This document shows, piece after piece, positions 1 through 64,000 of a stretch of 64,000 nt of DNA (its first letter is position 1; each line of letters opens with the position of its first letter). The notes below the pieces were generated by a model. It saw only the letters and a list, made by a program, of their open reading frames with translations, was not told the DNA's origin and did not search any database. Made by a program: the position numbers and the translations under genes. This stretch comes from a virus: positions 50,444 through 114,443 of the IMG/VR virus record IMGVR_UViG_3300042556_001053. One strand, given 5' to 3'.

Positions 1-2787
1 AAATGTTGGTGAAGCAAGTGAAGCCTTAAGATCAAGAGCTGTTTGGGTTGCTGTTGATACTGGCTTATTAGCATCTGATGTATTATCTACAGATCCCAAT
101 CCTACCATTGACTTAGTGATACCTGAAACAGTACCTGTGAATGTTGGGTTTGCTAGTGGAGCCTTAAGATCCAAAGCTACCTGTGTATCATCAGAGATTG
201 GCTTGTCAGCGTCTGATGTATTATCAACGTTACCCAAGCCTACCATTGACTTTGTTACACCAGCTACTGTACCTGTAAAGGTTGGTGAATCAATTGGTGC
301 ATATGTATCTTCTGCATCTAAAATATCAAGCTTTAGGTTTAGCTCTTCTTGAGTAGCACTTGAAACTGGCTTATTAATATCTGATGTATTATCAACATTT
401 GCAAGTCCAACCATGCTCTTTGTTATACCTGCCACTGTTCCAGTAAATGTAGGAGAAGCAATTGGTGCATAAGTTGTAGCAGCAGTTGATGAGTTAAGCT
501 TAGCATCTAAAGCAGTTTGAGTTAGTGTAGATATTGGCTTGTTAGCATCTGAAGTATTGTCAACCTGTGATAATCCAACCATTCCCTTTGTAATACCAGA
601 AACTGTTCCAGTAAATGTAGGTGAAGCTAGAGGAGCCTTAAGATCAAGAGCATTTTGAGTAGCTGTAGATATTGCCTTATCAGCATCGCTTGTATTTGCA
701 ACGTTTCCAAGTCCTACCATTGCCTTTGTTATACCAGCAACTGTTCCTGTGAAAGTTGGAGAATCAAGTGGTGCCTTAAGATCTAAAGCAGTTTGTGCAG
801 CAGTTGAAATTATCTTATCTAAATCTGATGTATTATCTACAGATCCTAGACCAACCATGGCTTTTGTTACACCAGAGACTGTCCCTGTGAAGGTTGGGTT
901 TGCTAGTGGTGCCTTTAAGTCTAATGCAGCTTGTGTTGCAGTTGATGTTGGCTTGTTAGCATCTGTTGTGTTGTCAACATTGCCTAGTCCAACCATAGCT
1001 TTGGTTATACCAGACACTGTGCCTGTAAAGGTTGGTGCTGATAGTGGGGCATAGGTATTGCTTGCTAATGTTGCTCCAAGCTTTGAATCAAGCTGACTCT
1101 GAACTGGTGCTGTTACACCATTAAGATACTGAAGCTCTGTGTTTGAAACGTCTCCAATTGTTGCAGAAGATGCTGTAAATCCAGCTACCGCTAAATCGTC
1201 TAGTGAGCCTTGTGTAAAGTCTACTGTTGTTGTTGGCTCTGTTGTAACACCCTTGAACAACTTCCACTTAGCATCAGATACGTCTCTTACAAGACCTGAG
1301 TGCTTTGCTGAACCATCGTTGTATCCAACTACAAGACCAAGGTCAACTGTATTTGCTGCATTTTGATGAGCAAGCTGAACCATGTTATCTTCAATTGTTA
1401 TAGATGTTGCTGATGCTGCAAAATTGGTTCCGTTAACTGTAAGGTCTCCCTCTACAGTAACATTTCCAGTTGCTATGAGGTCAGGTACTGTTACTTCTCC
1501 TGTAAATGTAGGTGAAGCCAAAGGAGACTTTAGGTCAAGTGCTGACTGAGTAGCTGTTGAAATTGGCTTATCAGCATCTGAAGTATTTTGTGCATTACCA
1601 AGTCCTACCATTGCCTTCGTTACACCTGAGACTGTGCCTGTAAATGTAGGTGAAGCAATAGGTGCCTTAAGGTCTAAAGCAGCTTGTGTTGCAGTTGAAA
1701 TCATCTTATCAGAATCTGATGTGTTATCTACAGAACCTAGACCAACCATAGACTTGGTTATACCAGAAACTGTTCCTGTAAAGGTTGGGTCTGCTAAAGG
1801 AGCTTTTAGATCAAGCTCTGTTTGTGTAGCATCTGAAATTGGCTTGTTAGCGTCTGATGTATTATCTACGTTTTCTAGCCCTACCATTGACTTAGTAATA
1901 CCTGATACAGTACCTGTGAATGTTGGTGCATCTAGTCTTGCAATAGTTGAGTTAACAGCAAACTGCTCATTATCTATGTCCCACTCTAATCCATCTCCCG
2001 CAAGGAGTGGATAATCTCCTGTTGAGTTTGCAATTTGATCATTAACATAGTCTTGTGTAGCAAGATCTTGTGTATCTGCAATACCGTGTACGTTTGTTGT
2101 TTCATCATTGTGTGTTGATACCGCAGAATCTGCGTAAGATTTTGTTGCTACTGTTGAATCAATATCAAGGGTAATTGTGTTGGCTATATCGTCATAAGCT
2201 TTATCAAGTCCTACTCCAGCTACAATTGCTGTATTTACGGCATCCTGTGCTAGTTCTGTAATTGCAGATGCATCTGCCTTAAGATTAAGAGCTGTCTGTG
2301 TAGCGGTTGAGATAGGCTTGTTAGCGTCTGAAGTATTGTCTACGTTTCCAAGACCAACATCTCCCTTTACTATTCCTGATGGAGAAGTAATAGTTTTGTT
2401 AGTTAAAGTTTGTGTACCAGTTGTTGTAACAAGAATGCTTGTATCTGCAATACCGTGAATATTTGTTGTATCTGATTGGTGGTTTGAAAGGTTTGTGGCA
2501 ATTGTAGTAAAAAATTCGGGATCATCATTAATAGCAGCTGCTAACTCATTAAGGGTATTAAGTGCACCAGGGGCACCGTCAATAAGCGCTGTAATTTCTG
2601 CAAGAGCACCTTCTCCATCTATGAAGTAGTTGAGGTTAACCCAATGATTAACTCCATCACCAATCTTAAACTTATTAGTGTCTAGTTCATATCCAATTTC
2701 TCCAGCATTTAGGACTGGTCCTTGGCCTGAGTTAGTAGAAATCCATTGTGCAGCGGTTCCTTTACGCTGTTGCATTCTTGTTGCCAT
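1..2787 (-). CDS. Giant repetitive tail-fibre protein (3' end outside window)
   Basis: The reading frame starts at ATG 2787 (MATRMQQRKGT), with GGGAG about 8 nt upstream, and stays open for 929 codons to the left edge, so the C-terminus is missing. Residues 1-40 resemble the N-terminal module of phage tail fibres that carry 'GEIGYELDTNKFKIGDG'. After a segment shared with the 3312-4991 protein (NELAAAINDD) come about eleven copies of a roughly 45-residue unit with core PTFTGTVSGITK-MVGLGNVDNTSDANKPIS. The unit resembles repeats in phage tail fibres and head fibres. Role inferred: trimeric adhesin shaft at the virion surface. Opposite-strand frames here are shadows of the repeats. Confidence 0.9.
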   Translation of the reverse strand, partial: MATRMQQRKGTAAQWISTNSGQGPVLNAGEIGYELDTNKFKIGDGVNHWVNLNYFIDGEGALAEITALIDGAPGALNTLNELAAAINDDPEFFTTIATNLSNHQSDTTNIHGIADTSILVTTTGTQTLTNKTITSPSGIVKGDVGLGNVDNTSDANKPISTATQTALNLKADASAITELAQDAVNTAIVAGVGLDKAYDDIANTITLDIDSTVATKSYADSAVSTHNDETTNVHGIADTQDLATQDYVNDQIANSTGDYPLLAGDGLEWDIDNEQFAVNSTIARLDAPTFTGTVSGITKSMVGLENVDNTSDANKPISDATQTELDLKAPLADPTFTGTVSGITKSMVGLGSVDNTSDSDKMISTATQAALDLKAPIASPTFTGTVSGVTKAMVGLGNAQNTSDADKPISTATQSALDLKSPLASPTFTGEVTVPDLIATGNVTVEGDLTVNGTNFAASATSITIEDNMVQLAHQNAANTVDLGLVVGYNDGSAKHSGLVRDVSDAKWKLFKGVTTEPTTTVDFTQGSLDDLAVAGFTASSATIGDVSNTELQYLNGVTAPVQSQLDSKLGATLASNTYAPLSAPTFTGTVSGITKAMVGLGNVDNTTDANKPTSTATQAALDLKAPLANPTFTGTVSGVTKAMVGLGSVDNTSDLDKIISTAAQTALDLKAPLDSPTFTGTVAGITKAMVGLGNVANTSDADKAISTATQNALDLKAPLASPTFTGTVSGITKGMVGLSQVDNTSDANKPISTLTQTALDAKLNSSTAATTYAPIASPTFTGTVAGITKSMVGLANVDNTSDINKPVSSATQEELNLKLDILDAEDTYAPIDSPTFTGTVAGVTKSMVGLGNVDNTSDADKPISDDTQVALDLKAPLANPTFTGTVSGITKSMVGLGSVDNTSDANKPVSTATQTALDLKASLASPTF

Positions 2788-2832
2788 TTATTGCTCTCCC
2801 TTGGTGGTATGTAATAGTATTATAACAGATAA

Positions 2833-3291
2833 TTAGTTAAAGTTATCTGTTGCCGTTCCTCCATCCCAGGTGTATTCCCAGGATGTTGTGTTATAGCTTC
2901 CTGCACTTACTAAAACTCCTGGCTCATCATAAGATCCGCCAGAAATAAAAGTACTAACAATTAATCCATTTCCATCAATTGAAGTGTCATGGATGTGATC
3001 TTGAAGAACTTCTGCATCTTCAAGAGTTGCAATTGCTAACCATTGACCGTCATAATAGACATGAACTCTTTGTGTTACATTGTCAAACCACAAATTACCA
3101 TTTAAAGGAGATTGTGGAGGAGTATCTGAAACTGGAATAGATGGTGCTCCAGCTAGGTTATCAACATATTGCTTTGTTACCGCATGGCTTGGGCTTGTTG
3201 GTGTTCCTACAGTTACTGTTCCACCAAAGGATCCACCAAGGCCAACGATTAGCCCATTTTTGACTTTAAAATCTTTGCTATTCGTTGACAC
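2833..3291 (-). CDS. Tail-fibre-associated structural protein
   Basis: 152 residues. The N-terminus (DFKVKNGLIV) matches the start of the neighbouring 559-residue fibre (NFKVKNGLVV), and HAVTKQYVDNL is a fibre linker motif also seen there (ATKQYVD). A middle segment, GNLWFDNVTQRVHVYYDGQW, is the short beta-motif often found in phage structural proteins (LWxD...vYYdGqW). RBS-like GAGGAG precedes the start. It lies between two fibre genes in one leftward operon. Probably a short fibre or chaperone-like partner. Confidence 0.75.
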   Translation of the reverse strand: MSTNSKDFKVKNGLIVGLGGSFGGTVTVGTPTSPSHAVTKQYVDNLAGAPSIPVSDTPPQSPLNGNLWFDNVTQRVHVYYDGQWLAIATLEDAEVLQDHIHDTSIDGNGLIVSTFISGGSYDEPGVLVSAGSYNTTSWEYTWDGGTATDNFN

Positions 3292-3311
3292 TTGGTTTCT
3301 CCTCTGTTAGA

Positions 3312-4991
3312 TTAAGCTACTAGTGTTCCTACAACAGTAACTGTTGAATCATTGTACTCTGTGTCTACTAACAGCTGTACATTGCTTCCTGATACTGTTG
3401 CAGAGATTGCTGATAGTGAACCGTTAGTTCCTACAATGCCGTACTCTGTGACTGAAATATTATCTGAAGAATCAAGTGTTAGAAGAACCTTTGAAATTTC
3501 AGTGTGTGTTGAGTAAGCAACCTTTACAAGGTATTCTGCTGAACGATATTCAGCCTTTGCAAAAGCGTGTGCTATCTGAACTCCTGCTGTTGGTGCTGAT
3601 AGAGTTGCTGCAACCTGCTTAGCAACTGAGTTTAACTCAACTGCTGTAAAGTTTGGAACAACTGCTTCAAGAGCATCTACTGCACGAGTGTTTGTGAAGT
3701 AAAGGTTTGTTGTACCTTCATCAAGATCATCAGTATCAGAATCTGCTACACCGTTTTCTGCGGTGATAGTAAGTCCTTCACCTGTTCCTGTAATTGTAAT
3801 ATTTGTAAGTGAAGCACCAGTCAAAAGTGATGCTGCTGAAGACTTAGCACGAGCATCTGTGAAGTACTGTGCTGAACCTTCTGCAATATCATCTGTGTCA
3901 AGTGCGTCTGCGTGATCAATTGCTGCTTGCTGTGCAAGACCAATTTCTGTGCCTGTCTTATATGCTGACCAAACCTCTGTTGAAGAAGATGATGCATCAT
4001 TGATCAAGTCATCTGCGTAGTCCTTAGCGTCTTGCTCTGCTGTGTCAGCATATGACTGGTAAGCAGTTGTAATTGCTGTCTCACGGCCATCTGTGTAAGA
4101 GTTTGCTGATGTTACTGCATCTGATTCTGCTGCATCTACATACTGCTTAGTTGCTGCTCCAAGGTTTGCTGATGGATCTGCTGAAAGGACAAGAAGTCCA
4201 GTCATTGTATCGCCAGACTTAGCTACCTTTTCACCAATTGATGTTCCAATTGTTGAAGCAAACGAAGCATCATCATTTATTGCTGCTGCAAGTTCGTTAA
4301 GTGTATCAAGAAGTTCTGGAGCACCATTTACAAGGTCTGACACCTTTTGATCAGCATAAGCTTTAGCATCTACCTCTGCTTGATCTGCGTATGCCTCGTA
4401 AGCAGTTGTGATTGCTGTCTCACGAGTATCTGTGTAAGCCTTAGCGTCTACTTCTGCCTGATCAGCGTATGCTTCGTAAGCAGTTGTAATTGCACCTTCA
4501 CGGGTGTCTGTGTATGCCTTGGCATCTACTTCTGCTTGATCTGCATATGCTTCGTAAGCATTTGTGATTGCTGTTTCTCTGCCATCAGTGTAATCATTTG
4601 CTGCTTCTTCAGCTGCTGCTGCTGCACCAATTGTATCCCAAAGACCAGTGTTAGCAGTTACTGCACGTTGATTTGTAAAGTAAAGGTTTGTACCTTCTGC
4701 AAGATCGCCTGTGTCGTGGTTTGAAATGTCTGATACTGTACCAGTTACGTTACCTGTTACGTTACCGCTTAGATTTGCTGTAATTGTTCCTGCAGCAAAG
4801 TTTCCTGAACCGTCACGCTTTACAACTGTGTCCGCTGTATTAGCAGATGTGGCTGTTCCGCCAATAAGACTAACAATGTAGTCTTGGTCTGCTTGCTTCT
4901 TTGTAAGAACATCAAATCCGCCAACGGTAGCTGTTGCACCATCAACGACAAGACCATTCTTTACTTTAAAGTTTTTATTTACTGTTGCCAT
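3312..4991 (-). CDS. Tail fibre with YADQAEVDAKAY repeats
   Basis: 559 residues. Begins with the shared FKVKNGLVV motif. Residues about 60-90 hold a GTITANLSGNVTGNVTGTV-type stalk. Residues about 130-215 hold three near-identical ~27-residue repeats (RETAITTAYEAYADQAEVDAKAY) that look coiled-coil-like, with a fourth diverged copy further on. It shares the NELAAAINDD segment with the giant fibre. The C-terminal ~85 residues resemble the C-terminus of the next gene (EYGI...G.L..ISA.VSG..V.L). Role inferred: trimeric fibre. Confidence 0.85.
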   Translation of the reverse strand: MATVNKNFKVKNGLVVDGATATVGGFDVLTKKQADQDYIVSLIGGTATSANTADTVVKRDGSGNFAAGTITANLSGNVTGNVTGTVSDISNHDTGDLAEGTNLYFTNQRAVTANTGLWDTIGAAAAAEEAANDYTDGRETAITNAYEAYADQAEVDAKAYTDTREGAITTAYEAYADQAEVDAKAYTDTRETAITTAYEAYADQAEVDAKAYADQKVSDLVNGAPELLDTLNELAAAINDDASFASTIGTSIGEKVAKSGDTMTGLLVLSADPSANLGAATKQYVDAAESDAVTSANSYTDGRETAITTAYQSYADTAEQDAKDYADDLINDASSSSTEVWSAYKTGTEIGLAQQAAIDHADALDTDDIAEGSAQYFTDARAKSSAASLLTGASLTNITITGTGEGLTITAENGVADSDTDDLDEGTTNLYFTNTRAVDALEAVVPNFTAVELNSVAKQVAATLSAPTAGVQIAHAFAKAEYRSAEYLVKVAYSTHTEISKVLLTLDSSDNISVTEYGIVGTNGSLSAISATVSGSNVQLLVDTEYNDSTVTVVGTLVA

Positions 4992-5009
4992 TTTTTATCT
5001 CCTTGTTGG

Positions 5010-5456
5010 TTATGCCTTTAAACCCATACGAGCAAATCGTACGGTTATAGGCGTAATACCCACTGCTGGCGTTACAGAAAGATTTACTGTATTCGCCACC
5101 CTAGAGACGCTAATGGTGCCAATATTCCCATCATTGTCTATTGTTCCATATTCGCTGACTGATACATCTGTACCGTCAACCAAAATTGTCATTTCTGTTG
5201 CGTAGAACTTATTATCTCCAGCAGTTGTCTTTTTGATGGAGATTATGTATTTGACCATGCGCCATGCAGTAGCATCAAAATTATCAATTACCGTTGCTGA
5301 TTCAATACCGTTAACAGTATTTTCATTATTACCTGCAGAACCTAAGTCTGTTGATTGAGCAGCCGTAGTATCAATTAGGTTTTCATAATCTGTCTGTGTA
5401 GGACGATCACCTGTTTGAAATGTTGACTTTATTGTGCTTATTGGGAGCTTAGCCAT
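5010..5456 (-). CDS. Fibre-tip-like protein sharing the C-terminal fibre domain
   Basis: 148 residues. The N-terminus (MAKLPISTIKSTFQTGDRPTQ) is typical of short virion attachment modules. Residues about 60-148 align by eye with the C-terminal domain of the 559-residue fibre (SEYGTIDNDGNIGTISVS), ending ITVRFARMGLKA. TATAAT lies with its last base 7 nt upstream of the ATG (5463-5468), so it is probably leaderless. A standalone copy of the fibre receptor or trimer-tip domain is the best reading. Confidence 0.75.
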   Translation of the reverse strand: MAKLPISTIKSTFQTGDRPTQTDYENLIDTTAAQSTDLGSAGNNENTVNGIESATVIDNFDATAWRMVKYIISIKKTTAGDNKFYATEMTILVDGTDVSVSEYGTIDNDGNIGTISVSRVANTVNLSVTPAVGITPITVRFARMGLKA

Positions 5457-5479
5457 GTCCTAATTATAGCATATTTATA

Positions 5480-5704
5480 TTAAAGTATATAATTACTGTA
5501 GCCAATGATTTGAAGCGGAATTGGAGGAACAGCGCTTGCTCCGCCTGCTTCAATGCGAATTGCTGTTAGTCTAATTCTAAACGGTAGTGTAGAGTTTATA
5601 ACTACATTTTTGCTTGGAGCGCTAATGCTTGTTCTAATTGCAAAATCTTGTTCAATTCTTTTTGTAAATACTGGCCTGTCTTCATAAATCTTAACAGTAG
5701 CCAT
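5480..5704 (-). CDS. Small structural protein, unknown
   Basis: 74 residues (MATVKIYEDRPVFTKRIEQDF). Its ATG overlaps the stop of the BppU-like gene upstream (TAATG), implying coupled translation. No transmembrane or Cys motif. Beta-rich, position in the fibre operon suggests a small virion or assembly component. I do not recognise the family. Confidence 0.65.
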   Translation of the reverse strand: MATVKIYEDRPVFTKRIEQDFAIRTSISAPSKNVVINSTLPFRIRLTAIRIEAGGASAVPPIPLQIIGYSNYIL

Positions 5705-6117
5705 TATGCAGTTACATCCTCAAGGACAATGAGTCTGCCTTGAGCTACCGTCCAAACTATTGCATCTCCTCCAAGTGAAACTTCAATATCAAAAATATCA
5801 TTGGTTTGAAGAGTTGCAGTTTGACTTGCTGACAGAGAAACTGTAAATTCTCCAACAAGATCGTCTGCATCTTGAATTGGTGTTAAAGTTAAAAGCAAAG
5901 TTGCTGTATCTGTTATTTCTCCAGGAACTACTGGGCTTGTAGTAGGACGCTTTATCTGCATAGAAATATTCCAGTCAGGGATAACTAAAGGTACTTTAGC
6001 GTCATCAGTTAAATAAACCTTAAATGCTGCTGTATCGCCCTTGACAAAAGTCCAATTTACGAATGGTGGTCTTTCACCAATATCATATGTAGATGCTTGT
6101 CCTCTGAATGTAGCCAT
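5704..6117 (-). CDS. BppU-like baseplate/fibre attachment domain protein
   Basis: 137 residues from ATG 6117 (MATFRGQAS). I chose this over the ATG at 6147 because TATAAT (6124-6129) lies exactly 7 nt upstream, giving a leaderless start. The pattern 'W.f.kGDtaaf.v.l.dd....i.Dw......k' resembles the N-terminal domain of BppU-type baseplate upper proteins that anchor receptor-binding proteins. A paralogue lies at 18373-18774, heading the second fibre block. First gene of the 1-6.1 kb leftward fibre operon. Confidence 0.75.
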   Translation of the reverse strand: MATFRGQASTYDIGERPPFVNWTFVKGDTAAFKVYLTDDAKVPLVIPDWNISMQIKRPTTSPVVPGEITDTATLLLTLTPIQDADDLVGEFTVSLSASQTATLQTNDIFDIEVSLGGDAIVWTVAQGRLIVLEDVTA

Positions 6118-6178
6118 TTTTATATTATACCACGATGAAAACAACAAATAAAATAATTTAAAAAAATATTACAAAAGG

Positions 6179-6208
6179 TTGCCTTTTGGGTCAATTTCAT
6201 GTTATACT
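6179..6208 (+). promoter_or_regulatory. Sigma70-type promoter of the lysozyme-like gene
   Basis: TTGCCT (6179-6184), 18-nt spacer, TATACT (6203-6208). Predicted start near 6215, immediately before a perfect stem-loop and 45 nt before the gene start. Confidence 0.6.
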
Positions 6209-6215
6209 TAGATAG

Positions 6216-6233
6216 TGCTACCAACAGGTAGCA
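6216..6233 (+). promoter_or_regulatory. 5' UTR stem-loop
   Basis: Perfect 7-bp inverted repeat TGCTACC-AACA-GGTAGCA at the predicted 5' end of the lysozyme-like mRNA. Could protect the transcript 5' end or act as an operator; no U-tract follows, so it is not a terminator. Confidence 0.5.
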
Positions 6234-6259
6234 TCTTTAGTCTCTAGGAGGTTATTATT

Positions 6260-6832
6260 ATGAGAAGAGATAAAAAGATTTGGATTGGAATCCTTGCTGC
6301 ACTTGGGCTTATTGCACCACTAAGTAATGCAGCTAATGCTTTAAGTACTGAAAATAACTTGAGTAAACCAGCCATTGCTGAACCTTCAACCGCCAAGGCG
6401 GTTTTTTTGGTTTCTAAGCCTAAAAGTCTGGTAGCAGTAAAAAAGAACCTAAATGTTCTACATAAGTATCAGGATGCTGTTAGTCTTACAGACCGTCAGT
6501 TAAAGGAGCTTTTGCATGCCGTTGGTTTTCGTGGCCAAGGCCTAGTAAAGGCTTGGGCGGTAGCTAAGAAAGAGTCTAATGGCCGTCCACTAGCTTTTAA
6601 TGGCAATGTTAAGACTGGTGACAACTCTTACGGTATATTTCAAATCAATATGCTTGGAATGCTAAAAGAAGGTCGTCAAGATAAGTTTGGCCTAAACTTT
6701 AATAGTGAGCTCTTAAACCCTGTTATCAATGCACAGGTTGCATATCACATGAGTAATGGTGGAAAGAACTGGTCTGCTTGGAAAGGCATGACTCCAAGAA
6801 CCAAGTCCTGGATGGCTAAGTTCCCTTACTAA
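6260..6832 (+). CDS. Secreted lysozyme-like (lytic transglycosylase fold) protein
   Basis: 190 residues, start with a strong AGGAGG Shine-Dalgarno. Residues 1-27 form a signal peptide (RRDKK, then a hydrophobic stretch ending SNAANA). Residues about 75-185 read as a lysozyme/SLT-like domain: AVAKKESNGRP places a catalytic-type Glu after 'a.A..ES.g', followed by SYGIFQIN (the G-I-F-Q-I-N signature of lysozyme-like muralidases). It would act on peptidoglycan outside the membrane. The only plus-strand gene between two leftward blocks, with its own promoter and 5' hairpin. Its 3' end overlaps the convergent oxygenase gene by 4 nt. Confidence 0.8.
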   Translation: MRRDKKIWIGILAALGLIAPLSNAANALSTENNLSKPAIAEPSTAKAVFLVSKPKSLVAVKKNLNVLHKYQDAVSLTDRQLKELLHAVGFRGQGLVKAWAVAKKESNGRPLAFNGNVKTGDNSYGIFQINMLGMLKEGRQDKFGLNFNSELLNPVINAQVAYHMSNGGKNWSAWKGMTPRTKSWMAKFPY

Positions 6833-7407
6833 AAAGGCAAATTTTTATTAAGAACTGTTGGGTGCTCATCATTACCTCTCATAAATATTGTTGAGAAGTA
6901 TCTAGGCGAATCATCTAAAACTGGAAGAGATCCATGCATAACTTCTCCTCCATGAAGTAGGGCTGAGCCAGCTTTTGGTTTAATAGTTATTCCTAATTCT
7001 GGGTAGTCAAGCTCTCCACCAAGATAGTTATCATTATAATATATTACAAGGCCATAGCCTAAATAATATCCTTCAGGGGTTGTATCATTATCACGATGTT
7101 GCTTTATTTGATCGCCTTTTTTAAACCTAGAAATCTTTAATTCTTGTTCACAAAAAAAATATGATGGGAATATGTAGTCAACCTTATCAAAAACCAAGCT
7201 TCTACACAAATCTTTATGATCATAAAGGAACAAACTTTTATCGTGCCATAAACTATATTCATCTGAAATTTCATTAAGATCAGTCCAGCCATCTTGTTTT
7301 TTATCAGAAAGTATATTTAAAATTAAAGACAGTTCTTCTTGATTTAAAAAGTTTTCAATTTCATAAACATCCTCTGCAAGTTTGTTAATTTTAAAATTGT
7401 ATTTCAT
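6829..7407 (-). CDS. 2OG-Fe(II) oxygenase (cluster member 1)
   Basis: 192 residues, prolyl-4-hydroxylase-like double-stranded beta-helix. Iron ligands visible as H104-x-D106 (QHRDND) and H158 (MHGSLP); R169 is the likely 2-oxoglutarate carboxylate ligand. Core strands read YYNDNYLGGEL and IKPKAGSALL. Last gene of the leftward oxygenase run and adjacent, with no gap, to the dehydrogenase upstream. Substrate unknown. Confidence 0.85.
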   Translation of the reverse strand: MKYNFKINKLAEDVYEIENFLNQEELSLILNILSDKKQDGWTDLNEISDEYSLWHDKSLFLYDHKDLCRSLVFDKVDYIFPSYFFCEQELKISRFKKGDQIKQHRDNDTTPEGYYLGYGLVIYYNDNYLGGELDYPELGITIKPKAGSALLHGGEVMHGSLPVLDDSPRYFSTIFMRGNDEHPTVLNKNLPF

Positions 7408-8076
7408 TTAACCAAACTTACTACTACCTATATGGTTCATTTCAATATGATTAATATTAAAATGACTTGGAAGATCTGATACCCACCTAATAGACTCTGC
7501 AAGATCTTCAGCAGTCAAGGCTATTTCACGTCTTTCTGTTTGTGTATCAATAGTTCCTGGGCATATTTCAGTAACCTTAATGCCGTAAGCAGGAAACTCT
7601 AAACGCATAGTATCAACTAGTGCCATCATTCCTCTTTTAGCGTTTATATAGTTACCACCACTACGGTATGGAACCTTTCCACCCAAGGAACTTATAAATA
7701 TAATAGTTGGAGACTTAGACCTTTGCATGCATGGAACAAAAAGCTGTGAAAGGTACATAGGTCCAGAGACATTTATTTCGTAGGCAATTCTAAAATTATC
7801 CATTGTTTCATTTATAAGCATTGTTGGACCTGATCCACCACCAGCATTATTAACTAGAAGGTCAAGTGTGATATCTTTGTATTTTTCAAAAAAAGACTTA
7901 ATCTCTTCAGGATTAGTTATGTCCATCTTGTATGTTTCAACATTGTCAGATACAAGCTCATTGACCTTAGAAAGGTTTCTAGAGACAGCTATAACCTTGT
8001 AGCCACTCTCAGACAGAAGTTTTACTGTAGCATAGCCAACGCCCTTGCTAGCCCCTGTAACTATGGCTGTTTTCAT
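7408..8076 (-). CDS. Short-chain dehydrogenase/reductase (SDR)
   Basis: 222 residues, classical SDR. Nucleotide-binding TGASKGVG at residues 7-14, NNAG at 76-79, and the catalytic tetrad N102-S130-Y143-K147 (YINAK). The 'SRN' after the second strand suggests NADP(H), an inference. Overlaps the upstream oxygenase by 4 nt (ATGA). Embedded in the oxygenase operon, it could oxidise a hydroxyl made by a neighbour, or make an activated sugar; the sequence does not say which. Confidence 0.88.
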   Translation of the reverse strand: MKTAIVTGASKGVGYATVKLLSESGYKVIAVSRNLSKVNELVSDNVETYKMDITNPEEIKSFFEKYKDITLDLLVNNAGGGSGPTMLINETMDNFRIAYEINVSGPMYLSQLFVPCMQRSKSPTIIFISSLGGKVPYRSGGNYINAKRGMMALVDTMRLEFPAYGIKVTEICPGTIDTQTERREIALTAEDLAESIRWVSDLPSHFNINHIEMNHIGSSKFG

Positions 8077-8777
8077 CTGTTGTCCGTAGGCTGTGTACCG
8101 CCAGATAAGTCGTTATACCAGTGCATAGGTATCATATATTTAAAACCACTTTTTACAAGGTGAGCTGTATGATGATAAGGAGGAGAAGATGGGAATATAA
8201 TTACGCTTCCAGCTTCTGGTTTAATTCCTATTGTTATTCTGTCAGAATCCTTGGACAAAGAGTAGTCTTCTGATGGCTTTCCATTAATAATAGGGGCATC
8301 TGGGGACTCTATGGTAAAAGATAATTCGCCACCTTCGTAGTCATCATTTAAATAAAACACTAAAGAGTATCTTAACCTAGTGTCCCCTTCTTGTTGATCA
8401 AAGTGTGCACCCATAAAGGTTCCAGCGCTATATTTTTTAATATCAAAGGCTGGTAGAATCATTGGCTCTTCCATGTCTCCTTTTGATACTGCATAGTCTT
8501 TGCAGACATTATAGAATAAATCAGTTATTGTGTTATATATGTAACTAACAGGGCTAGCATCTTTATCTGCTATTTTTTCAGAATCAGATGGCTGAACAGT
8601 TTTTTGAGATCCATACAAATACATCTCTCCACTGCAGGCTGTCCACTCATTCCATTTAGTCAAGGATGTGCCATAGTCTTTGCTCTCAGTGGCTTCAATC
8701 ATTTCTATAAACTTTTTTGGATCTGCTATTGCATTTTTATAGTAATATATGTTTTCTTCAAGTATTTCTCTTTGCAT
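8073..8777 (-). CDS. 2OG-Fe(II) oxygenase (cluster member 2)
   Basis: 234 residues. H125-x-D127 (AHFDQ), distal H206 (TAHLVKSG), K213 as the 2OG ligand instead of Arg. Core YLNDDYEGGELSF and IKPEAGSVIIFPS. Closest by eye to member 3 (8777-9520): both share YNVCKDYA or HNVCKDYA, GAHFDQ and GFKYM-P-HW, so they are a tandem duplication. TAATG overlap with member 3. Confidence 0.88.
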   Translation of the reverse strand: MQREILEENIYYYKNAIADPKKFIEMIEATESKDYGTSLTKWNEWTACSGEMYLYGSQKTVQPSDSEKIADKDASPVSYIYNTITDLFYNVCKDYAVSKGDMEEPMILPAFDIKKYSAGTFMGAHFDQQEGDTRLRYSLVFYLNDDYEGGELSFTIESPDAPIINGKPSEDYSLSKDSDRITIGIKPEAGSVIIFPSSPPYHHTAHLVKSGFKYMIPMHWYNDLSGGTQPTDNR

Positions 8778-9520
8778 TACATTATCCCCTTATTTGATTG
8801 TTGAGGATACATGCTCATGTTGTTGTGTATCCAATGACCTGGAACCATATACTTAAATCCAGACTTTACTGTATGTGCTATATGAAAATATGGTGCTTTT
8901 GCAGGAAAAATTATTACGCTATTTGCTTTTGGCTTTATTCCAAAGTCTATTGATTTGCTTGCCTTGGCTATTTCATAATCTAGGTCTACACCTGGTGCTC
9001 CATGAACCCAGCCTTCGGAGCTATTCCATCCACCATCATAGTCTTTAAGCTGAAATGAAATTTCTCCGCCTTCACAGTCATCATTTAAATACATGACTAA
9101 AGAATATCTTAGTGTTTCATCTCCATCTAGTTGATCAAAGTGTGCTCCCATAGATCTTCCAGTATTATACTTTTTAATATTAAATGTTGGAAACAGATTT
9201 GGCTCATCGTAGTCTCCAAGAGATAAAGCATAATCTTTACATACATTATGAAACGTTTTCATAACAGCATCATAAATATACTTGGTTTTTTCTCCAACCT
9301 CGTCTTTTAATTTATTAATTGAATCTAAATTAAAGGTTTTGGTTTCACCATAGATAAAAGACTTATCGTTAGAAGATGTCCAAGGCTCCCAAACATTTAC
9401 GTTATGTTCACTTGATGCGTCCAATGCGTCCAGCTCTTTTAAAATTTTCTGAAAAGTATCAAAATTTTCTATTGCATCAGTATAATAATAAACCTTTGGA
9501 TCTAAAATTTCTTTATTCAT
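8777..9520 (-). CDS. 2OG-Fe(II) oxygenase (cluster member 3)
   Basis: 247 residues. H127-x-D129, distal H216 (IAHTVKSG), K223. Longer insertion (about residues 158-190) between the core strands than in member 2. Preceded by a GGAGAC Shine-Dalgarno. Tandem paralogue of member 2. Confidence 0.88.
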   Translation of the reverse strand: MNKEILDPKVYYYTDAIENFDTFQKILKELDALDASSEHNVNVWEPWTSSNDKSFIYGETKTFNLDSINKLKDEVGEKTKYIYDAVMKTFHNVCKDYALSLGDYDEPNLFPTFNIKKYNTGRSMGAHFDQLDGDETLRYSLVMYLNDDCEGGEISFQLKDYDGGWNSSEGWVHGAPGVDLDYEIAKASKSIDFGIKPKANSVIIFPAKAPYFHIAHTVKSGFKYMVPGHWIHNNMSMYPQQSNKGIM

Positions 9521-9529
9521 TCTGTCTCC

Positions 9530-10189
9530 TTAATATTTATTATTTTCATAGAAGTTTTTTTCTTTTATAAAACCAACTAGAACATATCTAATTGGTCCCT
9601 CACCAACTGGAATTACTCCGTGATGAAAATCGCTAGTTCCTGGGAAAATAAGAAGTGATCCCTTTTTAGGTTTTATTTTTAAATCTAAGTTTTTAAAAAA
9701 CAATTCTCCATCAGCATACTCATCATTAAGATATAAAATGGTTGCATAACGAATTGAGGGATCTGTGTCTTGATCTGTATGAGCCTTTAGTTCAACTCCA
9801 GGCTGCATCCTTTGCAATGTAGCTAGTCCACTTAGCTCTAAATTACTTCCTTCATTAACTACGGCTTTATTTAGTCTTTGATATACAGTGTGATAGATTG
9901 GATATGCCCTTATTACCAGATTCTTGTCTTCCCAGTTTCTGGTGATCTCAAACTTTCCTTCAGCAACAAGATTGTCAACGTCATCTCTACCAAATTTTTC
10001 CATACAGAATCTTTTAAGGTTGGAAGTATATTCTATAAACCAATCCTCGTCTGGTGTATTGTTGATAATCTCTAAATAGTCGTCTATTTCTTCTTGAGAA
10101 ATAAAATCTTCTAATAAAAGTAGATCTTTTGATATTTCTTCAAATTTTATTCCTAGATCAGTTAGCTCTTTTGTAAGATATGCAGACAT
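9530..10189 (-). CDS. 2OG-Fe(II) oxygenase (cluster member 4)
   Basis: 219 residues. H137-x-D139 (AHTDQD), distal H190 (FHHGVIP), R201. Core YLNDEYADGELFF and IKPKKGSLLIFPG. The N-terminal ~120 residues are alpha-helical and unlike those of members 2 and 3, so the family members have diverged outside the catalytic core. 1-nt gap to the gene upstream. Confidence 0.88.
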   Translation of the reverse strand: MSAYLTKELTDLGIKFEEISKDLLLLEDFISQEEIDDYLEIINNTPDEDWFIEYTSNLKRFCMEKFGRDDVDNLVAEGKFEITRNWEDKNLVIRAYPIYHTVYQRLNKAVVNEGSNLELSGLATLQRMQPGVELKAHTDQDTDPSIRYATILYLNDEYADGELFFKNLDLKIKPKKGSLLIFPGTSDFHHGVIPVGEGPIRYVLVGFIKEKNFYENNKY

Positions 10190-10190
10190 A

Positions 10191-10940
10191 CTAGATTACC
10201 TCCTCTGGCTTATATTTATTTCCATCTTTATCTAGCTTCCACCCTTGCTTAAGTAGCTCTTGCCACTCTGCTCTTTCAATCTCTTGCTTTGCTCTTGTTT
10301 CTTTCATTTCTTCGGCCCATGCATCTCTTACCTCTTGTGGGTAGGCATCTTCTTCACGGTCATCCCAGAAAGATCCTATGGTATATCTTACACCTTTAGT
10401 AATTAACGATACTTCGTGCATATTATTAAATCCACCGTCAAATACGGCAAGCATTCCAACCTTTGGCTGAATTTCTATGTTTTGATCTGGAAATCTTAAA
10501 AGACCACCTTCAAAATCATCGTTTAAGTACAGGAATCCTGCATATCTACTTCTTGTAAATGCTCCAGAATTGCCCTTCTCATCTGTATTATCAGAGTGTA
10601 CTCTTGCATAAGCACCTGGCTCCCACTTTTGAGTATGATATCCAATTTTAGAAATTATTTTTGGGTCTAAGTCATGTACTGATGCAATTGCTTCTGGCAT
10701 CTTACTTTCAATATCTGAAAAAATAGTTGGAGATAGCCCAGCGTCAATTACCTCTTGATCATTGTCTTGTGGTAGCACTGAAGAATATGACTCATAAAAT
10801 GATATAGGCATCCAAGTTAGTCCGCCGTTATTTGCTTGTGCATCAAGTGCATTAATCATCTTTTTGCACTCATCTTCACTAACAAAGTTTTCAAAAATAA
10901 CAATATCCTTTGTAAGTCTTATCTTATTGTTTAGGTTCAT
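10191..10940 (-). CDS. 2OG-Fe(II) oxygenase (cluster member 5)
   Basis: 249 residues. H115-x-D117 (VHSDN), distal H175 (MHEVSLI), R185. Core YLNDDFEGGLLRFP and IQPKVGMLAVF. Carries a C-terminal charged helical tail (residues about 205-249, EMKETRAKQEIERAEWQEL) absent from its neighbours. Overlaps member 6 by 4 nt. Confidence 0.87.
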   Translation of the reverse strand: MNLNNKIRLTKDIVIFENFVSEDECKKMINALDAQANNGGLTWMPISFYESYSSVLPQDNDQEVIDAGLSPTIFSDIESKMPEAIASVHDLDPKIISKIGYHTQKWEPGAYARVHSDNTDEKGNSGAFTRSRYAGFLYLNDDFEGGLLRFPDQNIEIQPKVGMLAVFDGGFNNMHEVSLITKGVRYTIGSFWDDREEDAYPQEVRDAWAEEMKETRAKQEIERAEWQELLKQGWKLDKDGNKYKPEEVI

Positions 10941-11818
10941 TTTATTCTCACAGCTCCTTCTATTTCGTTTCTTTGTGGATGATCTTTTCTAAACTGTTCA
11001 TGTATTTCTGGTTGCATGCTTGCCCATACATGCTTACCAAACTCTTTTTCTTTTTCATACCATTCATCAGACCCTTTTTCATACTTTTGCCAATACATTC
11101 TTGACAAAAACTTATTTTTATTGTAAGAAGGCATTACTCCATGTAAGTATGGATCACCATTTTCTGTTAAATAATCGGGATGCCCTGATGGAAAAACAAG
11201 TAGGTCTCCTGCTTGTGGCTTATATTTAACAAGCTTATCTCCCATTGCAAAGTCAACCTCTCCGCCTTCATAGTCGTCATTAAAATAAATAGTGCATGTT
11301 ATTACAAACTTGTATCCTGGAGCATCTGCCATCTCTCTCTGATAGTCTGAATGATATCTCATCCCTACCTTTTCTTCATCAGTGCTTACATGATACTTTC
11401 CAACTGTTCCACCAGCCCACTTCCAGGTTGGAACAGTCTGACCACTTTCATCTACAGACAAGTCATCTAAATCTACTTCTACCCCATACTTTTTAATATA
11501 GTGCTCTGTAGCCAAATAAAAGTTTTCCAACATCTCTATTGCAAAGAGTCGCTGGTCTTCCTGAGACTGTGTTGTTGTTTTGATATCTTTTAAACCGCCG
11601 TACTTATCGTACATAATCAGATTAGGTATTATTGGGCTTAAGTATTCTCCAAAAATAGACCATTGTGTCCAAGGGCTAAAAAGTCTATCTTCTGAGTTAT
11701 CCAAAGAATCATTTAAAACTTTGTAAGATTTTGAAATATCTTTAAACATATTTTTATAAACTACAATATTTGGGTATATTTCTTCAAACACAATACCATT
11801 TTCTTGGGTGTTGTTCAT
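10937..11818 (-). CDS. 2OG-Fe(II) oxygenase (cluster member 6)
   Basis: 293 residues. H156-x-D158 (RYHSDY), distal H226 (YLHGVMP), R240. Core YFNDDYEGGEVDF and YKPQAGDLLVFPSGHP. Pairs with member 7, sharing FEEIYPNIVVY at the N-terminus and the SGHP-Y-TE-G-YLH segment, so members 6 and 7 are a recent tandem duplication. Overlaps member 7 by 4 nt. Confidence 0.88.
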   Translation of the reverse strand: MNNTQENGIVFEEIYPNIVVYKNMFKDISKSYKVLNDSLDNSEDRLFSPWTQWSIFGEYLSPIIPNLIMYDKYGGLKDIKTTTQSQEDQRLFAIEMLENFYLATEHYIKKYGVEVDLDDLSVDESGQTVPTWKWAGGTVGKYHVSTDEEKVGMRYHSDYQREMADAPGYKFVITCTIYFNDDYEGGEVDFAMGDKLVKYKPQAGDLLVFPSGHPDYLTENGDPYLHGVMPSYNKNKFLSRMYWQKYEKGSDEWYEKEKEFGKHVWASMQPEIHEQFRKDHPQRNEIEGAVRIK

Positions 11819-12702
11819 CTTAATCTAACCCCATTATCTATTGTAATTCTTTGTAGGTTTTCTTTTTCATATTGACCCTGAATCTTATTCATCTCTGACT
11901 GCCAAGAGTCACCAAAAATTAGACTTTTTTCTTTCCACTCATCAGATGAGTCTTCATATACTGTCCAAAACATCCTTATAAAATATTTTTCATTTTCTTT
12001 ACAAATTTCTGCAGCATGTAGATATACCTCACCATCTTCTGTGGAATATTCTGGATGTCCTGAAGGAAAAACAACAAAATCTCCAGCTTTTGGTTTATAG
12101 TTTATTAGCTTATTGCCAACTGCAAAGTCAATTCCGCCTCCTGAATAATTATCATTTAGGTATATGGTTGTAGTCAAAACAAACTTATATCCTGGGCCCT
12201 TTATAGCTTCTCTAACATAGTCGCTGTGATATCTCATTGCTAATCTTTCAGAGTCTGGCCCAGCAGCGGTAGAACCAACATAATATTTACACAAAGATGG
12301 TCCAGTCCAGTTCCACTTTTGATATTTTTTTCCATCTGATTGAACAGTATCTTTTTCTTCTTTGTGTATTGGGAAGTTGTGTTTTTCAATATAGTGGTTA
12401 TTAGCCAAATGAAATGCTTTAATTAATTCAATCATAAAATATCTTTGATCTTCTTGAACCTTGCTAGTAGGTTCTATGTCAAAGTTAATTTTAAGATCTG
12501 AGACATTTTTATCAAAAGATATTCCAAAGTTTTCTATTTTTTCACCTATAGAGTACCAGTCATTCCACTTGTCCCATATAGCATCTTCATAATTATTTAT
12601 TGAATCTTTTGCAATCTGATACATTCTTTCTGGGTCTTCAAATATGTTATTGTAAACAACAATATTTGGATAAATTTCTTCAAATGTAAGTTCTGTAGTC
12701 AT
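11815..12702 (-). CDS. 2OG-Fe(II) oxygenase (cluster member 7)
   Basis: 295 residues from ATG 12702 (MTTELTFEEI); an upstream in-frame ATG at 12771 lies inside the previous gene and was rejected. H159-x-D161 (RYHSDY), distal H229 (YLHAAEI), R243. Core YLNDNYSGGGIDF (Gly for the usual Glu in the GGEL motif). Tandem paralogue of member 6. Only 1 nt separates it from the upstream stop. Confidence 0.87.
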   Translation of the reverse strand: MTTELTFEEIYPNIVVYNNIFEDPERMYQIAKDSINNYEDAIWDKWNDWYSIGEKIENFGISFDKNVSDLKINFDIEPTSKVQEDQRYFMIELIKAFHLANNHYIEKHNFPIHKEEKDTVQSDGKKYQKWNWTGPSLCKYYVGSTAAGPDSERLAMRYHSDYVREAIKGPGYKFVLTTTIYLNDNYSGGGIDFAVGNKLINYKPKAGDFVVFPSGHPEYSTEDGEVYLHAAEICKENEKYFIRMFWTVYEDSSDEWKEKSLIFGDSWQSEMNKIQGQYEKENLQRITIDNGVRLR

Positions 12703-12703
12703 A

Positions 12704-13378
12704 TTACGGCTTTCTGTCTCCAGTATGTTCCGTAATTTCCCAAAAAAATGGACATGTAAATCTAAGCCCACTTTTTATTTCTGTGACCCCATGTATATAG
12801 TTCATATCTCCAGGGAAAAAATATGCTGCTCCTTTTTTAGGTTTAAATTGAACTCCTTGATTTGGAAAGTATAGCTCTCCGCCTTCGTAGTCTTCATTTA
12901 AATAAAACAAACTGGAAAGATCATAGTTTGGAAAATCATTTGGCAGTCCTGCGTCTGGCCCGTCGTGCAGTTCTTTATCAGCGTGTGGTTTTTGGAATTG
13001 TCCTGGAAGCCACTTGACAATTGTTGTTCCTGTAGGAATTACTTTTACTTTATAAAATTCTTCTACTATTGGTTGCAATCTTTGAAATAGGCCAGCAATG
13101 ACTGGAGATATCTTTGGATCGTTTTTGTCTAAACTTGGCTGTGTTGCAACTCTATCTTTCCAATAATCTGAATCGTATACTACTGTACCGTTTTCATTTA
13201 CATGGCTTTCTGTTACATCCCAAATTGTTAAAGATTTTGCAGCCTTTTCTAAAAACTCTATTTCTTCTTGTGTCATAAAGTTTTCTAGCTCAACAATCAT
13301 TTCTTTGCCACTACCAAACCAGCCAGAAGGTGTTATTGATGGCTTTCTAACCACAACAGAAGCTTTTATATTATCCAT
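12704..13378 (-). CDS. 2OG-Fe(II) oxygenase (cluster member 8)
   Basis: 224 residues. H132-x-D134 (PHADKE), distal H196 (YIHGVTE), R206. Core YLNEDYEGGELYFP and FKPKKGAAYFFPG. TATAAT at 13385-13390 lies exactly 7 nt upstream of the ATG, inside the intergenic junction, so an internal leaderless promoter may restart transcription of the cluster here. Confidence 0.88.
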   Translation of the reverse strand: MDNIKASVVVRKPSITPSGWFGSGKEMIVELENFMTQEEIEFLEKAAKSLTIWDVTESHVNENGTVVYDSDYWKDRVATQPSLDKNDPKISPVIAGLFQRLQPIVEEFYKVKVIPTGTTIVKWLPGQFQKPHADKELHDGPDAGLPNDFPNYDLSSLFYLNEDYEGGELYFPNQGVQFKPKKGAAYFFPGDMNYIHGVTEIKSGLRFTCPFFWEITEHTGDRKP

Positions 13379-13380
13379 AA

Positions 13381-14109
13381 TTAGATTATACCATTTCCTT
13401 TGCTTGCTGTATTGTCCGTAACAGAAAGACGGATAACCTTTGTTTCGTGAGAGCCTTTACTTTCACCCTTTTCATTAATTGCATCTCTATACCAATCGGT
13501 CCATTCACCAGATTGATTAATTTTTTGTGCAGCTTCTCCATATGACTGATGAGCTTTTTCTCTACTACGATCTGGATCTGAATAATCAAATATTTGAATT
13601 GATGTATTGTCCATTGCTGTCAAAGAGATTGGTACTATAGTTGCAAGAGGTGTACCTGCTTTTATAGTAATTTCTTTATTCGCAGATCTTGCTTTAATTG
13701 CTAATGGGAAACCAGTATCTAGCCAAGATGTACTGATTAAAGAAGACATGGTTTCAAAGTCTTCACTAAAATAGTTTACTGGGTTAATAGTGAACATGCT
13801 TACGTTTTGTTCAGATCTAAAGGTGAGCCCTGTATGTATACTTACTGTAGATTGTCCCCTGCCAGTATAAGTAAACCCTTCTCCCTCTATAACTTTAACA
13901 TTTTCTGAACTTGTATCGTTTATTCCATTCCATATAAACTTGATATCCTCTTTAGCTGAAAGATTCCACCCAACCATGTTTGCTTGGGTTACTGGAAAAC
14001 ATCTGTATGCATGCTTTTCTGGAGTAAGATCCATCCAGTCTCTTTTTATTGACATTGGAGAAATTATAATTTTTGAATCTGGAAATCTTTCAACAGAGAT
14101 ATTTAACAT
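13381..14109 (-). CDS. DUF6065-like protein
   Basis: 242 residues with no 2OG motif. The stretch AYRCFPVTQANMVGWNLSA...IKFIWNG and the later AGTPLATIVPIS match what I recall of DUF6065, a beta-rich family of unknown function. A distant relative sits two genes upstream (14796-15572). Sandwiched in the oxygenase operon with a 1-nt overlap to member 9. Function unknown; a substrate-binding or partner role is inference. Confidence 0.6.
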   Translation of the reverse strand: MLNISVERFPDSKIIISPMSIKRDWMDLTPEKHAYRCFPVTQANMVGWNLSAKEDIKFIWNGINDTSSENVKVIEGEGFTYTGRGQSTVSIHTGLTFRSEQNVSMFTINPVNYFSEDFETMSSLISTSWLDTGFPLAIKARSANKEITIKAGTPLATIVPISLTAMDNTSIQIFDYSDPDRSREKAHQSYGEAAQKINQSGEWTDWYRDAINEKGESKGSHETKVIRLSVTDNTASKGNGII

Positions 14110-14786
14110 TACATTTTATCCTGAGTAAACATATCTGGAGTATGGAACTTTTTGTTATAATCCAACATAGTAACAATAGAGTATTTTGTTCCAGATTCTA
14201 CTGGCATAGCTTGATGAGGATACATGTAGTTTGATGGGAAGATATACAGATCTCCAGCCTTTGGCTTAATCTTTAAATCTTGCAATCTAAAGTACAACTC
14301 GCCACCTTCATAGTCATCATTGATGTATGCAACAAGAGAGACTGTACAATTATAAGAATACCCATGGTCATGGTGCTCCATAAAGTGTTGTCCTGGACCA
14401 TACTTTATAAAGTTAAAGGCTTCCCAATATTTAAGATCCATAATGTTGTAATCTTTTCTGTAATCTTCAACTGCCTGGAACTGAGCATCATATACATCTT
14501 GCCAAAGAGATTGTAGCTTTAAAGATGTTTCGCTTTTATCTAGCTCTATATCTGTTTTCTTAAACTTAAAATCAACACAGTCTCTGTAGTCTGGAATAAG
14601 TTGCTGGTACCCAACGTATGCTGGCATCCAGTGGTATCTGTTACCTTCTGGAGATAATTCTCCGTATCCAGCTACTGACCCTAAATTTTCTTCAAGTCTT
14701 TCTATTACATTGAAGTCTTTTTTTATTACATCTCTGTAACATACAATTCCATTACCAAGATTTATTTTTTCTGTCCATGTTTGCAT
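14109..14786 (-). CDS. 2OG-Fe(II) oxygenase (cluster member 9)
   Basis: 225 residues. H138-x-D140 (EHHDHG), distal H191 (YPHQAMP), K201. Core YINDDYEGGELYF and IKPKAGDLYIFPSNY. Closely resembles member 10, sharing RDCVDFK, EAFNF-KY, INDDYEGGE, FPSNY-Y and SGTKY; the pair flank the second DUF6065-like gene. Confidence 0.88.
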   Translation of the reverse strand: MQTWTEKINLGNGIVCYRDVIKKDFNVIERLEENLGSVAGYGELSPEGNRYHWMPAYVGYQQLIPDYRDCVDFKFKKTDIELDKSETSLKLQSLWQDVYDAQFQAVEDYRKDYNIMDLKYWEAFNFIKYGPGQHFMEHHDHGYSYNCTVSLVAYINDDYEGGELYFRLQDLKIKPKAGDLYIFPSNYMYPHQAMPVESGTKYSIVTMLDYNKKFHTPDMFTQDKM

Positions 14787-14795
14787 AGTTTCCCC

Positions 14796-15572
14796 CTATT
14801 TATATTCTCTTCTTGTCCAAACCTTATTTTTATAAACGCCACCATCTGGTTGTCTATAAAAATTTGCATTACTCATCATTTTAGCATAAATTTCTGTTGA
14901 GCCTATAAAGTTTATTTCATGACTCCAGTCTTCTCTTTTAAAAGGCAGTATCTGTACATATGGTGTTCCTGCTGGAAGCGTTCCTTCCCAACCTTCTGTA
15001 ATAAAAAATGGAAAAGTACCTAGAAGATGAACACTATCATTGTCAACAACTCCAGTGGTATTTATAAATGGCAAATCAAAACGATTCATTGGGGTCATGA
15101 ATAATGCACTGTATCCTTCTGGCAATTCTAGGCCCCAGTCTGGGTACCAGGCAAAATGCTCTCTATAATATCCTTTTGGTTGCTCAAATTGTGGCATTGC
15201 CATTCTTTTGCTGCAAAAATCTTGATGTCGTGTATCTTCTATTTTTACATCTATAGAACCGCTTGCTGTTTTAAAAAAAGTAATATCACAAGGAGTTTTT
15301 AATACATATCCTGTTGTAAATGCATCCATGATTGCTGGACATGCTTTCCATGTAGGAATCTTTCCATAGTCATCTTTTGTTCCTTCTTTAGGAAATGGAC
15401 AAATCTGCGGTGTGGCTTTGTAGTATTCACCAATAGGATCTTTGGCAAACCTATCTGCATCTTTGTACCATTGTGGAATTACTGCTTGTGTTGGTGATGG
15501 AACAGAGGGACTATCCTTTGTAACCCATGGCCTATAAGCTGTAAACTTTGCAATATTTTCTTTTAATGTCAT
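14796..15572 (-). CDS. DUF6065-like protein, diverged
   Basis: 258 residues. The N-terminus (FTAYRPWVTKD...PQWYKDADRF) and the core 'P.D.tFf...' and LPAGTPYVQILPFKRE resemble the protein at 13381-14109 (AGTPLATIVPIS) and structural-module proteins of unknown function in marine phages. 1-nt overlap with the upstream oxygenase. No catalytic motif recognised. Confidence 0.55.
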   Translation of the reverse strand: MTLKENIAKFTAYRPWVTKDSPSVPSPTQAVIPQWYKDADRFAKDPIGEYYKATPQICPFPKEGTKDDYGKIPTWKACPAIMDAFTTGYVLKTPCDITFFKTASGSIDVKIEDTRHQDFCSKRMAMPQFEQPKGYYREHFAWYPDWGLELPEGYSALFMTPMNRFDLPFINTTGVVDNDSVHLLGTFPFFITEGWEGTLPAGTPYVQILPFKREDWSHEINFIGSTEIYAKMMSNANFYRQPDGGVYKNKVWTRREYK

Positions 15573-16285
15573 TACTTATGACCTAGCTCATTTATATCTG
15601 TCATGACTACGACACAATACTTTGTACCGCTCTTCATTGGCAGAGATGCATGCTCATATATGTAGTTTGATGGAAACACTGCAATGTCTCCTACCTTTGG
15701 AGTAAGAGTGTAGCCATCTAATCTTGGAAATTGAATCTCTCCGCCTTCATAATCATCGTTAATATAGATAACTGCAGATACTGTAGCATTATATGCTGGT
15801 CCGTGATCAGCATGAATATTAAAGTGTTTTCCTTCGCCTTCATATTTGACAAAGTTGAATGCTTCATAATAAACAACATTAATTCCCCAGTATCTTGCAT
15901 AATCATCTATACAAAGCTTTAGCTTTTCGTATATCTCCTGATGTAAATCAATGAGCTCACTATTGAAAGGATCTCTTGGTCCCAAATTTTCCTGCTTGTA
16001 TTTAAAGTCAACGCAATCTCTTGCTCGTTTAATTGGTGTAGCAGAGTTTGTAACTGTTGCTTCAGACCATCTAAACTTTTTTGTTCCGTCTAAGTTAGAT
16101 TCAAGTGTGTTTATATATCTTTTTGAATCTTCTAAAGAAAACACATTTCTATATATGTTCAAACCAAGACCTGGGTTCTCTATTACAATATTGTGCTCAG
16201 GTATAGCCCTATCAACCTTGTTTGTTATTGTCTCTGATCTGTCCTTGGTAAACCATGGGTTTTCATTTTCATCATAAATTTCCAT
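15572..16285 (-). CDS. 2OG-Fe(II) oxygenase (cluster member 10, first in operon)
   Basis: 237 residues. H158-x-D160 (IHADHG), distal H212 (YEHASLP), K222. Core YINDDYEGGEIQFP and LTPKVGDIAVFPSNY. First gene of the 16.3-6.8 kb leftward run, preceded by a GGGGATAT-type ribosome site and a very AT-rich leader. Paralogue of member 9. Confidence 0.88.
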   Translation of the reverse strand: MEIYDENENPWFTKDRSETITNKVDRAIPEHNIVIENPGLGLNIYRNVFSLEDSKRYINTLESNLDGTKKFRWSEATVTNSATPIKRARDCVDFKYKQENLGPRDPFNSELIDLHQEIYEKLKLCIDDYARYWGINVVYYEAFNFVKYEGEGKHFNIHADHGPAYNATVSAVIYINDDYEGGEIQFPRLDGYTLTPKVGDIAVFPSNYIYEHASLPMKSGTKYCVVVMTDINELGHK

Positions 16286-16440
16286 ATATATCCCCTTTTT
16301 ATTTTATTATACACTATCTTTATTTTTTTGTAAAACAATTTAAATATTATTGCAAACCTTTTGCAACATATAAGATCTAGCACTCATAAAAACACAAAAG
16401 GCCAAACAATGTTGGCCAATTGTATTACTGCTTTTTTATT

Positions 16441-17517
16441 TTATACTACACCTGGTAGTGTGAAGTATGGGAAGAACGGTCCAACTCCAAACCCTGGGAA
16501 GAACGGTGGGAAGAATGGGAAGAACGGGAAGAATGGGAAGAACGGTGGGAAGAACGGGAAGAATGGGAAGAACGGGAAGAACGGTGGGAAGAATGGGAAG
16601 AACGGGAAGAATGGGAAGAACGGTGGGAAGAATGGGAAGAACGGGAAGAATGGGAAGAACGGTGGGAAGAACGGGAAGAATGGGAAGAACGGGAAGAAAG
16701 GTGGGAAGAATGGAGGGAAGAATGGGAAGAAAGGAGGGAAGAATGGAGGGAAGAACGGTGGGAAGAATGGGAAGAACGGTGGGAAAAATGGCGGGAAGAA
16801 TGGAGGAAAGAATGGGAAGAACGGAGGAAAGAACGGTGGGAAAAATGGAGGGAAGAAAGGAAAGAATGGAAAGAATGGTGGAAAGAATGGTCCTAATGTA
16901 ACAACAACAGAGTTAGAGTTTGAAGATACTGGAGATGATCCATTTGCATTTGTTGCAATAACTGTATATGTATATGTTCCTGCTGTTGTTTCTGTAATAG
17001 TAAGTGGGGTTCCTGTGCCAGTTGCTGTTTTTCCAGAAGTAGAAGTGACTGTATAGTTTGGAGTAGTTAAAGCTGAGTTTCCAATTTGTGCAGATGTAAG
17101 GTTTGTAAAAGGAATAGTTACAATTCCAGTTGTTCCATTAACTGATGCTGTTCCAATTGTTACCTGAGCTGGCTTAGATGTTGGGACTACAGCATTACTT
17201 GCTGAAGAAGCTGCAGAAACTCCGATTGCATTTGTTGCGGTAACGGTAAAAGTATAATTTGCTGGAGTTCCACTTGTTGACAAACCTGTTATAACTATTG
17301 GAGAAGATGATCCAGTTCCTGTATGTCCACCAGATGAGGTTACTGTATATCCTGTAATAGGCATCTTGCCATTATAAGAAGGGGCTGAAAAAGATACAGA
17401 AACCTGACCGCTATTAAATGTGCGTCCTGATCCTTGGTCTGTAGCTGTGCCAATTACTGGTGCGTTTGGAACTGACTTCTTTGATGAATCTGTTGTACCA
17501 GTATTTTTTGGGCTCAT
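16441..17517 (-). CDS. Fibronectin-III-like protein with Phe/Pro repeat tail
   Basis: 358 residues. Residues about 17-112 and 115-208 are two Fn3-like domains (ITGYTVTSSGG...YTFTVTATNAIG; YTVTSTSGK...YTYTVIATNANG). Residues about 210-350 are almost only Phe and Pro in FFPPFFPFFP units, encoded by a 9-12 bp tandem repeat. The minus frame is the coding one because the Fn3 domains and start lie on it. Role inferred: virion surface decoration or fibre. The F/P tail has no function I know; it may be a rigid, hydrophobic, aggregation-prone segment. Confidence 0.8.
   Translation of the reverse strand: MSPKNTGTTDSSKKSVPNAPVIGTATDQGSGRTFNSGQVSVSFSAPSYNGKMPITGYTVTSSGGHTGTGSSSPIVITGLSTSGTPANYTFTVTATNAIGVSAASSASNAVVPTSKPAQVTIGTASVNGTTGIVTIPFTNLTSAQIGNSALTTPNYTVTSTSGKTATGTGTPLTITETTAGTYTYTVIATNANGSSPVSSNSNSVVVTLGPFFPPFFPFFPFFPPFFPPFFPPFFPFFPPFFPPFFPPFFPFFPPFFPPFFPPFFPFFPPFFPPFFPFFPFFPFFPPFFPFFPFFPFFPPFFPFFPFFPFFPPFFPFFPFFPFFPPFFPFFPFFPFFPPFFPGFGVGPFFPYFTLPGVV
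16468..16895. repeat. GGGAAGAAC/GGGAAGAAT tandem repeats
   Basis: Around 45 imperfect copies of 9-12 bp units (GGGAAGAACGG, GGGAAGAATGG and variants) encode the F/P tail on the minus strand. Strong purine/pyrimidine strand asymmetry over 430 bp; likely to vary in copy number by slippage. Confidence 0.85.
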
Positions 17518-17557
17518 AGCAGTAATTGTACCATAAGATTATACAGTTTTTGATATT

Positions 17558-18277
17558 TTATCTAACAGATATATAAATAGATTTAGCAACCATTGAGGCA
17601 TCATTATCTGTCAATATTTGTGGTAGTCCGCCATAGTTTCTAACCATGTCATTTTCTATAAAAAAGGTGTGCTCTAATGACATGTCATATGAAAACTGAT
17701 ACTTTAGGTTTGCAGCAAAGGTAGTAGGCCAAAAGTCAGACTCTGGTATGTAAGTTCTAAACCAAACTTCAGTGTTGTTGGTAAGGGTAGTCAAAATAAT
17801 ATCATAACGGACTGTTACAATTGAGCCAACCTTTAGTGCTTTAAGGTTTATTTTTTGTGATTGTGAGTTATATAATGAAACGTTATTTTCTGGTAAATAA
17901 AGCTCGTTATTTTTACCCCTACAGTCAAAGCTAAAGCTAACCCAGCCGTCATTTCCTTTTGTAGCACCAAGAGTAATATTTTTTTGATCTTTGTTTGTAT
18001 AAAGAGCCCAACCAGTTCTTTGACCTGATGGAGACAAACTGCTTTCTCCTGCTATTCCATCCCTACCGTTTTTTCCATCTTTACCAGGTTTTCCAGGTTC
18101 TCCCTGTGGTCCTTGTTTGCCTTCTGGTCCAGAATCGCCTTTATCACCCTTTGGGCCCTGTTCTCCTTGTGGTCCAGGAACAGCTATGAAAGAAACTGAT
18201 TGCTCAAGTTGATAAGAGTTGTTTACATTGTCTGAATATTTTTTAGACTTCCCTGGAAAATCCATGCTAGTTGACAT
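17558..18277 (-). CDS. Collagen-like fibre protein
   Basis: 239 residues. Residues 35-79 are fifteen uninterrupted G-X-Y triplets (GPQGEQGPKGDKGDSG), giving a short collagen-like triple-helix stalk. The C-terminal ~150 residues form a predicted beta-rich head (WVSFSFDCRG...). Typical of phage side-tail fibres. Belongs to the second fibre block under the BppU-like gene. Confidence 0.8.
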   Translation of the reverse strand: MSTSMDFPGKSKKYSDNVNNSYQLEQSVSFIAVPGPQGEQGPKGDKGDSGPEGKQGPQGEPGKPGKDGKNGRDGIAGESSLSPSGQRTGWALYTNKDQKNITLGATKGNDGWVSFSFDCRGKNNELYLPENNVSLYNSQSQKINLKALKVGSIVTVRYDIILTTLTNNTEVWFRTYIPESDFWPTTFAANLKYQFSYDMSLEHTFFIENDMVRNYGGLPQILTDNDASMVAKSIYISVR

Positions 18278-18286
18278 GAATTGAAT

Positions 18287-18373
18287 CTATTTCTTTACCT
18301 TAAAAACCTTTTTTCCAATTTTAATAACTGGTGGAAGGTTTACTTGAGATACCTCAACTTTAATTACAGGCAT
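18287..18373 (-). CDS. 28-residue basic peptide
   Basis: MPVIKVEVSQVNLPP followed by a Lys-rich end. Its ATG overlaps the upstream stop in TAATG with GGAGG directly ahead, and its stop is 9 nt before the collagen-like gene. Translational coupling and spacing support it despite its size. Function unknown. Confidence 0.55.
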   Translation of the reverse strand: MPVIKVEVSQVNLPPVIKIGKKVFKVKK

Positions 18374-18774
18374 TATAAACCTCCAGGAGTTATGTCACCT
18401 AGAACACAAATTGTTCCAAGTACTGGAGTCCAAACAGTTGGCTCTATATCATCTTCTCCAGCAGGTATTGTTGCCTGTAGGTCAAATGGAAGTTCAGAAA
18501 CTATTGATGTATATTTTGTTCCCCAGTTTTTTGTTAAATCTGCTGATGCAAAAATTGTTGCTGTATGACCAGAAACTGTAACTGTTAACTCATCAAGAAA
18601 ATCACCAGACACGTCATAGGCCGTTGCTGCAAAGTCCCAATCCTCTATATCCCAGCCAGTGGCTTCATCATCTTCAAGAAATTGAACTGCTAGGCTTGAC
18701 GAATCTCCACGAACAACGGTCCACTGGATGTGAGCTGGAGTTGCTCCTAATTTTTCTATTGCTGGGGTACACAT
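18373..18774 (-). CDS. BppU-like baseplate/fibre attachment domain protein, paralogue
   Basis: 133 residues. 'HIQWTVVRGDSSSLAVQFLEDD...WDIEDWDF' aligns with the 5704-6117 protein (FVNWTFVKGDTAAFKVYLTDD...IPDWN), and both end in 'vW.p..G...vl.D.T'. Two copies at the heads of two separate fibre blocks suggest two distinct fibres docked by the same kind of adaptor. TATAAT lies 8 nt upstream of the start. Confidence 0.72.
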   Translation of the reverse strand: MCTPAIEKLGATPAHIQWTVVRGDSSSLAVQFLEDDEATGWDIEDWDFAATAYDVSGDFLDELTVTVSGHTATIFASADLTKNWGTKYTSIVSELPFDLQATIPAGEDDIEPTVWTPVLGTICVLGDITPGGL

Positions 18775-18799
18775 GTAACTGATTATACCATTAAATAAA

Positions 18800-18845
18800 G
18801 CTAGTACTCAGACGCAGTGGGGTGGGTTAGAATCTGAGTACTAGC
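18800..18845. repeat. 13-bp perfect inverted repeat with 20-nt loop
   Basis: GCTAGTACTCAGA (18800-18812) and TCTGAGTACTAGC (18833-18845). On the minus strand it is followed by TTTATTT, so it may terminate the leftward 19095-19361 transcript, but it also abuts the TATAAT box of 18373-18774 and could be an operator. The rest of the 18775-19094 gap is AT-rich with no gene that I can support. Confidence 0.6.
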
Positions 18846-19094
18846 AGGCTTAAAGTATAACATTATTTATTTAAGTATATACAATTTGGACATTTCAGAC
18901 ATAAAAATTTTATAAAGCCAGGGTATTTGGAATTGTTACCAAAAAGTTATAATTACTAATATACCAAATGTCCGAATTATGCCTATTCAATAAATTAATT
19001 ATGGTGTATACTTAAAATATATAAAGAAAAGAACTATATCTAAACAAGGTTTTTAAAAGATATATTTTATATAAAGGAAAATAGGAAAATTAGG

Positions 19095-19361
19095 TTAGTT
19101 GTCAGTCTTAGCGATATGCTTAATTAATATTCTGTACATCTCATCAAGCTTTGACTCTTGACGATTTCTAGATTCAATAGAATCCATTCTTTGCTCGTCT
19201 AAAGCAGCCTCTAGTCTATTAACCTGGTCTCTTAAGCTTGATCCAGAATTCGGCTTAAGCTCGCTTAGGTAATGTTTTACAAGCCATCTTACAGCTAAAC
19301 CAAATGATGAGACAATTGTAAGAATTGCTACAATCAACGAAGCCCAATCTTGAATTGTCAT
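19095..19361 (-). CDS. Holin-like membrane protein (DUF2746-like)
   Basis: 88 residues: one N-terminal transmembrane segment (SLIVAILTIVSSFGLAVRWLV, residues about 8-28), then a charged coiled-coil region with many Arg/Glu (RLEAALDEQRMDSIESRNRQ). The layout matches small actinophage membrane proteins next to fibre or lysis genes. Holin or membrane anchor is inference. Confidence 0.6.
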   Translation of the reverse strand: MTIQDWASLIVAILTIVSSFGLAVRWLVKHYLSELKPNSGSSLRDQVNRLEAALDEQRMDSIESRNRQESKLDEMYRILIKHIAKTDN

Positions 19362-19463
19362 AATAAGATAATTATATCATTATTTAAAATTAAGTTCGGC
19401 GGGTGGATATAAAAAATCAAAGTGCTGCCTTTAAGTTTCGCCAGTAAATGAATTGCATTAAAG

Positions 19464-19493
19464 TCGTCGCCGAAATAGAGATATCAAACCATC
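19464..19493. repeat. 30-bp inverted partner of 33394-33423
   Basis: Reverse complement matches 33394-33423 at 27 of 30 positions and contains a TCAAACC iteron. A second shared piece, TTAAGTTCGGCGG (about 19391-19403), matches the reverse complement of 33418-33430. The two loci bound the mostly plus-strand 19.5-33.4 kb segment. Confidence 0.7.
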
Positions 19494-19510
19494 ACACAGA
19501 CAACATAGGA

Positions 19511-19540
19511 TTGACACAATCCAAGCATGTCTGATACAAT
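19511..19540 (+). promoter_or_regulatory. Promoter of 19549-20154 operon
   Basis: TTGACA (19511-19516), 18-nt spacer, TACAAT (19535-19540); the ATG is 9 nt after the -10 box, so the 5' leader would be only 2-3 nt. Confidence 0.65.
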
Positions 19541-19548
19541 GGAATTCT

Positions 19549-20154
19549 ATGCATGATGAATTAAAAAATACTTTAATAGGTGGTTTGCTAGGAAAGCTGG
19601 CAATCCATCATTCGGTATATCGTTTACCGTGTACAAGTGAATATCTAGAAGAACTTGTATCTGATGTGCTAAACGAAAACGGTATGCCAAATGACTGGAA
19701 GCCTGATAGAAGCCATAGCGTCAGCATAGACATGACATTAGAGTCAGGTGAGAGTATTAGTGTCAAGTCAGGAAGATATGACCCAGAGAAGGCTACATTG
19801 GTTATATCTGGGTCTAGGCTGGGCAAACACGAGACATTAGAGAAGATGGTAGAGTCTGTTGCTTCTACACATGCTGATTACTATGTGTGTTTAGCCAAAG
19901 CAGACCAGGATTGGTCTCATATCCCGTCAAAAAATGAGATCAAGACATATCATTTATTTGTCTTTGAAGCATCAAAATTAGATTATGGTTTTGAGCATTG
20001 GTCAAGAAAAGAATCTAAGCATGGCAAAGGTTATAAGTACGTAATGGATATACCAGGTATGTCAGCTACTATACGTCCTACTATGTCTCATCAGTTGTGG
20101 ACTACGGTATCTTGTGATATCATTGGTATACCAACAAAATTGGAGATACTGTGA
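19549..20154 (+). CDS. Hypothetical protein, possible PD-(D/E)XK-type nuclease
   Basis: 201 residues. EYLEELVSDVLN is a helix, followed by 'SIDMTLESGESISVKSG', where Asp, Glu and Lys sit as in restriction-endonuclease-like folds (D...E/S-x-K). This is a weak motif match without a second confirming residue. First of three short plus-strand genes behind a near-leaderless promoter; GTGA overlap with the next gene. Confidence 0.45.
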   Translation: MHDELKNTLIGGLLGKLAIHHSVYRLPCTSEYLEELVSDVLNENGMPNDWKPDRSHSVSIDMTLESGESISVKSGRYDPEKATLVISGSRLGKHETLEKMVESVASTHADYYVCLAKADQDWSHIPSKNEIKTYHLFVFEASKLDYGFEHWSRKESKHGKGYKYVMDIPGMSATIRPTMSHQLWTTVSCDIIGIPTKLEIL

Positions 20155-20348
20155 GCGACGATGTTCGTCCTTGGGATCTGTTTAACGGATCTCCTAGGAG
20201 CCCAGAAGAGCTTGCAGCATACCGTCTACAAATTTGTACTGGATGTGAATTCTTTCGTAAAAGAACACAGACATGCAGAAAGTGTGGATGTTTTATGAAA
20301 CTTAAGACGACACTGGAACACGCCAAGTGTCCTATACAGAAATGGTGA
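20151..20348 (+). CDS. Small zinc-binding protein (C-x2-C pairs)
   Basis: 65 residues, GTG start overlapping the upstream stop (GTGA). Cys pattern ICTGCEFF...TCRKCGCFM...KCPIQKW (C29-x2-C32, C41-x2-C44-x-C46, Cys near the end) fits the DUF6171-like zinc proteins common in phages. Function unknown. Confidence 0.65.
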   Translation: MSDDVRPWDLFNGSPRSPEELAAYRLQICTGCEFFRKRTQTCRKCGCFMKLKTTLEHAKCPIQKW

Positions 20349-20354
20349 TACAAT

Positions 20355-20540
20355 ATGAATGATCAAGAAATAGTTGCGTTTATGGTTGATAGTCTCAATG
20401 CAGACAATCGTGCTATATGTCAAAACAATGGAATGGATCCAGCAGAGATTGAGAAATCAATTGAGCAAAGCCAACAGTCACTCGTCTTCATGATGGGTAA
20501 CTTATACGTCAAGATGAAGGAGAAAAACCTAATTGCTTAA
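20355..20540 (+). CDS. Hypothetical protein, 61 aa
   Basis: MNDQEIVAFMVDSLNADNRAI; acidic, helical (IEKSIEQSQQSLVFMMGNLYVK). A TACAAT box (20349-20354) abuts the ATG. Third gene of the short operon. I do not recognise it. Confidence 0.55.
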   Translation: MNDQEIVAFMVDSLNADNRAICQNNGMDPAEIEKSIEQSQQSLVFMMGNLYVKMKEKNLIA

Positions 20541-20712
20541 ATATTATTTTACTCCAACTGCAGAAGCAATTGCTGAAACTAAGCTAGATATTTCTGGCAA
20601 TGAGGATACAATTTATTTTGTTGTTCGTGCAGAATCAAGAGAAGAAGCTCAAGAGTTTGCAATATCTATAATTAATATGAACAACTGGGAGCTAAGTCAC
20701 TCAGAAGAGTAA
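20533..20712 (+). CDS. Hypothetical protein with TTG start, 59 aa
   Basis: No ATG is available before an internal Met, but TTG 20533 has AGGAG about 10 nt upstream and overlaps the previous gene by 8 nt. Product: LKYYFTPTAEAIAETKLD...TIYFVVRAESREEAQEFA; the strand-helix pattern 'y.V.a.s.eEA..fA' is typical of small phage alpha/beta proteins. Its 3' end overlaps the convergent gene at 20697. Confidence 0.5.
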   Translation: MLKYYFTPTAEAIAETKLDISGNEDTIYFVVRAESREEAQEFAISIINMNNWELSHSEE

Positions 20713-20870
20713 TCTTCCCAAAACTTGTCTCTGCCCATATTGTCTCTATTAGGCATATGGGTAGATTCTTTTTCGGAGCAATTTATGCATACCGTTTCTG
20801 AAAAAATTTTTGTTTGCAAGTTGTCATCTTCAAAATTAATAGATGCTTCAAGATTATCTAGTATACCCAT
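20697..20870 (-). CDS. Small CxxC protein, 57 aa
   Basis: MGILDNLEASINFEDDNLQT, with a single VCINCSEK Cys pair at residues 28-31. Start overlaps the upstream stop as TAATG, which supports it. Ends antisense to the last 16 nt of the gene at 20533-20712. Confidence 0.5.
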   Translation of the reverse strand: MGILDNLEASINFEDDNLQTKIFSETVCINCSEKESTHMPNRDNMGRDKFWEDYSSE

Positions 20871-21475
20871 TATTTCACCTTTTCATAGTAGCGCTCATAT
20901 AGCTTGTCTATATTTGCTTGAATAGCGTCAATGTCTTCTTTATAGTTATTTAAAAACATTTGTTCTACTTCTTCTTTTTCTTTTGCACTTTCTCTTGGAA
21001 AATTGCTTAAATAGGGATTTGCCAACTCTGGCTTTTCACCAATCTTTTCTATAATTTGTTCAGCAGTTAATATTTGGTTTACGCTGTATTTGTATGTTCT
21101 GCCAATAACCTTTATCACTGCATTATGGTCTTTAGTAAACTCATGAAATGGTGCTATGAATAGATCTTCGTTATCTAGTAGATATTGTGTATAATCTTTA
21201 TACCTCTGCAACACAACTTCTGTATCAGCATATAGTCCAGTGTTATGTTTATTCAAACCATTTGCAATTGCATAATCCTTATATATTTTTCCAGATACTA
21301 GTGATGGCAGAGCATCTCTTAGTGGCACTACAAATGGATAATCTAAGTTTCTGTTTTCTAGTGCTTCTATTTTATGTGACCATAAAGGTACAGCTTGAAT
21401 ACATAGTGTGTAACCTATTGCCCCAGCTAGAAATGTATTTCCTGATCTCTCTAGTCCGTCTATGTAGATTTTCAT
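20870..21475 (-). CDS. Sulfotransferase-like P-loop protein
   Basis: 201 residues from ATG 21475 (MKIYIDGLERSGNTFLA), chosen because TATACT lies exactly 7 nt upstream (leaderless). 'GLERSGNTFLA' resembles the PAPS-binding 5' loop of sulfotransferases (G-x-P-R-S-G-T/N-T) and the stretch FVVPLRDALPSLVSG the second substrate loop. Paralogue at 38125-38775 (SGYPRSGNTF). A nucleotide-kinase-like role cannot be excluded. Confidence 0.6.
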   Translation of the reverse strand: MKIYIDGLERSGNTFLAGAIGYTLCIQAVPLWSHKIEALENRNLDYPFVVPLRDALPSLVSGKIYKDYAIANGLNKHNTGLYADTEVVLQRYKDYTQYLLDNEDLFIAPFHEFTKDHNAVIKVIGRTYKYSVNQILTAEQIIEKIGEKPELANPYLSNFPRESAKEKEEVEQMFLNNYKEDIDAIQANIDKLYERYYEKVK

Positions 21476-21569
21476 ATTATTAGTATACCGCAAAATCTGA
21501 AAAAGTTTTTGTTTTCTGATAGGCAAAAAGAATCTTGCGCTTTGCAGATACAGTATATTTAGATCAGTA

Positions 21570-21662
21570 TTAGTCTTGAGGCTTAGAGCTGTGTGGCTCA
21601 GTGCATGTGCACCCAGCGCAGCAGAATCGGTCTCTTGGCATGACTACGGTTGTTTCTTCCAT
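21570..21662 (-). CDS. 30-residue Cys-rich peptide
   Basis: MEETTVVMPRDRFCCAGCTC..., with CC-x2-C-x-C in eleven residues suggesting metal binding. Leaderless: TATAAT at 21669-21674 ends 7 nt before the ATG. No Shine-Dalgarno. Small size limits confidence. Confidence 0.4.
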   Translation of the reverse strand: MEETTVVMPRDRFCCAGCTCTEPHSSKPQD

Positions 21663-21799
21663 GGATTTATTATAGCACAGAATATCGTAAATTCACTTTG
21701 CCAAAAATCTGAATATTTTGTAGCTTTGTATGATACACGTATACAGGAAAAAAATACAAAAAAAATAGTGAGCACACTGTTGTATGCCCACCATCTTAA

Positions 21800-21904
21800 T
21801 TATTTACACTTACAGGGGTCTATGCGTGTTGTGTTGCCATCAAATAGAATGATGCCTGTGTCTCCACATGTCTCGCATGTGTGTGCGTAGAGTGCTGATG
21901 TCAT
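21800..21904 (-). CDS. 34-residue zinc-binding peptide
   Basis: MTSALYAHTCETCGDTGIILF...PCKCK: one C-x2-C and a C-terminal C-x-C. ATGA overlap with the upstream membrane peptide gene supports it. Last of a four-gene leftward mini-operon (22490-21800). Confidence 0.5.
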   Translation of the reverse strand: MTSALYAHTCETCGDTGIILFDGNTTRIDPCKCK

Positions 21905-22044
21905 TTAGTAGCCTTTCGTACTGTATAGAATTTATACCCTGCAATAATAACTGCGCTAGTCAATAGCATTGCCCATGATAGGGATAGATAGATGAAGTCA
22001 CCTGCATCAAGCATGAAGCCATAGTCATTGAGTTCAATAGTCAT
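21901..22044 (-). CDS. 47-residue single-pass membrane peptide
   Basis: MTIELNDYGFMLDAGDFIYL followed by a hydrophobic segment (SLSWAMLLTSAVIIAGYKFY), then KATK. One transmembrane helix with a basic C-terminus. 3-nt gap to the gene upstream and ATGA overlap downstream. Confidence 0.5.
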   Translation of the reverse strand: MTIELNDYGFMLDAGDFIYLSLSWAMLLTSAVIIAGYKFYTVRKATK

Positions 22045-22047
22045 TGC

Positions 22048-22221
22048 TTACTTACCTGCCTCAATCTTTTGAATGTTAGCGGTGAACTTCTTGACCTTGC
22101 CTAGGTCGCTATCGTTTAGTGATGCGATGAGGTGGTCAATAGCCTTGACCTCATGTGCGATGTTGTCAATGCTTAGTAGTTTAGAGCCCTGCCAAATTGA
22201 GTAAGTGATTGTCATTGTCAT
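22048..22221 (-). CDS. Hypothetical protein, 57 aa
   Basis: MTMTITYSIWQGSKLLSIDN..., helical with a mid-protein HEVKAIDHLIASLND amphipathic helix. AAGAAAGAAG purine tract upstream. Transcribed from the promoter at 22262-22290. Confidence 0.5.
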   Translation of the reverse strand: MTMTITYSIWQGSKLLSIDNIAHEVKAIDHLIASLNDSDLGKVKKFTANIQKIEAGK

Positions 22222-22261
22222 TGTCTGTTCTTCTTTCTTTAGTTAGTTTGTTATAGTGATA

Positions 22262-22290
22262 ATACTAGTAGGGATAGGGGTAAAAGTCAA
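22262..22290 (-). promoter_or_regulatory. Leftward promoter of 22221-21800
   Basis: Minus strand TTGACT (22290-22285), 17-nt spacer, TAGTAT (22267-22262). The CRP-like site at 22301-22316 is centred 53.5 bp upstream of the predicted start (22255). Confidence 0.6.
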
Positions 22291-22300
22291 GCCTTTAGCG

Positions 22301-22316
22301 TGTGGTGTTGGTCACA
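22301..22316. promoter_or_regulatory. CRP/GlxR-like operator
   Basis: TGTGG-TGTTGG-TCACA, one mismatch from the TGTGA-N6-TCACA consensus. Abuts the stop of 22317-22490 and lies at -53.5 relative to the leftward start at 22255. Confidence 0.6.
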
Positions 22317-22490
22317 CTACCAGCCAAGCACACGCTTGCGGTAGGCTTCTACCTCAGCAATCTGCTCTGGTGTAGCGTTGCGGTATGCCTGAACGCTCTC
22401 TCTAATCCAAGGGGACTTAGCCATAGCCGCCTCATGCTGTACCGCATAGCGTGCTTGCTGTTCTGCTCTTACTCTGTTTAGTGTATCCAT
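22317..22490 (-). CDS. Hypothetical helical protein, 57 aa
   Basis: Start at ATG 22490 (MDTLNRVRAEQQARYAVQHE) with AAAGGTG upstream; the longer frame to 22592 runs through the promoter and was rejected. Mostly amphipathic helix, ending AEVEAYRKRVLGW. Driven by the leftward TTGTCAG promoter at 22526-22548. Confidence 0.5.
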   Translation of the reverse strand: MDTLNRVRAEQQARYAVQHEAAMAKSPWIRESVQAYRNATPEQIAEVEAYRKRVLGW

Positions 22491-22525
22491 TTGATGAACA
22501 CCTTTCTTTAGTTTGTTATAGTAGA

Positions 22526-22548
22526 ATACTATCACACTACCCTGACAA
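22526..22548 (-). promoter_or_regulatory. Leftward TTGTCA-N11-TAGTAT promoter
   Basis: Minus strand TTGTCA (22548-22543), 11 nt, TAGTAT (22531-22526); a TTGCAT -35-like hexamer precedes it. Divergent partner of the promoter at 22671-22693. CRP-like site 22576-22591 lies 64.5 bp upstream of its predicted start (22519). Confidence 0.6.
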
Positions 22549-22575
22549 ATGCAAGTCCAAACACGGCGTGTCGCA

Positions 22576-22591
22576 TGTGATGTGTACCACA
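22576..22591. promoter_or_regulatory. CRP/GlxR-like operator
   Basis: TGTGA-TGTGTA-CCACA, one mismatch from consensus, inside the divergent 22.55-22.67 kb control region. Confidence 0.6.
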
Positions 22592-22606
22592 TCGCCTCGG
22601 GCCCCC

Positions 22607-22622
22607 TGTGGTGTAGGTCACA
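22607..22622. promoter_or_regulatory. CRP/GlxR-like operator
   Basis: TGTGG-TGTAGG-TCACA, preceded by the recurring CTCGGGCCCC motif. Centred 85.5 bp upstream of the predicted rightward start at 22700. Confidence 0.65.
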
Positions 22623-22638
22623 TGTGTTCTACGTCACA
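22623..22638. promoter_or_regulatory. CRP/GlxR-like operator, tandem second site
   Basis: TGTGT-TCTACG-TCACA, directly adjoining the previous site (22607-22622). Off the helical face used by the others, so possibly a competing or leftward-acting site. Confidence 0.5.
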
Positions 22639-22670
22639 ATGTCCTAAATGTCCGTTTTGTACCCCCCAAT

Positions 22671-22693
22671 TTGTCAGACCCCCCTGTTATACT
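22671..22693 (+). promoter_or_regulatory. TTGTCA-N11-TATACT promoter
   Basis: TTGTCA 22671-22676, TATACT 22688-22693, predicted start 22700. Heads the operon 22744-23344. Confidence 0.65.
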
Positions 22694-22743
22694 TACTAGT
22701 ATAAAGAAAGTTAAAAAGGTTTTAACTAAGAAAGGAAAACAAA

Positions 22744-22968
22744 ATGTTTTCACTAAAATACAAAGTAGAGTATAACTCTAATCCTAACTACCCTCTATCA
22801 AAAGAGTTTGGTAATGTTTCTCTAACAGTACCTAGCGAGGTCTACGCTAATGAATACTTAGACCTAGTATCTCAAAGAGGTACTATCCTAGAAGTTTCTC
22901 TAACAGAGTTAGAAAACTACACACCTAGCAATCGTCAGGTGTACGCTACTACTAGAAGTTGGGAGTAA
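22744..22968 (+). CDS. Hypothetical small protein, 74 aa
   Basis: MFSLKYKVEYNSNPNYPLSKE...VYATTRSWE; alternating hydrophobic beta-strand pattern, no motif. AAGAAAGGAAAAC ribosome site upstream. First gene of the leading early operon. Confidence 0.6.
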   Translation: MFSLKYKVEYNSNPNYPLSKEFGNVSLTVPSEVYANEYLDLVSQRGTILEVSLTELENYTPSNRQVYATTRSWE

Positions 22969-22973
22969 TCGTA

Positions 22974-23120
22974 ATGGATACTTATAACAGAATTCTTAAA
23001 GAGCAACAAGAAAAAAGACTTGCTCAATTAGAAAAAAATAAGGCTAGCATAGAGGCTATGTTCTCTAGCAATAGTCGCCCTCTAAATAATAATCATGAAT
23101 TAAAGAAAGTAGAAAACTAA
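22974..23120 (+). CDS. Hypothetical coiled-coil peptide, 48 aa
   Basis: MDTYNRILKEQQEKRLAQLE... is a charged helix. 5-nt gap to the upstream stop and TAATG overlap with the next gene. Confidence 0.55.
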   Translation: MDTYNRILKEQQEKRLAQLEKNKASIEAMFSSNSRPLNNNHELKKVEN

Positions 23121-23281
23121 TGAGTCACTATGTAAATGTTAAATCAGTTTGTGGAAACGCAACTGCTGCAATTGACATGTATGATTTAGAACTAAACAAC
23201 GAAATTGTTTGTTGTGACAATTGCAAATCAATTTTGATTTGTCGTAATGCTTGGAACGAATTGTATAAGGAGAATAAATAA
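23120..23281 (+). CDS. Small Cys-rich protein, 53 aa
   Basis: Cys at residues 11, 31, 32, 35 and 41 (VCCDNCKSILIC) suggest one zinc knuckle. TAATG coupling upstream, AAGGAG within its end serves the next gene. Confidence 0.5.
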   Translation: MSHYVNVKSVCGNATAAIDMYDLELNNEIVCCDNCKSILICRNAWNELYKENK

Positions 23282-23344
23282 ATGTTAGTTGTAATGATTG
23301 CAATGTTGGTGTTTGGTTTTCTTTACTACCATAGTAATTTATAA
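23282..23344 (+). CDS. 20-residue membrane peptide
   Basis: MLVVMIAMLVFGFLYYHSNL is essentially one transmembrane helix. AAGGAG lies 7 nt upstream and it begins immediately after the previous stop. A similar 19-residue peptide is at 26540-26599. Confidence 0.4.
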   Translation: MLVVMIAMLVFGFLYYHSNL

Positions 23345-23380
23345 ACATGCAACGCACTGCATAAAAAAGCTCGGGGCTTC

Positions 23381-23396
23381 TGTGGTGTAGATCACA
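23381..23396. promoter_or_regulatory. CRP/GlxR-like operator
   Basis: TGTGG-TGTAGA-TCACA, preceded by AAAAAAGCTCGGGG. Centred 64.5 bp upstream of the predicted start at 23453. Confidence 0.65.
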
Positions 23397-23417
23397 TTTA
23401 AGTTACGGCGTGTCGCC

Positions 23418-23446
23418 TTGACTTTTTGACTTTTATCGTGTAGTAT
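23418..23446 (+). promoter_or_regulatory. Sigma70-type promoter
   Basis: TTGACT (23418-23423), 17-nt spacer, TAGTAT (23441-23446). First of two promoters ahead of 23599; transcript would carry a 150-nt leader with the second operator. Confidence 0.6.
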
Positions 23447-23499
23447 TCTACTTATACAATTAAATAAAGATAAATCAGGCAGTGAGCCTAGCAAATAAG

Positions 23500-23515
23500 T
23501 GTGATGCAAATCACA
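23500..23515. promoter_or_regulatory. CRP/GlxR-like operator, perfect consensus
   Basis: TGTGA-TGCAAA-TCACA, exact half-sites. Flanked by a direct repeat GAGCCTAGC(A/G)AATAA at 23483-23497 and 23518-23532. Centred 64.5 bp upstream of the predicted start 23572. Confidence 0.75.
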
Positions 23516-23542
23516 ATGAGCCTAGCGAATAAATGCCCTAAT

Positions 23543-23565
23543 TTGTCAGTACCCCCTGATAGGAT
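23543..23565 (+). promoter_or_regulatory. TTGTCA-N11-TAGGAT promoter
   Basis: TTGTCA 23543-23548, TAGGAT 23560-23565. Heads the operon 23599-24202. Confidence 0.65.
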
Positions 23566-23598
23566 AGTCTTATCAATTAAACGAAAGGAAGTCACTCA

Positions 23599-23784
23599 AT
23601 GACTTACACTGTAACACTAGAAACCTTTAATGGTTCAGTAAAGAAAATCGCTCTACCTTCACGAGGTGCTGTTGCTCAATTTATTTCACAGTATCCTAAC
23701 ACTCTACCTGTTGGCGTATCTGTCAAGGTCGCTTGCGACTCTCTTGCAATTTCTGGAACACTACGAGGAAAGGCTTCACTATAA
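23599..23784 (+). CDS. Hypothetical small protein, 61 aa
   Basis: MTYTVTLETFNGSVKKIALPS; beta-rich, with VAQFISQYPNTLP helix in the middle, the pattern of many small phage host-takeover proteins. ACGAAAGGAAG ribosome site. TAATG coupled to the next gene. Confidence 0.6.
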   Translation: MTYTVTLETFNGSVKKIALPSRGAVAQFISQYPNTLPVGVSVKVACDSLAISGTLRGKASL

Positions 23785-23987
23785 TGAAAATTGAACACAA
23801 TCTAAAGTTTGTCACAGAGTTTGCAGAGGGCCATCCTGTAACAATGCAGATGAGTGCACTACCTGAAACACTACGCATTCAAATGCTTGAGTCAATGCTA
23901 AAAGAGTTAATCGCTCCAAAGTTAGGACCTATCCTTGATGAAATTAACGCAGGCGGGTCCTATGCAATTCTAAAGGTGGTTCAGTAA
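23784..23987 (+). CDS. Hypothetical protein, 67 aa
   Basis: Start at ATG 23784 (MKIEHNLKFVTEF) overlapping the upstream stop; the longer frame from 23733 runs inside the previous gene. Helical LRIQMLESMLKELIAP centre. Unknown. Confidence 0.55.
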   Translation: MKIEHNLKFVTEFAEGHPVTMQMSALPETLRIQMLESMLKELIAPKLGPILDEINAGGSYAILKVVQ

Positions 23988-24202
23988 TGATGACACGCAA
24001 AGACTATGTAGCAACTGCAGAAATTTTAAATAAGTTTGCTGACAGAATTGATTCACATGAATTCAATGATTTAGTTTTTGAATTTGGTGAAATGTTTTTA
24101 GCGGACAATCAAAGATTTGTTGTAGAAAAATTTGAAAGTGCTTGCTATGAAAATACAATGTCACACATTCAACAATCAACAAGATACAATCCTAACTTGT
24201 AA
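23987..24202 (+). CDS. Hypothetical acidic protein, 71 aa
   Basis: MMTRKDYVATAEILNKFADR...; reads as a helical 'dY...A.iL' protein of the type common in actinophage early regions. Last gene before the first conserved 3' hairpin. Confidence 0.55.
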   Translation: MMTRKDYVATAEILNKFADRIDSHEFNDLVFEFGEMFLADNQRFVVEKFESACYENTMSHIQQSTRYNPNL

Positions 24203-24213
24203 AATAAAAAACC

Positions 24214-24236
24214 TAAGCAAGTTTTAAAACTGCTTG
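24214..24236 (+). ncRNA. 3' conserved hairpin, copy 1
   Basis: Stem AAGCA/TGCTT (24215-24219, 24231-24235), 11-nt loop ending TAAAAC. 12 nt after the operon stop. Same loop motif as copies at 26907, 27946, 29160 and 42135, with a compensatory A-T base pair here. Confidence 0.65.
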
Positions 24237-24263
24237 ATCTTTTCAAATAAAAAAGCTCGGGGG

Positions 24264-24284
24264 TTTTCCACAGGCTGTGGATAA
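24264..24284. promoter_or_regulatory. Inverted pair of DnaA-box-like sites
   Basis: TTTTCCACA (24264-24272) and TGTGGATAA (24276-24284) facing each other around CCACAGGCTGTGG. The second is a perfect DnaA box. Could be a DnaA-responsive element or simply a terminator hairpin. Confidence 0.45.
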
Positions 24285-24295
24285 GTTTACGTGGT

Positions 24296-24311
24296 TGTGA
24301 TTTTTCTCACA
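24296..24311. promoter_or_regulatory. CRP/GlxR-like operator, perfect half-sites
   Basis: TGTGA-TTTTTC-TCACA. Centred 85.5 bp upstream of the predicted start 24389. Confidence 0.7.
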
Positions 24312-24359
24312 TTTATTGAGCGTCTCACTATTTAAGACTACTTGCTAGTAATTAGATTT

Positions 24360-24382
24360 TTGTCAGTAGGTAATGATAGGAT
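24360..24382 (+). promoter_or_regulatory. TTGTCA-N11-TAGGAT promoter
   Basis: TTGTCA 24360-24365, TAGGAT 24377-24382, heading the operon 24427-25586. Confidence 0.65.
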
Positions 24383-24426
24383 TACAGAGTAATAAAGTAA
24401 TTAAACAAAAAGAAAGAGGTTGCCAC

Positions 24427-24636
24427 ATGGCTACTAAACTATACACAATAGAAAACCTACTTGTAGGAAAAACTTATCGCTCACGAAACCGCCACTTTGA
24501 GGGTGTAATCACACACGCAGAAAAGCGTGAAGGAATTTGGTATGGAGAAAATACTGAGGCGTATGTCGTACAGATTGACACGCCTTCCTATTTGTCAGAC
24601 CGCTATGCTACTGTTGCAGTAAAGATTGGAGAATAA
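24427..24636 (+). CDS. Hypothetical protein, 69 aa
   Basis: Start at ATG 24427 (MATKLYTIENLLVGKTYRSR) with AAAGAGGT upstream; the in-frame ATG 24373 lies within the promoter. Beta-rich, SH3-like alternation (GKTYRS...EGVITHAEKRE...YVVQID). Unknown. Confidence 0.6.
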   Translation: MATKLYTIENLLVGKTYRSRNRHFEGVITHAEKREGIWYGENTEAYVVQIDTPSYLSDRYATVAVKIGE

Positions 24637-24638
24637 TA

Positions 24639-24815
24639 ATGAACACATGGAATTGCATGGATTGCTATGATGAGGGCGTACTCTTTTGGGGTAGCACTAA
24701 TGGCGAATACGATACAGAATTTTGTGAGTGTAACAAGGGTGTTATGCTTTACAACGAATACACCGCATGGTACGCTAGTAATGAATTAAACGAATACACA
24801 TTGGAGAACGCATAA
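24639..24815 (+). CDS. Small Cys-rich protein, 58 aa
   Basis: MNTWNCMDCYDEGVLFWG...FCECNKG: C6-x2-C9 and C29-x-C31 suggest a zinc ribbon. 2-nt gap upstream and TAATG downstream. Confidence 0.55.
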   Translation: MNTWNCMDCYDEGVLFWGSTNGEYDTEFCECNKGVMLYNEYTAWYASNELNEYTLENA

Positions 24816-25033
24816 TGAACGAATACCTATACTCTGTCACCGCTACCTATGACTCTGCCTCTGCACCTGTTTGGATTGGTCGTTATAGTGATGCTTTATC
24901 TGCCGTTGAAACTTTCCAGCAATTTGTTGATAGTGGAGATGCTAAAGAATACGCAACAATTAACCTGTCTGAACCTTCAGGCAAGATGCACACAAAAACT
25001 TTCTACACTACAGGATTGGTGGTAACACGATAA
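24815..25033 (+). CDS. Hypothetical protein, 72 aa
   Basis: MNEYLYSVTATYDSASAPVW...; strand-helix-strand arrangement (YSVTATYD, DALSAVETFQQF, EYATINLS) reminiscent of ferredoxin-like small phage proteins. TAATG coupled at both ends. Confidence 0.6.
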   Translation: MNEYLYSVTATYDSASAPVWIGRYSDALSAVETFQQFVDSGDAKEYATINLSEPSGKMHTKTFYTTGLVVTR

Positions 25034-25353
25034 TGGGAAGCAATTTCGCAACAGACCTATCAGAAAACATTGACATAAGCCTTGAACAGGCTATTGGTTA
25101 TCACTTACAGGGTAATCACTATCCACCAGTACCGCTAAGCATGGTGCCAGTATGCATACAGGCTATTGACTTTGCTCATGAGGATAAGTGGGACGAGACT
25201 ATTGAGATGCCTGATGGTATTTCTTATAAGGGCTTAACTGCTGCACCAGTTTGGGCTATTATTGAGCAACACCACTTGCACGCATGGCTACCAGAAAACG
25301 TTGAAGATTTTAACGAAGACTTAGGATTTGAATTAGGATTGGGGTTAGAATAA
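25033..25353 (+). CDS. Hypothetical protein, 106 aa
   Basis: MGSNFATDLSENIDISLEQA...; acidic, ends with the unusual LGFELGLGLE. No motif recognised. Translationally coupled (TAATG) with both neighbours. Confidence 0.6.
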   Translation: MGSNFATDLSENIDISLEQAIGYHLQGNHYPPVPLSMVPVCIQAIDFAHEDKWDETIEMPDGISYKGLTAAPVWAIIEQHHLHAWLPENVEDFNEDLGFELGLGLE

Positions 25354-25586
25354 TGAGTGATACAATAATTGACATGGAACTTGTAAAAGCTGATGCATTG
25401 AAAGTAGATGCATTGCAGATTGGCGATCTAATCAGTTACAATGATGAGATTGTTGAAATAACTTTTATTGAATGCGATTCAACAGGAGATAACTATGACA
25501 TTGAAATCAGAAATGATTTTGGTGAAACAGAAGTTGTTCAGTTTGCATTTGATGAAGAAGTTGATTGGTACGTCTACTTAGACTAA
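25353..25586 (+). CDS. Hypothetical acidic protein, 77 aa
   Basis: MSDTIIDMELVKADALKVDA...; the segment LQIGDLISYNDEIVEITFIE is a small beta-barrel signature like SH3-type or hint-less regulatory domains. Last gene of the operon. Confidence 0.55.
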   Translation: MSDTIIDMELVKADALKVDALQIGDLISYNDEIVEITFIECDSTGDNYDIEIRNDFGETEVVQFAFDEEVDWYVYLD

Positions 25587-25601
25587 AAGGGGCCGAGGCC
25601 C

Positions 25602-25617
25602 TGTGATCTACGCCACA
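25602..25617. promoter_or_regulatory. CRP/GlxR-like operator
   Basis: TGTGA-TCTACG-CCACA, one mismatch from consensus, preceded by GGGGCCGAGGCCC. Centred 53.5 bp upstream of the leaderless start at 25663. Confidence 0.65.
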
Positions 25618-25627
25618 ATTACGTAAG

Positions 25628-25656
25628 TTGATATTTTCTCCCATTTCTGGTAAGAT
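25628..25656 (+). promoter_or_regulatory. Leaderless sigma70 promoter
   Basis: TTGATA (25628-25633), 17-nt spacer, TAAGAT (25651-25656); the ATG at 25663 coincides with the predicted start. Confidence 0.7.
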
Positions 25657-25662
25657 TATTAC

Positions 25663-25803
25663 ATGAAGAAAAATGCTGAGGAATTAAGACGATTAATGGA
25701 ATTACGTCGTTCTAATGCAGCCTCCGCTGTTCCAAATAAAAAGAAATACAATAGAAAAAAATGTCAGTCCCAAATGCTAAAATTAAGTAAAGAAAGCGAG
25801 TAG
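25663..25803 (+). CDS. Basic peptide, 46 aa (leaderless)
   Basis: MKKNAEELRRLMELRRSNAA..., Lys/Arg-rich C-terminal half. Starts on the predicted transcription start. 5 nt before the Gp88-like gene. Possibly nucleic-acid-binding; function unknown. Confidence 0.55.
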   Translation: MKKNAEELRRLMELRRSNAASAVPNKKKYNRKKCQSQMLKLSKESE

Positions 25804-25808
25804 CCACC

Positions 25809-26531
25809 ATGACTAAATTACTCAGAAGCAAAGATAGGAAAGTAGCAAATGCCGTCACCCCTAATGGAAAACAAGCAAGTATCGCCAACACGTTTGGTCT
25901 CCCCGCAGGAAAGGCGTACTCATGCCCTGGAGCGACTAGCGTATGCGAGAGTGTTTGTTATGCTGGCAAATTGGAAAAGGTATTCCCAACAGTAAAGAAA
26001 AACCTATTGCACAATTGGGAATTAGTTAAAGACGCTGATCACGATACTATTGAAGCATTGCTTGAAGAGATGATTAAAGATTTTAAGGCTGATTGTGTAA
26101 AGCGTGAAGCGCCTATGCTATTTCGTATTCACTGGGACGGCGATTTCTTTAATGATACTTATACATTCGCATGGAAGCATGTCATCCTTAATAATCCTGA
26201 TATTCAGTTCTGGGTATACACACGTGTGAAGAGTGCAGCGGTAATGCTTAAGGATATCCCTAACCTTAGTCTTTATTACTCTACAGATAGTGAGAATAAG
26301 TCTATTGGCGTTACCCTGAAAAAAGATCATGGTATAAAGCTTGCATACCTTGCTAAGAATTTCTTAGTAGGACAGGCAGACATGAAAGAGATGATTGGCA
26401 AGGTAGGCGCTAAGTGTCCTGAGAATAAGAAAGCCATTCCCCTAATCTCAACAAATGGAAGCGCTTGCGTTTCTTGCTCATTGTGTGTATACTCTAAGAG
26501 CGACATAGTATTCTCGTCAAGCAAGAAATGA
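25809..26531 (+). CDS. Gp88-family protein
   Basis: 240 residues. Matches the 'gene product 88' family of mycobacteriophages: KAYSCPGATSVCESVCYAG (paired Cys), then FRIHWDGDFFN, FWVYTRV and a C-terminal GSACVSCSLCVYS Cys cluster that would bind metal or an Fe-S cluster. Family function is not established. Ribosome site is weak (AAGAAAGCGAG). Confidence 0.75.
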   Translation: MTKLLRSKDRKVANAVTPNGKQASIANTFGLPAGKAYSCPGATSVCESVCYAGKLEKVFPTVKKNLLHNWELVKDADHDTIEALLEEMIKDFKADCVKREAPMLFRIHWDGDFFNDTYTFAWKHVILNNPDIQFWVYTRVKSAAVMLKDIPNLSLYYSTDSENKSIGVTLKKDHGIKLAYLAKNFLVGQADMKEMIGKVGAKCPENKKAIPLISTNGSACVSCSLCVYSKSDIVFSSSKK

Positions 26532-26539
26532 GGAGATAA

Positions 26540-26599
26540 ATGGAAAGTCTAGTTATCCTATCACTAATAGGGTTGTTAGTCTTGCTAATCAACCAATAA
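26540..26599 (+). CDS. 19-residue membrane peptide
   Basis: MESLVILSLIGLLVLLINQ, one transmembrane helix, with AGGAG 5 nt upstream, starting 8 nt after the Gp88-like gene. Its TAA abuts the next CRP-like site. Confidence 0.45.
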   Translation: MESLVILSLIGLLVLLINQ

Positions 26600-26615
26600 T
26601 GTGACATAAATCACA
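26600..26615. promoter_or_regulatory. CRP/GlxR-like operator, perfect half-sites
   Basis: TGTGA-CATAAA-TCACA. Centred 85.5 bp upstream of the predicted start 26693. Confidence 0.72.
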
Positions 26616-26663
26616 CCCGCAAGCGTCTCAAATAGTGAGAAATACAAGAAATGGAGTTGAAAA

Positions 26664-26686
26664 ATGTCAGTAGGAAATGTTATACT
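26664..26686 (+). promoter_or_regulatory. ATGTCA-N11-TATACT promoter
   Basis: ATGTCA 26664-26669 (A replacing T of TTGTCA), TATACT 26681-26686; also a canonical TTGAAA -35 at 26657. An apparent ATG here is part of the promoter. Confidence 0.6.
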
Positions 26687-26720
26687 TAATACATACAACA
26701 AACTAACAAGGAGAAAAAAC

Positions 26721-26888
26721 ATGACAGTAGCAACAAACACATACAAGGTAGGCGACCTCTACACATCTCAGAAGTCAAAGGTAACAGGAACAATTCTTGA
26801 AATCTCACCTACTGCTAAGGACACAGTTCGTGTGAAGTTAGATGTAAATGGCAACACACGCTGGACAACATGGAAGGCTAATGCGTAA
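26721..26888 (+). CDS. Hypothetical small protein, 55 aa
   Basis: Start at ATG 26721 (MTVATNTYKVGDLYTSQK) with AAGGAG 8 nt upstream. Beta-barrel-like alternation (VGDLYTS...TILEISP...RVKLDV...WTTW). Unknown; a small nucleic-acid-binding fold is possible. Confidence 0.6.
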   Translation: MTVATNTYKVGDLYTSQKSKVTGTILEISPTAKDTVRVKLDVNGNTRWTTWKANA

Positions 26889-26906
26889 TTAGTTAGTTCT
26901 ATGTCC

Positions 26907-26929
26907 TGAGCATGACTCTAAACTGCTCA
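26907..26929 (+). ncRNA. 3' conserved hairpin, copy 2
   Basis: Stem TGAGCA/TGCTCA (26907-26912, 26924-26929), 11-nt loop TGACTCTAAAC. 18 nt after the gene stop and 8 nt before the next promoter. Confidence 0.68.
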
Positions 26930-26937
26930 CACTAAAA

Positions 26938-26960
26938 ATGTCAGACCTACCCCCTATACT
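26938..26960 (+). promoter_or_regulatory. ATGTCA-N11-TATACT promoter
   Basis: ATGTCA 26938-26943, TATACT 26955-26960. No CRP-like site upstream, unlike the other members. Confidence 0.6.
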
Positions 26961-26992
26961 ATAAATAAACCACCAAAGAAAAGAGAAACCAC

Positions 26993-27415
26993 ATGGCAAG
27001 AAGCAAAGCAATCTCAGTAAAGATAGCAACACCAAAAGTAATCAAGGCACTAGAAACTCGTCTAGCAAAGTTACAATCAGACTATGCCTCACAAGAAGCA
27101 AACGAAGCAAAGTTTGAGAAGGCAAGAGAAAAGTGGCAGAAGGAAGTAGCAAAGTTTGCTATGACTCATTTTGCTAAAGCAGAAAACCTACGCACAAACT
27201 ATCGCTCATGGAATAAGACACTTAATGTTGATTTTGATTTAACAGTTAGTGAGTCAGACTTTCCTAAAGAGCCTGAGAAGGACTACGAAGTTCTACACCG
27301 CCACTCATACAATGAGATGAAAGAGGAACTAGAAAACGCAATTCGTATCCTCAAGATGACAGATGAGGAAACAGTTAGCACTAGCACATACAACGCTATT
27401 GCTCGTTATCTCTAA
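26993..27415 (+). CDS. Hypothetical coiled-coil protein, 140 aa
   Basis: MARSKAISVKIATPKVIKAL then a helical segment (residues about 17-60, ETRLAKLQSDYASQEANEAK). Later a conserved-looking YEVLHRHSYNEMKEELENAIRI helix. Resembles uncharacterised actinophage early proteins. AAAGAGAAACC upstream. Confidence 0.62.
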   Translation: MARSKAISVKIATPKVIKALETRLAKLQSDYASQEANEAKFEKAREKWQKEVAKFAMTHFAKAENLRTNYRSWNKTLNVDFDLTVSESDFPKEPEKDYEVLHRHSYNEMKEELENAIRILKMTDEETVSTSTYNAIARYL

Positions 27416-27429
27416 TTAGATTGAGAGAT

Positions 27430-27452
27430 GGGGGAGGGTATTTGACTCCCCC
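27430..27452 (+). terminator. GC-rich hairpin overlapping a -35 box
   Basis: GGGGGAG (27430-27436) and CTCCCCC (27446-27452), 9-nt loop, 14 nt after the stop of 26993-27415. The 3' arm overlaps the TTGACT -35 of the next promoter. No U-tract follows, so termination is uncertain. Confidence 0.45.
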
Positions 27453-27470
27453 GTCAAAATCTAGTACAAT
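27442..27470 (+). promoter_or_regulatory. TTGACT-CCCCCG-type promoter
   Basis: TTGACT (27442-27447), 17-nt spacer starting CCCCCGT, TACAAT (27465-27470). Related in sequence to promoters at 33094 and 34544. Confidence 0.65.
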
Positions 27471-27503
27471 TAAATTAACCAAACAAACAGAAAGCAGGCC
27501 CCC

Positions 27504-27923
27504 ATGGACCAGGTAACAAAAGTAGATAACCATTTCATGACACGAGAATTTCTTGAGTCACAATTAGTAGCAAACAAAGAGCGTATTGCTCAATTAGAAA
27601 AGCACATCCAAGAAGTAACTCAGCGCTCATATGGTGAGGCTGCAGAACGTAACCGCATGCGTAATGAAATGCATGAGTGGACCTTAGAACAAGTTAACGA
27701 TTCAGTTATCTCAGAAGATACTGCACAAGAGATTGCAGACATTTGTGGCTTTGAGTTAACACAAGAATTTGAATTGGAAGTTTCAGTTCAGTATTCAGTT
27801 ACAGTTAATGCACGTAATGAAGAAGAGGCAATGAACCTAATGTATGACATTGATTTTGATTCAGTGTCACATCCTGACGGCGTAACTTATTTGTCATCAA
27901 CAGTTGACAGAGTGGATATTTAG
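27504..27923 (+). CDS. Hypothetical coiled-coil protein, 139 aa
   Basis: MDQVTKVDNHFMTREFLESQ..., helical residues about 14-65 and a beta C-terminal part ending with a conserved-type VSVQYSVTVNARNEEEAMNL strand-helix. AGCAGGCCCCC leader. Unknown. Confidence 0.62.
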   Translation: MDQVTKVDNHFMTREFLESQLVANKERIAQLEKHIQEVTQRSYGEAAERNRMRNEMHEWTLEQVNDSVISEDTAQEIADICGFELTQEFELEVSVQYSVTVNARNEEEAMNLMYDIDFDSVSHPDGVTYLSSTVDRVDI

Positions 27924-27945
27924 TAGGGGGTCTACTAATAAACCT

Positions 27946-27966
27946 GAGCATGTTTTAAAACTGCTC
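27946..27966 (+). ncRNA. 3' conserved hairpin, copy 3
   Basis: Stem GAGCA/TGCTC (27946-27950, 27962-27966), 11-nt loop TGTTTTAAAAC. Followed by a CTTGAAAAAATGCTCGGG block shared with other control regions. Confidence 0.68.
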
Positions 27967-27997
27967 CTTCAATTCCCTTGAAAAAATGCTCGGGCCC

Positions 27998-28013
27998 TGT
28001 GAGCTAGATCACA
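27998..28013. promoter_or_regulatory. CRP/GlxR-like operator, perfect half-sites
   Basis: TGTGA-GCTAGA-TCACA. Centred 102.5 bp upstream of the predicted start 28108, the one site off the common helical phase. Confidence 0.65.
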
Positions 28014-28078
28014 CTATGATTTACGACACATTAAAAAAATGTCCATTTTCTCCCATTTTTAACTATCCTGATTTGCAT

Positions 28079-28101
28079 TTGTCAGTGGCCTTGTGTATAC
28101 T
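28079..28101 (+). promoter_or_regulatory. TTGTCA-N11-TATACT promoter
   Basis: TTGTCA 28079-28084, TATACT 28096-28101, with TTGCAT -35 at 28073-28078 (17-nt spacer). Drives the DUF932 gene. Confidence 0.65.
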
Positions 28102-28132
28102 TAAATTATCAACAACAAAAAGGAGAAAACTC

Positions 28133-29149
28133 ATGGCACATGAACTAGAGACACAAAATGGCGTAGCAAGTTTTGCATCATTTCGTGAACCCGCTTGGCA
28201 TGGATTGGGTACCGTATTTACAGAAGAAAAAAACACAGCAGAGATGTTGCAAGCAGCAAATCTCAATGGGTGGAATGTTCGTCTGGAAGATTTGGAAACC
28301 CCATCACATTTAACAAGCGACAAAAACTATCAGTACGTTTTGCGTACTAATCCTACAGACAACTCACAGACAGACATTCTTGGTGTCGTAGGTGAGCGCT
28401 ACCATGTTATGCAGAATGAAGATTTGTTTTCATTTGGTGATAACATTCTAGATGGTGGTGGACGTTGGGAGACCGCTGGCTCAATCAAGGGTGGACGTGT
28501 TGTATTTGGTGCACTAGCACTAGAGCGTGAAACTGTTCTTGACCCTAACGGTGTCGCAGATAAGGTAAAGACTTATTTACTTATCAACACATCACATGAT
28601 GGCTCAATCGCTATTCAAGCAAGCATTACACCTGTTCGTGTTGTGTGCGCTAACACTCTTAACCTTGCATTGAATACAACTAAGCGCAAGGGTGGCGTAA
28701 AGCAATCTTTCAAGATTCGTCACACACAGACAGCACAAGGTAAGGTCGCTATTGCACGCCAGACATTGGGCATGGCTAACGCTTACATGGATTCATTTGA
28801 CATCATGGCTAAGGCAATGATTGAAAAAGAAATCAATGCTAAGCAATTTAACGACATCATTCTTGCTGCATACCCTCAGCCTGACAAGGACACTAAGGGC
28901 GCACTAAAGAAGTGGGAAAACAAGGTTGATGTTATCAATGACATCTACACAGGCCAGTTTAATGGTATGATTGCTGGTAACGCATGGGGTGCTTTCAATG
29001 CACTAACAGAGCGTTTAGATTGGTACCGTTCTGCTCGTGGTGGTTCTAACGAATCTATCCTTGCATCTGCAAGTGGTTTTGACCCTGCTATCAATGCAGA
29101 AAAAAATCGTTTGCTAAAAGTTGTACAGAATGTTATGCAACTAGCATAA
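28133..29149 (+). CDS. DUF932 (phage/plasmid-like protein TIGR03299)
   Basis: 338 residues from ATG 28133 (MAHELETQNGVASFASFREP) with AAGGAG upstream; the longer frame at 27986 runs through the promoter. The family signature 'a.f...r.PAWHGLGTVF' and later YHVMQNEDLFSF, GGRWETAGSIKGG and VRVVCANTLNLAL are the hallmark DUF932 motifs. Function unproven; found in many phages and plasmids, often with ssDNA annealing or replication genes. Confidence 0.85.
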   Translation: MAHELETQNGVASFASFREPAWHGLGTVFTEEKNTAEMLQAANLNGWNVRLEDLETPSHLTSDKNYQYVLRTNPTDNSQTDILGVVGERYHVMQNEDLFSFGDNILDGGGRWETAGSIKGGRVVFGALALERETVLDPNGVADKVKTYLLINTSHDGSIAIQASITPVRVVCANTLNLALNTTKRKGGVKQSFKIRHTQTAQGKVAIARQTLGMANAYMDSFDIMAKAMIEKEINAKQFNDIILAAYPQPDKDTKGALKKWENKVDVINDIYTGQFNGMIAGNAWGAFNALTERLDWYRSARGGSNESILASASGFDPAINAEKNRLLKVVQNVMQLA

Positions 29150-29159
29150 TAAAAAATCC

Positions 29160-29182
29160 TGAGCATGATGTAAAACTGCTCA
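29160..29182 (+). ncRNA. 3' conserved hairpin, copy 4
   Basis: Stem TGAGCA/TGCTCA (29160-29165, 29177-29182), 11-nt loop TGATGTAAAAC. 11 nt after the DUF932 stop and 3 nt before tRNA-Asp. Confidence 0.7.
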
Positions 29183-29184
29183 AT

Positions 29185-29258
29185 GGTCTGTTAGCTCAGT
29201 TGGTTAGAGCGCTACCCTGTCACGGTAGAGGTCGTGGGTTCAAGTCCCATACAGATCG
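29185..29258 (+). tRNA. tRNA-Asp(GTC)
   Basis: Cloverleaf: acceptor GGTCTGT/ACAGATC, D arm GCTCAGTTGGTTAGAGC, anticodon arm CTACC-CTGTCAC-GGTAG, T arm with TTCAAGT. Anticodon GTC. CCA is not encoded. Confidence 0.92.
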
Positions 29259-29343
29259 CAAGAATTTAGGCCGAGGCAATTTGGACAAAACGGACATTTT
29301 AAGAAGCTATATAATTAATCTCAGAAATTTTAATTAAGAGGAC

Positions 29344-29372
29344 TTGCTTTTTTTCGCAGATTCCTGTAAAAT
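29344..29372 (+). promoter_or_regulatory. Near-leaderless promoter
   Basis: TTGCTT (29344-29349), 17 nt, TAAAAT (29367-29372), 7 nt to ATG 29380. Confidence 0.5.
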
Positions 29373-29379
29373 TAATATC

Positions 29380-29532
29380 ATGAACACCATAAACGAATTA
29401 ATAAATGAAATCTATGATGACAACTACTCTCACCTAGAGTTTGAGGAAAACATGGGCGGTATTGATTGTGACTGCCATATCCACACTACACTAAACACTA
29501 TTGCTAGATATGCAGGAATTGAGGTAGGGTAA
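29380..29532 (+). CDS. Hypothetical peptide, 50 aa
   Basis: MNTINELINEIYDDNYSHLE...DCDCHIHTTLNTIARYAG: an acidic helix followed by C-x-C-H-x-H, a plausible metal site. TAATG coupled to the next gene. Confidence 0.5.
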   Translation: MNTINELINEIYDDNYSHLEFEENMGGIDCDCHIHTTLNTIARYAGIEVG

Positions 29533-29690
29533 TGTTAGGATATTGTAAAGAAGATCTAGATGAAATGATTAGCGCTGTTCAATCTGCTTTAACTACTGTT
29601 AATCCTGATGATGACCCATGGCTACATGATAACTTATTTAAAGTAACAGAGTTTATGAATGGCTTATGGGCAGAGGGGTACTTTGACTAA
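29532..29690 (+). CDS. Hypothetical peptide, 52 aa
   Basis: MLGYCKEDLDEMISAVQSALT..., helical, acidic. TAATG coupled on both sides, which is the main support. Confidence 0.5.
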   Translation: MLGYCKEDLDEMISAVQSALTTVNPDDDPWLHDNLFKVTEFMNGLWAEGYFD

Positions 29691-29881
29691 TGTGGACTAA
29701 GTATAGTTATGTTTGTACTAACTGTGATGCTCTTATTGAGATCACTACCCTGGCAATTCCTGAAGACAATGCCTCTTGCACCTGTATGCGTGGAGCTTGG
29801 GTAACACGTACTGCAGTAGAGGCTGTGACTAACATCACACCACCAAAAGTTGTAAAAATCAACACCAACCCTTATAATTAA
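29690..29881 (+). CDS. Zinc-ribbon protein, 63 aa
   Basis: MWTKYSYVCTNCDALIEITTLAIPE...SCTCMRG: C9-x2-C12 and C30-x-C32. Small actinophage zinc-ribbon family of unknown role. Confidence 0.6.
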   Translation: MWTKYSYVCTNCDALIEITTLAIPEDNASCTCMRGAWVTRTAVEAVTNITPPKVVKINTNPYN

Positions 29882-29884
29882 TAT

Positions 29885-30061
29885 ATGGACATGAACACAC
29901 TAAGCGAGTATCTAAAGATTCACAAGATAAGTATTGAGCAAGACATGGAGCAAGCCCTACAAGGTGATGACCCTGGAGAGGGATTCCATTGGGAGTCAGA
30001 TGACTACTACCTAGGAGCACTAGACGCATACGACTATGTATTGGAGTTAATTAGTGAGTAA
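29885..30061 (+). CDS. Hypothetical acidic protein, 58 aa
   Basis: MDMNTLSEYLKIHKISIEQDM...YYLGALDAYDYVLELISE, strongly acidic helix-rich. Overlaps the next gene (GTG start 30054) by 8 nt. Confidence 0.52.
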   Translation: MDMNTLSEYLKIHKISIEQDMEQALQGDDPGEGFHWESDDYYLGALDAYDYVLELISE

Positions 30062-30329
30062 GGATTATCCTTTCATACCGCCACACCTAGAGAAGGGCTT
30101 AGAGGATATCTCTATCCCTTTGATTGACCTTATGCATGGGCACCTCAAGGTAGAAATGCTGGACTGTGAAGAACAATTAAATAATCTATCAGAGACTCAG
30201 GATGTGCCTATGTATAACTATGTGCAGGGATACATGGAGGCCTTGACAAACCTATACTGCTTGACGTATAATTTAAGTATAGACCGCCAACAAATAGAAA
30301 GAGACCACCATGCCAAACTGGGTATATAA
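30054..30329 (+). CDS. Hypothetical protein, 91 aa
   Basis: GTG start overlapping the upstream stop by 8 nt. MSKDYPFIPPHLEKGLEDIS..., helical with YVQGYMEALTNLYCLTY. Its 3' part contains the promoter for the next gene and overlaps it by 20 nt. Confidence 0.55.
   Translation: MSKDYPFIPPHLEKGLEDISIPLIDLMHGHLKVEMLDCEEQLNNLSETQDVPMYNYVQGYMEALTNLYCLTYNLSIDRQQIERDHHAKLGI
30243..30272 (+). promoter_or_regulatory. Promoter inside the upstream gene
   Basis: TTGACA (30243-30248), 18-nt spacer, TATAAT (30267-30272), 38 nt before the start of the YubB-like gene. Confidence 0.6.
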
Positions 30330-31005
30330 CGGACTGACCATTGAAGGTAGCCCTGACTCTGTAAAGAAGTTAATGGAGCAGATGAATACACCATTCGTTC
30401 GTGTCCATGACCAATGGAATGTAAAGACACAGCAAATGGAAAAGCAACAGGTTACATATCCAAACCCTGTCTTTGCATTCTGGAATATAATTAAACCAAC
30501 TGACATGGAAGCATACGACGGTCCTCAACCTAAGAATGACAACTTTGAAGAGGCCATGAAGTTTAAGTCAGACCACTGGTACGATTGGAATGTTCGCAAC
30601 TGGGGAACTAAGTGGGATGTAGCCGTCTCATCTCTTGAAACTAATCCTGATACATACATGGAAGAAACAGCCAATGGTGAGAACCATGTTGTCTACTATA
30701 ACTTTGAGACTGCATGGTCTCGTCCTATGAGTGCTTTAACTAAGTTATCTGAACAGTACCCTGATTTATTATTTACTTTGTCATATGAGGAAGAGACTGG
30801 CTGGGGTGGCGAATGTGAACTGCTTCGTGGTAAAGTTATCTCAGAGTCACAGTATGACAACATGTGCCGTAATTGCGACGGTACCTACCTAGATAATGAA
30901 ATCGTAGGTTGTGATGACTGTGGAGACTATCCATGCCCTCTATGTGGCTGGAGCAATGACATGTGTGAAGCACACCAAACTAGATATGAGGACCAACATG
31001 CCTAA
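30310..31005 (+). CDS. YubB ferredoxin-like (Api92/DUF1281) protein with Cys-rich tail
   Basis: 231 residues. 'MPNWVYNGLTIEGSPDSVKK', FAFWNIIKPTD, WYDWNVRNWGTKWD and FETAWSRPMSAL are the well-conserved blocks of the YubB-type ferredoxin-like domain found in phages and plasmids. The C-terminal 45 residues add a Cys-rich knuckle (MCRNCDGTY...VGCDDCGDYPCPLCGW). Function unknown. Confidence 0.78.
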   Translation: MPNWVYNGLTIEGSPDSVKKLMEQMNTPFVRVHDQWNVKTQQMEKQQVTYPNPVFAFWNIIKPTDMEAYDGPQPKNDNFEEAMKFKSDHWYDWNVRNWGTKWDVAVSSLETNPDTYMEETANGENHVVYYNFETAWSRPMSALTKLSEQYPDLLFTLSYEEETGWGGECELLRGKVISESQYDNMCRNCDGTYLDNEIVGCDDCGDYPCPLCGWSNDMCEAHQTRYEDQHA

Positions 31006-31240
31006 GACTACTTATCTTATTGAACTAGCCGTTGATGAAGAATGGTTTCATGCAATTAGTGAACTGACTGCAGATGTACACGAGGGTGAAATATGCGAAT
31101 GGGTCAGGGTACAGGCAGAGACTGAGACTGATGATCAAGACTGTGAGAACTGCGAAAGCAATCCTAAAGAGCACCCTGAAGGCAAGTGGTGCACATCATG
31201 CAGGGATGAATTTAAAGAGTCTGAGGAGGACGACGAATGA
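30998..31240 (+). CDS. Small zinc-ribbon protein, 80 aa
   Basis: ATG 30998 (MPKTTYLIELAVDEEWFHAI) overlaps the upstream stop by 8 nt and has ATGAGGACC ahead. C-terminal C-x2-C pairs (CENC, WCTSC). The longer frame from 30911 runs inside the YubB-like gene and was rejected. Confidence 0.55.
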   Translation: MPKTTYLIELAVDEEWFHAISELTADVHEGEICEWVRVQAETETDDQDCENCESNPKEHPEGKWCTSCRDEFKESEEDDE

Positions 31241-31323
31241 ACTGGACACAGCCATCGTTATTTGATACAATTGAAGAACACACTACAGATAAGGAACAAG
31301 AATGCACAAAGAGTCACTACTAG
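31237..31323 (+). CDS. 28-residue peptide
   Basis: MNWTQPSLFDTIEEHTTDKE..., ATGA overlap with the upstream gene. WTQPSLFDT resembles the N-terminal motif of small phage proteins ('qpsLFD') seen in clamp-binding peptides (QxxLF); the match QPSLF to the DnaN-binding consensus QxSLF is exact but short. Confidence 0.42.
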   Translation: MNWTQPSLFDTIEEHTTDKEQECTKSHY

Positions 31324-31499
31324 AAGTTGTTAACTTTATTGAAGCCATCATTGATGAACTGGAATGTGAACTTATTCCTCTTGATGAGGTTGCAGACACA
31401 CCAGAAGAACTAACAGCAATGATTGCACTACAAACCAAAATTGATACTCTGTCAGAACTAATCCTTGACATGATGTCATTTGATTGGGAGGAGAAGTAA
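31302..31499 (+). CDS. Hypothetical acidic helical protein, 65 aa
   Basis: MHKESLLEVVNFIEAIIDEL..., entirely helical. AAGGAACAAG upstream, 22-nt overlap with the previous peptide gene, TAATG coupling downstream. Confidence 0.55.
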   Translation: MHKESLLEVVNFIEAIIDELECELIPLDEVADTPEELTAMIALQTKIDTLSELILDMMSFDWEEK

Positions 31500-31849
31500 T
31501 GGGAGCTCGTATAAACTTTGTATTTAAGGATGACCTTGATTCAGCAGTGGTCCTATACAGTCACTGGGGCCAGACAGAATGGCAGCGGGATATAGCAATG
31601 GCGCTAAATCATGCTAAGCCTAGATGGACAGACTCATCATATGCCACACGTATGATGATTAGTTACCTTATTCAAGATAGCGTCCTGGAAGAAACAGGTT
31701 TTGGTATCTACTCTATCACTGGTACCAACTATGATTTAGGGGAGCAGACAGTAGTTATTGATTTAATTAATCATACAGTCACTGATATCCATCCTGTCAA
31801 ATGGGATAACTTTATCCAAGCATATTTACCTGAGCACGCAGCGGTATAA
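31499..31849 (+). CDS. Hypothetical protein, 116 aa
   Basis: MGARINFVFKDDLDSAVVLY..., starts at the TAATG overlap (31499). 'VLYSHWG...W..DIAMAL..A..RW.D.SYA.RM.IS.LI' is a recurring actinophage small-protein pattern. Last gene before a strong terminator. Confidence 0.6.
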   Translation: MGARINFVFKDDLDSAVVLYSHWGQTEWQRDIAMALNHAKPRWTDSSYATRMMISYLIQDSVLEETGFGIYSITGTNYDLGEQTVVIDLINHTVTDIHPVKWDNFIQAYLPEHAAV

Positions 31850-31864
31850 AGCAGACGCTGCAAC

Positions 31865-31908
31865 GGGGGAGTGCGATTTGTGGTGGGTTGCGCTCCCCCC
31901 TTATTTTT
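31865..31908 (+). terminator. Rho-independent terminator
   Basis: 10-bp stem GGGGGAGTGC (31865-31874) / GCGCTCCCCC (31890-31899) followed by TTATTTTT. Ends the early operon after 31849. Its 3' arm overlaps the -35 region of the next promoter. Confidence 0.8.
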
Positions 31909-31916
31909 GATACAAT
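31888..31916 (+). promoter_or_regulatory. Promoter overlapping the terminator
   Basis: TTGCGC (31888-31893), 17 nt, TACAAT (31911-31916). Same terminator-promoter fusion logic as at 27430-27470. Confidence 0.5.
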
Positions 31917-31932
31917 GAACTGAGGGAGAACC

Positions 31933-32145
31933 ATGAGACGAAAACTAATAACCAAAGAAGAAAAGATAGCAATCCAACTATCCAATGTCTTAGCAGACCT
32001 ACGCCTTGACCTTGACCTAGTGGGACATCATCTTGCCCAATCATCTCCCAACGTAATCTACAATCGTTTAATTACTATTGCAGACTCAGCGGAAGCAACT
32101 AAGCAAGAGCAATACAATCACTACAACAACTACAAACTATTCTAG
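31933..32145 (+). CDS. Hypothetical basic protein, 70 aa
   Basis: MRRKLITKEEKIAIQLSNVL...; Arg/Lys-rich N-terminus, helical, Asn/Tyr-rich end. GAGGGAGAACC ribosome site. Confidence 0.55.
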   Translation: MRRKLITKEEKIAIQLSNVLADLRLDLDLVGHHLAQSSPNVIYNRLITIADSAEATKQEQYNHYNNYKLF

Positions 32146-32366
32146 AAAGGCTGCAGCGGTGGGCTTGACAAAAGCCTGCCGTTGTGCCCGAGGTGGTCAA
32201 ACCACTTCTTCAAACCTTATTACGATCAAACCATTTTTTTCCCATTTTCGGACATTACGACAGCTCAAAAAAATTCTCCTAATTTTAGACATTACGAACG
32301 ATCAAAAAATTTTCCAGATTGTAGCATATCAAACCTTTCTTTGTCAAACCATGTTATAATGGTTTT

Positions 32367-32591
32367 ATGCCAAGAGATCATTTTTCTCAAATGAGTAAGA
32401 ACTCATCTCATCGCCATGATCAACCACATGATATAGAAACCTTCAATAAAGACTTTGGTGCTATATGTGGTATGTTGTATAGTGTTATAACTCTTAAGTG
32501 TTTCTTTCCTAAGTCCCCCGCCCAAAGCGTGACTAATAATCCTGTCACTCATTCTGCGGGACGGTATATACAAGAACAACTACCATTCTAA
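32367..32591 (+). CDS. Hypothetical protein within origin region, 74 aa
   Basis: MPRDHFSQMSKNSSHRHDQP...; leaderless, with TATAAT (32355-32360) 7 nt upstream of the ATG. Ser/His-rich start and GAICGMLYSVITLKCFF. Support is mainly the start geometry; no recognised family. Confidence 0.45.
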   Translation: MPRDHFSQMSKNSSHRHDQPHDIETFNKDFGAICGMLYSVITLKCFFPKSPAQSVTNNPVTHSAGRYIQEQLPF

Positions 32592-32720
32592 ATCCCTATA
32601 GTATATAAGACATTACGATATCAAACCTTTTCTCCTGGTTTTTGATATATTTTTAAATATTATCAAACCTTTCTATTATATTTCTGGACATTTTGGGCAA
32701 TTTTGTATAGGGTTTTATAT

Positions 32721-32813
32721 AAGGTTTGTAAGGTTTGATACTTGACAAATGTGAGGTTTGGGTATATAATCCAGGCAAGATGTAAGGTTTGAAGGTTTGG
32801 TATGTGAGGTTTG
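32721..32813. repeat. AGGTTTG iteron array
   Basis: Six copies of (A/G)AGGTTTG at 32721, 32730, 32753, 32784, 32792 and 32806, with the reverse form TCAAACC on both sides. Typical of Rep-protein iterons. Confidence 0.65.
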
Positions 32814-32918
32814 AAAGCCGTTGACATTACGGCCCCATCTGTATAAATGCTCAATAACCCACTAGACATATCCAAACCAGATGTAAACCATATATAAAAA
32901 ATATCAGTAAGATTTATA

Positions 32919-32994
32919 TGTGGATAACTTGTGGATAACTATGTGTAAAACCACTAATTTGAGCTATCTAAATTATCGTTTAGCCTGTGGATAT
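32919..32994. promoter_or_regulatory. DnaA boxes
   Basis: TGTGGATAA at 32919-32927 and 32930-32938 (perfect, tandem) and TGTGGATAT at 32986-32994. Confidence 0.7.
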
Positions 32995-33093
32995 CTTTTA
33001 AAAAACGGTACAGTCTTTTGGCTATAGGGCATATGGGCATATGCTGATGTCTTATTACATAGGTTATTTACTATAGGGATTCTGGTGTCTTTC

Positions 33094-33122
33094 TTGACTT
33101 CCCCCGTTTTTTCTGAGACAAT
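33094..33122 (+). promoter_or_regulatory. TTGACT-CCCCCG-type promoter
   Basis: TTGACT (33094-33099), 17-nt spacer with CCCCCGTTTTTTCTGA, GACAAT (33117-33122). Nearly identical to the 34544 promoter. Confidence 0.65.
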
Positions 33123-33152
33123 TGTATCAAGATACTATTGAAAGGTTTGACA

Positions 33153-33368
33153 ATGAAAGGTTCACTTTGTGCTTATAAGCGTGGAGAGCGTTACTTTACT
33201 AGTTATCACTGGTGTAATGAGTGTCCTCCTGTTTCTGAGTACCGTGCAATGGAGCGACAGCAAAAGCTTGACTGGACAAATGCAAATAAGATGAGAAATG
33301 AAAAGTGGAAGATCAAGAATGAGCGACGTATCAAGCACGATAAGAGTTTAGCGGATAAAGGGTTCTAA
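33153..33368 (+). CDS. Hypothetical basic protein, 71 aa
   Basis: MKGSLCAYKRGERYFTSYHW...; CAYK and CNEC Cys residues may bind zinc, followed by a Lys/Arg-rich helix (MRNEKWKIKNERRIKHDKS). The TTG at 33138 is an alternative start with weaker support. Probably nucleic-acid-binding. Confidence 0.55.
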   Translation: MKGSLCAYKRGERYFTSYHWCNECPPVSEYRAMERQQKLDWTNANKMRNEKWKIKNERRIKHDKSLADKGF

Positions 33369-33393
33369 CCAATAGTGCCCCTGTGGGGCATAG

Positions 33394-33423
33394 GATGGTT
33401 TGATACCTCTATTTCGCCGCCGA
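33394..33423. repeat. 30-bp inverted partner of 19464-19493
   Basis: 27 of 30 positions match the reverse complement of 19464-19493. Sits just after the stop of 33153-33368 and before the convergent TauD-like gene. An 18-bp hairpin TGCCCC-TGT-GGGGCA (33376-33390) lies beside it. Confidence 0.65.
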
Positions 33424-33437
33424 ACTTAAAAGATTAA

Positions 33438-34250
33438 TTACTTCTGGTATGCCCAGATTCCTCTAAATTCTCTATCGGCGGAGTTAAAACCGCCCGTCAC
33501 AGCATGGGCGCACTTGAATAGATCTGGTATAACAATATCGCCCTGTTGCCATTTATGAACGATTCTAATATCTTCATTGTCCATAATTATCTTCTCTATT
33601 TTTCGTATTAATGAGTAAAAATAATCTAAAGATTCTTGAGATGGAGATTCATTTTTATAAGAGACCAAAGGAACTATATGAGGTTCTGGTAGTATCATAA
33701 ATCTAATAATTGGCTTATTAGTCAGCCAGTGATTGTCAATGATAGGGTGCTGGTCTGACAAATTTGTGCTTGCACTAAGATATCCAGACTTTACCTGAGA
33801 ATCTTTAATAAAATCTGGTTCAGTTATTATACTATCAAGAAGAAACTGCTGCTCATGCTCTGTTAACATATCAAAGACAAGGCCTGTATCTACAAAGTAT
33901 GTCTTGCCATTGTTGTTATCTGTCTTAAAGTTATACATATTCCACGTTGCTGCAACGATTGGATTTATATAGTAAGTGTGCTCAATATGCCACTCTACTA
34001 TCACATCATCTGGTCCAGATTCAATGTGAGACTTACGTTCATGATTTTCAACATACTCGCTTGTATCATCAGCATGTTTCCATCCCATAAGGCTGCCAAG
34101 CCTAGCTCCAAATTCAAACTGCTCTTCTTGGGTTAGGTTAGCATTTCTAAAACATATTACAGAGTCATTAATAAACTTGTTCTTGTAATACTCTATATTA
34201 TCAAGTACAGATTCAATACCAGGAAACTCTATAGGCTCTACACTTATCAC
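33438..34250 (-). CDS. TauD/TfdA-type 2OG-Fe(II) dioxygenase
   Basis: 270 residues. 'SVICFRNANLTQEEQFEFG' and 'EWHIEHTYY' are typical of the TauD fold. Ligands read as H88-x-E90 (Glu replacing the usual Asp) and H249 (CAHAVTGGF), with R260/R263 binding 2OG. The Asp-to-Glu change could alter iron binding. ATGA overlap with the Cys-rich gene upstream, so the two may act together. Confidence 0.75.
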   Translation of the reverse strand: MISVEPIEFPGIESVLDNIEYYKNKFINDSVICFRNANLTQEEQFEFGARLGSLMGWKHADDTSEYVENHERKSHIESGPDDVIVEWHIEHTYYINPIVAATWNMYNFKTDNNNGKTYFVDTGLVFDMLTEHEQQFLLDSIITEPDFIKDSQVKSGYLSASTNLSDQHPIIDNHWLTNKPIIRFMILPEPHIVPLVSYKNESPSQESLDYFYSLIRKIEKIIMDNEDIRIVHKWQQGDIVIPDLFKCAHAVTGGFNSADREFRGIWAYQK

Positions 34251-34525
34251 TCTGATGCCTCATCAACATATTGTGGTGCAATACATGGCTCATTGACTGC
34301 ATGTGCTACATATTTGCCACAAGGACATCTTCCTGTAGCACATTGGCACTTCTTTTCAGGATCTTCTCTTCCGTATGGGTGTGTTGGGAATGGTAGGCTA
34401 TCCCTATTTTCTTCTGTGACTACAACAAATATTGCCTTTTCTTGACATATTGTGCAGGCTTGAGCCTCTCCTTCCTCACATTGCATATTCATGCCACATC
34501 TTAAACATCTATAGTCTATTCTCAT
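34247..34525 (-). CDS. Cys-rich zinc protein, 92 aa (leaderless)
   Basis: MRIDYRCLRCGMNMQCEEGE...CTIC...CQCATGRCPCGKY: two C-x2-C pairs and a C-x-C-x4-C-x-C cluster, fitting a double zinc ribbon. TATACT (34532-34537) ends 7 nt before the ATG, so it is leaderless, and divergent from the 34544 promoter. Confidence 0.62.
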   Translation of the reverse strand: MRIDYRCLRCGMNMQCEEGEAQACTICQEKAIFVVVTEENRDSLPFPTHPYGREDPEKKCQCATGRCPCGKYVAHAVNEPCIAPQYVDEASE

Positions 34526-34543
34526 GATTTTAGTATACCATAT

Positions 34544-34572
34544 TTGACATTCCCCGTTTTTTGTGAGACAAT
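34544..34572 (+). promoter_or_regulatory. TTGACA-CCCCG-type promoter
   Basis: TTGACA (34544-34549), 17-nt spacer with TTCCCCGTTTTTTGTGA, GACAAT (34567-34572). Confidence 0.68.
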
Positions 34573-34594
34573 AGGTATTGAAAAGGAGAATAAC

Positions 34595-34801
34595 ATGAAA
34601 TACATTTATGCTGTTGATTTAGAGAGAATGGAAGAGCTTTATTTTAGTAACACTCAGACTAATTTCTTTGCTGATGATGAAGAAAGAAGTAAGTTTAATG
34701 CTAAGCTTATAGTTGAAGCAGATACTGAAGATGAAGCTTTAAGAATGAGGATGGGTATGACAGATATAAATATGTGGAAACTTATAGATACAGAGCAATA
34801 A
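34595..34801 (+). CDS. Hypothetical acidic protein, 68 aa
   Basis: Start at ATG 34595 (MKYIYAVDLERMEELYF) with AAAAGGAGAATAAC upstream. Strand-helix pattern with IVEADTEDEALRMRMGM, an alpha/beta small phage protein. Convergent with the oxygenase gene 34804-35391. Confidence 0.6.
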   Translation: MKYIYAVDLERMEELYFSNTQTNFFADDEERSKFNAKLIVEADTEDEALRMRMGMTDINMWKLIDTEQ

Positions 34802-34803
34802 AA

Positions 34804-35391
34804 CTATTCTGTTGGCCAATCTTTTATTATTAGATTAGAGTTGACAACACCACGATATGGGTGCTCAGCTGGTGTTGTAATAGAATGAAAATGTCTACCA
34901 TCTACAATAAATGCTGCACCTCTTTTAGGGCTAATCCTTTTGTTTACTGTCACTGAAGGTGTAGCAAAACCAGCCTTATGTCTCTCATTGTATATGACTG
35001 TATCTCCATCAGAATCACTTGGGTAGTATAAAAATATATAGTGTGGCTCGTTGTAGTCTATGTGTGGGTACAAGGTCTTTTGTGTACCTTCTACTGTTGG
35101 TGTCATTATGTTCAGTTTTAATCGTTTAAAGCCATCAAACTCAATACCGTGTTTTTCTGTGAACTTTTTAACAATGTCAAAGAATACTTGTGCTGATGGA
35201 TCATCATTTTGTAGGTTGACAGTAAAATATGAAACATCTCCAACCTTAGTATCAACTACTCCAGTATTGCCTTCTATAGTTGGGGATGCATTCTTACCAA
35301 AGCTAAACTGTATATCTTTGTGCCAGAACTGTTGTTCTGCTGCTTCTATTTCTTCTTCTGTTAGGAAGCTATCGTCATAAATAAAGAACAT
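34804..35391 (-). CDS. 2OG-Fe(II) oxygenase
   Basis: 195 residues from ATG 35391 (MFFIYDDSFLTEEE) with AAGGGGATAAA upstream; the longer frame to 35487 was rejected. H110-x-D112 (PHIDYNEPH), distal H169 (RHFHSITTP), R180. It carries a different core (IFLYYPSDSDGDTVIY) from the cluster enzymes, as in prolyl-hydroxylase-like phage oxygenases. Confidence 0.78.
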   Translation of the reverse strand: MFFIYDDSFLTEEEIEAAEQQFWHKDIQFSFGKNASPTIEGNTGVVDTKVGDVSYFTVNLQNDDPSAQVFFDIVKKFTEKHGIEFDGFKRLKLNIMTPTVEGTQKTLYPHIDYNEPHYIFLYYPSDSDGDTVIYNERHKAGFATPSVTVNKRISPKRGAAFIVDGRHFHSITTPAEHPYRGVVNSNLIIKDWPTE

Positions 35392-35444
35392 TTTATCCCC
35401 TTTTCTCTCAATTATAGCATAATGAGATGTGGTATGATATATGT

Positions 35445-35570
35445 ATGAACCCTGGAAAATGTTTTTATTGTGATAAGGACGCATCATATTTTGATGTCAT
35501 CATGGATGACGACAACTATCTGATTGCTGATGTATGCATTGATCATCTTAAGATGGGTCTATCTTCGTAA
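35445..35570 (+). CDS. Small C-x2-C protein, 41 aa (leaderless)
   Basis: MNPGKCFYCDKDASYFDVIM...VCIDHLKMGLSS: C6-x2-C9 and a later Cys/His. TATGAT (35433-35438) ends 7 nt upstream of the ATG. Overlaps the next start (TAATG). Confidence 0.55.
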   Translation: MNPGKCFYCDKDASYFDVIMDDDNYLIADVCIDHLKMGLSS

Positions 35571-36238
35571 TGATACCAGTTCTATCAATACCAGTTTTAA
35601 ATAGGTATGATCTGTTGGATAAAAATCTAGAGCTGATTGATTTTCCTATTAAAGAAATATTAATTATTAATAATGGAAAAGAAGATTATCATCCAAAAAG
35701 AAAAGATTTAAATGTAAGAGTTTTAAATCTACCATCTAATTTGGGCATGGCTGGGTCTTGGAATTTAACAATAAAGCTTTACCCTCATGAAAAGTTTTGG
35801 CTATTCTCTTCAGCAGACACACACTGGATTCCTGGTGCACTAGAAAAATTTTATAAGTTAAGTAGCCCATCCAAAATGATAGCATCAACTGAAGGGTTTA
35901 GTTGTTTTTCTCTTGGAGAAGACATTGTAAGGAAAGCTGGATTGTTTGATGAATATTTTTATCCTTACATGTGGGAAGACAGCGAGTATGCTGAAAGATT
36001 TGAATCTATAAAAAAGAAAAATAATTATAATAATTTAGGCATGGATTTTCATGTAATCAAAGTTAATACACCAGAAGGACCAGCTCAAAGTATTAACAGT
36101 GATCCAAAATTATTTGAGAAGTATACAGAAACAGCCTATAAAAATGAAGAATATTTAAAATTAAAAAGATCTCAAGACTTTCAAATAATGGGTAGTTGGG
36201 ACATAGATAGAAGAAGAGATCAAGAATGGCTACTATAG
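35570..36238 (+). CDS. Glycosyltransferase (GT2-like)
   Basis: 222 residues. N-terminus 'IPVLSIPVLNRYDLLDKNLE...EILIINNG' followed by RVLNLPSNLGMAGSWN and FWLFSSADTHW gives a GT-A fold; the metal-binding DxD position reads S-A-D-T. A C-terminal acceptor region has 'ED.EYAERFE'. Translationally coupled to the gene upstream; overlaps the nucleotidyltransferase by 13 nt. Confidence 0.7.
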   Translation: MIPVLSIPVLNRYDLLDKNLELIDFPIKEILIINNGKEDYHPKRKDLNVRVLNLPSNLGMAGSWNLTIKLYPHEKFWLFSSADTHWIPGALEKFYKLSSPSKMIASTEGFSCFSLGEDIVRKAGLFDEYFYPYMWEDSEYAERFESIKKKNNYNNLGMDFHVIKVNTPEGPAQSINSDPKLFEKYTETAYKNEEYLKLKRSQDFQIMGSWDIDRRRDQEWLL

Positions 36239-36888
36239 GAATTCTTCCAGCATCTGGAAAAGCATTAAGAATAGGTGGCATACCAAAGTTTTCTTTGCCT
36301 ATATCAGATGAAAAGTCTTTATTACAGTGGCATGTAGATCAAATGTTAGAAGTTTGTGATGAGGTCAGGGTATCTACTAAATCAGAATGGATACCAATCA
36401 TTCAAAACATGAACATGAATATTAAACTTATTGCTCTTGAGCCATCAACAATGTCTCATGCAGTAAAGTTTTTAGTTGGAGATTATAACGATACAGTTTT
36501 AGTTGGCATGCCAGATACATATATACACAATACAGATAAAAACATATACAAACAAATGATGAGTGTTGCTGGTGATTTAGTTCTTGGAACATGGGAATGT
36601 GACAATAATCTTAAGGGCAGTGTTGGTCAGGTTTTATTATCTGGAAACAAAGTAATTGCTTCTACTGACAAATCATCTGATTGTGAATACCCACATATGT
36701 GGGGAACAATGATGTTTAGAAAAAACCTGGTAAGATATATAGACCCAGACCTAGAGCATCCAGGAAAGCAAATACAGGAATGGATAGACATGAATCTAGA
36801 TATAAGATCCTCAAGTTCAGGTGGTAAGTATATGGACATAGGAACATTCTCAGGTTTAAAACAACTATATAAAGAAATGGATAAATAA
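36226..36888 (+). CDS. Sugar-nucleotide nucleotidyltransferase-like protein
   Basis: 220 residues. 'GILPASGKALRIGGIPKFSLP' matches the G-G-x(n)-R-x-x-P-K signature of NTP:sugar-1-phosphate transferases (here A-S-G-K-A-L-R), and DTVLVGMPDTY gives the catalytic Asp. Would make an NDP-sugar for the glycosyltransferases nearby; substrate unknown. Confidence 0.72.
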   Translation: MATIGILPASGKALRIGGIPKFSLPISDEKSLLQWHVDQMLEVCDEVRVSTKSEWIPIIQNMNMNIKLIALEPSTMSHAVKFLVGDYNDTVLVGMPDTYIHNTDKNIYKQMMSVAGDLVLGTWECDNNLKGSVGQVLLSGNKVIASTDKSSDCEYPHMWGTMMFRKNLVRYIDPDLEHPGKQIQEWIDMNLDIRSSSSGGKYMDIGTFSGLKQLYKEMDK

Positions 36889-36892
36889 TAAA

Positions 36893-37672
36893 ATGTATAA
36901 TGCCAAACTAAACAATGAGGCTTTTTTTGAAACAGATTTAGATAAACTTTCGGAAATCTGGGAACCAAGAAAAGAATATATAGACAAAGATTTATGGGTT
37001 ATTAGAAACTTTTTGATACCGCCTGAATTAGAATGGCTAAACAATGAAGCAAATGATCCAGATGGCTGGTACACAACTATGAGATCTCCTTATGGTGGAA
37101 ATATAAAAAATAAATTTTTAGGGTATATACCAGATTATGATGAAAATGGAAACATGCTTGTTCCTACAGAGCATTCAAAATGGAGGGAAAGAGATCATAT
37201 TAATTATATAGAAAAAAGAATAGAGTCTGTTGTACCTAAATATTTTGGTGGAGCTGGTGCTCTTCAGTCTTTCTTTGAAGTTTCTGATGAACAAATTTTT
37301 CAAGAAACTGGAAGAACAGATATTGATTATGCAATGGGATGGCATTATGAAAGAGATGATAGTGACTCAGAAAACCAACAAACAACTATTGTAGAAAACT
37401 CAAAAACACAAGGTAAAAGAATTAATAGTCAAGGGAAAATATCAGGATCTTTTAATGTTTACATTAATGATAATTTTGATGGTGGAATCTTAGAGTTTAG
37501 AAATAAAGATTATGTTGTTAAGCCAGAGGTTGGAATGCTGGTGAATATTCCTTTGTATAAAGAGTTTGAGCACAGAGTAACAAAGGTTACAAATGGAAAT
37601 AGACACACGATCTATGGAAGATCTTGGGATATTCAGGATGGAAAATATTTCTCTACTAACGAAGACTGCTAG
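36893..37672 (+). CDS. 2OG-Fe(II) oxygenase with HxE motif
   Basis: 259 residues. Core VYINDNFDGGILEF and VVKPEVGMLVNIP with distal H227 and R237. Proximal ligands read H151-Y-E153-R-D (MGWHYERDD), so the usual Asp appears to be replaced by Glu, with a free DD two residues later. It follows the nucleotidyltransferase by 4 nt, so may act on the same glycan. Confidence 0.75.
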   Translation: MYNAKLNNEAFFETDLDKLSEIWEPRKEYIDKDLWVIRNFLIPPELEWLNNEANDPDGWYTTMRSPYGGNIKNKFLGYIPDYDENGNMLVPTEHSKWRERDHINYIEKRIESVVPKYFGGAGALQSFFEVSDEQIFQETGRTDIDYAMGWHYERDDSDSENQQTTIVENSKTQGKRINSQGKISGSFNVYINDNFDGGILEFRNKDYVVKPEVGMLVNIPLYKEFEHRVTKVTNGNRHTIYGRSWDIQDGKYFSTNEDC

Positions 37673-37674
37673 AC

Positions 37675-37703
37675 TTGACTTTAGCTTTCTTGTGGGTTAT
37701 AAT
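37675..37703 (+). promoter_or_regulatory. Leaderless promoter
   Basis: TTGACT (37675-37680), 17-nt spacer, TATAAT (37698-37703); predicted start is the ATG at 37710. Confidence 0.75.
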
Positions 37704-37709
37704 TAATGT

Positions 37710-37823
37710 ATGACTACTAGTTGTATAGAGTGTAATAAGATTGATACAGATGAAGACTTTTATGAGACTCATCAGTACATGTCTAACAATAGGTTATGGT
37801 GTGTAAATGCCAAAAGAGCCTAG
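37710..37823 (+). CDS. Small Cys peptide, 37 aa (leaderless)
   Basis: MTTSCIECNKIDTDEDFYET...WCVNAKRA. C5-x2-C8 plus C31, a one-zinc layout. Starts exactly on the predicted start; overlaps the next gene by 17 nt. Confidence 0.5.
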   Translation: MTTSCIECNKIDTDEDFYETHQYMSNNRLWCVNAKRA

Positions 37824-37941
37824 AATTATGCAGATGGACTGGAAAGCTTTGGGATATGAGAGGGAGTATAAAGATGGCAAACTCAGATGGATTCCTCAAG
37901 AGTTCAAAGAAAATAAACAGGACAAGGATACTTCCTCTTAG
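37807..37941 (+). CDS. Hypothetical basic peptide, 44 aa
   Basis: MPKEPRIMQMDWKALGYERE...KDTSS; plausible codon use but only modest support. Overlaps both neighbours (17 and 68 nt). Confidence 0.4.
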   Translation: MPKEPRIMQMDWKALGYEREYKDGKLRWIPQEFKENKQDKDTSS

Positions 37942-38128
37942 ATGGATTGGTAATATCTGTAGTAATATTGCTACTAGGAGTTTGCTTAAAGCTTTTTATT
38001 TAGATGAGCAGGGCAATTATGGATACCGTTTCAAATTCCACAGCAAGGTTTGGGTTACACTTAATAAACCATATGAGCGTTGGGGTACATACTATACAAT
38101 TGATACAAGCAAGTGGAATAAAAAATGA
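37874..38128 (+). CDS. Hypothetical protein, 84 aa
   Basis: Start at ATG 37874 with AGGGAG 7 nt upstream; the longer frame from 37796 has no ribosome site. C-terminal part AFYLDEQGNYGYRFKFHSKVW...PYERWGTYYTID resembles a family of short actinophage proteins (YLD..GNYGYR.KFHS..W..L.KPY..WGT). ATGA overlap with the next gene. Confidence 0.55.
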   Translation: MANSDGFLKSSKKINRTRILPLRWIGNICSNIATRSLLKAFYLDEQGNYGYRFKFHSKVWVTLNKPYERWGTYYTIDTSKWNKK

Positions 38129-38775
38129 GACAGCCTATTCACGGTGCATTTGAATCATATCTGCAACCAGATAGTGGTACATGGAACTGGAATGAATCGT
38201 TACAGGCTTGGGAAGAATTAGATAATTATAAGCTACAAGAAGCTTTAACTATTTCTGGATATCCAAGAAGTGGAAACACATTTATTAATCATGCATTTTT
38301 TAAGATGTATGATTTTGCTCACATTAACTTCAATCGTCATACTGTAAAGAGTATTGCAGAAAGAGATCACACTTTTGTTCCCTTTAGACACCCGCTTGAA
38401 GCAATAAGTTCTTGGCACATATATCAGCAGGTACATTTTTTAGATGTAAGGTTTATTGAAAACGATATCAAATTCTACAATAGGTTTCATGAACAAGCAT
38501 TAGCAATGAAAGATAAGATAACTTTTCTTGACTTTGATCTATTTAAAAATAACACAAAATATTTAGAGGATAAGGTTTCTCATATATACAATGTTTCTGC
38601 AATGCCAGTAGAGGCTATTGAGGTAAAAGAATTCATGGCTCATAGAAGACTGACTCTAAATATCCCACGTAATGATGATGAAACTAAGCAAGAGGTAATG
38701 TATTTTGTAGAGAAGCAAGAATTGTACAAAATATCTTTAGATCTTTACAATCAAATCAAGGAATTATCTAATTAG
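38125..38775 (+). CDS. Sulfotransferase-like P-loop protein
   Basis: 216 residues. 'TISGYPRSGNTFINHAF' matches the sulfotransferase 5' phosphosulfate loop (P-R-S-G-N/T-T-F), and FVPFRHPLEAISSWHIYQQ matches the 3' loop RDP..v.S. Second paralogue is at 20870-21475. A sulfation role on glycans or proteins would require PAPS from the host. Abuts the convergent pstS by 0 nt. Confidence 0.65.
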   Translation: MRQPIHGAFESYLQPDSGTWNWNESLQAWEELDNYKLQEALTISGYPRSGNTFINHAFFKMYDFAHINFNRHTVKSIAERDHTFVPFRHPLEAISSWHIYQQVHFLDVRFIENDIKFYNRFHEQALAMKDKITFLDFDLFKNNTKYLEDKVSHIYNVSAMPVEAIEVKEFMAHRRLTLNIPRNDDETKQEVMYFVEKQELYKISLDLYNQIKELSN

Positions 38776-39900
38776 CTATAAGCGATTTATCTGCCTATTT
38801 ACAAACTCTAAGAACTTTCCTGTTAGTAAAGTAAAACCTAGCTCTGGTTTAGAATTAACACACTCTGCACTAACCAAATACTTTGCCCACTCCTTAACTG
38901 CAGCCTTATTCTTGCCAGAAGTGTCTGCCAGAAGGTAGGATACAATACCTAGAGGGTATGCTCCAGGTTCTTTGGTTGCATAGTCGTATGTAAGTATGTT
39001 GTTTGAGTCAACTGATGCTTCTCCTAAGAAGGCTGACACATTTGCACTGTCTGGTGCTACGAAATTACCAGATGCATTTCCTATGTTTGCCACCTTAAGA
39101 TTAAAGAACTTAGCAAATGATACCTCTGCATATGTAATAGAATACTTAGTCTTTGATGCAAGTGTTGCTACACCCTGTGACTGATTTGCTCCAACAACTC
39201 TTCCCATGTTATTAATATCATTAATGCTCTTTGGGAATGATGTTGAGAATGAATCAGATACAGCTTTTGTCCAAACCTCTGGAGAGTTTGCCTTCATAAA
39301 TCTAACAAAGTTATTTGTTGTTCCAGAGTTATCAAGTCTAAAGACTACCTTTATCTTTTGGTTTGGTAGTGTGTAAACAATGCTTTTGGTAGCAGTTCTT
39401 AGTATTACTGGATTTCCAGACTTATCCTTAACTAGATTACCAGCCTTATCTTTTCTATATATAACTTCTTTAATCTTTCTATTGTTATCAGCCTTAATAG
39501 CAGGATCATTCCACATTGTTATTTCTCCCGCAAAAATCTTAGCTACTGTAGTTGATGATAAATATAGCTGTCTGTTTCCTGGGATATTGTGCATCACTGC
39601 GATAGGTGCTGCAACAACTGGAATGTGGATTACTGATGGCTTCTTTGTTGATGCTGTGTGTGCAGAGTCTGAGAACCAGAAATCTCCAATGCCCTTATCA
39701 GATGAAGTCTTACCAGCACCAGATCCGTTTGCTGAATATGTAACAATGTTTCCTGTTGACTTGGCATAAGATGATCTGCATTCATCAATAAGGTTTGCTG
39801 GAAAAGATGCTCCATTACCAACAATATTTTCTGCTGCAAAAGCAGGGGTAGAAATAGATAGAGCAGCAACGACTGCTATTAGGATAAGTTTAATTCTCAT
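38776..39900 (-). CDS. pstS: Phosphate ABC transporter substrate-binding protein PstS
   Basis: 374 residues from ATG 39900 (MRIKLILIAVVAALSISTPA, a signal peptide cleaved near FAA-EN), leaderless with TATACT 7 nt upstream. Phosphate-binding motifs GNGASFPANLIDECRSSY, YSANGSGAGKTS and FRLDNSGTTNNF are clear. Phage PstS is known from marine viruses as an auxiliary gene raising phosphate uptake during infection. No transporter subunits accompany it. Confidence 0.88.
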   Translation of the reverse strand: MRIKLILIAVVAALSISTPAFAAENIVGNGASFPANLIDECRSSYAKSTGNIVTYSANGSGAGKTSSDKGIGDFWFSDSAHTASTKKPSVIHIPVVAAPIAVMHNIPGNRQLYLSSTTVAKIFAGEITMWNDPAIKADNNRKIKEVIYRKDKAGNLVKDKSGNPVILRTATKSIVYTLPNQKIKVVFRLDNSGTTNNFVRFMKANSPEVWTKAVSDSFSTSFPKSINDINNMGRVVGANQSQGVATLASKTKYSITYAEVSFAKFFNLKVANIGNASGNFVAPDSANVSAFLGEASVDSNNILTYDYATKEPGAYPLGIVSYLLADTSGKNKAAVKEWAKYLVSAECVNSKPELGFTLLTGKFLEFVNRQINRL

Positions 39901-39978
39901 AATAATAGTATATAGTAAATAAACTATATTATGGCAAATAATAGGCTCATTTAACCAAGTGTTCACCTGATGTTCTAC

Positions 39979-40007
39979 TTGACTTGAACATAGATAAAGT
40001 GTATACT
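39979..40007 (+). promoter_or_regulatory. Leaderless promoter
   Basis: TTGACT (39979-39984), 17 nt, TATACT (40002-40007), 7 nt to ATG 40014. Confidence 0.75.
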
Positions 40008-40013
40008 TGGTAT

Positions 40014-40250
40014 ATGAGCAAAGACAAAAGAATACTTAAAGATGGATCAGAAGTTGATTCATTTGATAGGCCAGTTGATTTAATTATACATACCAAGGCC
40101 CCAGAAAAATGGAAATTAGTTGACATGGAAACAGGCGAAGAATACCTTGGCTCTGAAATAGGTACTGACTTTGCAGAAATATTAAGAGAAAAGGTTAAAG
40201 CAAATAAAATAGGCACTTGGGTAAAAACCAAGGGCAAGCAGCTTGACTAA
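40014..40250 (+). CDS. Hypothetical protein, 78 aa (leaderless)
   Basis: MSKDKRILKDGSEVDSFDRP..., with KWKLVDMETGEEYLGSEIGTD, a beta-hairpin unit. Lys-rich C-terminus. The ATG at 39984 is inside the promoter. Confidence 0.58.
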   Translation: MSKDKRILKDGSEVDSFDRPVDLIIHTKAPEKWKLVDMETGEEYLGSEIGTDFAEILREKVKANKIGTWVKTKGKQLD

Positions 40251-40271
40251 ACGACTATCTTAGGGTATACT
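40243..40271 (+). promoter_or_regulatory. Leaderless promoter
   Basis: TTGACT (40243-40248), 17 nt, TATACT (40266-40271), 7 nt to ATG 40278. Its -35 overlaps the end of the gene before. Confidence 0.72.
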
Positions 40272-40277
40272 GAATAT

Positions 40278-40562
40278 ATGAACCAATTTATGGAAAACTA
40301 TGCCTCATGGGTGCTTGCCGTCATAGGGGTCTTAGGTATATTTTTTGTTGGCCGTAAAAATTTTCTTGGCTGGTACATTCTTTTATTCAATGAAACTTTG
40401 TGGATAGTTTATGCTGTTGCTACTAAACAGTATGGGTTTATATTTTCTGCTCTCGCATATGCAGCAGTATATGTTCAATCACATAGACACTGGAAGGCTT
40501 TAGATTCAGAAAAGTTATCTTGGAGGAGTTTTGCCAAGTTGGTCTGGGACCGCAATGATTAA
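40278..40562 (+). CDS. Small membrane protein, 94 aa
   Basis: MNQFMENYASWVLAVIGVLG...; three hydrophobic segments (WVLAVIGVLGIFFVG, WYILLFNETLWIVYAV, FIFSALAYAAVYV) with basic ends. PnuC-like short transporter domains have such a layout, but the family is not identified. Confidence 0.6.
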   Translation: MNQFMENYASWVLAVIGVLGIFFVGRKNFLGWYILLFNETLWIVYAVATKQYGFIFSALAYAAVYVQSHRHWKALDSEKLSWRSFAKLVWDRND

Positions 40563-40761
40563 CATGGAGATTCCTGATCCATTCCAAACCTTTGTAGCCA
40601 AGAAGTATGCCAACGCTAAGGGATATGTGCATGACTTCTTTACTGGAGAGTGGTCTTACAAGTGTTTAACTTGTAAAGATGATCTTTATGCTCCATCCCG
40701 CAAAATTATGACAAAGATTCGTTTATACCATACAAGAAATGAGTGCACAGGTGGATACTGA
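40555..40761 (+). CDS. Hypothetical protein with C-x2-C, 68 aa
   Basis: ATG 40555 overlaps the upstream stop by 8 nt. MINMEIPDPFQTFVAKKYAN...YKCLTCKDDLYAPSR: one zinc-type Cys pair in a basic context. Confidence 0.52.
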   Translation: MINMEIPDPFQTFVAKKYANAKGYVHDFFTGEWSYKCLTCKDDLYAPSRKIMTKIRLYHTRNECTGGY

Positions 40762-40849
40762 AGAAGAGTTTGACTTAGAGTTTACTGTTGAAGAAATGAT
40801 TAATATTTATGGTATTAATAGTCTTGAAGATTTAGATAGGATTAACTAA
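40739..40849 (+). CDS. Acidic peptide, 36 aa
   Basis: MSAQVDTEEEFDLEFTVEEM...; pI very low. 23-nt overlap upstream, TAATG coupling downstream. Confidence 0.45.
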   Translation: MSAQVDTEEEFDLEFTVEEMINIYGINSLEDLDRIN

Positions 40850-40956
40850 TGTCATTATGTATGCTAGCAATACTTTTAACAGTACCGTCTTTTTTATTGG
40901 GATACTTTATATCGTACCTAGTAATGACTGTTGGAATTAAGCAAGACAAAGAATAG
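40849..40956 (+). CDS. Membrane peptide, 35 aa
   Basis: MSLCMLAILLTVPSFLLGYF..., single transmembrane helix with charged C-terminus (KQDKE). TAATG-coupled to the gene before; ends 8 nt before the tRNA. Confidence 0.45.
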   Translation: MSLCMLAILLTVPSFLLGYFISYLVMTVGIKQDKE

Positions 40957-40964
40957 TGGTATTA

Positions 40965-41038
40965 GCTCCAGTAGCTCAGTTGGTTAGAGCCCCAAACTCA
41001 TAATTTGGTCGTCGTAGGTTCAAGTCCTACCTGGTGCA
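40965..41038 (+). tRNA. tRNA with CAT anticodon (Met or Ile2)
   Basis: Acceptor GCTCCAG/CTGGTGC, anticodon arm CCAAA-CTCATAA-TTTGG, T arm GTAGG/CCTAC. Anticodon CAT cannot separate elongator Met from lysidine-modified Ile2. Sequence is close to the Ile(TAT) tRNA at 43259. Confidence 0.9.
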
Positions 41039-41076
41039 CGAGATCTTTTATAGATCTACTTATATAAGGAGAATAA

Positions 41077-41613
41077 ATGAAAACTGTAGGAGAAAAACTT
41101 GGTAACTTTGCCGTTACTGGAGTTAAGCCTGGGGCATTGTCTTATGATGATTCCTCATTTGAAGTACTAACGCAAGATTCTTTTCCAGGCAAATGGAAGA
41201 TCATTGTGTTTTATCCAAAGGACTTTACATTCGTATGTCCGACAGAAATTGTTGCATACGATGCACTTGTAAATGATTTCAATGATCGTGATGCAGTATT
41301 GATGACTGGATCAGTTGATAATGAATTCTGTAAGGTTGCATGGAGAAATGCACACGATGACCTAAAGAAGACAAACTCATGGGCATTTGCAGATACAGCA
41401 CATCAGTTGGCTGGAGATCTAGGCGTTCATCATTCATCTGGTGTTACATATCGTGCAACATTTATTGTTGATCCAGAGAATACCATTCAGCACATTACGG
41501 TAAATAACCTTGATGTTGGTCGTAATGCAGATGAGGCACTTCGTGTGCTTGATGCACTACAAACAGGAGAGCTTTGTGCATGCAACAGACCTCTTGGAGG
41601 AGAGACTCTATAA
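41077..41613 (+). CDS. ahpC: Peroxiredoxin AhpC
   Basis: 178 residues. Peroxidatic Cys in PxxxTxxC: P47, T51, C54 (FTFVCPTEI), R126 (YRATFI), and a C-terminal resolving-Cys region GELCACN (C167/C169). Two-Cys AhpC type, reducing hydrogen peroxide and organic hydroperoxides. TAATG overlap with the AhpD gene. AAGGAG ribosome site. Unusual in a phage. Confidence 0.88.
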   Translation: MKTVGEKLGNFAVTGVKPGALSYDDSSFEVLTQDSFPGKWKIIVFYPKDFTFVCPTEIVAYDALVNDFNDRDAVLMTGSVDNEFCKVAWRNAHDDLKKTNSWAFADTAHQLAGDLGVHHSSGVTYRATFIVDPENTIQHITVNNLDVGRNADEALRVLDALQTGELCACNRPLGGETL

Positions 41614-42125
41614 TGTCTTGGGTTGATCAGCTTAAGGACAATCTTCCAGAGTATGCAAAAGACATTAAGTTAAACCTTGATGCAGTAATTAATAGATCAT
41701 CTATTGATTCTGAGCATGCCACATATCTTGCTCTTGCAGCTGCCTTTTCAACTGGAAACGGTAAGCTTGTTGCTTTCATTACAGCAAGTGCAACTGATGA
41801 GGTAGAAAGAAATGCTGCATTGACTGCTGGTGCAATCATGGCACAAAACAATGTTTGGTATCCATATTTAGAAATGGCAGATGATGCTAATCTTACTGGA
41901 TTACCAGCACAACTTCGTATGAATGCAATTGCATCTCATGGTGGTACAACAAAGGGAAAGTTTGAGGCATACTCTCTTGCTTCATCTATTGTTGGTAAGT
42001 GCCACTTCTGTGTTAAAGCACACTATGAAACATTGAAAGAAGAAGGCTATACTATTGAGCAGTTGCGTGATATCGGAAGAATTGCAGCAACAGTTAATGC
42101 ATTAGCAAAGATACTTTCAGCTTAG
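41613..42125 (+). CDS. ahpD: Alkylhydroperoxidase AhpD
   Basis: 170 residues (MSWVDQLKDNLPEYAKDIK). Active-site residues line up with mycobacterial AhpD as I recall its numbering: E118, C130-x2-C133 (KCHFCVKAH), H137, except that position 132 is Phe and the neighbouring His is at 131. AhpD recycles AhpC in actinobacteria, so the pair is a complete antioxidant unit. Confidence 0.88.
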   Translation: MSWVDQLKDNLPEYAKDIKLNLDAVINRSSIDSEHATYLALAAAFSTGNGKLVAFITASATDEVERNAALTAGAIMAQNNVWYPYLEMADDANLTGLPAQLRMNAIASHGGTTKGKFEAYSLASSIVGKCHFCVKAHYETLKEEGYTIEQLRDIGRIAATVNALAKILSA

Positions 42126-42134
42126 AAAAAGTCC

Positions 42135-42156
42135 TGGGTATGACTAAAACTGCCCA
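42135..42156 (+). ncRNA. 3' conserved hairpin, copy 5
   Basis: Stem TGGGTA/TGCCCA (42135-42140, 42151-42156) with a U·G pair, 10-nt loop TGACTAAAAC. 9 nt after the ahpD stop. Stem pairs have changed together compared with the other copies. Confidence 0.7.
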
Positions 42157-42197
42157 ACATAAGATACTAAAGATTTGTATAGAAAAGGAAAAAGTAA

Positions 42198-43247
42198 TTG
42201 AAAGATTCTATTTTTATAGCTATAGCTGCTTGTAATGAAAGATTTATAGAGCAAACAGTTAGAAGCGCATTAACTAATGCAGAGAATCCAGACAATATAT
42301 TTTTTGGAATATTTAACAATATTACTGATCCTAAAAAATCATTATTATCAAATGACTATATTACAAAAAACAAACATATTTTTTATGCAGAAATCATAAC
42401 TCCATGTCCTATGGGTATAGGCTTCGGCAGATTAAATGCTTCATTGTTACAGTTTAAAAAATTTGATTATATGTTTCAGATAGATGCACATACTCTTTTT
42501 CCAAAGAATTGGGACAAAAGCATTATAAGTAGCTTCAACTTAATAAAAAATGAAAATGATATTGATGAAAACAAAATTATTGTATCATCTTCATCACCAA
42601 TTATATGGTATAACTTTAAAGAAGATCCCTATAAAATTATGATTAATAAGACTAATAAATCTTCTAGTGATTTTATTGAAATAGATCCTTATAACTTAGA
42701 AGAGTATTTTTCAAAAGATATAGAGTCTGGAGCAATAAAAGTAAAAATGTTCTATGATGGAAAACAAGGAGATGTTCTTCTTGAAGGAAATTTAGGATTT
42801 CCAATGGTATATGGTGAAAGAAAGATAAAAGAAGGATTACAGTATGAAGAAACAAATGGCGTTCATGCTTCCTTTATGTTTTCAAAAGCTAATCTTAATA
42901 GAGATTTATTACACGACCCAGAGGATACTTTTGATGGAGATCAAACTAACTACAGCATAAGATTATTGAGTAGAGGCTATCGCATATTTTCTACTAAGTA
43001 TCCAGTAATAGCATGCTTAAACAAGCAAGAGGAGCATAAGATCTATGATCCAGAGTATAATCATAGAGCTGCTGAATATTCTAATGAAACTCCTGCAGCA
43101 AACTATCTTTCTTATAAGCATAACGATGACAGAGATTTTTTTAAAGACATTATTTCTGGTAAGTATTTTGGATATTGGGGAGCACCAGATATGGAGTCTC
43201 TTAATCTTGCTAAAAAACAAATTCAATATCCAGAATTTAAAGGTTAG
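42198..43247 (+). CDS. Glycosyltransferase (GlcNAc-transferase-like)
   Basis: 349 residues, TTG start with AAGGAAAAAG upstream. 'SIFIAIAACNERFIEQTVRSAL' then FGIFNN, FMFQIDAHTLFPKNWD (the D-A-H metal site of the DUF3184-like glycosyltransferases acting on protein O-GlcNAc or glycans) and EGNLGFPMVYGE. C-terminal domain with ASFMFSKANLNRD. Target unknown. Ends 11 nt before tRNA-Ile. Confidence 0.68.
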   Translation: MKDSIFIAIAACNERFIEQTVRSALTNAENPDNIFFGIFNNITDPKKSLLSNDYITKNKHIFYAEIITPCPMGIGFGRLNASLLQFKKFDYMFQIDAHTLFPKNWDKSIISSFNLIKNENDIDENKIIVSSSSPIIWYNFKEDPYKIMINKTNKSSSDFIEIDPYNLEEYFSKDIESGAIKVKMFYDGKQGDVLLEGNLGFPMVYGERKIKEGLQYEETNGVHASFMFSKANLNRDLLHDPEDTFDGDQTNYSIRLLSRGYRIFSTKYPVIACLNKQEEHKIYDPEYNHRAAEYSNETPAANYLSYKHNDDRDFFKDIISGKYFGYWGAPDMESLNLAKKQIQYPEFKG

Positions 43248-43258
43248 AAAAAGTACAA

Positions 43259-43332
43259 GCACCAGTAGCCAAGTTGGTTAAGGCATCAGTCTTATATACT
43301 GAAGATCGTAGGTTCAAGTCCTGCCTGGTGTA
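43259..43332 (+). tRNA. tRNA-Ile(TAT)
   Basis: Acceptor GCACCAG/CTGGTGT with a G·U first pair, anticodon arm TCAGT-CTTATAT-ACTGA, T arm with TTCAAGT. Anticodon TAT is rare; bacteria normally decode AUA with a lysidine CAT tRNA. Confidence 0.88.
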
Positions 43333-43352
43333 CGTGTGATATACTTAATATT

Positions 43353-43448
43353 ATGAAAAATATTATATTAAATTTTCAATATTATATTGAAAAAATATAT
43401 AGATTTGTTTTTAGAAAAAACAAAAAAAGGAAAGAATATATATACTAA
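43353..43448 (+). CDS. Small basic peptide, 31 aa
   Basis: MKNIILNFQYYIEKIYRFVF..., Lys/Arg-rich end. TATACT 8 nt upstream, TAATG coupling to the SGNH gene. Confidence 0.45.
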   Translation: MKNIILNFQYYIEKIYRFVFRKNKKRKEYIY

Positions 43449-44380
43449 TGAAAGATATTGAAAACATTATAGATAAAAAAAAATTATTTTCATCAACAAA
43501 ACAAAACGCACCATTTGACAATATAACTCAAAACTTACTAATGTTTCAAGATGTTGTTGCTTGGCCTGATCCAGATGAAAGCATAGATTTTTATAACCTA
43601 GATAATCATGAATATGTTTATAACGGTTGGTCAGACTATTTAGTTAACAGACTTTATATGAGGTCTCCAAAATTTAATAAAAGCAATAGTATACTAACTA
43701 GCGGATGCTCACATAGCTGGGGAGTTGGCATTAAAGATACACTAACATGGTCAAACCTTGTTGCAGAAAACTATAAATTAGGCTATTCAAATGTTGCTCT
43801 TCCTGGGTCATCAGTTATGCTTCAAGTATTAAATATATTTCAATATTGTAATACCTTTGGTAATCCAAAAATTATACTATGTATGTTCCCAAATTTTGAA
43901 AGAATAAGAGTTTTTGTTGAAAATAATATTTTAGAAGGAGATACATTAACAAAATATAATTTTGGTCCTGCAAATGCATTTACAAATAGAATAATAAACA
44001 AGCCAAAGATCACCAAACTACCAGCCAACAAAGACATTCTGGTATCTGAAAATCATGCTTTTTACAATAGTGTGTGCTTTATTATGATGTTAGAAAAATA
44101 TTGTAAGTCAAATAATATAAAACTTGCATGGTCTTCTTGGGAACATGAAAAATATAATGATCCATTTAATAACATTTTTGAAAATTACATAAACAATAGT
44201 GCTGGATTAAATGCACAGAATATATCTAACTGTAAGAGTCACCAAGATTTAAGAGATGCATTCCCTGATATTTATGATGAAGCAGCTGATGTTCCAAAAG
44301 GACACTTTGGTATTCATTGGCACAAGCATGTATCAGAGCTTTTTATTAATGAAATCAATCAGAAAAATCTATTATCTTAA
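43448..44380 (+). CDS. SGNH/GDSL hydrolase-like protein
   Basis: 310 residues. Block I 'ILTSGCSHSWGVGIKDTLTW' (nucleophile Ser in GCSxSWG), a central NVALPGSSVMLQ, and C-terminal GHFGIHWHKHVSELF (D/H pair of block V reads H-x-x-H). Two paralogues (45872, 59828) share this block I. Likely an esterase/deacetylase on glycans or phage surface structures. Confidence 0.68.
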   Translation: MKDIENIIDKKKLFSSTKQNAPFDNITQNLLMFQDVVAWPDPDESIDFYNLDNHEYVYNGWSDYLVNRLYMRSPKFNKSNSILTSGCSHSWGVGIKDTLTWSNLVAENYKLGYSNVALPGSSVMLQVLNIFQYCNTFGNPKIILCMFPNFERIRVFVENNILEGDTLTKYNFGPANAFTNRIINKPKITKLPANKDILVSENHAFYNSVCFIMMLEKYCKSNNIKLAWSSWEHEKYNDPFNNIFENYINNSAGLNAQNISNCKSHQDLRDAFPDIYDEAADVPKGHFGIHWHKHVSELFINEINQKNLLS

Positions 44381-45796
44381 AATGTTTTTAGAATAGTTTG
44401 CTTCCCACTGTCTTATATCTTCTTCATCGTTTAAAAGTGGCTGACCTTTTATGTTAAGGCTAGTGTTTAATAAAATTGGTATGCCAGTCTCTAAATAAAA
44501 CTTATTCAATACCCTGTACAAGCCTCTATGCTGCTCTCTGTTTACAGTTTGAACTCTAGATGTACCGTCAGCGTGTACCACAGAAGGTATCTTATCTGGC
44601 TGAAGACACTTAACGGTATACTGCATGTAAGGGCTTGTAAAGTCCATATCAAACCACTTAGAGGCACACTCCTCAAGAACTACTGGAGCAAAAGGTCTAA
44701 ATAGCTCTCTCTGTTTGATTAAATTAACTTTGTCTTTAATTAGTGGATCTCTTGGGTCAGCAAGAATACTTCTATTGCCTAATGCTCTTGGACCGTATTC
44801 TGCCCTACCTGATGCTACTGCTACGATTCCATCTTTTAATATACCGTCAACAATTTTCTGAACTGGATATTCTCCACCAATGTCATAGCCAAGATAGGGT
44901 GTCTTCCAATTAATGTGTTTTCCGTATAAGGCTGCTGCTGCTCCTAAAGAACTCCCAGCATCTCCTGGATTTGGCATAATCCATACATCTTTAAAGATAT
45001 TCCATAGCAGTGTATTTGCTGAAGAATTAAGGGCACATCCACCCATAAACACTAGATTGTTTTTTCCAGTAATTGAGTATGCCATATGCATAAACTCATT
45101 CAGTCTTTGCTGATAAACCATTTGTACTGCTGCTGCAATATCAAATTTATCTTGTTCTGACTGAATCAAACCCCAATCATTAATTCCTTTATGAAAGTTA
45201 TATTTTTGTTTATAATATGAAGGAAAATAGTCATCAACCTTTTTATAATACTTTGTCCAGTCTCCATATGCAGCCATACCCATCATAATATATTCTTCTT
45301 GATTAGGCATTAGACCAATTAGTTGAGTGAAAGCAGAGTAGAACAGTCCAAAACTAACTGGATAGTTTTGCTTATACTTGAGGCTAATCTTTTCGCCTTC
45401 TCCAACCCAGATAGTTGATGTGTTATATTCTCCAATTGCATCAAGTACTACTATGACAGCATCACTAAACTTACTAGTATAGTATCCAGCAGCAGCATGT
45501 GAGTAGTGATGGCTGAATGATTTTCTTGGTATCCCGTCAATTTTAAGCCTTGGCTTCCAGTCCCCATGACCACCTCTTAAAACCAGTCTAGAGGCCTTTA
45601 GAGCTGGTTTTTCATAGTAGGCTATAGCATCTGGTTCACCATATTGAAAAGCATCATTAATTAAATAATCATTCACATACCAGTCATTTTTTTTCTTGCT
45701 GTATCTTTCTGCATGACCAGCAAAAAGTATCTCTCCATCTTTAATTAAAGACAGGGATGCGTCATGAGATGTTTCATTTATGCCAAGGATTATCAT
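44372..45796 (-). CDS. Carbamoyltransferase (NodU/TobZ family)
   Basis: 474 residues. N-terminal NTPase-like fold 'MIILGINETSHDASLSLIKDG', SHHYSHAAAGYY metal-binding His motif, and the C-terminal YrdC-like catalytic block 'AEYGPRALGNRSILADPRDP', then NVRI-like LFRPFAPVVLEE. O-carbamoylates a hydroxyl using carbamoyl phosphate and ATP, probably on a sugar. Convergent 9-nt overlap with the SGNH gene. Confidence 0.85.
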   Translation of the reverse strand: MIILGINETSHDASLSLIKDGEILFAGHAERYSKKKNDWYVNDYLINDAFQYGEPDAIAYYEKPALKASRLVLRGGHGDWKPRLKIDGIPRKSFSHHYSHAAAGYYTSKFSDAVIVVLDAIGEYNTSTIWVGEGEKISLKYKQNYPVSFGLFYSAFTQLIGLMPNQEEYIMMGMAAYGDWTKYYKKVDDYFPSYYKQKYNFHKGINDWGLIQSEQDKFDIAAAVQMVYQQRLNEFMHMAYSITGKNNLVFMGGCALNSSANTLLWNIFKDVWIMPNPGDAGSSLGAAAALYGKHINWKTPYLGYDIGGEYPVQKIVDGILKDGIVAVASGRAEYGPRALGNRSILADPRDPLIKDKVNLIKQRELFRPFAPVVLEECASKWFDMDFTSPYMQYTVKCLQPDKIPSVVHADGTSRVQTVNREQHRGLYRVLNKFYLETGIPILLNTSLNIKGQPLLNDEEDIRQWEANYSKNILR

Positions 45797-45871
45797 TAAT
45801 AAATAAAATTTCTTTTTTTTGTTTTTCTTTTTTTAAAGAATATAAGTATTTGGTAGAATTTCCACCTAATA

Positions 45872-46777
45872 TTATTTATCATTGTCTATTTCCATGTATC
45901 TATTAATAAAAAGTTCTGCCATGTGTTGATGGTTGTGAATTCCCCAATGACCTACACCTCTTTTACTGCCATAGTCTGCAGCCCAGTCATACAATTTATG
46001 ATTATTATTAATTTTGTTGACACACTCATCATGTATTGTTTTATATGGAAAATCATCATATGCTGAATATTTAGATGTTTTTAAATAGTTGTTTGAAATA
46101 TTAGGAAGTGATTCTATGTCTACCTTTAAATTATAATCATCATATATACTCCATATAAGCTTTATATGGTTTGATTTGCAATATTGTTCCAACATTGATA
46201 TAAACATAAAATTATAAAATACTACAAATTCATTTGGAATAACATATGTTGGATCGTGTGGAACCTTGGAAAATTTTAATACAGATCGTTCATTAAAGTA
46301 TGCATTTGAGAACCCATTTGTTTTTGGTCTATTTTCTAAATTTGTTCCGCCAGTAGATAAAAACGATTCTGGAATTATAGGGTATTCTAGTCTATTTATT
46401 GGAAACAATGCTACAATTATTTTTGGATTACCTATTTCTTCAAAATACCTGAATGCTTTATAGATTTGACCACCTATGCTATCTCCTAAAAATGCAAGTC
46501 TTGAACATTTTTTATTTATAGATTTACAAAAAATTTCTGACCAGGTAAATTCATTTGGCATTCCAGCACCATAAGTTTGGGAGCATCCTAAAACTAAAAC
46601 TTCATTATCTTTATCAAACTCATCAGACCTATAACCATAACTATTTATTCCATATTCAACTCTTTCTAAAATATCGGAAGGAGAATAAATTATTCTTGGA
46701 CTCTCTTTTTTATGATTAATTCCTAGATGAATCAAGCTTCTGTATAATAAAAGTTCTTCAAAATTATAGCTATCCAT
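45872..46777 (-). CDS. SGNH/GDSL hydrolase-like protein
   Basis: 301 residues. 'EVLVLGCSQTYGAGMPNEFTWSE' gives the GCSxTxG block I, SRLAFLGDSIGGQIYK block II, VGHWGIHNHQHMAELF block V. Paralogue of 43448-44380 and 59828-60649. Confidence 0.68.
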   Translation of the reverse strand: MDSYNFEELLLYRSLIHLGINHKKESPRIIYSPSDILERVEYGINSYGYRSDEFDKDNEVLVLGCSQTYGAGMPNEFTWSEIFCKSINKKCSRLAFLGDSIGGQIYKAFRYFEEIGNPKIIVALFPINRLEYPIIPESFLSTGGTNLENRPKTNGFSNAYFNERSVLKFSKVPHDPTYVIPNEFVVFYNFMFISMLEQYCKSNHIKLIWSIYDDYNLKVDIESLPNISNNYLKTSKYSAYDDFPYKTIHDECVNKINNNHKLYDWAADYGSKRGVGHWGIHNHQHMAELFINRYMEIDNDK

Positions 46778-46871
46778 TGTTATAATATTCTTTCCCCTAC
46801 TTTAAGAACAACTTATTAATTGTATCATGTATTTGACTTTTAGGTTTATACCATGTATACTTATATTAAAT

Positions 46872-46943
46872 GCCTTTATAGCTCAGCGGAAGAGCGGACG
46901 GTTTCTACCCGTTAGGTCGGAGGTTCAAATCCTTCTAGGGGCA
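46872..46943 (+). tRNA. tRNA-Arg(TCT)
   Basis: Acceptor GCCTTTA/TAGGGGC (two G·U), D arm GCTCAGCGGAAGAGC, anticodon arm GACGG-TTTCTAC-CCGTT, T arm TTCAAAT. Anticodon TCT. Its 3' end overlaps the 3' end of the minus-strand methyltransferase by 9 nt. Confidence 0.9.
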
Positions 46944-47516
46944 CCTTTTTATGTAGATGTCTGCATACATATTTTGCTGTAATGCAAAACCAATTACTTC
47001 CCAGTCTTTATTTTCATCAAGGAATTCACAAACCACTTCAATAACACCGTAATCAACACCATGATCCTGATCAACTATGTAATCATTAAATCCAATTATT
47101 CCACCTTCAGCAAGCAATTCAAGGGAATTTATAAGGTCAGCCTTGCAGTGCTCATAGTCATGGTTAGCATCTATGTATATGTAGTCAAATTTTTTATCAA
47201 GTGTTGGCATTATTATTTCGCTATACCCTTGGTGATAAGTAATAGTTTTAACATTCTTAAATCTATTTTTTACAAAATTAAAGTGCCCTGATCTATTAAA
47301 TCTATTACAGTCAGGCCAGTCATTGGACCTAAATACGTCTACAAGGTCAATAGAGGCTGGATTAACTTCTTTTATAAGTACTTCTGCATAGTCTCCAGCA
47401 AGTGTACCTATCTCAAGTATCCTTGATCCTTTTGGAATATGCTTTGCAAATTCTTCCTTGCTAGTAAAAAGTCTTGCATTATTAAGCTGTTCTTGTGATA
47501 TAGTTTTAATAGACAT
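46935..47516 (-). CDS. Class I SAM methyltransferase-like protein (leaderless)
   Basis: 193 residues. 'GSRILEIGTLAGDYAEVLIK' is motif I, FDYIYIDANHDYEHC motif II of the TylF/Methyltransf_24 group (metal-dependent O-methyltransferases). TATACT (47523-47528) ends 7 nt before the ATG. Divergent from a second methyltransferase. Confidence 0.78.
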   Translation of the reverse strand: MSIKTISQEQLNNARLFTSKEEFAKHIPKGSRILEIGTLAGDYAEVLIKEVNPASIDLVDVFRSNDWPDCNRFNRSGHFNFVKNRFKNVKTITYHQGYSEIIMPTLDKKFDYIYIDANHDYEHCKADLINSLELLAEGGIIGFNDYIVDQDHGVDYGVIEVVCEFLDENKDWEVIGFALQQNMYADIYIKRCP

Positions 47517-47556
47517 AAGCCTAGTATATCAGAGTCTCTGGTGTATAATGATATGT

Positions 47557-48132
47557 ATGGGGTATCCAAATTGGTTTAATATAAGTGCCGTGAAATATTT
47601 TGACTTAATCTTGCCACGCAGGTTTGCAGGTAAGCCCTTGATAGACTTTCTACAAATAGGTGCCTATACTGGAGATGCTAGCCAGTGGATGTTAGATAAG
47701 ATACTTACAGATCCAACTTCATGGCTTACTGATGTTGATACCTGGTCTGGCTCTGAAGAAGAAGCACACAAGAAATTTGACTGGAATGAACTTGAACAGT
47801 TTTATGATAGCAGAATGTCTGCTTATACAAATGTATGTAAAGTTAAAGGGTACTCTGAAGAGTTCCTTAATACCGCTGAGAAATCACACTATGATTTTAT
47901 ATACATAGATGGCGATCATACTGCACATGGAGTATATACAGATGCAATACTTGGCTGGGATAAGCTAAAAATTAATGGGATAATGGCATTTGATGACTAC
48001 CTATGGCAACATGATACATACCAGGAACACCTTAGACCTAAGCCAGGAATAGATAGGTTTTTACAAGAGCATAGTGGTAAATATCAGATACTGATTATGG
48101 ATGAGCAAGTTTGGATATTAAAGCATGAGTAA
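47557..48132 (+). CDS. Class I SAM methyltransferase-like protein
   Basis: 191 residues from ATG 47557 (MGYPNWFNISAVKYFDLIL). 'PLIDFLQIGAYTGDASQWML' and YDFIYIDGDHTAHGVYTD match motif I and II of the same family as the divergent gene. -10 TATAAT 8 nt upstream. Overlaps the GT25 gene by 8 nt. Confidence 0.75.
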   Translation: MGYPNWFNISAVKYFDLILPRRFAGKPLIDFLQIGAYTGDASQWMLDKILTDPTSWLTDVDTWSGSEEEAHKKFDWNELEQFYDSRMSAYTNVCKVKGYSEEFLNTAEKSHYDFIYIDGDHTAHGVYTDAILGWDKLKINGIMAFDDYLWQHDTYQEHLRPKPGIDRFLQEHSGKYQILIMDEQVWILKHE

Positions 48133-49600
48133 GCTTAAAGGGTTTGGACCAGCATACGTTATAAATCTTAAAGACCATACTCATAGATTAAAGAACGTAA
48201 AGGAACAGTTCAAAAAATATGGAGTTGCTGACTATACAATTGTTGAGGCTGTAGACGGTAGAAATAGCGATCTGTCTGATCAAATATCTGGAAAGTATCC
48301 AAAACTAAAACCATCAGAAATTGGATGCATGATGTCTCATATAAAGACTATAAAGCATTGGCTTGACACTTCTAATAGTGAGTATGCAATTATTATGGAA
48401 GATGACTTTAGTTTTGATACCGTTGAATATTGGTCATGGGACTGGGAATATGTAATGAACAACTTACCCAAAAGGTGGGATATTATTCAACTAATAATGA
48501 TCAAGCATGAACCAGTAACATTTAGCATGCATAAAAAAGAAAAATATAACGTAAATCAAAGAATGTCATATTCTTGGTCAACTGCATGTTACATAATTAA
48601 TAGAAAGTATGCAGAAGCAGTAGTCAATAGACACATTGAAGATGATAAATATGTTCTTAAAAACTACGGACTTAAAAATCAAGCAGCAGATGTTATATTA
48701 TATAATCTTGGTGAGGCATACTCAATGCCACTGTTTACACATATTGTAGATGCAGAACATTCAATTAACAAAAGCCATGAGGATTTTCATTCAAAATCTA
48801 GCAAAAATATAAATAAATGGTGGGAAAAAAATGGAAAGCTTTATCCTAAAGAAGAGTTTTTTGATATAAACAATGGACTTAATAAGAAGATTGGCAAGCC
48901 TAGTATTTGTTTTAAAATATTTCATAACGAAGAAGACACGCCTCTCATGGAAAAAAGAAATATTCTGACTAAGCGTGCTATCACACAATTAGATAAAGAC
49001 TTTGACAATTTTGATACACCAACAATAATGATGAGAAACATAGAAGACATACAGGAATTTTATAAAAAATCAGATATTAAGGTTGACCCAAAAGGTTGGC
49101 TTGGTGAAGGATGGAAGCCTGGAGAACTTGGAATTTGGGCTAGCAACTATACTGCATGGGCAAACTTTGCTAACTCTAACTATGATCATATAATATTAAT
49201 GGAAGATGATATACAGCTTTCAAAAGATTTTAGTGAAAGACTATACGAATACATAGATGAGCTGCCAGAGGACTGGGATGTATTCACCGTCTATGTTCCA
49301 CCTACTGGCAATATTAGATATAAAAAAGATGGAAAACATTTAGACATTGGAAAGAAGAATGTTTGTAAGGTTTATCAGTCTTGGTCATGCTTATGCTATG
49401 TTGTAAGCAAGTCTGGTGCAAAGAAGCTGCTTGAAATGGTAAAGACTCCAGTATCAAGACCAATTGATCACTATCTATTTTATAATGAAGAACTAAATGT
49501 GTATGCTATTAAATACAACAGAGCAAACATTTGTAACATATATTCAACAACATCAACTGTTCAGCATACAAAAAAGCAAGACATGACTGGCTATCTTTAA
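48125..49600 (+). CDS. Tandem GT25-family glycosyltransferase
   Basis: 491 residues with two GT25-like halves. Half 1 (about 8-235): AYVINLKDHTHRLKNVKEQF, KPSEIGCMMSHIKTIKHW, YAIIMEDDFSF, WSTACYIINRKYAEAVV. Half 2 (about 262-485): KIFHNEEDTPLMEKRNILTK, GELGIWASNYTAWANF, IILMEDDIQL, WSCLCYVVSKSGAKKLL, ending HTKKQDMTGYL. Each has an EDD metal motif, so both may be active. Confidence 0.8.
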   Translation: MSKLKGFGPAYVINLKDHTHRLKNVKEQFKKYGVADYTIVEAVDGRNSDLSDQISGKYPKLKPSEIGCMMSHIKTIKHWLDTSNSEYAIIMEDDFSFDTVEYWSWDWEYVMNNLPKRWDIIQLIMIKHEPVTFSMHKKEKYNVNQRMSYSWSTACYIINRKYAEAVVNRHIEDDKYVLKNYGLKNQAADVILYNLGEAYSMPLFTHIVDAEHSINKSHEDFHSKSSKNINKWWEKNGKLYPKEEFFDINNGLNKKIGKPSICFKIFHNEEDTPLMEKRNILTKRAITQLDKDFDNFDTPTIMMRNIEDIQEFYKKSDIKVDPKGWLGEGWKPGELGIWASNYTAWANFANSNYDHIILMEDDIQLSKDFSERLYEYIDELPEDWDVFTVYVPPTGNIRYKKDGKHLDIGKKNVCKVYQSWSCLCYVVSKSGAKKLLEMVKTPVSRPIDHYLFYNEELNVYAIKYNRANICNIYSTTSTVQHTKKQDMTGYL

Positions 49601-50295
49601 ACAAACTTATTGTAAAAATATTCTATTGCAGAGCCTTTAGGAAGTTCATTTTTGTCAATGCCTTCTCTATTTAAAAATTGATTCCAGATCTGCAGTGTAT
49701 GAGAGTATTTACATTTATCTAAAACCTCATCTAGGTGCTCGCTCATCCAAATCTTTTTCCATTGCCAGAAATGAATTGGATAGAAAACCTTTGGTTGCTG
49801 TGCATATCTTAAAAGACCAAGCTTTTTAGCACACTTTGTTACAAGTAGTGGTCCTATCTCTGACCAAACTATCTTTGTCTTATCGTACTTAACTGAGTTA
49901 TCTATTAGCATGGTAACAAGTTCAGAGTCTTGTGGCATTCTTAATATACCGTTTGCAAGTCGCCCCTCTTCTTCATACCCAAACAGGTAATCTCCAAAAT
50001 CCCATTTGTGTCTAAGGCATATAGAGTCTGTATCAGTCCATGTAAGACCTGTTTTTTGTATCATTGTATATCTAAACATATCTGCAAATGGTCCATATGA
50101 ATTCTGTATTGTAAAAATCTCAGACTCAGGAATTATTTTATTAGCATCTTCCTTTACTACTCCTTGTGGGACCTTCATGTTCATGTCATAAACAAACAGG
50201 GTAAAGGAATGACCATAATATATAAAAGATGCAAGGGCTGTTTGCTCAACTTTGCTTAATGGATTACCTATCCATAATGATCCAAAATCAGCCAT
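49597..50295 (-). CDS. GT32-like glycosyltransferase
   Basis: 232 residues. 'LWIGNPLSKVEQTALASFIYYGHSF', GPFADMFRYTMIQKTGLTWTDTDSICLRHKW: the A-D-x-F-R-Y helix and TDTD metal site are hallmarks of GT32/capsule-type transferases. Convergent with the GT25 gene (4-nt overlap). Confidence 0.72.
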   Translation of the reverse strand: MADFGSLWIGNPLSKVEQTALASFIYYGHSFTLFVYDMNMKVPQGVVKEDANKIIPESEIFTIQNSYGPFADMFRYTMIQKTGLTWTDTDSICLRHKWDFGDYLFGYEEEGRLANGILRMPQDSELVTMLIDNSVKYDKTKIVWSEIGPLLVTKCAKKLGLLRYAQQPKVFYPIHFWQWKKIWMSEHLDEVLDKCKYSHTLQIWNQFLNREGIDKNELPKGSAIEYFYNKFV

Positions 50296-50313
50296 GACTA
50301 TATCCTATCATAC

Positions 50314-50345
50314 AAAAAGAAAAGCCAGCCCATTTCTAGGCTGGC
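50314..50345 (-). terminator. Rho-independent terminator
   Basis: On the minus strand GCCAGCC-TAGAAATG-GGCTGGC, then TTTTCTTTTT. Follows the 50361-50648 gene on the same strand; stem 7 bp. Confidence 0.78.
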
Positions 50346-50360
50346 CCTCTTTATTTGATA

Positions 50361-50648
50361 CTACTTAACCTGATTAGGCTTTCCACCACCAGAAGACTTC
50401 TTAGCAGCCTTCTTTACAGGTGCTTTAGCAGCCTTCAGAGCCTTCTCTACGTCCTTAGCATCTGGTAGTACACCAAACGCCTTGTCGTTAGGGTTAATTG
50501 CTCTAATTGCTACGGGTGCAATCGCTGCAACAAGTGCAGTCCATAGATCCTTTGGATCTGTCACGCCTGCCATATATAGGGCAAGTCCTGATGCAAGAAC
50601 TGATCTTCCGTATGAAGATAGTAGTGCTTTTAGTTGTTCTGTATTCAT
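50361..50648 (-). CDS. Holin-like membrane protein with KKSSGGGK tail
   Basis: 95 residues from ATG 50648 (MNTEQLKALLSSYGRSVLAS) with AGGAGG upstream. Two hydrophobic segments (SVLASGLALYMAGV, LWTALVAAIAPVAIRAI) and a Lys/Ala tail ending KKAAKKSSGGGKPNQVK. The same KKSSGGGK tail ends the endolysin at 58278-58919. Holin or capsid-associated protein is inference. Confidence 0.6.
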   Translation of the reverse strand: MNTEQLKALLSSYGRSVLASGLALYMAGVTDPKDLWTALVAAIAPVAIRAINPNDKAFGVLPDAKDVEKALKAAKAPVKKAAKKSSGGGKPNQVK

Positions 50649-50697
50649 ATTTTTCCTCCTAGGATATATGATCATATTCTGATCATAATGAAGCTAC

Positions 50698-51549
50698 CTA
50701 TGTTTTAGATAACCCCAATTCTCTGTATTCTTTTATAAAAGATATAAGATTTTCTCTTTCTTGTGGTTGATGTCCATTCATTAATATTTCAGTAATACCC
50801 TCTGATTCTAATTTTTTTATAAAAATATCAAACTCTTCGTGGGTAAAGTATTCAATGTCAGTGACTTGACCATTCTTTTCACCATCTTTCCAAATTGGTC
50901 TTTTACCGTAATCTTCAGACAAGTCTAACTCTTCATGTGTCTTTCTTATTATTGGCGTTATGGCCAACATTATATTTCTTCCTTTAATATCAAAACTACT
51001 GCCATTGTCTTGTTGTTCGTTTTCAGTAATTAATGTCCAGTACCCATTTTTATAATCTCTATATGGAAGAATTATTTTGTTGTTGTATTCTGATGTTGCA
51101 TTAAATACATATTCATTAGTTGTAGAAACATAAAAGTCTAAAGGCTTTTTCCTTTTGTTTCCAGGCATAGTATTTAACATTTTAACATAATCTATCATGT
51201 AGTTTGATCTATCAATACGACTTGAATCATCTCTTACATCACCTAATATACCACCAAATTCTTCTTCATGTTTTTTTATATATCCAGATATTAAATTTAT
51301 CTGTAATCTATTGGGCGCTATTTGATTAATTGATTTATTAATCATGCACAGATATTGTGGAGATATAGCGTATGGTCTAATTGCAACCAAGTATTTTATC
51401 TTTTCATTTTTTCTAATATCTCTTGCAATATGTGTAAACACATCACCAATTACTGCATCGTATACAAACATGACTCCATCAAAATGGCTTTGTTCTAATC
51501 TGGTTATTTCACCAGGGTTAAAATTACCACCAAAATAATAGAAGTTCAT
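50698..51549 (-). CDS. Luciferase-like monooxygenase fold protein
   Basis: 283 residues. 'IKYLVAIRPYAISPQYLCMINKSINQIAPNRLQINLISGYIKKHE' follows the strand-helix pattern of FMN/F420 luciferase-like monooxygenases (vaiRp...p...a....ld..s.gRl.lnl..G). Ends with 'ITEILMNGHQPQERENLISFI'. Flavin-binding residues are not certain. An odd gene for a phage. Confidence 0.5.
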   Translation of the reverse strand: MNFYYFGGNFNPGEITRLEQSHFDGVMFVYDAVIGDVFTHIARDIRKNEKIKYLVAIRPYAISPQYLCMINKSINQIAPNRLQINLISGYIKKHEEEFGGILGDVRDDSSRIDRSNYMIDYVKMLNTMPGNKRKKPLDFYVSTTNEYVFNATSEYNNKIILPYRDYKNGYWTLITENEQQDNGSSFDIKGRNIMLAITPIIRKTHEELDLSEDYGKRPIWKDGEKNGQVTDIEYFTHEEFDIFIKKLESEGITEILMNGHQPQERENLISFIKEYRELGLSKT

Positions 51550-51556
51550 GTATCTA

Positions 51557-51715
51557 TTATCTCATATATCCTGAAAGTATGTAGTAGCCAAGCCATAAAC
51601 CAATGATGCCAGCGACACCAGCAAAAACTGGTGGTGCTGGAACTGGTAGCTTAAATGCAGCAAATACTACACCGCAACCAAAACCTGTAAGTATTGACAG
51701 GAATATGTCTTTCAT
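51557..51715 (-). CDS. XapX-like membrane protein, 52 aa
   Basis: MKDIFLSILTGFGCGVVFAAFKLPVPAPPVFAGVAGIIGLWLGYY: a Gly-rich double transmembrane hairpin with P-x-P-A-P-P, which is the signature of the XapX family. ATGA overlap upstream. Function unknown. Confidence 0.68.
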   Translation of the reverse strand: MKDIFLSILTGFGCGVVFAAFKLPVPAPPVFAGVAGIIGLWLGYYILSGYMR

Positions 51716-52122
51716 TTTTCCTCCTCAGATGGTAAAAGTTTTTTTAGCTCTTTATACTCTTGTGATATTTTTTTCATTGAGTGATAGTGTGGATAAGCAT
51801 CTCCTACTAACCCATACTCATCAAAGTATGCGATCTCTGGCTCAATTTCATTAACAAACTTTTTAAGACCAGACTGAACATCTTCAATATATTCGTATGC
51901 CCAATCACGAGAGTCAGATAAAAACTTGATAAAGTTTTCTTTGTGCACGTCGTTGTCAGACTCTTGTTGCTTAGTGCTATTAAAAACATCTTGCACCTTT
52001 ACTAAAGACATAGCTAGGGTTAACATTCTTTGTCTAAGCAGAATAACCTTTAATGTCAATAAAATTGATGCCGTACTAACAGCAACAAGCAATAGTCCAA
52101 TTATCATTGTAGTTAAATCCAT
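51712..52122 (-). CDS. Membrane-anchored coiled-coil protein
   Basis: 136 residues. Residues 5-28 form one transmembrane helix (MIIGLLLVAVSTASILLTL), the rest is helical, acidic/basic mixed. Spanin- or Rz-like topology cannot be excluded. Confidence 0.55.
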   Translation of the reverse strand: MDLTTMIIGLLLVAVSTASILLTLKVILLRQRMLTLAMSLVKVQDVFNSTKQQESDNDVHKENFIKFLSDSRDWAYEYIEDVQSGLKKFVNEIEPEIAYFDEYGLVGDAYPHYHSMKKISQEYKELKKLLPSEEEK

Positions 52123-52353
52123 TTATTTTACCGCTTCCCTAGATACTAACACAATTGCACCCTCCATCTCAAGAGCATTCTTAAGCTGAACAACATACTG
52201 TAATGCTTTTATTTTTTCATCATGATTCATAGAAATAAAGTCATACTCATTAAGTTTGATTGTAAGGAAATGATCATTGTCTATTAGTTTTACTGAAAAA
52301 CCTTTAGGAGCAGTAATAGAGTGAAATGCTCTACGCATTGAATCAGTGTACAT
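52123..52353 (-). CDS. Hypothetical protein, 76 aa
   Basis: MYTDSMRRAFHSITAPKGFS...; strands (FSVKLIDNDHFLTIKLNE) then a helix, ending AIVLVSREAVK. Abuts the stop of the next gene. Unknown. Confidence 0.55.
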   Translation of the reverse strand: MYTDSMRRAFHSITAPKGFSVKLIDNDHFLTIKLNEYDFISMNHDEKIKALQYVVQLKNALEMEGAIVLVSREAVK

Positions 52354-52358
52354 TTACT

Positions 52359-52670
52359 TTAATCCTTTTTCTTATCAACAAAATTAAATACTTCTTCAAG
52401 TGTTTCCCAGCCCATGTCTTCATCAACTTCTAACGCTGCAAGAAATATATCCCATGTTTCATAAACATACTGTGTTGCAAGTTCATTTGGCTCAACAAGA
52501 TCGTTGTCAACTAGGAATGCAATTGGAAGTCCAATATCGTTATATTCAATAAAATCCTTAAAGTATTTATCTGACTTATAGTCCATCCATAGTTCACCTA
52601 GTATTGAGCATATTGACTCAAAACTAGTTACTTCTTTTCTATTGTTAGACTTGTCCACATTTGACCCCAT
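52359..52670 (-). CDS. Hypothetical acidic protein, 103 aa
   Basis: MGSNVDKSNNRKEVTSFESI...; 43-nt overlap with the WhiB gene, so the exact start is uncertain. Acidic helical, ends ETLEEVFNFVDKKKD. Confidence 0.52.
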   Translation of the reverse strand: MGSNVDKSNNRKEVTSFESICSILGELWMDYKSDKYFKDFIEYNDIGLPIAFLVDNDLVEPNELATQYVYETWDIFLAALEVDEDMGWETLEEVFNFVDKKKD

Positions 52671-52915
52671 TTTTCTTTAGTTCTATGTCTACTAAACTCT
52701 CTGGATATTTCACCGTTCTCTAAGTATATACCGCCCCAAACACCCCACTCTTTGCCTGACACACCGTTAGCAAAGCATACCCTTTGAACTGGGCATGACT
52801 GACATAAGGAATCTATTTTTGGTCTTAAAGATTCATCTTCTTCGTATTTATCAAAAAATAAATTAGTATCTGAATCAAAACAACGTCCTTCATCTTTCCA
52901 TAAGTGTTGTTTCAT
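52628..52915 (-). CDS. WhiB-family transcriptional regulator
   Basis: 95 residues. Four Cys of the Fe-S cluster at C12, C38, C41 and C47 (CQSCPVQRVC) followed by the GVWGG turn (58-62) and a basic DNA-binding tail. WhiB proteins occur only in Actinobacteria and their phages. Phage WhiB proteins can interfere with host WhiB networks. Confidence 0.88.
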   Translation of the reverse strand: MKQHLWKDEGRCFDSDTNLFFDKYEEDESLRPKIDSLCQSCPVQRVCFANGVSGKEWGVWGGIYLENGEISREFSRHRTKEKWGQMWTSLTIEKK

Positions 52916-52917
52916 AT

Positions 52918-53127
52918 TTATACCTTATATCTATTTGGAATATCCCACCCATTGCGATCAGGTACAAAGTTTTTAGCTAAAAACCATTTTCCATTACGAT
53001 AGATTCCATTGATAGCTGTCTTTGCCATATCAGATTGCTTTGTTTCTACAACTGTCCAGCCATCCCAATGTAGATTGTAGTTCTTTGCAACAATCTTTTC
53101 CATTGTGTTTAAATTATTTATAATCAT
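52918..53127 (-). CDS. Hypothetical protein, 69 aa
   Basis: MIINNLNTMEKIVAKNYNLH..., start chosen at ATG 53127 after AAAGGGGTAAAA; the longer frame to 53301 overlaps another gene. WDGWTVVETKQSD...GIYRNGKWFL reads as a small beta protein, found in other actinophages by pattern. Confidence 0.55.
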   Translation of the reverse strand: MIINNLNTMEKIVAKNYNLHWDGWTVVETKQSDMAKTAINGIYRNGKWFLAKNFVPDRNGWDIPNRYKV

Positions 53128-53137
53128 TTTTACCCCT

Positions 53138-53488
53138 TTAGTATCGGAAAATTCCAACTTCAATGTTATTTTGTTCTGCAGTCGTAACAAGTTTAGATAC
53201 AGGCTGCTTAGGTTTACTAAGAAAAGCAAGATAGTTGACACTCTTGATATTTTCTTCAATGTACCATGTAGGCACCTGTATAAACTTAATCTTTCGTCCA
53301 CGAGACTTCATACCTCTTTCTGAAAGATTACAAAACTCAGAAACAAAAGAGTTAACTGCAGCAGGTCCTGCTGAGTAAACTAAAAATTCTTTGTCCCCAT
53401 CTTGCATTCCAGAAAGAGCGACACCCATAGCACGAAGAAAGACTTGATAATCATCAAAGTCAGTTGTTCCATGCACCGCTACTATCAT
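53138..53488 (-). CDS. SLOG/DUF2493-like Rossmann protein
   Basis: 116 residues from ATG 53488 (MIVAVHGTTDFDDYQVFLRA), GGAA about 8 nt upstream; ATG 53500 is an alternative. 'iiavhGt.df.dy' and LVYSAGPAAVNSFVSEF resemble nucleotide-binding SLOG domains. Function unknown. Confidence 0.5.
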   Translation of the reverse strand: MIVAVHGTTDFDDYQVFLRAMGVALSGMQDGDKEFLVYSAGPAAVNSFVSEFCNLSERGMKSRGRKIKFIQVPTWYIEENIKSVNYLAFLSKPKQPVSKLVTTAEQNNIEVGIFRY

Positions 53489-53879
53489 CAGAATTTCCAT
53501 TCTTTAAACTATCCAAAATGAATAGCATCTTATCAATATCCCGATTTGACATATTGTTTGTATCAATTGGCCTTACAGTTTCTGGATTAACCAATCCTTC
53601 AACAGTATCAGCTGTATAAAACATATTGTCATGAACCCAATATGCATGATCTTCTATTATCAAAACCCTAACCGTATTGTTTTTCAAATGCTTTCTTGCT
53701 TGAGAAAGCGGTTTTGGCTTTTCAAAAAGATCATTAGGGATAAAGTTCTTTACTATTTTGTGTATATCACTTTGTGTATATACTACCTTAGAAAAGTACT
53801 TATCCTTCTTTTTTACTGCTACTATAATTATAGAGCATACCACTATCAATGTCAAGCTGATAGCTAATAACTCAATCAT
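53460..53879 (-). CDS. Membrane-anchored hypothetical protein, 139 aa
   Basis: MIELLAISLTLIVVCSIIIV gives an N-terminal transmembrane anchor, then a soluble domain (HAYWVHDNMFYTADTVEGL). TAATG coupled to the peptide upstream. Confidence 0.55.
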   Translation of the reverse strand: MIELLAISLTLIVVCSIIIVAVKKKDKYFSKVVYTQSDIHKIVKNFIPNDLFEKPKPLSQARKHLKNNTVRVLIIEDHAYWVHDNMFYTADTVEGLVNPETVRPIDTNNMSNRDIDKMLFILDSLKNGNSDDSSGAWNN

Positions 53880-54013
53880 TAGTTTTCCTTTTTAGGATGC
53901 TTAACAGTATAATTATCAATAATAGATTTAATTGTACCGTTTTTATTTAAACGAACAATCTTTCCGTTTTTAATCTGTGTTGGATTAAATGATCCAGATT
54001 TCTTCTTTGGCAT
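53879..54013 (-). CDS. Basic peptide, 44 aa
   Basis: MPKKKSGSFNPTQIKNGKIV..., Lys-rich. TAATG overlap with both neighbours supports it. Confidence 0.5.
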   Translation of the reverse strand: MPKKKSGSFNPTQIKNGKIVRLNKNGTIKSIIDNYTVKHPKKEN

Positions 54014-54993
54014 TAGATATTACCATTTTCTGTTGGCTTAAATATGTGTGTCAGTGATTGAGACGTTGTGTAGTCTTTACCAAAGTCAGCAAACAATGCT
54101 TTATCTCTTTCACGATTAGCAATTCCTCTTGACCATGAGTAACCTGCGTCTCCACCCCATGCAAGCCACATGATGTATCCATTAGATGGGTTTGCTGAGT
54201 TGCCCCAGTCCTTACCCTTCTTATCTACTTCATGGCGTGAGAAGTATGAGTACATTCTCTTAACAGTGCTAAGAGATATTGTTTCTCCTCTTGCTAACTG
54301 CCCTGCACGAGTCCAACCAACTGCAGTTCCTGCACCAGTTGCTTTGCCATCTTCTTTAAACTTAAGTGCTCTACGAGCTGCAGATCTTGCACCAGCAGGT
54401 GGTGAGTAACCTTCTGCTTTTGATACTGTATCTGTATCGTATTCAACTGTGTCATCATCTTCAAACAAGTCATCTGCTTTTGCTACTGGAACACAGTTAG
54501 GAACCATCCTACCGCCTTCTCCAGGCTTCATTCCACGTTGTACATATCCATCCCAACATGGTGCTTTCTTGTTCATTTCATCTTGACAAACTGGACATTC
54601 TGGGCAATCAACATTTAGCTCTTTGCATGTTTCGCATCCACAACCTTGATATGCTTTACCAATTGATGCCTCTGCTGGGCAACAATGAGATTTGCCAATT
54701 GATGAGTCGTACATAGCCATCTCTACCTCTGAATCCATTGTATGATTTTCCATATCTGCTATAGTTGCATCCTGATACATCATGCCAATACTGTATGCGG
54801 TTGGCTTCCACTTACCATCTTCTTCTTCATAAATTCTAACAGCCATTGCTGGATTTTCTGGTGGCATAGACTGAATTGCATACTCTGTTCCAGGAACTCC
54901 GTATACCCCACCCTCAACCATAATATGTTCTACAACACCATGGACAAGACCCTCAGATGTTGTGCCCATAACAAAGTCGCCTTCTTTTATCAT
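54013..54993 (-). CDS. Actinophage structural/maturation-module protein (leaderless)
   Basis: 326 residues. N-terminal domain 'GDFVMGTTSEGLVHGVVEHIMVEG...IQSMPPENPAMAVRIYEE' resembles the small domain often fused to actinophage prohead proteases. Residues about 105-160 are Cys-rich (CCPAE...CGCETC...CPECPVC). C-terminal 'SPPAGARSAARRALKFKEDG...LAWGGDAGYSWSR' is another actinophage head-region domain. TATAAT lies 7 nt upstream of the ATG. Confidence 0.58.
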   Translation of the reverse strand: MIKEGDFVMGTTSEGLVHGVVEHIMVEGGVYGVPGTEYAIQSMPPENPAMAVRIYEEEDGKWKPTAYSIGMMYQDATIADMENHTMDSEVEMAMYDSSIGKSHCCPAEASIGKAYQGCGCETCKELNVDCPECPVCQDEMNKKAPCWDGYVQRGMKPGEGGRMVPNCVPVAKADDLFEDDDTVEYDTDTVSKAEGYSPPAGARSAARRALKFKEDGKATGAGTAVGWTRAGQLARGETISLSTVKRMYSYFSRHEVDKKGKDWGNSANPSNGYIMWLAWGGDAGYSWSRGIANRERDKALFADFGKDYTTSQSLTHIFKPTENGNI

Positions 54994-55005
54994 ATAAAGA
55001 TTATA

Positions 55006-55350
55006 TCAGAATTCTTTGGGCTTTACGACTCTTTTTAGCTCTTGAAGAGACCACTTCTCTTGTTTGGAAAGCTTTGCGACCTCTTCTTGGTTATAAGATT
55101 TTTTAGTTAATGATATTAGAGGGTCATCTTGAAGAAAGTCTATGTCAACATATCCTTTTTCCCAAAGCACCATAAGCTCAGCATTAACAAAGTTAAGGTG
55201 GTCATGATACAACTCTGGCATTATTTCTTTGACCTTTGGAGTAAAAGAGTATAACATTTCACCAGTATCAGGGTCTACACCAGCGACCTCTATGCCACCC
55301 TCAAGAATAAGGTTATCTATTATTTTACTAATAGAGTCATCATCAAACAT
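55006..55350 (-). CDS. Hypothetical protein, 114 aa
   Basis: MFDDDSISKIIDNLILEGGI...; acidic N-terminus, EIMPELYHDHLNFVNAELMVLWEKGYVDIDFLQDDP. Resembles a small phage protein family found near structural genes. Overlaps the thioredoxin gene by 8 nt. Confidence 0.55.
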   Translation of the reverse strand: MFDDDSISKIIDNLILEGGIEVAGVDPDTGEMLYSFTPKVKEIMPELYHDHLNFVNAELMVLWEKGYVDIDFLQDDPLISLTKKSYNQEEVAKLSKQEKWSLQELKRVVKPKEF

Positions 55351-55594
55351 CTACAAAGTCCAGGAACTCTTGACGAGTCTTTGCACCATTCATACGTTTT
55401 ACTTCTCTTCCATCTTCTAGAAGTATGTATGTTGGTACAGACTTGATACCAAACTTTTTAAGTAGCTCTATTTCCGTATCTGCATCAACAAAAATAAAAT
55501 CAATTACTCCATCTTTTTTTAGCTCTTCTGCTATTGGTCTGGTACGCTGACAAGGATTACACCACTCAGCAGTAAAGTATAATACGTGACTCAC
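55343..55594 (-). CDS. Thioredoxin
   Basis: 83 residues. 'YFTAEWCNPCQRTRPIAEEL' gives the W-C-x-x-C redox pair (C12, C15), then DADTEIELLKKFGIKSVPTYIL with the cis-Pro. Slightly short but complete. Could reduce host proteins, or the AhpC/phage peroxiredoxin, by inference. Confidence 0.88.
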   Translation of the reverse strand: MSHVLYFTAEWCNPCQRTRPIAEELKKDGVIDFIFVDADTEIELLKKFGIKSVPTYILLEDGREVKRMNGAKTRQEFLDFVDV

Positions 55595-55998
55595 TTGCCA
55601 GACTTCTTTCTAGCCTTTGCAAGAGCATCAAAATCTTTTACCTTCGTATCACCTAAGTATCCCCATGCATAACCGTCATTAATCATCATGTCATTAAGAG
55701 ATTCTGTGTCTCCATTAATATATACCCATCCTAAAATGCGACCATACTTTTCAGATGAATCCATTTTCTCAGTCTTAATCACAACAGACTTGGCATCCTT
55801 TAAAGCCTTTTTTAAATACTCCTTGGACTCAAGTCCTAGAGCTTTTTCTTTAAGATCCTTTGTGCGAGACTCAGGGGTATCAATGCCAGCCAGTCTTACA
55901 CGAGATGCAAATAGGATATCAAACCCTAAATCAATAAGAACGTCAATGGTATCTCCATCTACTACATTCTCTACTTTTCTTACATAGTATTCATACAT
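55591..55998 (-). CDS. SNase-like nuclease
   Basis: 135 residues from ATG 55998 (MYEYYVRKVENVVDGDTIDV). 'VDGDTIDVLIDLG...RLAGIDTPE' and EKYGRILGWVYI match staphylococcal-nuclease homologues (catalytic Asp/Arg/Glu pattern). TAATG coupled to the DUF2061 gene. Ends overlapping the thioredoxin start by 4 nt. Confidence 0.82.
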   Translation of the reverse strand: MYEYYVRKVENVVDGDTIDVLIDLGFDILFASRVRLAGIDTPESRTKDLKEKALGLESKEYLKKALKDAKSVVIKTEKMDSSEKYGRILGWVYINGDTESLNDMMINDGYAWGYLGDTKVKDFDALAKARKKSGK

Positions 55999-56210
55999 TA
56001 TTTTCTCCCCCATTTAACTTTATTCCAACCACGCTCATGGAAGTAATAAAGGATTGTTTTTGTAAATACCTCAAAACTTGCAATTGCTCCAGCCGTAACT
56101 GGCTCTTTTGTTATTGCCCAAGATATTACAAAAGTATCTGCTGTACCAATTATACGCCATGTAATAGACTTTAATGCTGACCTTTGTTTGGTTACATTCA
56201 TGATGGCCAC
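55998..56210 (-). CDS. DUF2061 membrane protein
   Basis: 70 residues. 'SITWRIIGTADTFVISWAITKEPVTAGAIASFEVFTKTILYYFHERGW' has the family's conserved W-R and Y-F-H-E-R. Two transmembrane helices. Paralogue at 58078-58278. Confidence 0.75.
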   Translation of the reverse strand: MAIMNVTKQRSALKSITWRIIGTADTFVISWAITKEPVTAGAIASFEVFTKTILYYFHERGWNKVKWGRK

Positions 56211-56249
56211 TCCATGTTCTTGGGACCCTTGGCTAAAGAACTATAAACT

Positions 56250-57011
56250 TTATATACCCATTTCTTTACGCTTTTGCGTAGCCGATATAGCATGAATGTC
56301 TGCCCCCAAATCTACTTGTTCAATCTTATACCCAACATCACGACCATAAACAATGTTAGTAATGTTAGGTAGTCTTAGGACTAATGCACCATCCATGAAC
56401 TCATCCCTAGCGATATATCCCTTGACCTCATCAAATGTCAGTGGATCCTTTTCGCTTGTGTTGTAGGTATTGCGGACACCCAAAAGCACTTGATCAGTTC
56501 TCTTTCCAGCTTCCTTATAAAGGGCATGGTGTCCTTCGTGCCATGGTTGATAACGACCAAGCATTAAAGTCGTTGGAGCTGACCAATCATGAAGTTTAAA
56601 CTTTTGAATAATATGCGATGCCTTTGCATCAGCGTTTAAATTATGACTGATGAATGCTACATCAAAACTTGTTGGTCTTTCAAACATTTTGTTTGTATCT
56701 TCAAACCTACCCTCAGCAAGTGTATCCATAAATACAAGAATGTCTGGCTTACCAAATGCTGCACGAGTTAAATCTGTAGGGCATACAAAGTCAACAACAA
56801 CTGGAGCAACCCCCTGTTTTGCAATAAGACGAGCCATTTCTCCCATACGACGAGCCTGCTCAAGTCTATCTTCTGCACTAAAACCTAAGTCTGAGTTTAC
56901 TGTTGCTCTAACCTCATCTGCATTAAGATGAATAGCATTTATGCGTTCTTTTAGTGCCTTCGCTAATTCTGTTTTACCAGAACCTGGAAGACCTATGATC
57001 TGAATGATCAT
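56250..57011 (-). CDS. Kinase-nucleotidyltransferase fusion (APS kinase-like + NMNAT-like)
   Basis: 253 residues. Residues 1-140 are a P-loop kinase (GLPGSGKT 7-14, LNADEVR 29-35) like APS kinase. Residues 146-253 are a nucleotidylyltransferase (GRYQPWHEGHH, with HxGH at 158-161, and ISATQKR near the end). Compared with NadR the domain order is reversed. Substrate unknown: NAD salvage, or an adenylyl-transfer step, are both possible. Confidence 0.78.
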   Translation of the reverse strand: MIIQIIGLPGSGKTELAKALKERINAIHLNADEVRATVNSDLGFSAEDRLEQARRMGEMARLIAKQGVAPVVVDFVCPTDLTRAAFGKPDILVFMDTLAEGRFEDTNKMFERPTSFDVAFISHNLNADAKASHIIQKFKLHDWSAPTTLMLGRYQPWHEGHHALYKEAGKRTDQVLLGVRNTYNTSEKDPLTFDEVKGYIARDEFMDGALVLRLPNITNIVYGRDVGYKIEQVDLGADIHAISATQKRKEMGI

Positions 57012-57265
57012 GCGTGTGGTTCCTCTGTTGCTTTGTTTTCAATAAGCTTGTCACGCTCATCAAGTATTGTTATTGCAAAAGACATCATTTTCTTATAACT
57101 ATCTGGATTGTTCATGATGCTATTATAGTGATGTCCACAAAACATTAGTATTCCCTCAATGCCTGTTACTTGAACTAATGCTTCTGCTGCACAAGAATCA
57201 CAACGGTCTGTTGCTTTCAAGATCCATTCTGGCTTAACAGTCTCATCTTTAATCATTGTAGTCAT
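57008..57265 (-). CDS. Zinc-binding DUF7455-like protein
   Basis: 85 residues. 'ATDRCDSCAAEALVQV...LMFCGHHYNSIM' gives C-x2-C and C-x-H-H zinc ligands as in a small actinobacterial family. ATGA overlap with the fusion gene. Confidence 0.65.
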   Translation of the reverse strand: MTTMIKDETVKPEWILKATDRCDSCAAEALVQVTGIEGILMFCGHHYNSIMNNPDSYKKMMSFAITILDERDKLIENKATEEPHA

Positions 57266-57274
57266 AGTATACCT

Positions 57275-57457
57275 TTACTTTCTATTATCAGTGGAATAAA
57301 AACCACTACCGTTAAAAACTGCTCCTATATTAGAGTATACACGAACTAAGCTAGCATTGCAAGTTTCACATGTATAACCAGGATCGTTTTCCTTAATAGA
57401 TCTTTCTTTTGTGTACCGTTTTGCACAAGGCATACAGTCATATTCATAAACTGGCAT
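57275..57457 (-). CDS. FmdB-type zinc ribbon protein
   Basis: 60 residues from ATG 57457 (MPVYEYDCMPCAKRYTK). Two Cys pairs (C-x2-C, C-x2-C: DCMPC, CETC) of the FmdB/putative regulatory zinc-ribbon fold. Begins 2 nt after the stop of the gene upstream. Confidence 0.75.
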   Translation of the reverse strand: MPVYEYDCMPCAKRYTKERSIKENDPGYTCETCNASLVRVYSNIGAVFNGSGFYSTDNRK

Positions 57458-57459
57458 AA

Positions 57460-58071
57460 TTAACAATCATGAATCCATGTAACAATGGCATATTTTTCAC
57501 CAGATGTAACTGGGTGTGCTATATGTCTATAAGCATAATTAGACGGAAACACCAATAATGACCCAGCTTTTGGCTTAATCTTTATTCCAAAGTTAACGAA
57601 CTCAATCTCTCCCCCCTCGTAGTCTTCATTTAAATAAACTATGGGAGACACCACCCTTCTAGATGATGTATCTCCATCGTAATGTGCTTTGTAGTACTGT
57701 GAATCTGTATATTTTAATAAGCTATTGCTCTCTGTGTAAAAAAATGTTTCATTTATATTAAACATTGAACGATAACTATACAAGTATACATTAAGAATTT
57801 TATTAAACTTTTCATTTATATTTTTTAGATCTTTATCTGTCTCTGAGGCTTTTTTCAAAGAAAGTGAATAGTTTGTTCTTACTTTATGTATTCCAAGGTT
57901 AGCATTTTCTTCTTCACTTTTAACTTTTCCTTTTGAAAAATATACTTGAGATTCTTGGTCTGAAGATATATTACTTATAGTAATAAGGTCTTCAGCCAAG
58001 CCATCCCAAACATCTTCATATATAGCAATTACACCAGCAAGCGTATATGTTGGCTTAATTGAGTTTAACAA
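57460..58071 (-). CDS. 2OG-Fe(II) oxygenase
   Basis: 203 residues. H130-x-D132 (KAHYDGD), distal H186 (IAHPVTSG), K193. Core YLNEDYEGGEIEF and IKPKAGSLLVFPSNY are like the main cluster, about 45 kb away. Longest insertion is N-terminal (residues 30-110). Confidence 0.87.
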   Translation of the reverse strand: MLNSIKPTYTLAGVIAIYEDVWDGLAEDLITISNISSDQESQVYFSKGKVKSEEENANLGIHKVRTNYSLSLKKASETDKDLKNINEKFNKILNVYLYSYRSMFNINETFFYTESNSLLKYTDSQYYKAHYDGDTSSRRVVSPIVYLNEDYEGGEIEFVNFGIKIKPKAGSLLVFPSNYAYRHIAHPVTSGEKYAIVTWIHDC

Positions 58072-58077
58072 GATTAA

Positions 58078-58278
58078 TCACTTAACCTTGTTACCAAACT
58101 TAGCCCAGACTCTTTCATGTAAGAAATATCCAAGTGCTTCCCAACCAATGTAAAGAAGAGCACCAAGACTTGCATACTCCCACTCACCAGTAAATAAATA
58201 AATTACTCCAGCAACTCCAACAAGGTGAAAAGTTTCCCAACTTGCTGTTTTTAATAGTGTTCTTTTAGTTGATTCCAT
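58078..58278 (-). CDS. DUF2061 membrane protein, paralogue
   Basis: 66 residues. 'TASWETFHLVGVAGVIYLFTGEWEYASLGALLYIGWEALGYFLHERVW' with the same L/F-H-E-R-x-W ending as 55998-56210. TAATG-type overlap with the endolysin gene start. Confidence 0.72.
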   Translation of the reverse strand: MESTKRTLLKTASWETFHLVGVAGVIYLFTGEWEYASLGALLYIGWEALGYFLHERVWAKFGNKVK

Positions 58279-58919
58279 TATAGAGCCACTGAACCCTTTC
58301 CTCCGCCAGAAGACTTCTTTGCTACAGTCTTTGCTGATTTCTTTGCAGCATCTGCAGTTGTAGCTTTAACAGGTGTTGCTGCCAACTTGTTTAGTAGTGG
58401 GGTATTCTCTTCACCAGTATAAACTGGACGGCCCCAACCAACTACAGCATTAACTAGCTTCTTCTTATTGTTCTTTACATATGCACGAGTCTTTTCTACG
58501 CACATACCACCATTACGCTGATCTCCCTTTGCAGTTCCAGATGTATTTCCTTCAATAACTTGTATAGTTCCATCTCCATTGTTCTTAATGCAAAGACCAA
58601 CATGTGAAATACGATTTACACCATCATCTGGGAAATCAAAATAAATCCAGTCTCCTGCTTGTGGGTCATCGTTACGAGCATCTGACCAACGCTCAGCCTT
58701 CTTAAACCAGTCTGCTGCTGCTACTGTTGATGCTGACTTAGGGAATGATTTTACTCCCGCAGTAAACGCACACCAAGAAACGAATGACTGGCACCATGGT
58801 TGGAAGTTAACCTTTATCCATGCACCGTACTTTGTTTCGTTATCTTTTGGGCCTTCAATCGTGCCCACTTCTTTCTTTGCAATATCAATGATTGCTTCTA
58901 GTGATCCTTTAGTTGCCAT
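58278..58919 (-). CDS. CHAP-domain endolysin
   Basis: 213 residues. Catalytic Cys-His-Glu/Asn: C43 (PWCQSFVSWC), H106 (ISHVGLC), E123 and N125 (VIEGNTSG). Would cleave peptidoglycan peptide bonds. The C-terminus is a linker ending AKTVAKKSSGGGKGSVAL, shared with 50361-50648. No signal peptide, so holin-dependent. Confidence 0.82.
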   Translation of the reverse strand: MATKGSLEAIIDIAKKEVGTIEGPKDNETKYGAWIKVNFQPWCQSFVSWCAFTAGVKSFPKSASTVAAADWFKKAERWSDARNDDPQAGDWIYFDFPDDGVNRISHVGLCIKNNGDGTIQVIEGNTSGTAKGDQRNGGMCVEKTRAYVKNNKKKLVNAVVGWGRPVYTGEENTPLLNKLAATPVKATTADAAKKSAKTVAKKSSGGGKGSVAL

Positions 58920-58953
58920 TTTACCCTCCTATAGGTATCTATCTATTATAGCA

Positions 58954-59229
58954 TTAGGAGGCTTTGTGTGTCAAACGATAATGAGTTCTTATTCTATGAC
59001 AGTTAGCACAGACTACCTCACACTTTGCTATTTCTTTTTTAATGGCTGCCCAAGAAAATCCATCATGAATCATTCTTGAGATGTTATATTTTTTATCATG
59101 CAGGTGATCAAAATCTAAAACTATATGATTATTAACGCCACAGTCTACACAGCCAGATGACTCTTTTATTTCAGACAGTCTTTTTTTAAACTGTTGCTTG
59201 TTGTAGTGAACCAACTCTTTGTCAGTCAT
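58954..59229 (-). CDS. HNH endonuclease
   Basis: 91 residues. C27-x2-C30, D41-H42 (LDFDHLHDKK), and C74-x2-C77-H78 (VCANCHR) form the HNH zinc-and-metal fold. A mobile or terminase-associated HNH. -10 TATAAT 9 nt upstream of the ATG. Confidence 0.82.
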   Translation of the reverse strand: MTDKELVHYNKQQFKKRLSEIKESSGCVDCGVNNHIVLDFDHLHDKKYNISRMIHDGFSWAAIKKEIAKCEVVCANCHRIRTHYRLTHKAS

Positions 59230-59258
59230 AGACTTTAATTATATCAACAAATATTAAG

Positions 59259-59340
59259 CCCCACACAGGCAATTCACCTGACTTGCGCCACGGTCTCTAT
59301 CCAATGGGTAACTAATCCATCACTAAGGTCCTGTGTGGGG
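59259..59340 (-). ncRNA. Structured RNA candidate (tRNA-like)
   Basis: Perfect 11-bp terminal stem CCCCACACAGG (59259-59269) / CCTGTGTGGGG (59330-59340). The interior, read on the minus strand, contains GTTACCCATTGGATAGAGAC (D-arm-like) and CAGGTGAATTGCCTG (hairpin, T-arm-like) but no complete anticodon arm. Lies between the HNH and Hsp20 genes. May be a degenerate tRNA, a tRNA-like element or a terminator. Confidence 0.5.
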
Positions 59341-59354
59341 ACATTTATATTGTA

Positions 59355-59771
59355 CTACTTGATTTTGATTGTCTTAGGCTTCTTTTCTTCAGGAACAATG
59401 CGTACTACATTAATGTGTAGCATTCCATCCTTTAGCTCTGCAGAAGTCACTTCCATGTATTCTCCAAGAGCAAAAGACCTTACAAACTTTCTACCTGCGA
59501 TACCTTTATGAACTACCTCTACATTTGCAACCTCAACAATCTCACCCTTGATAATTAATGTTCCATTATCTACTGAAACATCAATATCTTCTTTTGAAAA
59601 ACCAGCGACAGCCAGTGAAATCTTGTACGTATCTTCATCTAGTTTGATAAGATCATACGGAGGGTATGACTGTGAGTTTGTTTTGTGTGCTGTATTTAGG
59701 CGACTTAGCTCTCTGTTGAAGCCAATAAAAAAAGGATCATTGAATAGATCCATTGCATGTGTTACTACCAT
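59355..59771 (-). CDS. Small heat-shock protein Hsp20
   Basis: 138 residues. Alpha-crystallin domain with YKISLAVAGFSKEDIDVSVDNGTLIIKGE and a FALGEYMEVTSAELKDGMLHINV ending. RBS GAAAGGGGAATAAA upstream. C-terminal PKTIKIK is the I-x-I anchor. Chaperone of host or virion proteins. Confidence 0.88.
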   Translation of the reverse strand: MVVTHAMDLFNDPFFIGFNRELSRLNTAHKTNSQSYPPYDLIKLDEDTYKISLAVAGFSKEDIDVSVDNGTLIIKGEIVEVANVEVVHKGIAGRKFVRSFALGEYMEVTSAELKDGMLHINVVRIVPEEKKPKTIKIK

Positions 59772-59827
59772 TTTATTCCCCTTTCAAGCGAATAAGTTAA
59801 TGTACCCCCGTAGGCAGTACAATTCTA

Positions 59828-60649
59828 TTATAACATATTATGAAATGATTCAGCAAGGTGTAACTGCTGGTGAAGTCCCCAGTGAGGATGGCCAAGCTTA
59901 TCGTCAGCAGCAAAATCAAAAAGATCTGCAGCGTACTCTTGATGACATGTCCTAGTTTTCCCGTCATTAATAAAATCACCTAAAAAGTAACTATCTAAAT
60001 TGATTCTATAAAGAATATCAGAATACGATGTATCATTATAAGAAGTCCACAAAAGTTTAACATTGTTAGTCTTACAATATTGATCTAACATCTTCATAAA
60101 CATCAAATTATAAAAAATTGGTACTTCTTCTGGAATTACCTCATCTCCACTATGTGGTAGCTTTGAAAACTTTTCAATTTTACTATTATTAATAAATATG
60201 TTTTGTATATACGCTCTATCTTGATCAGAAATGTTTGGCTTTTTATCTACACCAAAAATATCTTTTACATATGGCATCTCCATTCTTGACATTGGAAATA
60301 CACCAAGTATATATTCTGGATGATAAAATTCTTTAAAAAATTGAAATGCTTTTATTACTTGTGCTTGCATGCTGTCGCCACCTTTTGCTAAGCTGATATA
60401 TGGCATATTTGTTTTTTCTGAGAGTAAGAATGGCCATGTATACTCTAGAGGTAGCCCAACACCCAAGGTTTGAGAACATCCCAAAACCAAAACCTTTTGA
60501 TCTTTAAATTCTTCAGACCTATAGCCATATGAATTATATTCATAATATATTTGTCTGTTATCATTTAACATTATAGTTTTTCCAGGGTCTCTGGAACTCA
60601 TTTTTTTTAAAGACCTTGAAAAAAGATCTAGAAAATTAACCTCAGTCAT
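59828..60649 (-). CDS. SGNH/GDSL hydrolase-like protein
   Basis: 273 residues from ATG 60649 (MTEVNFLDLFSRSLKKM), overlapping the previous gene by 8 nt; a longer frame from 60715 is rejected. 'VLVLGCSQTLGVGLPLEYTW', ISLAKGGDSMQAQV, GHPHWGLHQQLHLAE: same three blocks as 43448 and 45872. Confidence 0.68.
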   Translation of the reverse strand: MTEVNFLDLFSRSLKKMSSRDPGKTIMLNDNRQIYYEYNSYGYRSEEFKDQKVLVLGCSQTLGVGLPLEYTWPFLLSEKTNMPYISLAKGGDSMQAQVIKAFQFFKEFYHPEYILGVFPMSRMEMPYVKDIFGVDKKPNISDQDRAYIQNIFINNSKIEKFSKLPHSGDEVIPEEVPIFYNLMFMKMLDQYCKTNNVKLLWTSYNDTSYSDILYRINLDSYFLGDFINDGKTRTCHQEYAADLFDFAADDKLGHPHWGLHQQLHLAESFHNML

Positions 60650-61292
60650 GCCAATATTTCCTTCCATCTGGAACTTTACTATACTTGTCAGGATATCCAA
60701 TACCTGGCCTTCCATCTAATGCAAAATCAGCATACTGACCATTTACATCAACATAGTGCAAAAATGCCTGTGCCTGCCAAGATCCAACAGGTGCATCAAA
60801 TGGTTCACGCCAATGCTCTAGACTAACACCTTTGTAAACTACCATATCTCCAGGGAGCGTAATATTTTCTTTTCCATCTACCCAAATATTCCAACTATAA
60901 TTTTTATCATCTGTATTATAAAAACATCCTAGGTTAACTGTTGCTGATATCTCACAAGCAAACCTGTCTTTGTGTTTTTTGAGGTAATCTCCAGTTTTAT
61001 ATAGTCTGTGGTATGAATATGTTGGTAAAAGAGTAAGTCCTGTGGCCAGCTCAACTGTGTGATGCATTGCTACAAGTAGTGATTCTGTAATAGGGTTTGC
61101 ATAGCCAACCTGTGTAGGAGGACTTATAATGTCATTTTTAATGTTTGGGTTTGAAATTGAATCAAAATATATTGCATTAGCAAGAATATTTGCTTCATTT
61201 TGTGTTAATGCATTAGATACTTTAACATAGCCATTTTTACTAAAGAGATAAGAATTCTCTTTATTTTTATCAACTGGATTAATGTATGACAT
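60642..61292 (-). CDS. 2OG-Fe(II) oxygenase (phytanoyl-CoA-dioxygenase-like)
   Basis: 216 residues. 'YSYHRLYKTGDYLKKHKDRFACEISATVNLG' gives H107-x-D109; distal H160 (LEHWREPF). Core differs from the ten-gene cluster, closer to rhizobial/cyanophage type. Paired with the SGNH gene downstream. Confidence 0.82.
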   Translation of the reverse strand: MSYINPVDKNKENSYLFSKNGYVKVSNALTQNEANILANAIYFDSISNPNIKNDIISPPTQVGYANPITESLLVAMHHTVELATGLTLLPTYSYHRLYKTGDYLKKHKDRFACEISATVNLGCFYNTDDKNYSWNIWVDGKENITLPGDMVVYKGVSLEHWREPFDAPVGSWQAQAFLHYVDVNGQYADFALDGRPGIGYPDKYSKVPDGRKYWHD

Positions 61293-61316
61293 CTGATTCT
61301 CCTAACTATTACATTG

Positions 61317-61389
61317 CTGGTCTGGCAAGACTTGAACTTGCGACATGGGCATTAACAGTGCCCCGCTCTGCCAACTGAGCTACAGACCA
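61317..61389 (-). tRNA. tRNA-Asn(GTT)
   Basis: Acceptor TGGTCTG/CAGACCA, D arm GCTCAGTTGGCAGAGC, anticodon arm GGGCA-CTGTTAA-TGCCC, T arm TTCAAGT. Anticodon GTT; the 3' end reads GCA and CCA is not encoded. Confidence 0.92.
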
Positions 61390-61395
61390 AAACCT

Positions 61396-62250
61396 TTATC
61401 TAGCAATAAATACATACCCTAAAACTTTTGGCAAAGAAGATAAAAAATCTCCAAAAGTTTTTGATTGATTTAGAGTTACATACTTTGTTGCTGCTACTAC
61501 GGTAGCTCCAGAAGTTTGAGAAGCTGCAACATTTGATACAACCCCGTTATACATTGTTACAGGAATATCTCCACGTGTAACAAGATCAAGTCCAGGACCA
61601 CGATTTGTACTTGGAACCAGGTTTACTTGAGAACTTTGCAATGAGCCAACACCGATTACGTCAACGACACAAGATGGAAAGCCAACGATTTTGTCTGATC
61701 TATCGTTACCAGTTGCAGCAAAAGTTGGAATATTTTGTGCCTTTAAAGATGCTACAGCATTGATAGTATTAGTATCTGATGTGCAAGCCAATAGGTTGTT
61801 TTTTGATGTACCTGATTGACTAATAGATACAGCATCAATACTATATTTTGATGCATTCTTTGATACCCAGTCAATTGCTAAGGCTAAAGACTGTGGCTGG
61901 TTTCCTGAGTTACCCTGTGCCGTAATGTCTGCAATTCTAACAAATACAATCTTAATGTTTGGATTGATTGCTAAAGCTGCCTGTGTCATGTTATGACCAT
62001 GATACGTAGCATTACCAATGTTTGCAGGCCATACCTTTGAATTTGCTGAACCAACACCCTCCATGAACGCTAGTCCATTTGGGCAAGAACGGTTTACAGT
62101 GAAGCATGCTTCATAAATTACGGATGGAATCTTTGCAGAGTCTACTGCTGTGTCAATGATTGCCAATACCTTTTGATCTTGTGCCTGTGCTGGCTCAACT
62201 GCCATTAGTGCAAGTACTGCTGATAGTGCTACGATTACTAGTTTCTTCAT
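61396..62250 (-). CDS. Secreted subtilisin-like (S8) protease
   Basis: 284 residues. Signal peptide MKKLVIVALSAVLALMAVEP...AQA. Catalytic Asp at D33 (IIDTAVD), His at H84-H86 (YHGHNMT), oxyanion N182 (AATGND) and Ser S248 (SQTSGAT). No prodomain visible. Role inferred: degrading host surface or processing virion. Confidence 0.8.
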   Translation of the reverse strand: MKKLVIVALSAVLALMAVEPAQAQDQKVLAIIDTAVDSAKIPSVIYEACFTVNRSCPNGLAFMEGVGSANSKVWPANIGNATYHGHNMTQAALAINPNIKIVFVRIADITAQGNSGNQPQSLALAIDWVSKNASKYSIDAVSISQSGTSKNNLLACTSDTNTINAVASLKAQNIPTFAATGNDRSDKIVGFPSCVVDVIGVGSLQSSQVNLVPSTNRGPGLDLVTRGDIPVTMYNGVVSNVAASQTSGATVVAATKYVTLNQSKTFGDFLSSLPKVLGYVFIAR

Positions 62251-62272
62251 TTTGTTACCCCTTTTTTGTTTG

Positions 62273-62494
62273 TTATTGTTGTTTGATTTTAAAAACTACT
62301 TGACAAGGGTCTCCGCCCTCTTCCCATTCTTGCATTTCTTCATCTGTCATGTAACTGTCACCTTCGTGTGTGTTACAAAATGGTTCTGTAATCCAGCCAC
62401 GTTTGATTCCATTTTCCATCCAGATTTCAAATTCATCATAGTCAGACTCTAATGCCTGAATATCTTTTAATATTTCTTCAAACTCTTCGTTCAT
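62273..62494 (-). CDS. Hypothetical acidic protein, 73 aa (leaderless)
   Basis: MNEEFEEILKDIQALESDYDEFEIWMENG; helical and acidic. Leaderless: TTGACA (62529-62524), 17 nt, TATACT (62506-62501) ends 7 nt before the ATG; the promoter lies in the 3' end of the upstream gene. Confidence 0.58.
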   Translation of the reverse strand: MNEEFEEILKDIQALESDYDEFEIWMENGIKRGWITEPFCNTHEGDSYMTDEEMQEWEEGGDPCQVVFKIKQQ

Positions 62495-62500
62495 ATTATA

Positions 62501-62529
62501 AGTATATCCTTATCCTTGAAGGATGTCAA
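62501..62529 (-). promoter_or_regulatory. Leaderless promoter
   Basis: Minus strand TTGACA-17-TATACT (62529-62501). Consensus -35, near-consensus -10. Confidence 0.78.
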
Positions 62530-63028
62530 CTGGACCAATACAAGATGTACTGTATGCAACCGCTGCATTTAATGCTAGAGTCAGACGACGCTTGGGATCT
62601 TTATGATTTTGGGTAGCATGAAGAGAACCCATAGCGAAGTCTGCCCCAGATCCTATAGCACAGAAATCTCTGTCATAGGAAACCAATGTAAGGCCATCTG
62701 CATCATGTTCATACAGCTTTCCTTTTACTCCAATTAATAGTGATAGCTCACTATCTTTACCGCCAATATCCCACTCACTATAAAATGATTTAAGTGATTT
62801 TAGGAATTTACCATGCATAAACTTATCAGGATTGCCTTCTAGAGCAGGTGGAATAAAGTTATATTGAATAATCTGCCCATCAAATGTTCCTGCAAAACCA
62901 AATATGTAAGGACCTGATTTCCATATTTTTGGTTTGTCAATAGGAACAATGTAGGTACCCTCAGATGCCCCACGTTCTCCAGCAAGGTATACCTTACCGT
63001 CCTTCATTATCCCTGCAATACAAGTCAT
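62510..63028 (-). CDS. Proteasome/HslV-like Ntn hydrolase
   Basis: 172 residues. 'MTCIAGIMKDGKVYLAGERG' exposes Thr2 as the nucleophile after Met removal, and AIGSGADFAMGSLHA is the proteasome beta-subunit C-terminal signature. No prosequence. Might form a minimal protease or decoy. Start codon lies within a 10-bp inverted repeat (63026-63075). Confidence 0.68.
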   Translation of the reverse strand: MTCIAGIMKDGKVYLAGERGASEGTYIVPIDKPKIWKSGPYIFGFAGTFDGQIIQYNFIPPALEGNPDKFMHGKFLKSLKSFYSEWDIGGKDSELSLLIGVKGKLYEHDADGLTLVSYDRDFCAIGSGADFAMGSLHATQNHKDPKRRLTLALNAAVAYSTSCIGPVDILQG

Positions 63029-63075
63029 GCCTACCCCTAAGTCACTATATTACTAGTATACCAGAGGTAGGCATG
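63026..63075. promoter_or_regulatory. Inverted repeat over start codon and promoter
   Basis: CATGCCTACC (63026-63035) and GGTAGGCATG (63066-63075), a perfect 10-bp palindrome. One arm covers the start codon of the proteasome-like gene, the other its promoter spacer. Possible autoregulatory operator. Confidence 0.55.
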
Positions 63076-63083
63076 AGTGTCAA
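63055..63083 (-). promoter_or_regulatory. Consensus promoter of proteasome-like gene
   Basis: Minus strand TTGACA (63083-63078), 17 nt, TATACT (63060-63055). Confidence 0.75.
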
Positions 63084-63099
63084 TTAGCCTAAAATATGA

Positions 63100-63387
63100 C
63101 TAATTAGCTTTTTTATCTACAGTTTTAAATGCATCATTTATTTCTGCGATAGTAAGCTTGCCATCGTCCAAAAAAGCTCGTGCCAGTCTTTCAATAACTG
63201 TTGCCACTCCTAATAGACCTGCAAGCATTACTGCCTGAATTGTATCAATTCCTACTACTGCTCCAGCACCAAGTACTGATAGACCAGAAGCAGCAAAGAC
63301 TGCTACGATACGCATCAAAACATTTGTCAAAGCTTTTTGTGGGTGCTCCTTTTTTGGAGCTTCTACTACCTTTTTTCTAGTTGCCAT
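63100..63387 (-). CDS. Holin-like membrane protein
   Basis: 95 residues. 'ALTNVLMRIVAVFAASGLSVLGAGAVVGIDTIQAVMLAGLLGVATVIERL' holds two transmembrane helices; basic N-terminus (MATRKKVVEAPKKEH). Next to a second membrane protein, as in lysis cassettes. Only 1 nt from the gene upstream. Confidence 0.6.
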   Translation of the reverse strand: MATRKKVVEAPKKEHPQKALTNVLMRIVAVFAASGLSVLGAGAVVGIDTIQAVMLAGLLGVATVIERLARAFLDDGKLTIAEINDAFKTVDKKAN

Positions 63388-63388
63388 T

Positions 63389-63595
63389 TTATTTTTCCTT
63401 TCGTAGTGGTATTGTGATTAGCCATACAACTGTGGTTGCAAGCACTGCAATCCCAACAATGTCTCTGGCTGATCCTGTTAATGTTAGCCATGCTATAAAG
63501 AAACCAAGAAGAGTAAAAGCTTGTGCGATTACTTCAACTCCAGCGTCTTTCAGCCATGTGAAGAATCCCTTCACAACTTTTTTGATTATTTTCAT
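63389..63595 (-). CDS. Small membrane protein
   Basis: 68 residues. MKIIKKVVKGFFTWLKDAGV, then FTLLGFFIAWLTLT and IVGIAVLATTVVWLITIPLRK: two helices and a basic end. Holin or antiholin candidate. Confidence 0.55.
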   Translation of the reverse strand: MKIIKKVVKGFFTWLKDAGVEVIAQAFTLLGFFIAWLTLTGSARDIVGIAVLATTVVWLITIPLRKEK

Positions 63596-63596
63596 A

Positions 63597-64000
63597 TTAT
63601 CTCCTCATCCCAATCATTACGTTTGCAATCTGTGAAACAATGATTACTGGAATAATGACTTCCTGGGCCTTTTCTCTCTGATCATCTGTCATATCGCTAC
63701 CTAATTCAGAGAAATTAGATAGTAATTCTGCTACGTCCACCTCAAGTACTGCTCCAATTGGGTCTGCTAAAAATGCTTCTGTTTGTACTTCTGTTACTGC
63801 ATCTGCTAATGTAAATGGCATTGGTGTATCCCCTGCAGATTCTGCTCTGTCAGTAAACTCAACAAATGCTTCAGCAAGTGCTGGGTTAGACTTCATCTGT
63901 TCAGCAATCTGTGCAACTTCTGACGGCTTAATACCAAGGTCTTCTGCAACTTCTACTTTTGCTTCTTGCGTCAATGCTTTGAGTGTTTGACTTACTGCTG
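63597..64000 (-). CDS. Hypothetical protein, 5' end outside window
   Basis: The minus frame stays open to the right edge (…AVSQTLKALTQEAKVEVAEDLG) without needing the TTG at 63974, so it is likely the C-terminal part of a longer protein. Acidic, ends with hydrophobic VIIPVIIVSQIANVMIGMRR. Unknown. Confidence 0.5.
   Translation of the reverse strand, partial: AVSQTLKALTQEAKVEVAEDLGIKPSEVAQIAEQMKSNPALAEAFVEFTDRAESAGDTPMPFTLADAVTEVQTEAFLADPIGAVLEVDVAELLSNFSELGSDMTDDQREKAQEVIIPVIIVSQIANVMIGMRR

Follow-up and report, generated by a model that had tools for sequence, protein, structure and literature searches.

A run of ten intact genes for P4H-type 2OG-Fe(II) oxygenases, all reading in one direction and with a core that is fixed in many related phages, occupies positions 6829–16285 of the window, the whole stretch of 64,000 nucleotides analysed here (from IMG/VR virus record IMGVR_UViG_3300042556_001053). 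We infer with moderate confidence that the run is a conserved phage operon hydroxylating a tail protein that carries a Phe/Pro repeat. The gene with this aromatic-Pro repeat lies directly upstream of the run, and its product is the likely target. The run had been delimited as such in an initial annotation of the sequence, but the extent given there omitted the repeat gene (16441–17517), the most telling one of the locus.

Content and layout of the gene run

In the ORF listing of the window the run consists of thirteen consecutive ORFs, all on the minus strand, which comprise ten oxygenases (o1 to o10), an SDR and two DUF6065-type genes (d1 and d2). Fibre or tail genes were found on both flanks, as initially annotated. 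The features of the locus are given below; counts out of 60 refer to long loci.

17558..18277, minus: collagen-like fibre protein, alternative or additional candidate substrate (PF01391, 34.8 bits)
16441..17517, minus: repeat tail protein, proposed substrate; FN3-type N-terminal part and C-terminal (P/PP-F-F)n
16468..16890, minus: Phe/Pro repeat tract (the C-terminal 149 residues contain 80 Phe and 59 Pro)
16400..16417, minus: terminator-like hairpin in the repeat gene–o1 interval (pattern match only)
16306..16334, minus: sigma-70-like promoter match ahead of o1 (11/12 positions)
15572..16285, minus: o1, 2OG-Fe(II) oxygenase, core member (PF13640, 44.3 bits; H, D, H, K)
14796..15572, minus: d1, DUF6065-like, core member (PHROG 7084, E 3.8e-34; 59/60 loci)
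14109..14786, minus: o2, 2OG-Fe(II) oxygenase, core (PF13640, 57.7 bits; 59/60 loci; AF2 pLDDT 94.6)
13381..14109, minus: d2, DUF6065, core member (PF19541, 104.8 bits; 60/60 loci)
12704..13378, minus: o3, 2OG-Fe(II) oxygenase, core (PF13640, 38.1 bits; 60/60 loci)
11815..12702, minus: o4, 2OG-Fe(II) oxygenase, o5 paralogue (PF13640, 29.5 bits; H, D, H, K; 44% to o5)
10937..11818, minus: o5, 2OG-Fe(II) oxygenase (PF13640, 36.6 bits; o4/o5 type in 43/60 loci)
10191..10940, minus: o6, 2OG-Fe(II) oxygenase, core (PF13640, 37.1 bits; 60/60 loci)
9530..10189, minus: o7, 2OG-Fe(II) oxygenase, among the faster evolving (PF13640, 49.4 bits; 43/60 loci)
8777..9520, minus: o8, 2OG-Fe(II) oxygenase, o9 paralogue (PF13640, 37.3 bits; o8/o9 type in 56/60 loci)
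8073..8777, minus: o9, 2OG-Fe(II) oxygenase (PF13640, 44.3 bits; 45% to o8)
7408..8076, minus: SDR oxidoreductase, accessory (PF00106, 140.5 bits; 35/60 loci, 2/16 divergent loci)
6829..7407, minus: o10, 2OG-Fe(II) oxygenase, accessory (PF13640, 29.8 bits; 17/60 loci)

A Pfam profile search bore out the assignment of all ten oxygenases, which matched PF13640 (2OG-FeII_Oxy_3) with 29.5–57.7 bits against a curated cut-off of 27 bits, the weakest scores being those of o4 (29.5), o10 (29.8) and o5 (36.6). The HxD...H ligands and the basic residue that had been read from the sequence in each of the ten were confirmed by column alignment, and the 2OG anchor is Lys in o1, o2, o4, o5, o8 and o9 and Arg in o3, o6, o7 and o10. 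The genes are tightly packed, as originally described, with spacings of +9 to −4 nt save for one 68-nt overlap, which vanishes if o4 begins at ATG 12702; this start was adopted here, the ORF as listed extending to GTG 12771. Tandem duplication had also been proposed, and the paralogous pairs are real, with pairwise identities of 41% (o1/o2), 44% (o4/o5) and 45% (o8/o9), but o1 and o2 are not strictly adjacent because d1 lies between them. The SDR is present as annotated, and the run contains no glycosyltransferase gene. A conserved promoter ahead of o1 was considered and rejected, since a pattern similar to that in the window is found upstream of just 19 of 191 o1 genes.

Of the two genes described as DUF6065-like, d2 is assigned by its Pfam match; d1 has no Pfam match and is connected to d2 through PHROG 7084, which is common to both. 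The AF2 model of d1 (pLDDT 93.3) has a weak dUTPase-like (beta-clip) similarity, with E 3.1e-3 and TM ~0.3 by query length for the best match in the PDB, and d1 was not assigned as a dUTPase. Our literature search returned nothing on DUF6065. Among 198 genomes from the phylum to which a Chitinophagaceae MAG belongs, the domain occurs in two; one of these is the phage contig itself, and in the other the neighbouring genes are uninformative on function. Genes of the d1 type in haloarchaeal viruses also have tail-fibre genes nearby, but these are encoded on the other strand, and no annotated 2OG genes adjoin the d1-type genes; the arrangement is suggestive only.

Conservation of the cassette and its linkage to the repeat

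The same cassette recurs with conserved gene order in many IMG/VR viral contigs, which establishes its presence in related phages and shows that the run in the window is not a chance arrangement. Oxygenases number 4–10 per locus (median 7), or 4–11 over the group as a whole, and the core o1-d1-o2-d2-o3-o6 is kept in 59–60 of the 60 long loci. The cassette evolves under strong purifying selection, with dN/dS of 0.01–0.33 for its genes in comparison with five close relatives, o3 being mostly the most constrained member (0.01–0.06), and the HxD/E...H...K/R pattern is kept in 906 of the 907 fully aligned oxygenase ORFs of relatives. A search for near-DNA matches among 50,697 phage records returned nothing. 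In some relatives a 193-aa gene lies beside o10; it has no Pfam match and is not claimed as a methyltransferase.

Structural and replication proteins are nearest to those of actinophages, the portal protein matching Streptomyces phages at 47% and the RNR matching Mycobacterium phage Gaia and Actinomycetia phage DSL-LC01 at 60–61%. The carriers of the cassette form a widespread group of lake viruses, with actinobacteria as the probable hosts. In DSL-LC01, a close relative by RNR, PF13640 genes are absent from the whole record and the repeat was not found in the parts searched.

The product of 16441–17517 ends in a (PFFPPFFPFFP)n repeat, preceded by a part in which the fn3 match is weak in the window copy (22.0 bits, cut-off 25) and above the cut-off in several relatives. 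When 3,116 units (the dipeptides between prolines) from 173 distinct tracts were compared, position 2, the residue before Pro, was Phe in 3,108 (99.7%), and position 1 was Phe in 89%, Tyr in 7% and His in 2%. The repeat is thus constrained as protein. Loci that first seemed to be without FFP, or nearly so, carry variants such as YFP (L385) and HFP (L393).

Repeat gene and oxygenase run are linked in both directions. With o1 as the anchor, an xFP-repeat gene was found upstream on the same strand in 85 of the 87 non-identical o1 loci whose upstream sequence was long enough; the remaining two (L366 and L120) do contain the repeat DNA, but its frame is broken or truncated. In the reverse direction, of the 55 contigs retrieved by repeat DNA alone, 52 carry an oxygenase no more than 3 kb downstream. 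At generic-fibre loci, by comparison, any oxygenase was found in 20 of 119 and the repeat in none of 119 (Fisher p ~6e-24 for repeat contigs versus generic-fibre loci, the loci not being independent). The fibre genes near the cassette vary between loci while the repeat stays, and the repeat also occurs in proteins of other build with an oxygenase alongside, as in L142.

Enzyme class and candidate substrates

The AF2 model of o2 (pLDDT 94.6), the one oxygenase for which the double-stranded beta-helix fold was shown, has as its 50 best PDB matches prolyl hydroxylases, among them P. putida P4H, PHD2, collagen and algal P4H and PBCV-1 vCPH (5c5t), together with two PKHD-type chains, at sequence identities of only ~14–23% in the best fold matches. 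Structure prediction, which had been proposed at the outset, placed prolyl-hydroxylase folds on top for o2. Profile matches are likewise led by prolyl 4-hydroxylases (3itq, E 8e-15), prolyl 3-hydroxylase 1 and lysyl hydroxylases. The closest solved relatives of the oxygenases are peptidyl hydroxylases. Hydroxylation of peptide proline is predicted from the linked Pro-rich repeat.

The initial annotation envisaged multi-step hydroxylation of a fibre or of a surface glycan or peptide. A fibre peptide is the best supported of these, while a glycan finds no support in the closest enzyme families, which act on peptides. A broader reading has the enzymes hydroxylating or otherwise altering a host or virion glycan, lipid or small molecule, in one pathway with the SDR and with sugar-type genes located in other parts of the genome. 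It would fit the diversity of PF13640 proteins and the SDR inside the run, but we regard it as quite improbable given the peptidyl hydroxylase relatives, the SDR not being core and the lack of a glycosyltransferase in the run. Somewhat less improbable, though still unlikely, is mere co-inheritance of repeat gene and oxygenases in one tail and host-interaction module, with some other protein of the virion or host as the target of the enzymes. Tail genes do surround the cassette, and the oxygenase tandems of cyanophage S-SCSM1 adjoin tail-fibre genes lacking an FFP repeat; the persistence of the repeat among varying fibre genes, its occurrence beside an oxygenase in differently built proteins and the rarity of oxygenases at generic fibre loci nevertheless argue against co-inheritance.

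Collagen hydroxylases appear among the PDB matches, and a collagen-like gene lies immediately upstream of the repeat gene; both bring to mind collagen prolyl and lysyl hydroxylases, with the fibre 17558–18277 as the substrate. In the stretch examined, however, a collagen-like ORF lies near a minority of cassettes and the xFP repeat near almost all, so that collagen was rejected as the general explanation. DSL-LC01, moreover, encodes several collagens but lacks PF13640 genes, and collagen has a very low probability as the main substrate. Modification of DNA or RNA, in the manner of TET/JBP or AlkB, is more improbable still: the weak Tet_JBP (PF12851) matches of o3, o7 and o10 are all below the family cut-off (best 21.4 bits against 34.9), the run contains no nucleic-acid enzyme, and it is located in the tail region; DNA modification was accordingly rejected. 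The antigenic-like diversification also suggested initially, in which the tandem genes would serve as a reservoir for diversification or recombination, might explain the paralogous pairs and the variable copy number (4–10), but the core is fixed, the active sites are intact and dN/dS between relatives is well below 1. Purifying selection largely refutes this explanation, to which we attach almost no probability.

A proposed pathway and its relation to known systems

Under the operon model preferred here, the oxygenases would act late in infection, drawing on O2 and host 2-oxoglutarate. Pro residues of the repeat would be hydroxylated, and possibly also the side chains of Phe, Tyr or His, with separate enzymes for separate positions or atoms. 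The DUF6065 proteins may assist in binding or presenting the repeat, and in loci that have the SDR this enzyme may take the oxidation of some hydroxyls further. The tract, very hydrophobic as encoded, would in this way be turned into a polar segment of the virion, soluble, rigid or adhesive, with a part in attachment. The simplicity of the repeat in the face of up to ten enzymes counts against this model, as does locus L126, in which the repeat is present and a PF13640 match is absent across the 38-kb contig. PBCV-1 also counts against it, having an active prolyl 4-hydroxylase and yet no hydroxyproline found in its virions (PMC7019647).

This PBCV-1 enzyme (vCPH/vP4H, 5c5t) is a single small enzyme of a eukaryotic virus with no known tie to one adjacent substrate gene, whereas the cassette has 4–11 oxygenases in one run beside one repeat protein in tailed phages. 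S-SCSM1 has 24 2OG ORFs, read by its authors as auxiliary metabolic genes (PMC9602691); four are consecutive and adjoin tail-fibre genes, but the 2OG genes lie at several places in the genome, their products have low identity to the oxygenases of the cassette, and the xFP repeat is absent from the fibre genes examined. The initial suggestion that ten 2OG genes in one operon were undescribed has to be narrowed, since a phage with many such genes has been published, but our literature search found no conserved ten-gene 2OG operon coupled to a repeat protein. Collagen prolyl 4- and 3-hydroxylases, lysyl hydroxylases and HIF prolyl hydroxylases have the fold, the facial triad and the basic 2OG anchor in common with the cassette enzymes and act on peptides, in the case of collagen on repeats, whereas the proposed substrate here is an aromatic-Pro repeat and the setting a phage operon. 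RiPP clusters with several hydroxylases combine one genetically encoded peptide with a set of tailoring enzymes beside it; the proposed substrate here differs in being a domain of a tail-type protein, and no leader peptide or export gene was recognised. We tentatively raise the possibility of a RiPP-like finishing line, in which 4–11 cooperating oxygenases and two DUF6065 helpers might densely oxidise an aromatic-proline polymer of the virion into a non-standard attachment material.

Most likely the enzymes modify the repeat chemically, and a protein-finishing line of this kind is not known from any phage. Proposals published for the role of phage 2OG oxygenases include DNA repair (PMC2984593) and a part in the nitrogen metabolism of the host (PMC9602691), and the locus offers a concrete candidate substrate for a large set of these abundant proteins. 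If the model is true, heavy post-translational hydroxylation would join the ways in which phages build attachment structures, the aromatic-Pro repeat would be a new virion element, DUF6065 would gain a context, and the cassettes would provide peptide hydroxylases of differing likely specificities usable as tools. If the RiPP-like reading also holds, the phage would be making a new chemical surface out of an ordinary polypeptide.

Layout and enzyme class of the oxygenase run

The source virus record comprises 114,443 bases in full, of which the window covers bases 50444-114443, and PF13640 (2OG-FeII_Oxy_3) matches were found at 13 places across it, 10 of the 13 lying inside a single run. The features considered here, in window coordinates, are as follows.

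16285 to 6829, minus strand: the run, in transcription order o1-d1-o2-d2-o3-o4-o5-o6-o7-o8-o9-SDR-o10, where o1 to o10 are oxygenase genes, d1 and d2 DUF6065-type genes and SDR an oxidoreductase gene
16441-17517, minus strand: the repeat gene, next gene upstream of o1
57460-58071, minus strand: PF13640 place outside the run
36893-37672, plus strand: PF13640 place outside the run, under the cut-off

The initial annotation had read ten 2OG-Fe(II) oxygenases in the run from sequence alone, and the Pfam profile search bears this out, since all ten exceed the PF13640 cut-off and carry the H, D and H ligands plus K/R in the correct alignment columns. With the o4 start placed at the ATG at 12702, adjacent genes either share a few bases or have gaps no longer than 9 nt between them. 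The d2 product is a DUF6065 protein, to which d1 is distantly related via PHROG 7084.

When a profile of the ten oxygenases was compared with solved structures, the top match was the bacterial prolyl 4-hydroxylase (P4H) 3itq (E 8e-15), followed by other P4Hs, prolyl 3-hydroxylase 1, PKHD-type enzymes, lysyl hydroxylases and HIF prolyl hydroxylases. The best 50 PDB folds for the predicted structure of o2 (pLDDT 94.6) are prolyl hydroxylases plus two PKHD-type chains, and include P. putida P4H with EF-Tu, the algal P4H with a (Ser-Pro)5 peptide, and PBCV-1 vCPH. Of the characterised enzymes listed here, all but the PKHD type act on peptides. The predicted structure of d1 (pLDDT 93.3) is similar to further phage proteins that are themselves uncharacterised; its likeness to dUTPase and dCTP deaminase folds is weak. 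In haloarchaeal tailed viruses (loci L092 and L093) a d1-like gene adjoins tail fibre or adhesin genes.

Conservation of the cassette

Scanning IMG/VR with o2 gave hundreds of relatives, and in the 80 loci retained for comparison the same genes recur in the same order, to an extent limited mainly by how far the contigs run; the cluster is a conserved cassette. A second scan, with an alignment of the ten paralogues as query, recovered o1 relatives with identities as low as 47%, which are still trailed by o2, d2, d1 and o3 and, in most cases, by an o6-type gene. A census of 60 loci in which the sequence continues for 7.5 kb or more downstream from o1 found d2, o3 and o6 in all 60, d1 and o2 in 59, an o8 or o9 type in 56, an o4 or o5 type in 43, o7 also in 43, SDR in 35 and o10 in 17. 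These loci hold 4–10 oxygenases each, and single loci up to 11 when counted over the whole locus.

The suggestion of antigenic-like diversification in the initial annotation does not agree with the substitution pattern: dN/dS of the run genes is 0.01–0.33 against five close relatives, and of the 907 oxygenase ORFs that align in full, 906 retain the catalytic residues. Against the more distant relative L374, a comparison made rough by saturation, dN/dS is low in most genes and reaches 0.76 for o10. Judged from these sequences, the cassette genes are held intact by selection, and are neither decaying copies nor diversifying antigens.

The Phe/Pro repeat gene

The repeat gene lies outside the interval first annotated (6829-16285). 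Its first part is FN3-type. In its C-terminal 149 residues Phe accounts for 80 and Pro for 59, arranged as PFFPPFFPFFP, one form of a variable residue-Phe-Pro (xFP) unit. Linkage was examined in both directions. Viral contigs were scanned solely for repeat-encoding DNA. In 55 loci a repeat ORF was followed by 3 kb or more of sequence; among the matches listed, 52 of these loci have a same-strand oxygenase ORF within 3 kb downstream. The exceptions are L096, with six PF13640 genes elsewhere in the contig, L116, an 8.4-kb fragment, and L126, in whose 38 kb no PF13640 gene was found. Conversely, non-identical o1 genes whose contigs extend 2.5 kb or more upstream number 87, and 85 of these are preceded by a same-strand repeat ORF among the matches listed, the exceptions being L366, where the repeat is in broken frames, and L120, a locus originally found via repeat DNA. 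In 119 control loci found by the common fibre motif TQTLTNKT, an oxygenase occurs in 20 (maximum 3) and the xFP repeat in none, again among the matches listed. The loci are mutually related, so that p values computed from them assume more independence than exists; the size of the difference between repeat and control loci is unaffected by this. The xFP repeat is a near-constant companion of the cassette, and the repeat gene appears to be the gene that explains it.

Across 173 distinct tracts there are 3,116 dipeptides between prolines; their second residue, next to the following Pro, is Phe in 3,108, and their first is Phe in 89%, Tyr in 7% and His in 2%. Divergent cassettes swap part of FFP, for YFP in L385 and L394 and for HFP in L393, L395, L397 and L399. 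The repeat is, by this pattern, selected as protein. A Thr variant of xFP, PTFPTFP, is repeated in a 1,021-aa protein (L387:574-3639) whose contig also holds FFP and the cassette. Hint/intein-like C-terminal domains, below the Pfam cut-off, occur in some repeat proteins, at L118:2791-4128, L109:6071-7393, L385:8661-9929 and L142:3566-6481, and might cleave or couple the C-terminal end of the repeat.

A search of 84,980 species genomes of bacteria and archaea found the repeat pattern a single time, on a contig of 5.3 kb (L210, JAFMJX010000128.1) with o1, o2, o3, d1 and d2 homologues. This contig, in a Chitinophagaceae MAG, most likely represents a piece of phage DNA that bears the cassette, and its placement there is probably a binning error. 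The host is likely a freshwater actinobacterium, as the nearest relatives of the portal protein and ribonucleotide reductase are actinobacteriophages, including Actinomycetia phage DSL-LC01 from Dishui Lake. No PF13640 gene was found in DSL-LC01, nor the repeat in the parts searched; it has several collagen-like genes. At L402:22222-28212 of this phage, genes for an annotated tryptophan halogenase and a glycosyltransferase come after collagen-like genes, and may be a further set that modifies fibres in a freshwater actinophage.

Proposed hydroxylation of the repeat

The claim that a ten-gene 2OG operon was undescribed holds in part. Cyanophage S-SCSM1 has 24 2OG genes, regarded by its authors as metabolic (PMC9602691), four of them consecutive and beside tail-fibre genes. 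Phage 2OG proteins similar to human EGLN3 are reported in the Phold paper (PMC12774648), and PBCV-1 encodes a prolyl 4-hydroxylase active on peptides, although hydroxyproline was not found in virions (PMC7019647). Viral peptide hydroxylation is of a known kind, and the apparently new part is that oxygenases of a phage are linked to a tail protein with a repeat, for which a literature search covering few subscription journals returned no paper; nor did it return one mentioning DUF6065. Two genes after the four consecutive 2OG genes, S-SCSM1 encodes a short tail fibre (L094, 213879-215144) that carries an Arg/Pro-rich repeat (RQPR, FRVR) as an insertion, perhaps the same principle with a different repeat.

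Established at the level of sequence are intact P4H-type genes, a single direction, a fixed core and the near-constant company of the xFP repeat, and we consider it fairly probable that this repeat is the substrate of the oxygenases. Another Phe/Pro-repeat protein, 1,561 aa long and encoded outside the window among tail genes of the same genome (L089:18680-19999 plus L090:3-3365; G000:18680-23365), is a possible second substrate. The repeat would be hydroxylated in the host cell during infection, ahead of tail assembly or while it proceeds, with separate oxygenases for separate residues or atoms; the DUF6065 proteins may present the substrate, a role that for d1 is a guess, and SDR may carry the oxidation further. 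More than half Phe and otherwise mostly Pro, the tract would be very insoluble if unmodified, which would give a reason for its modification.
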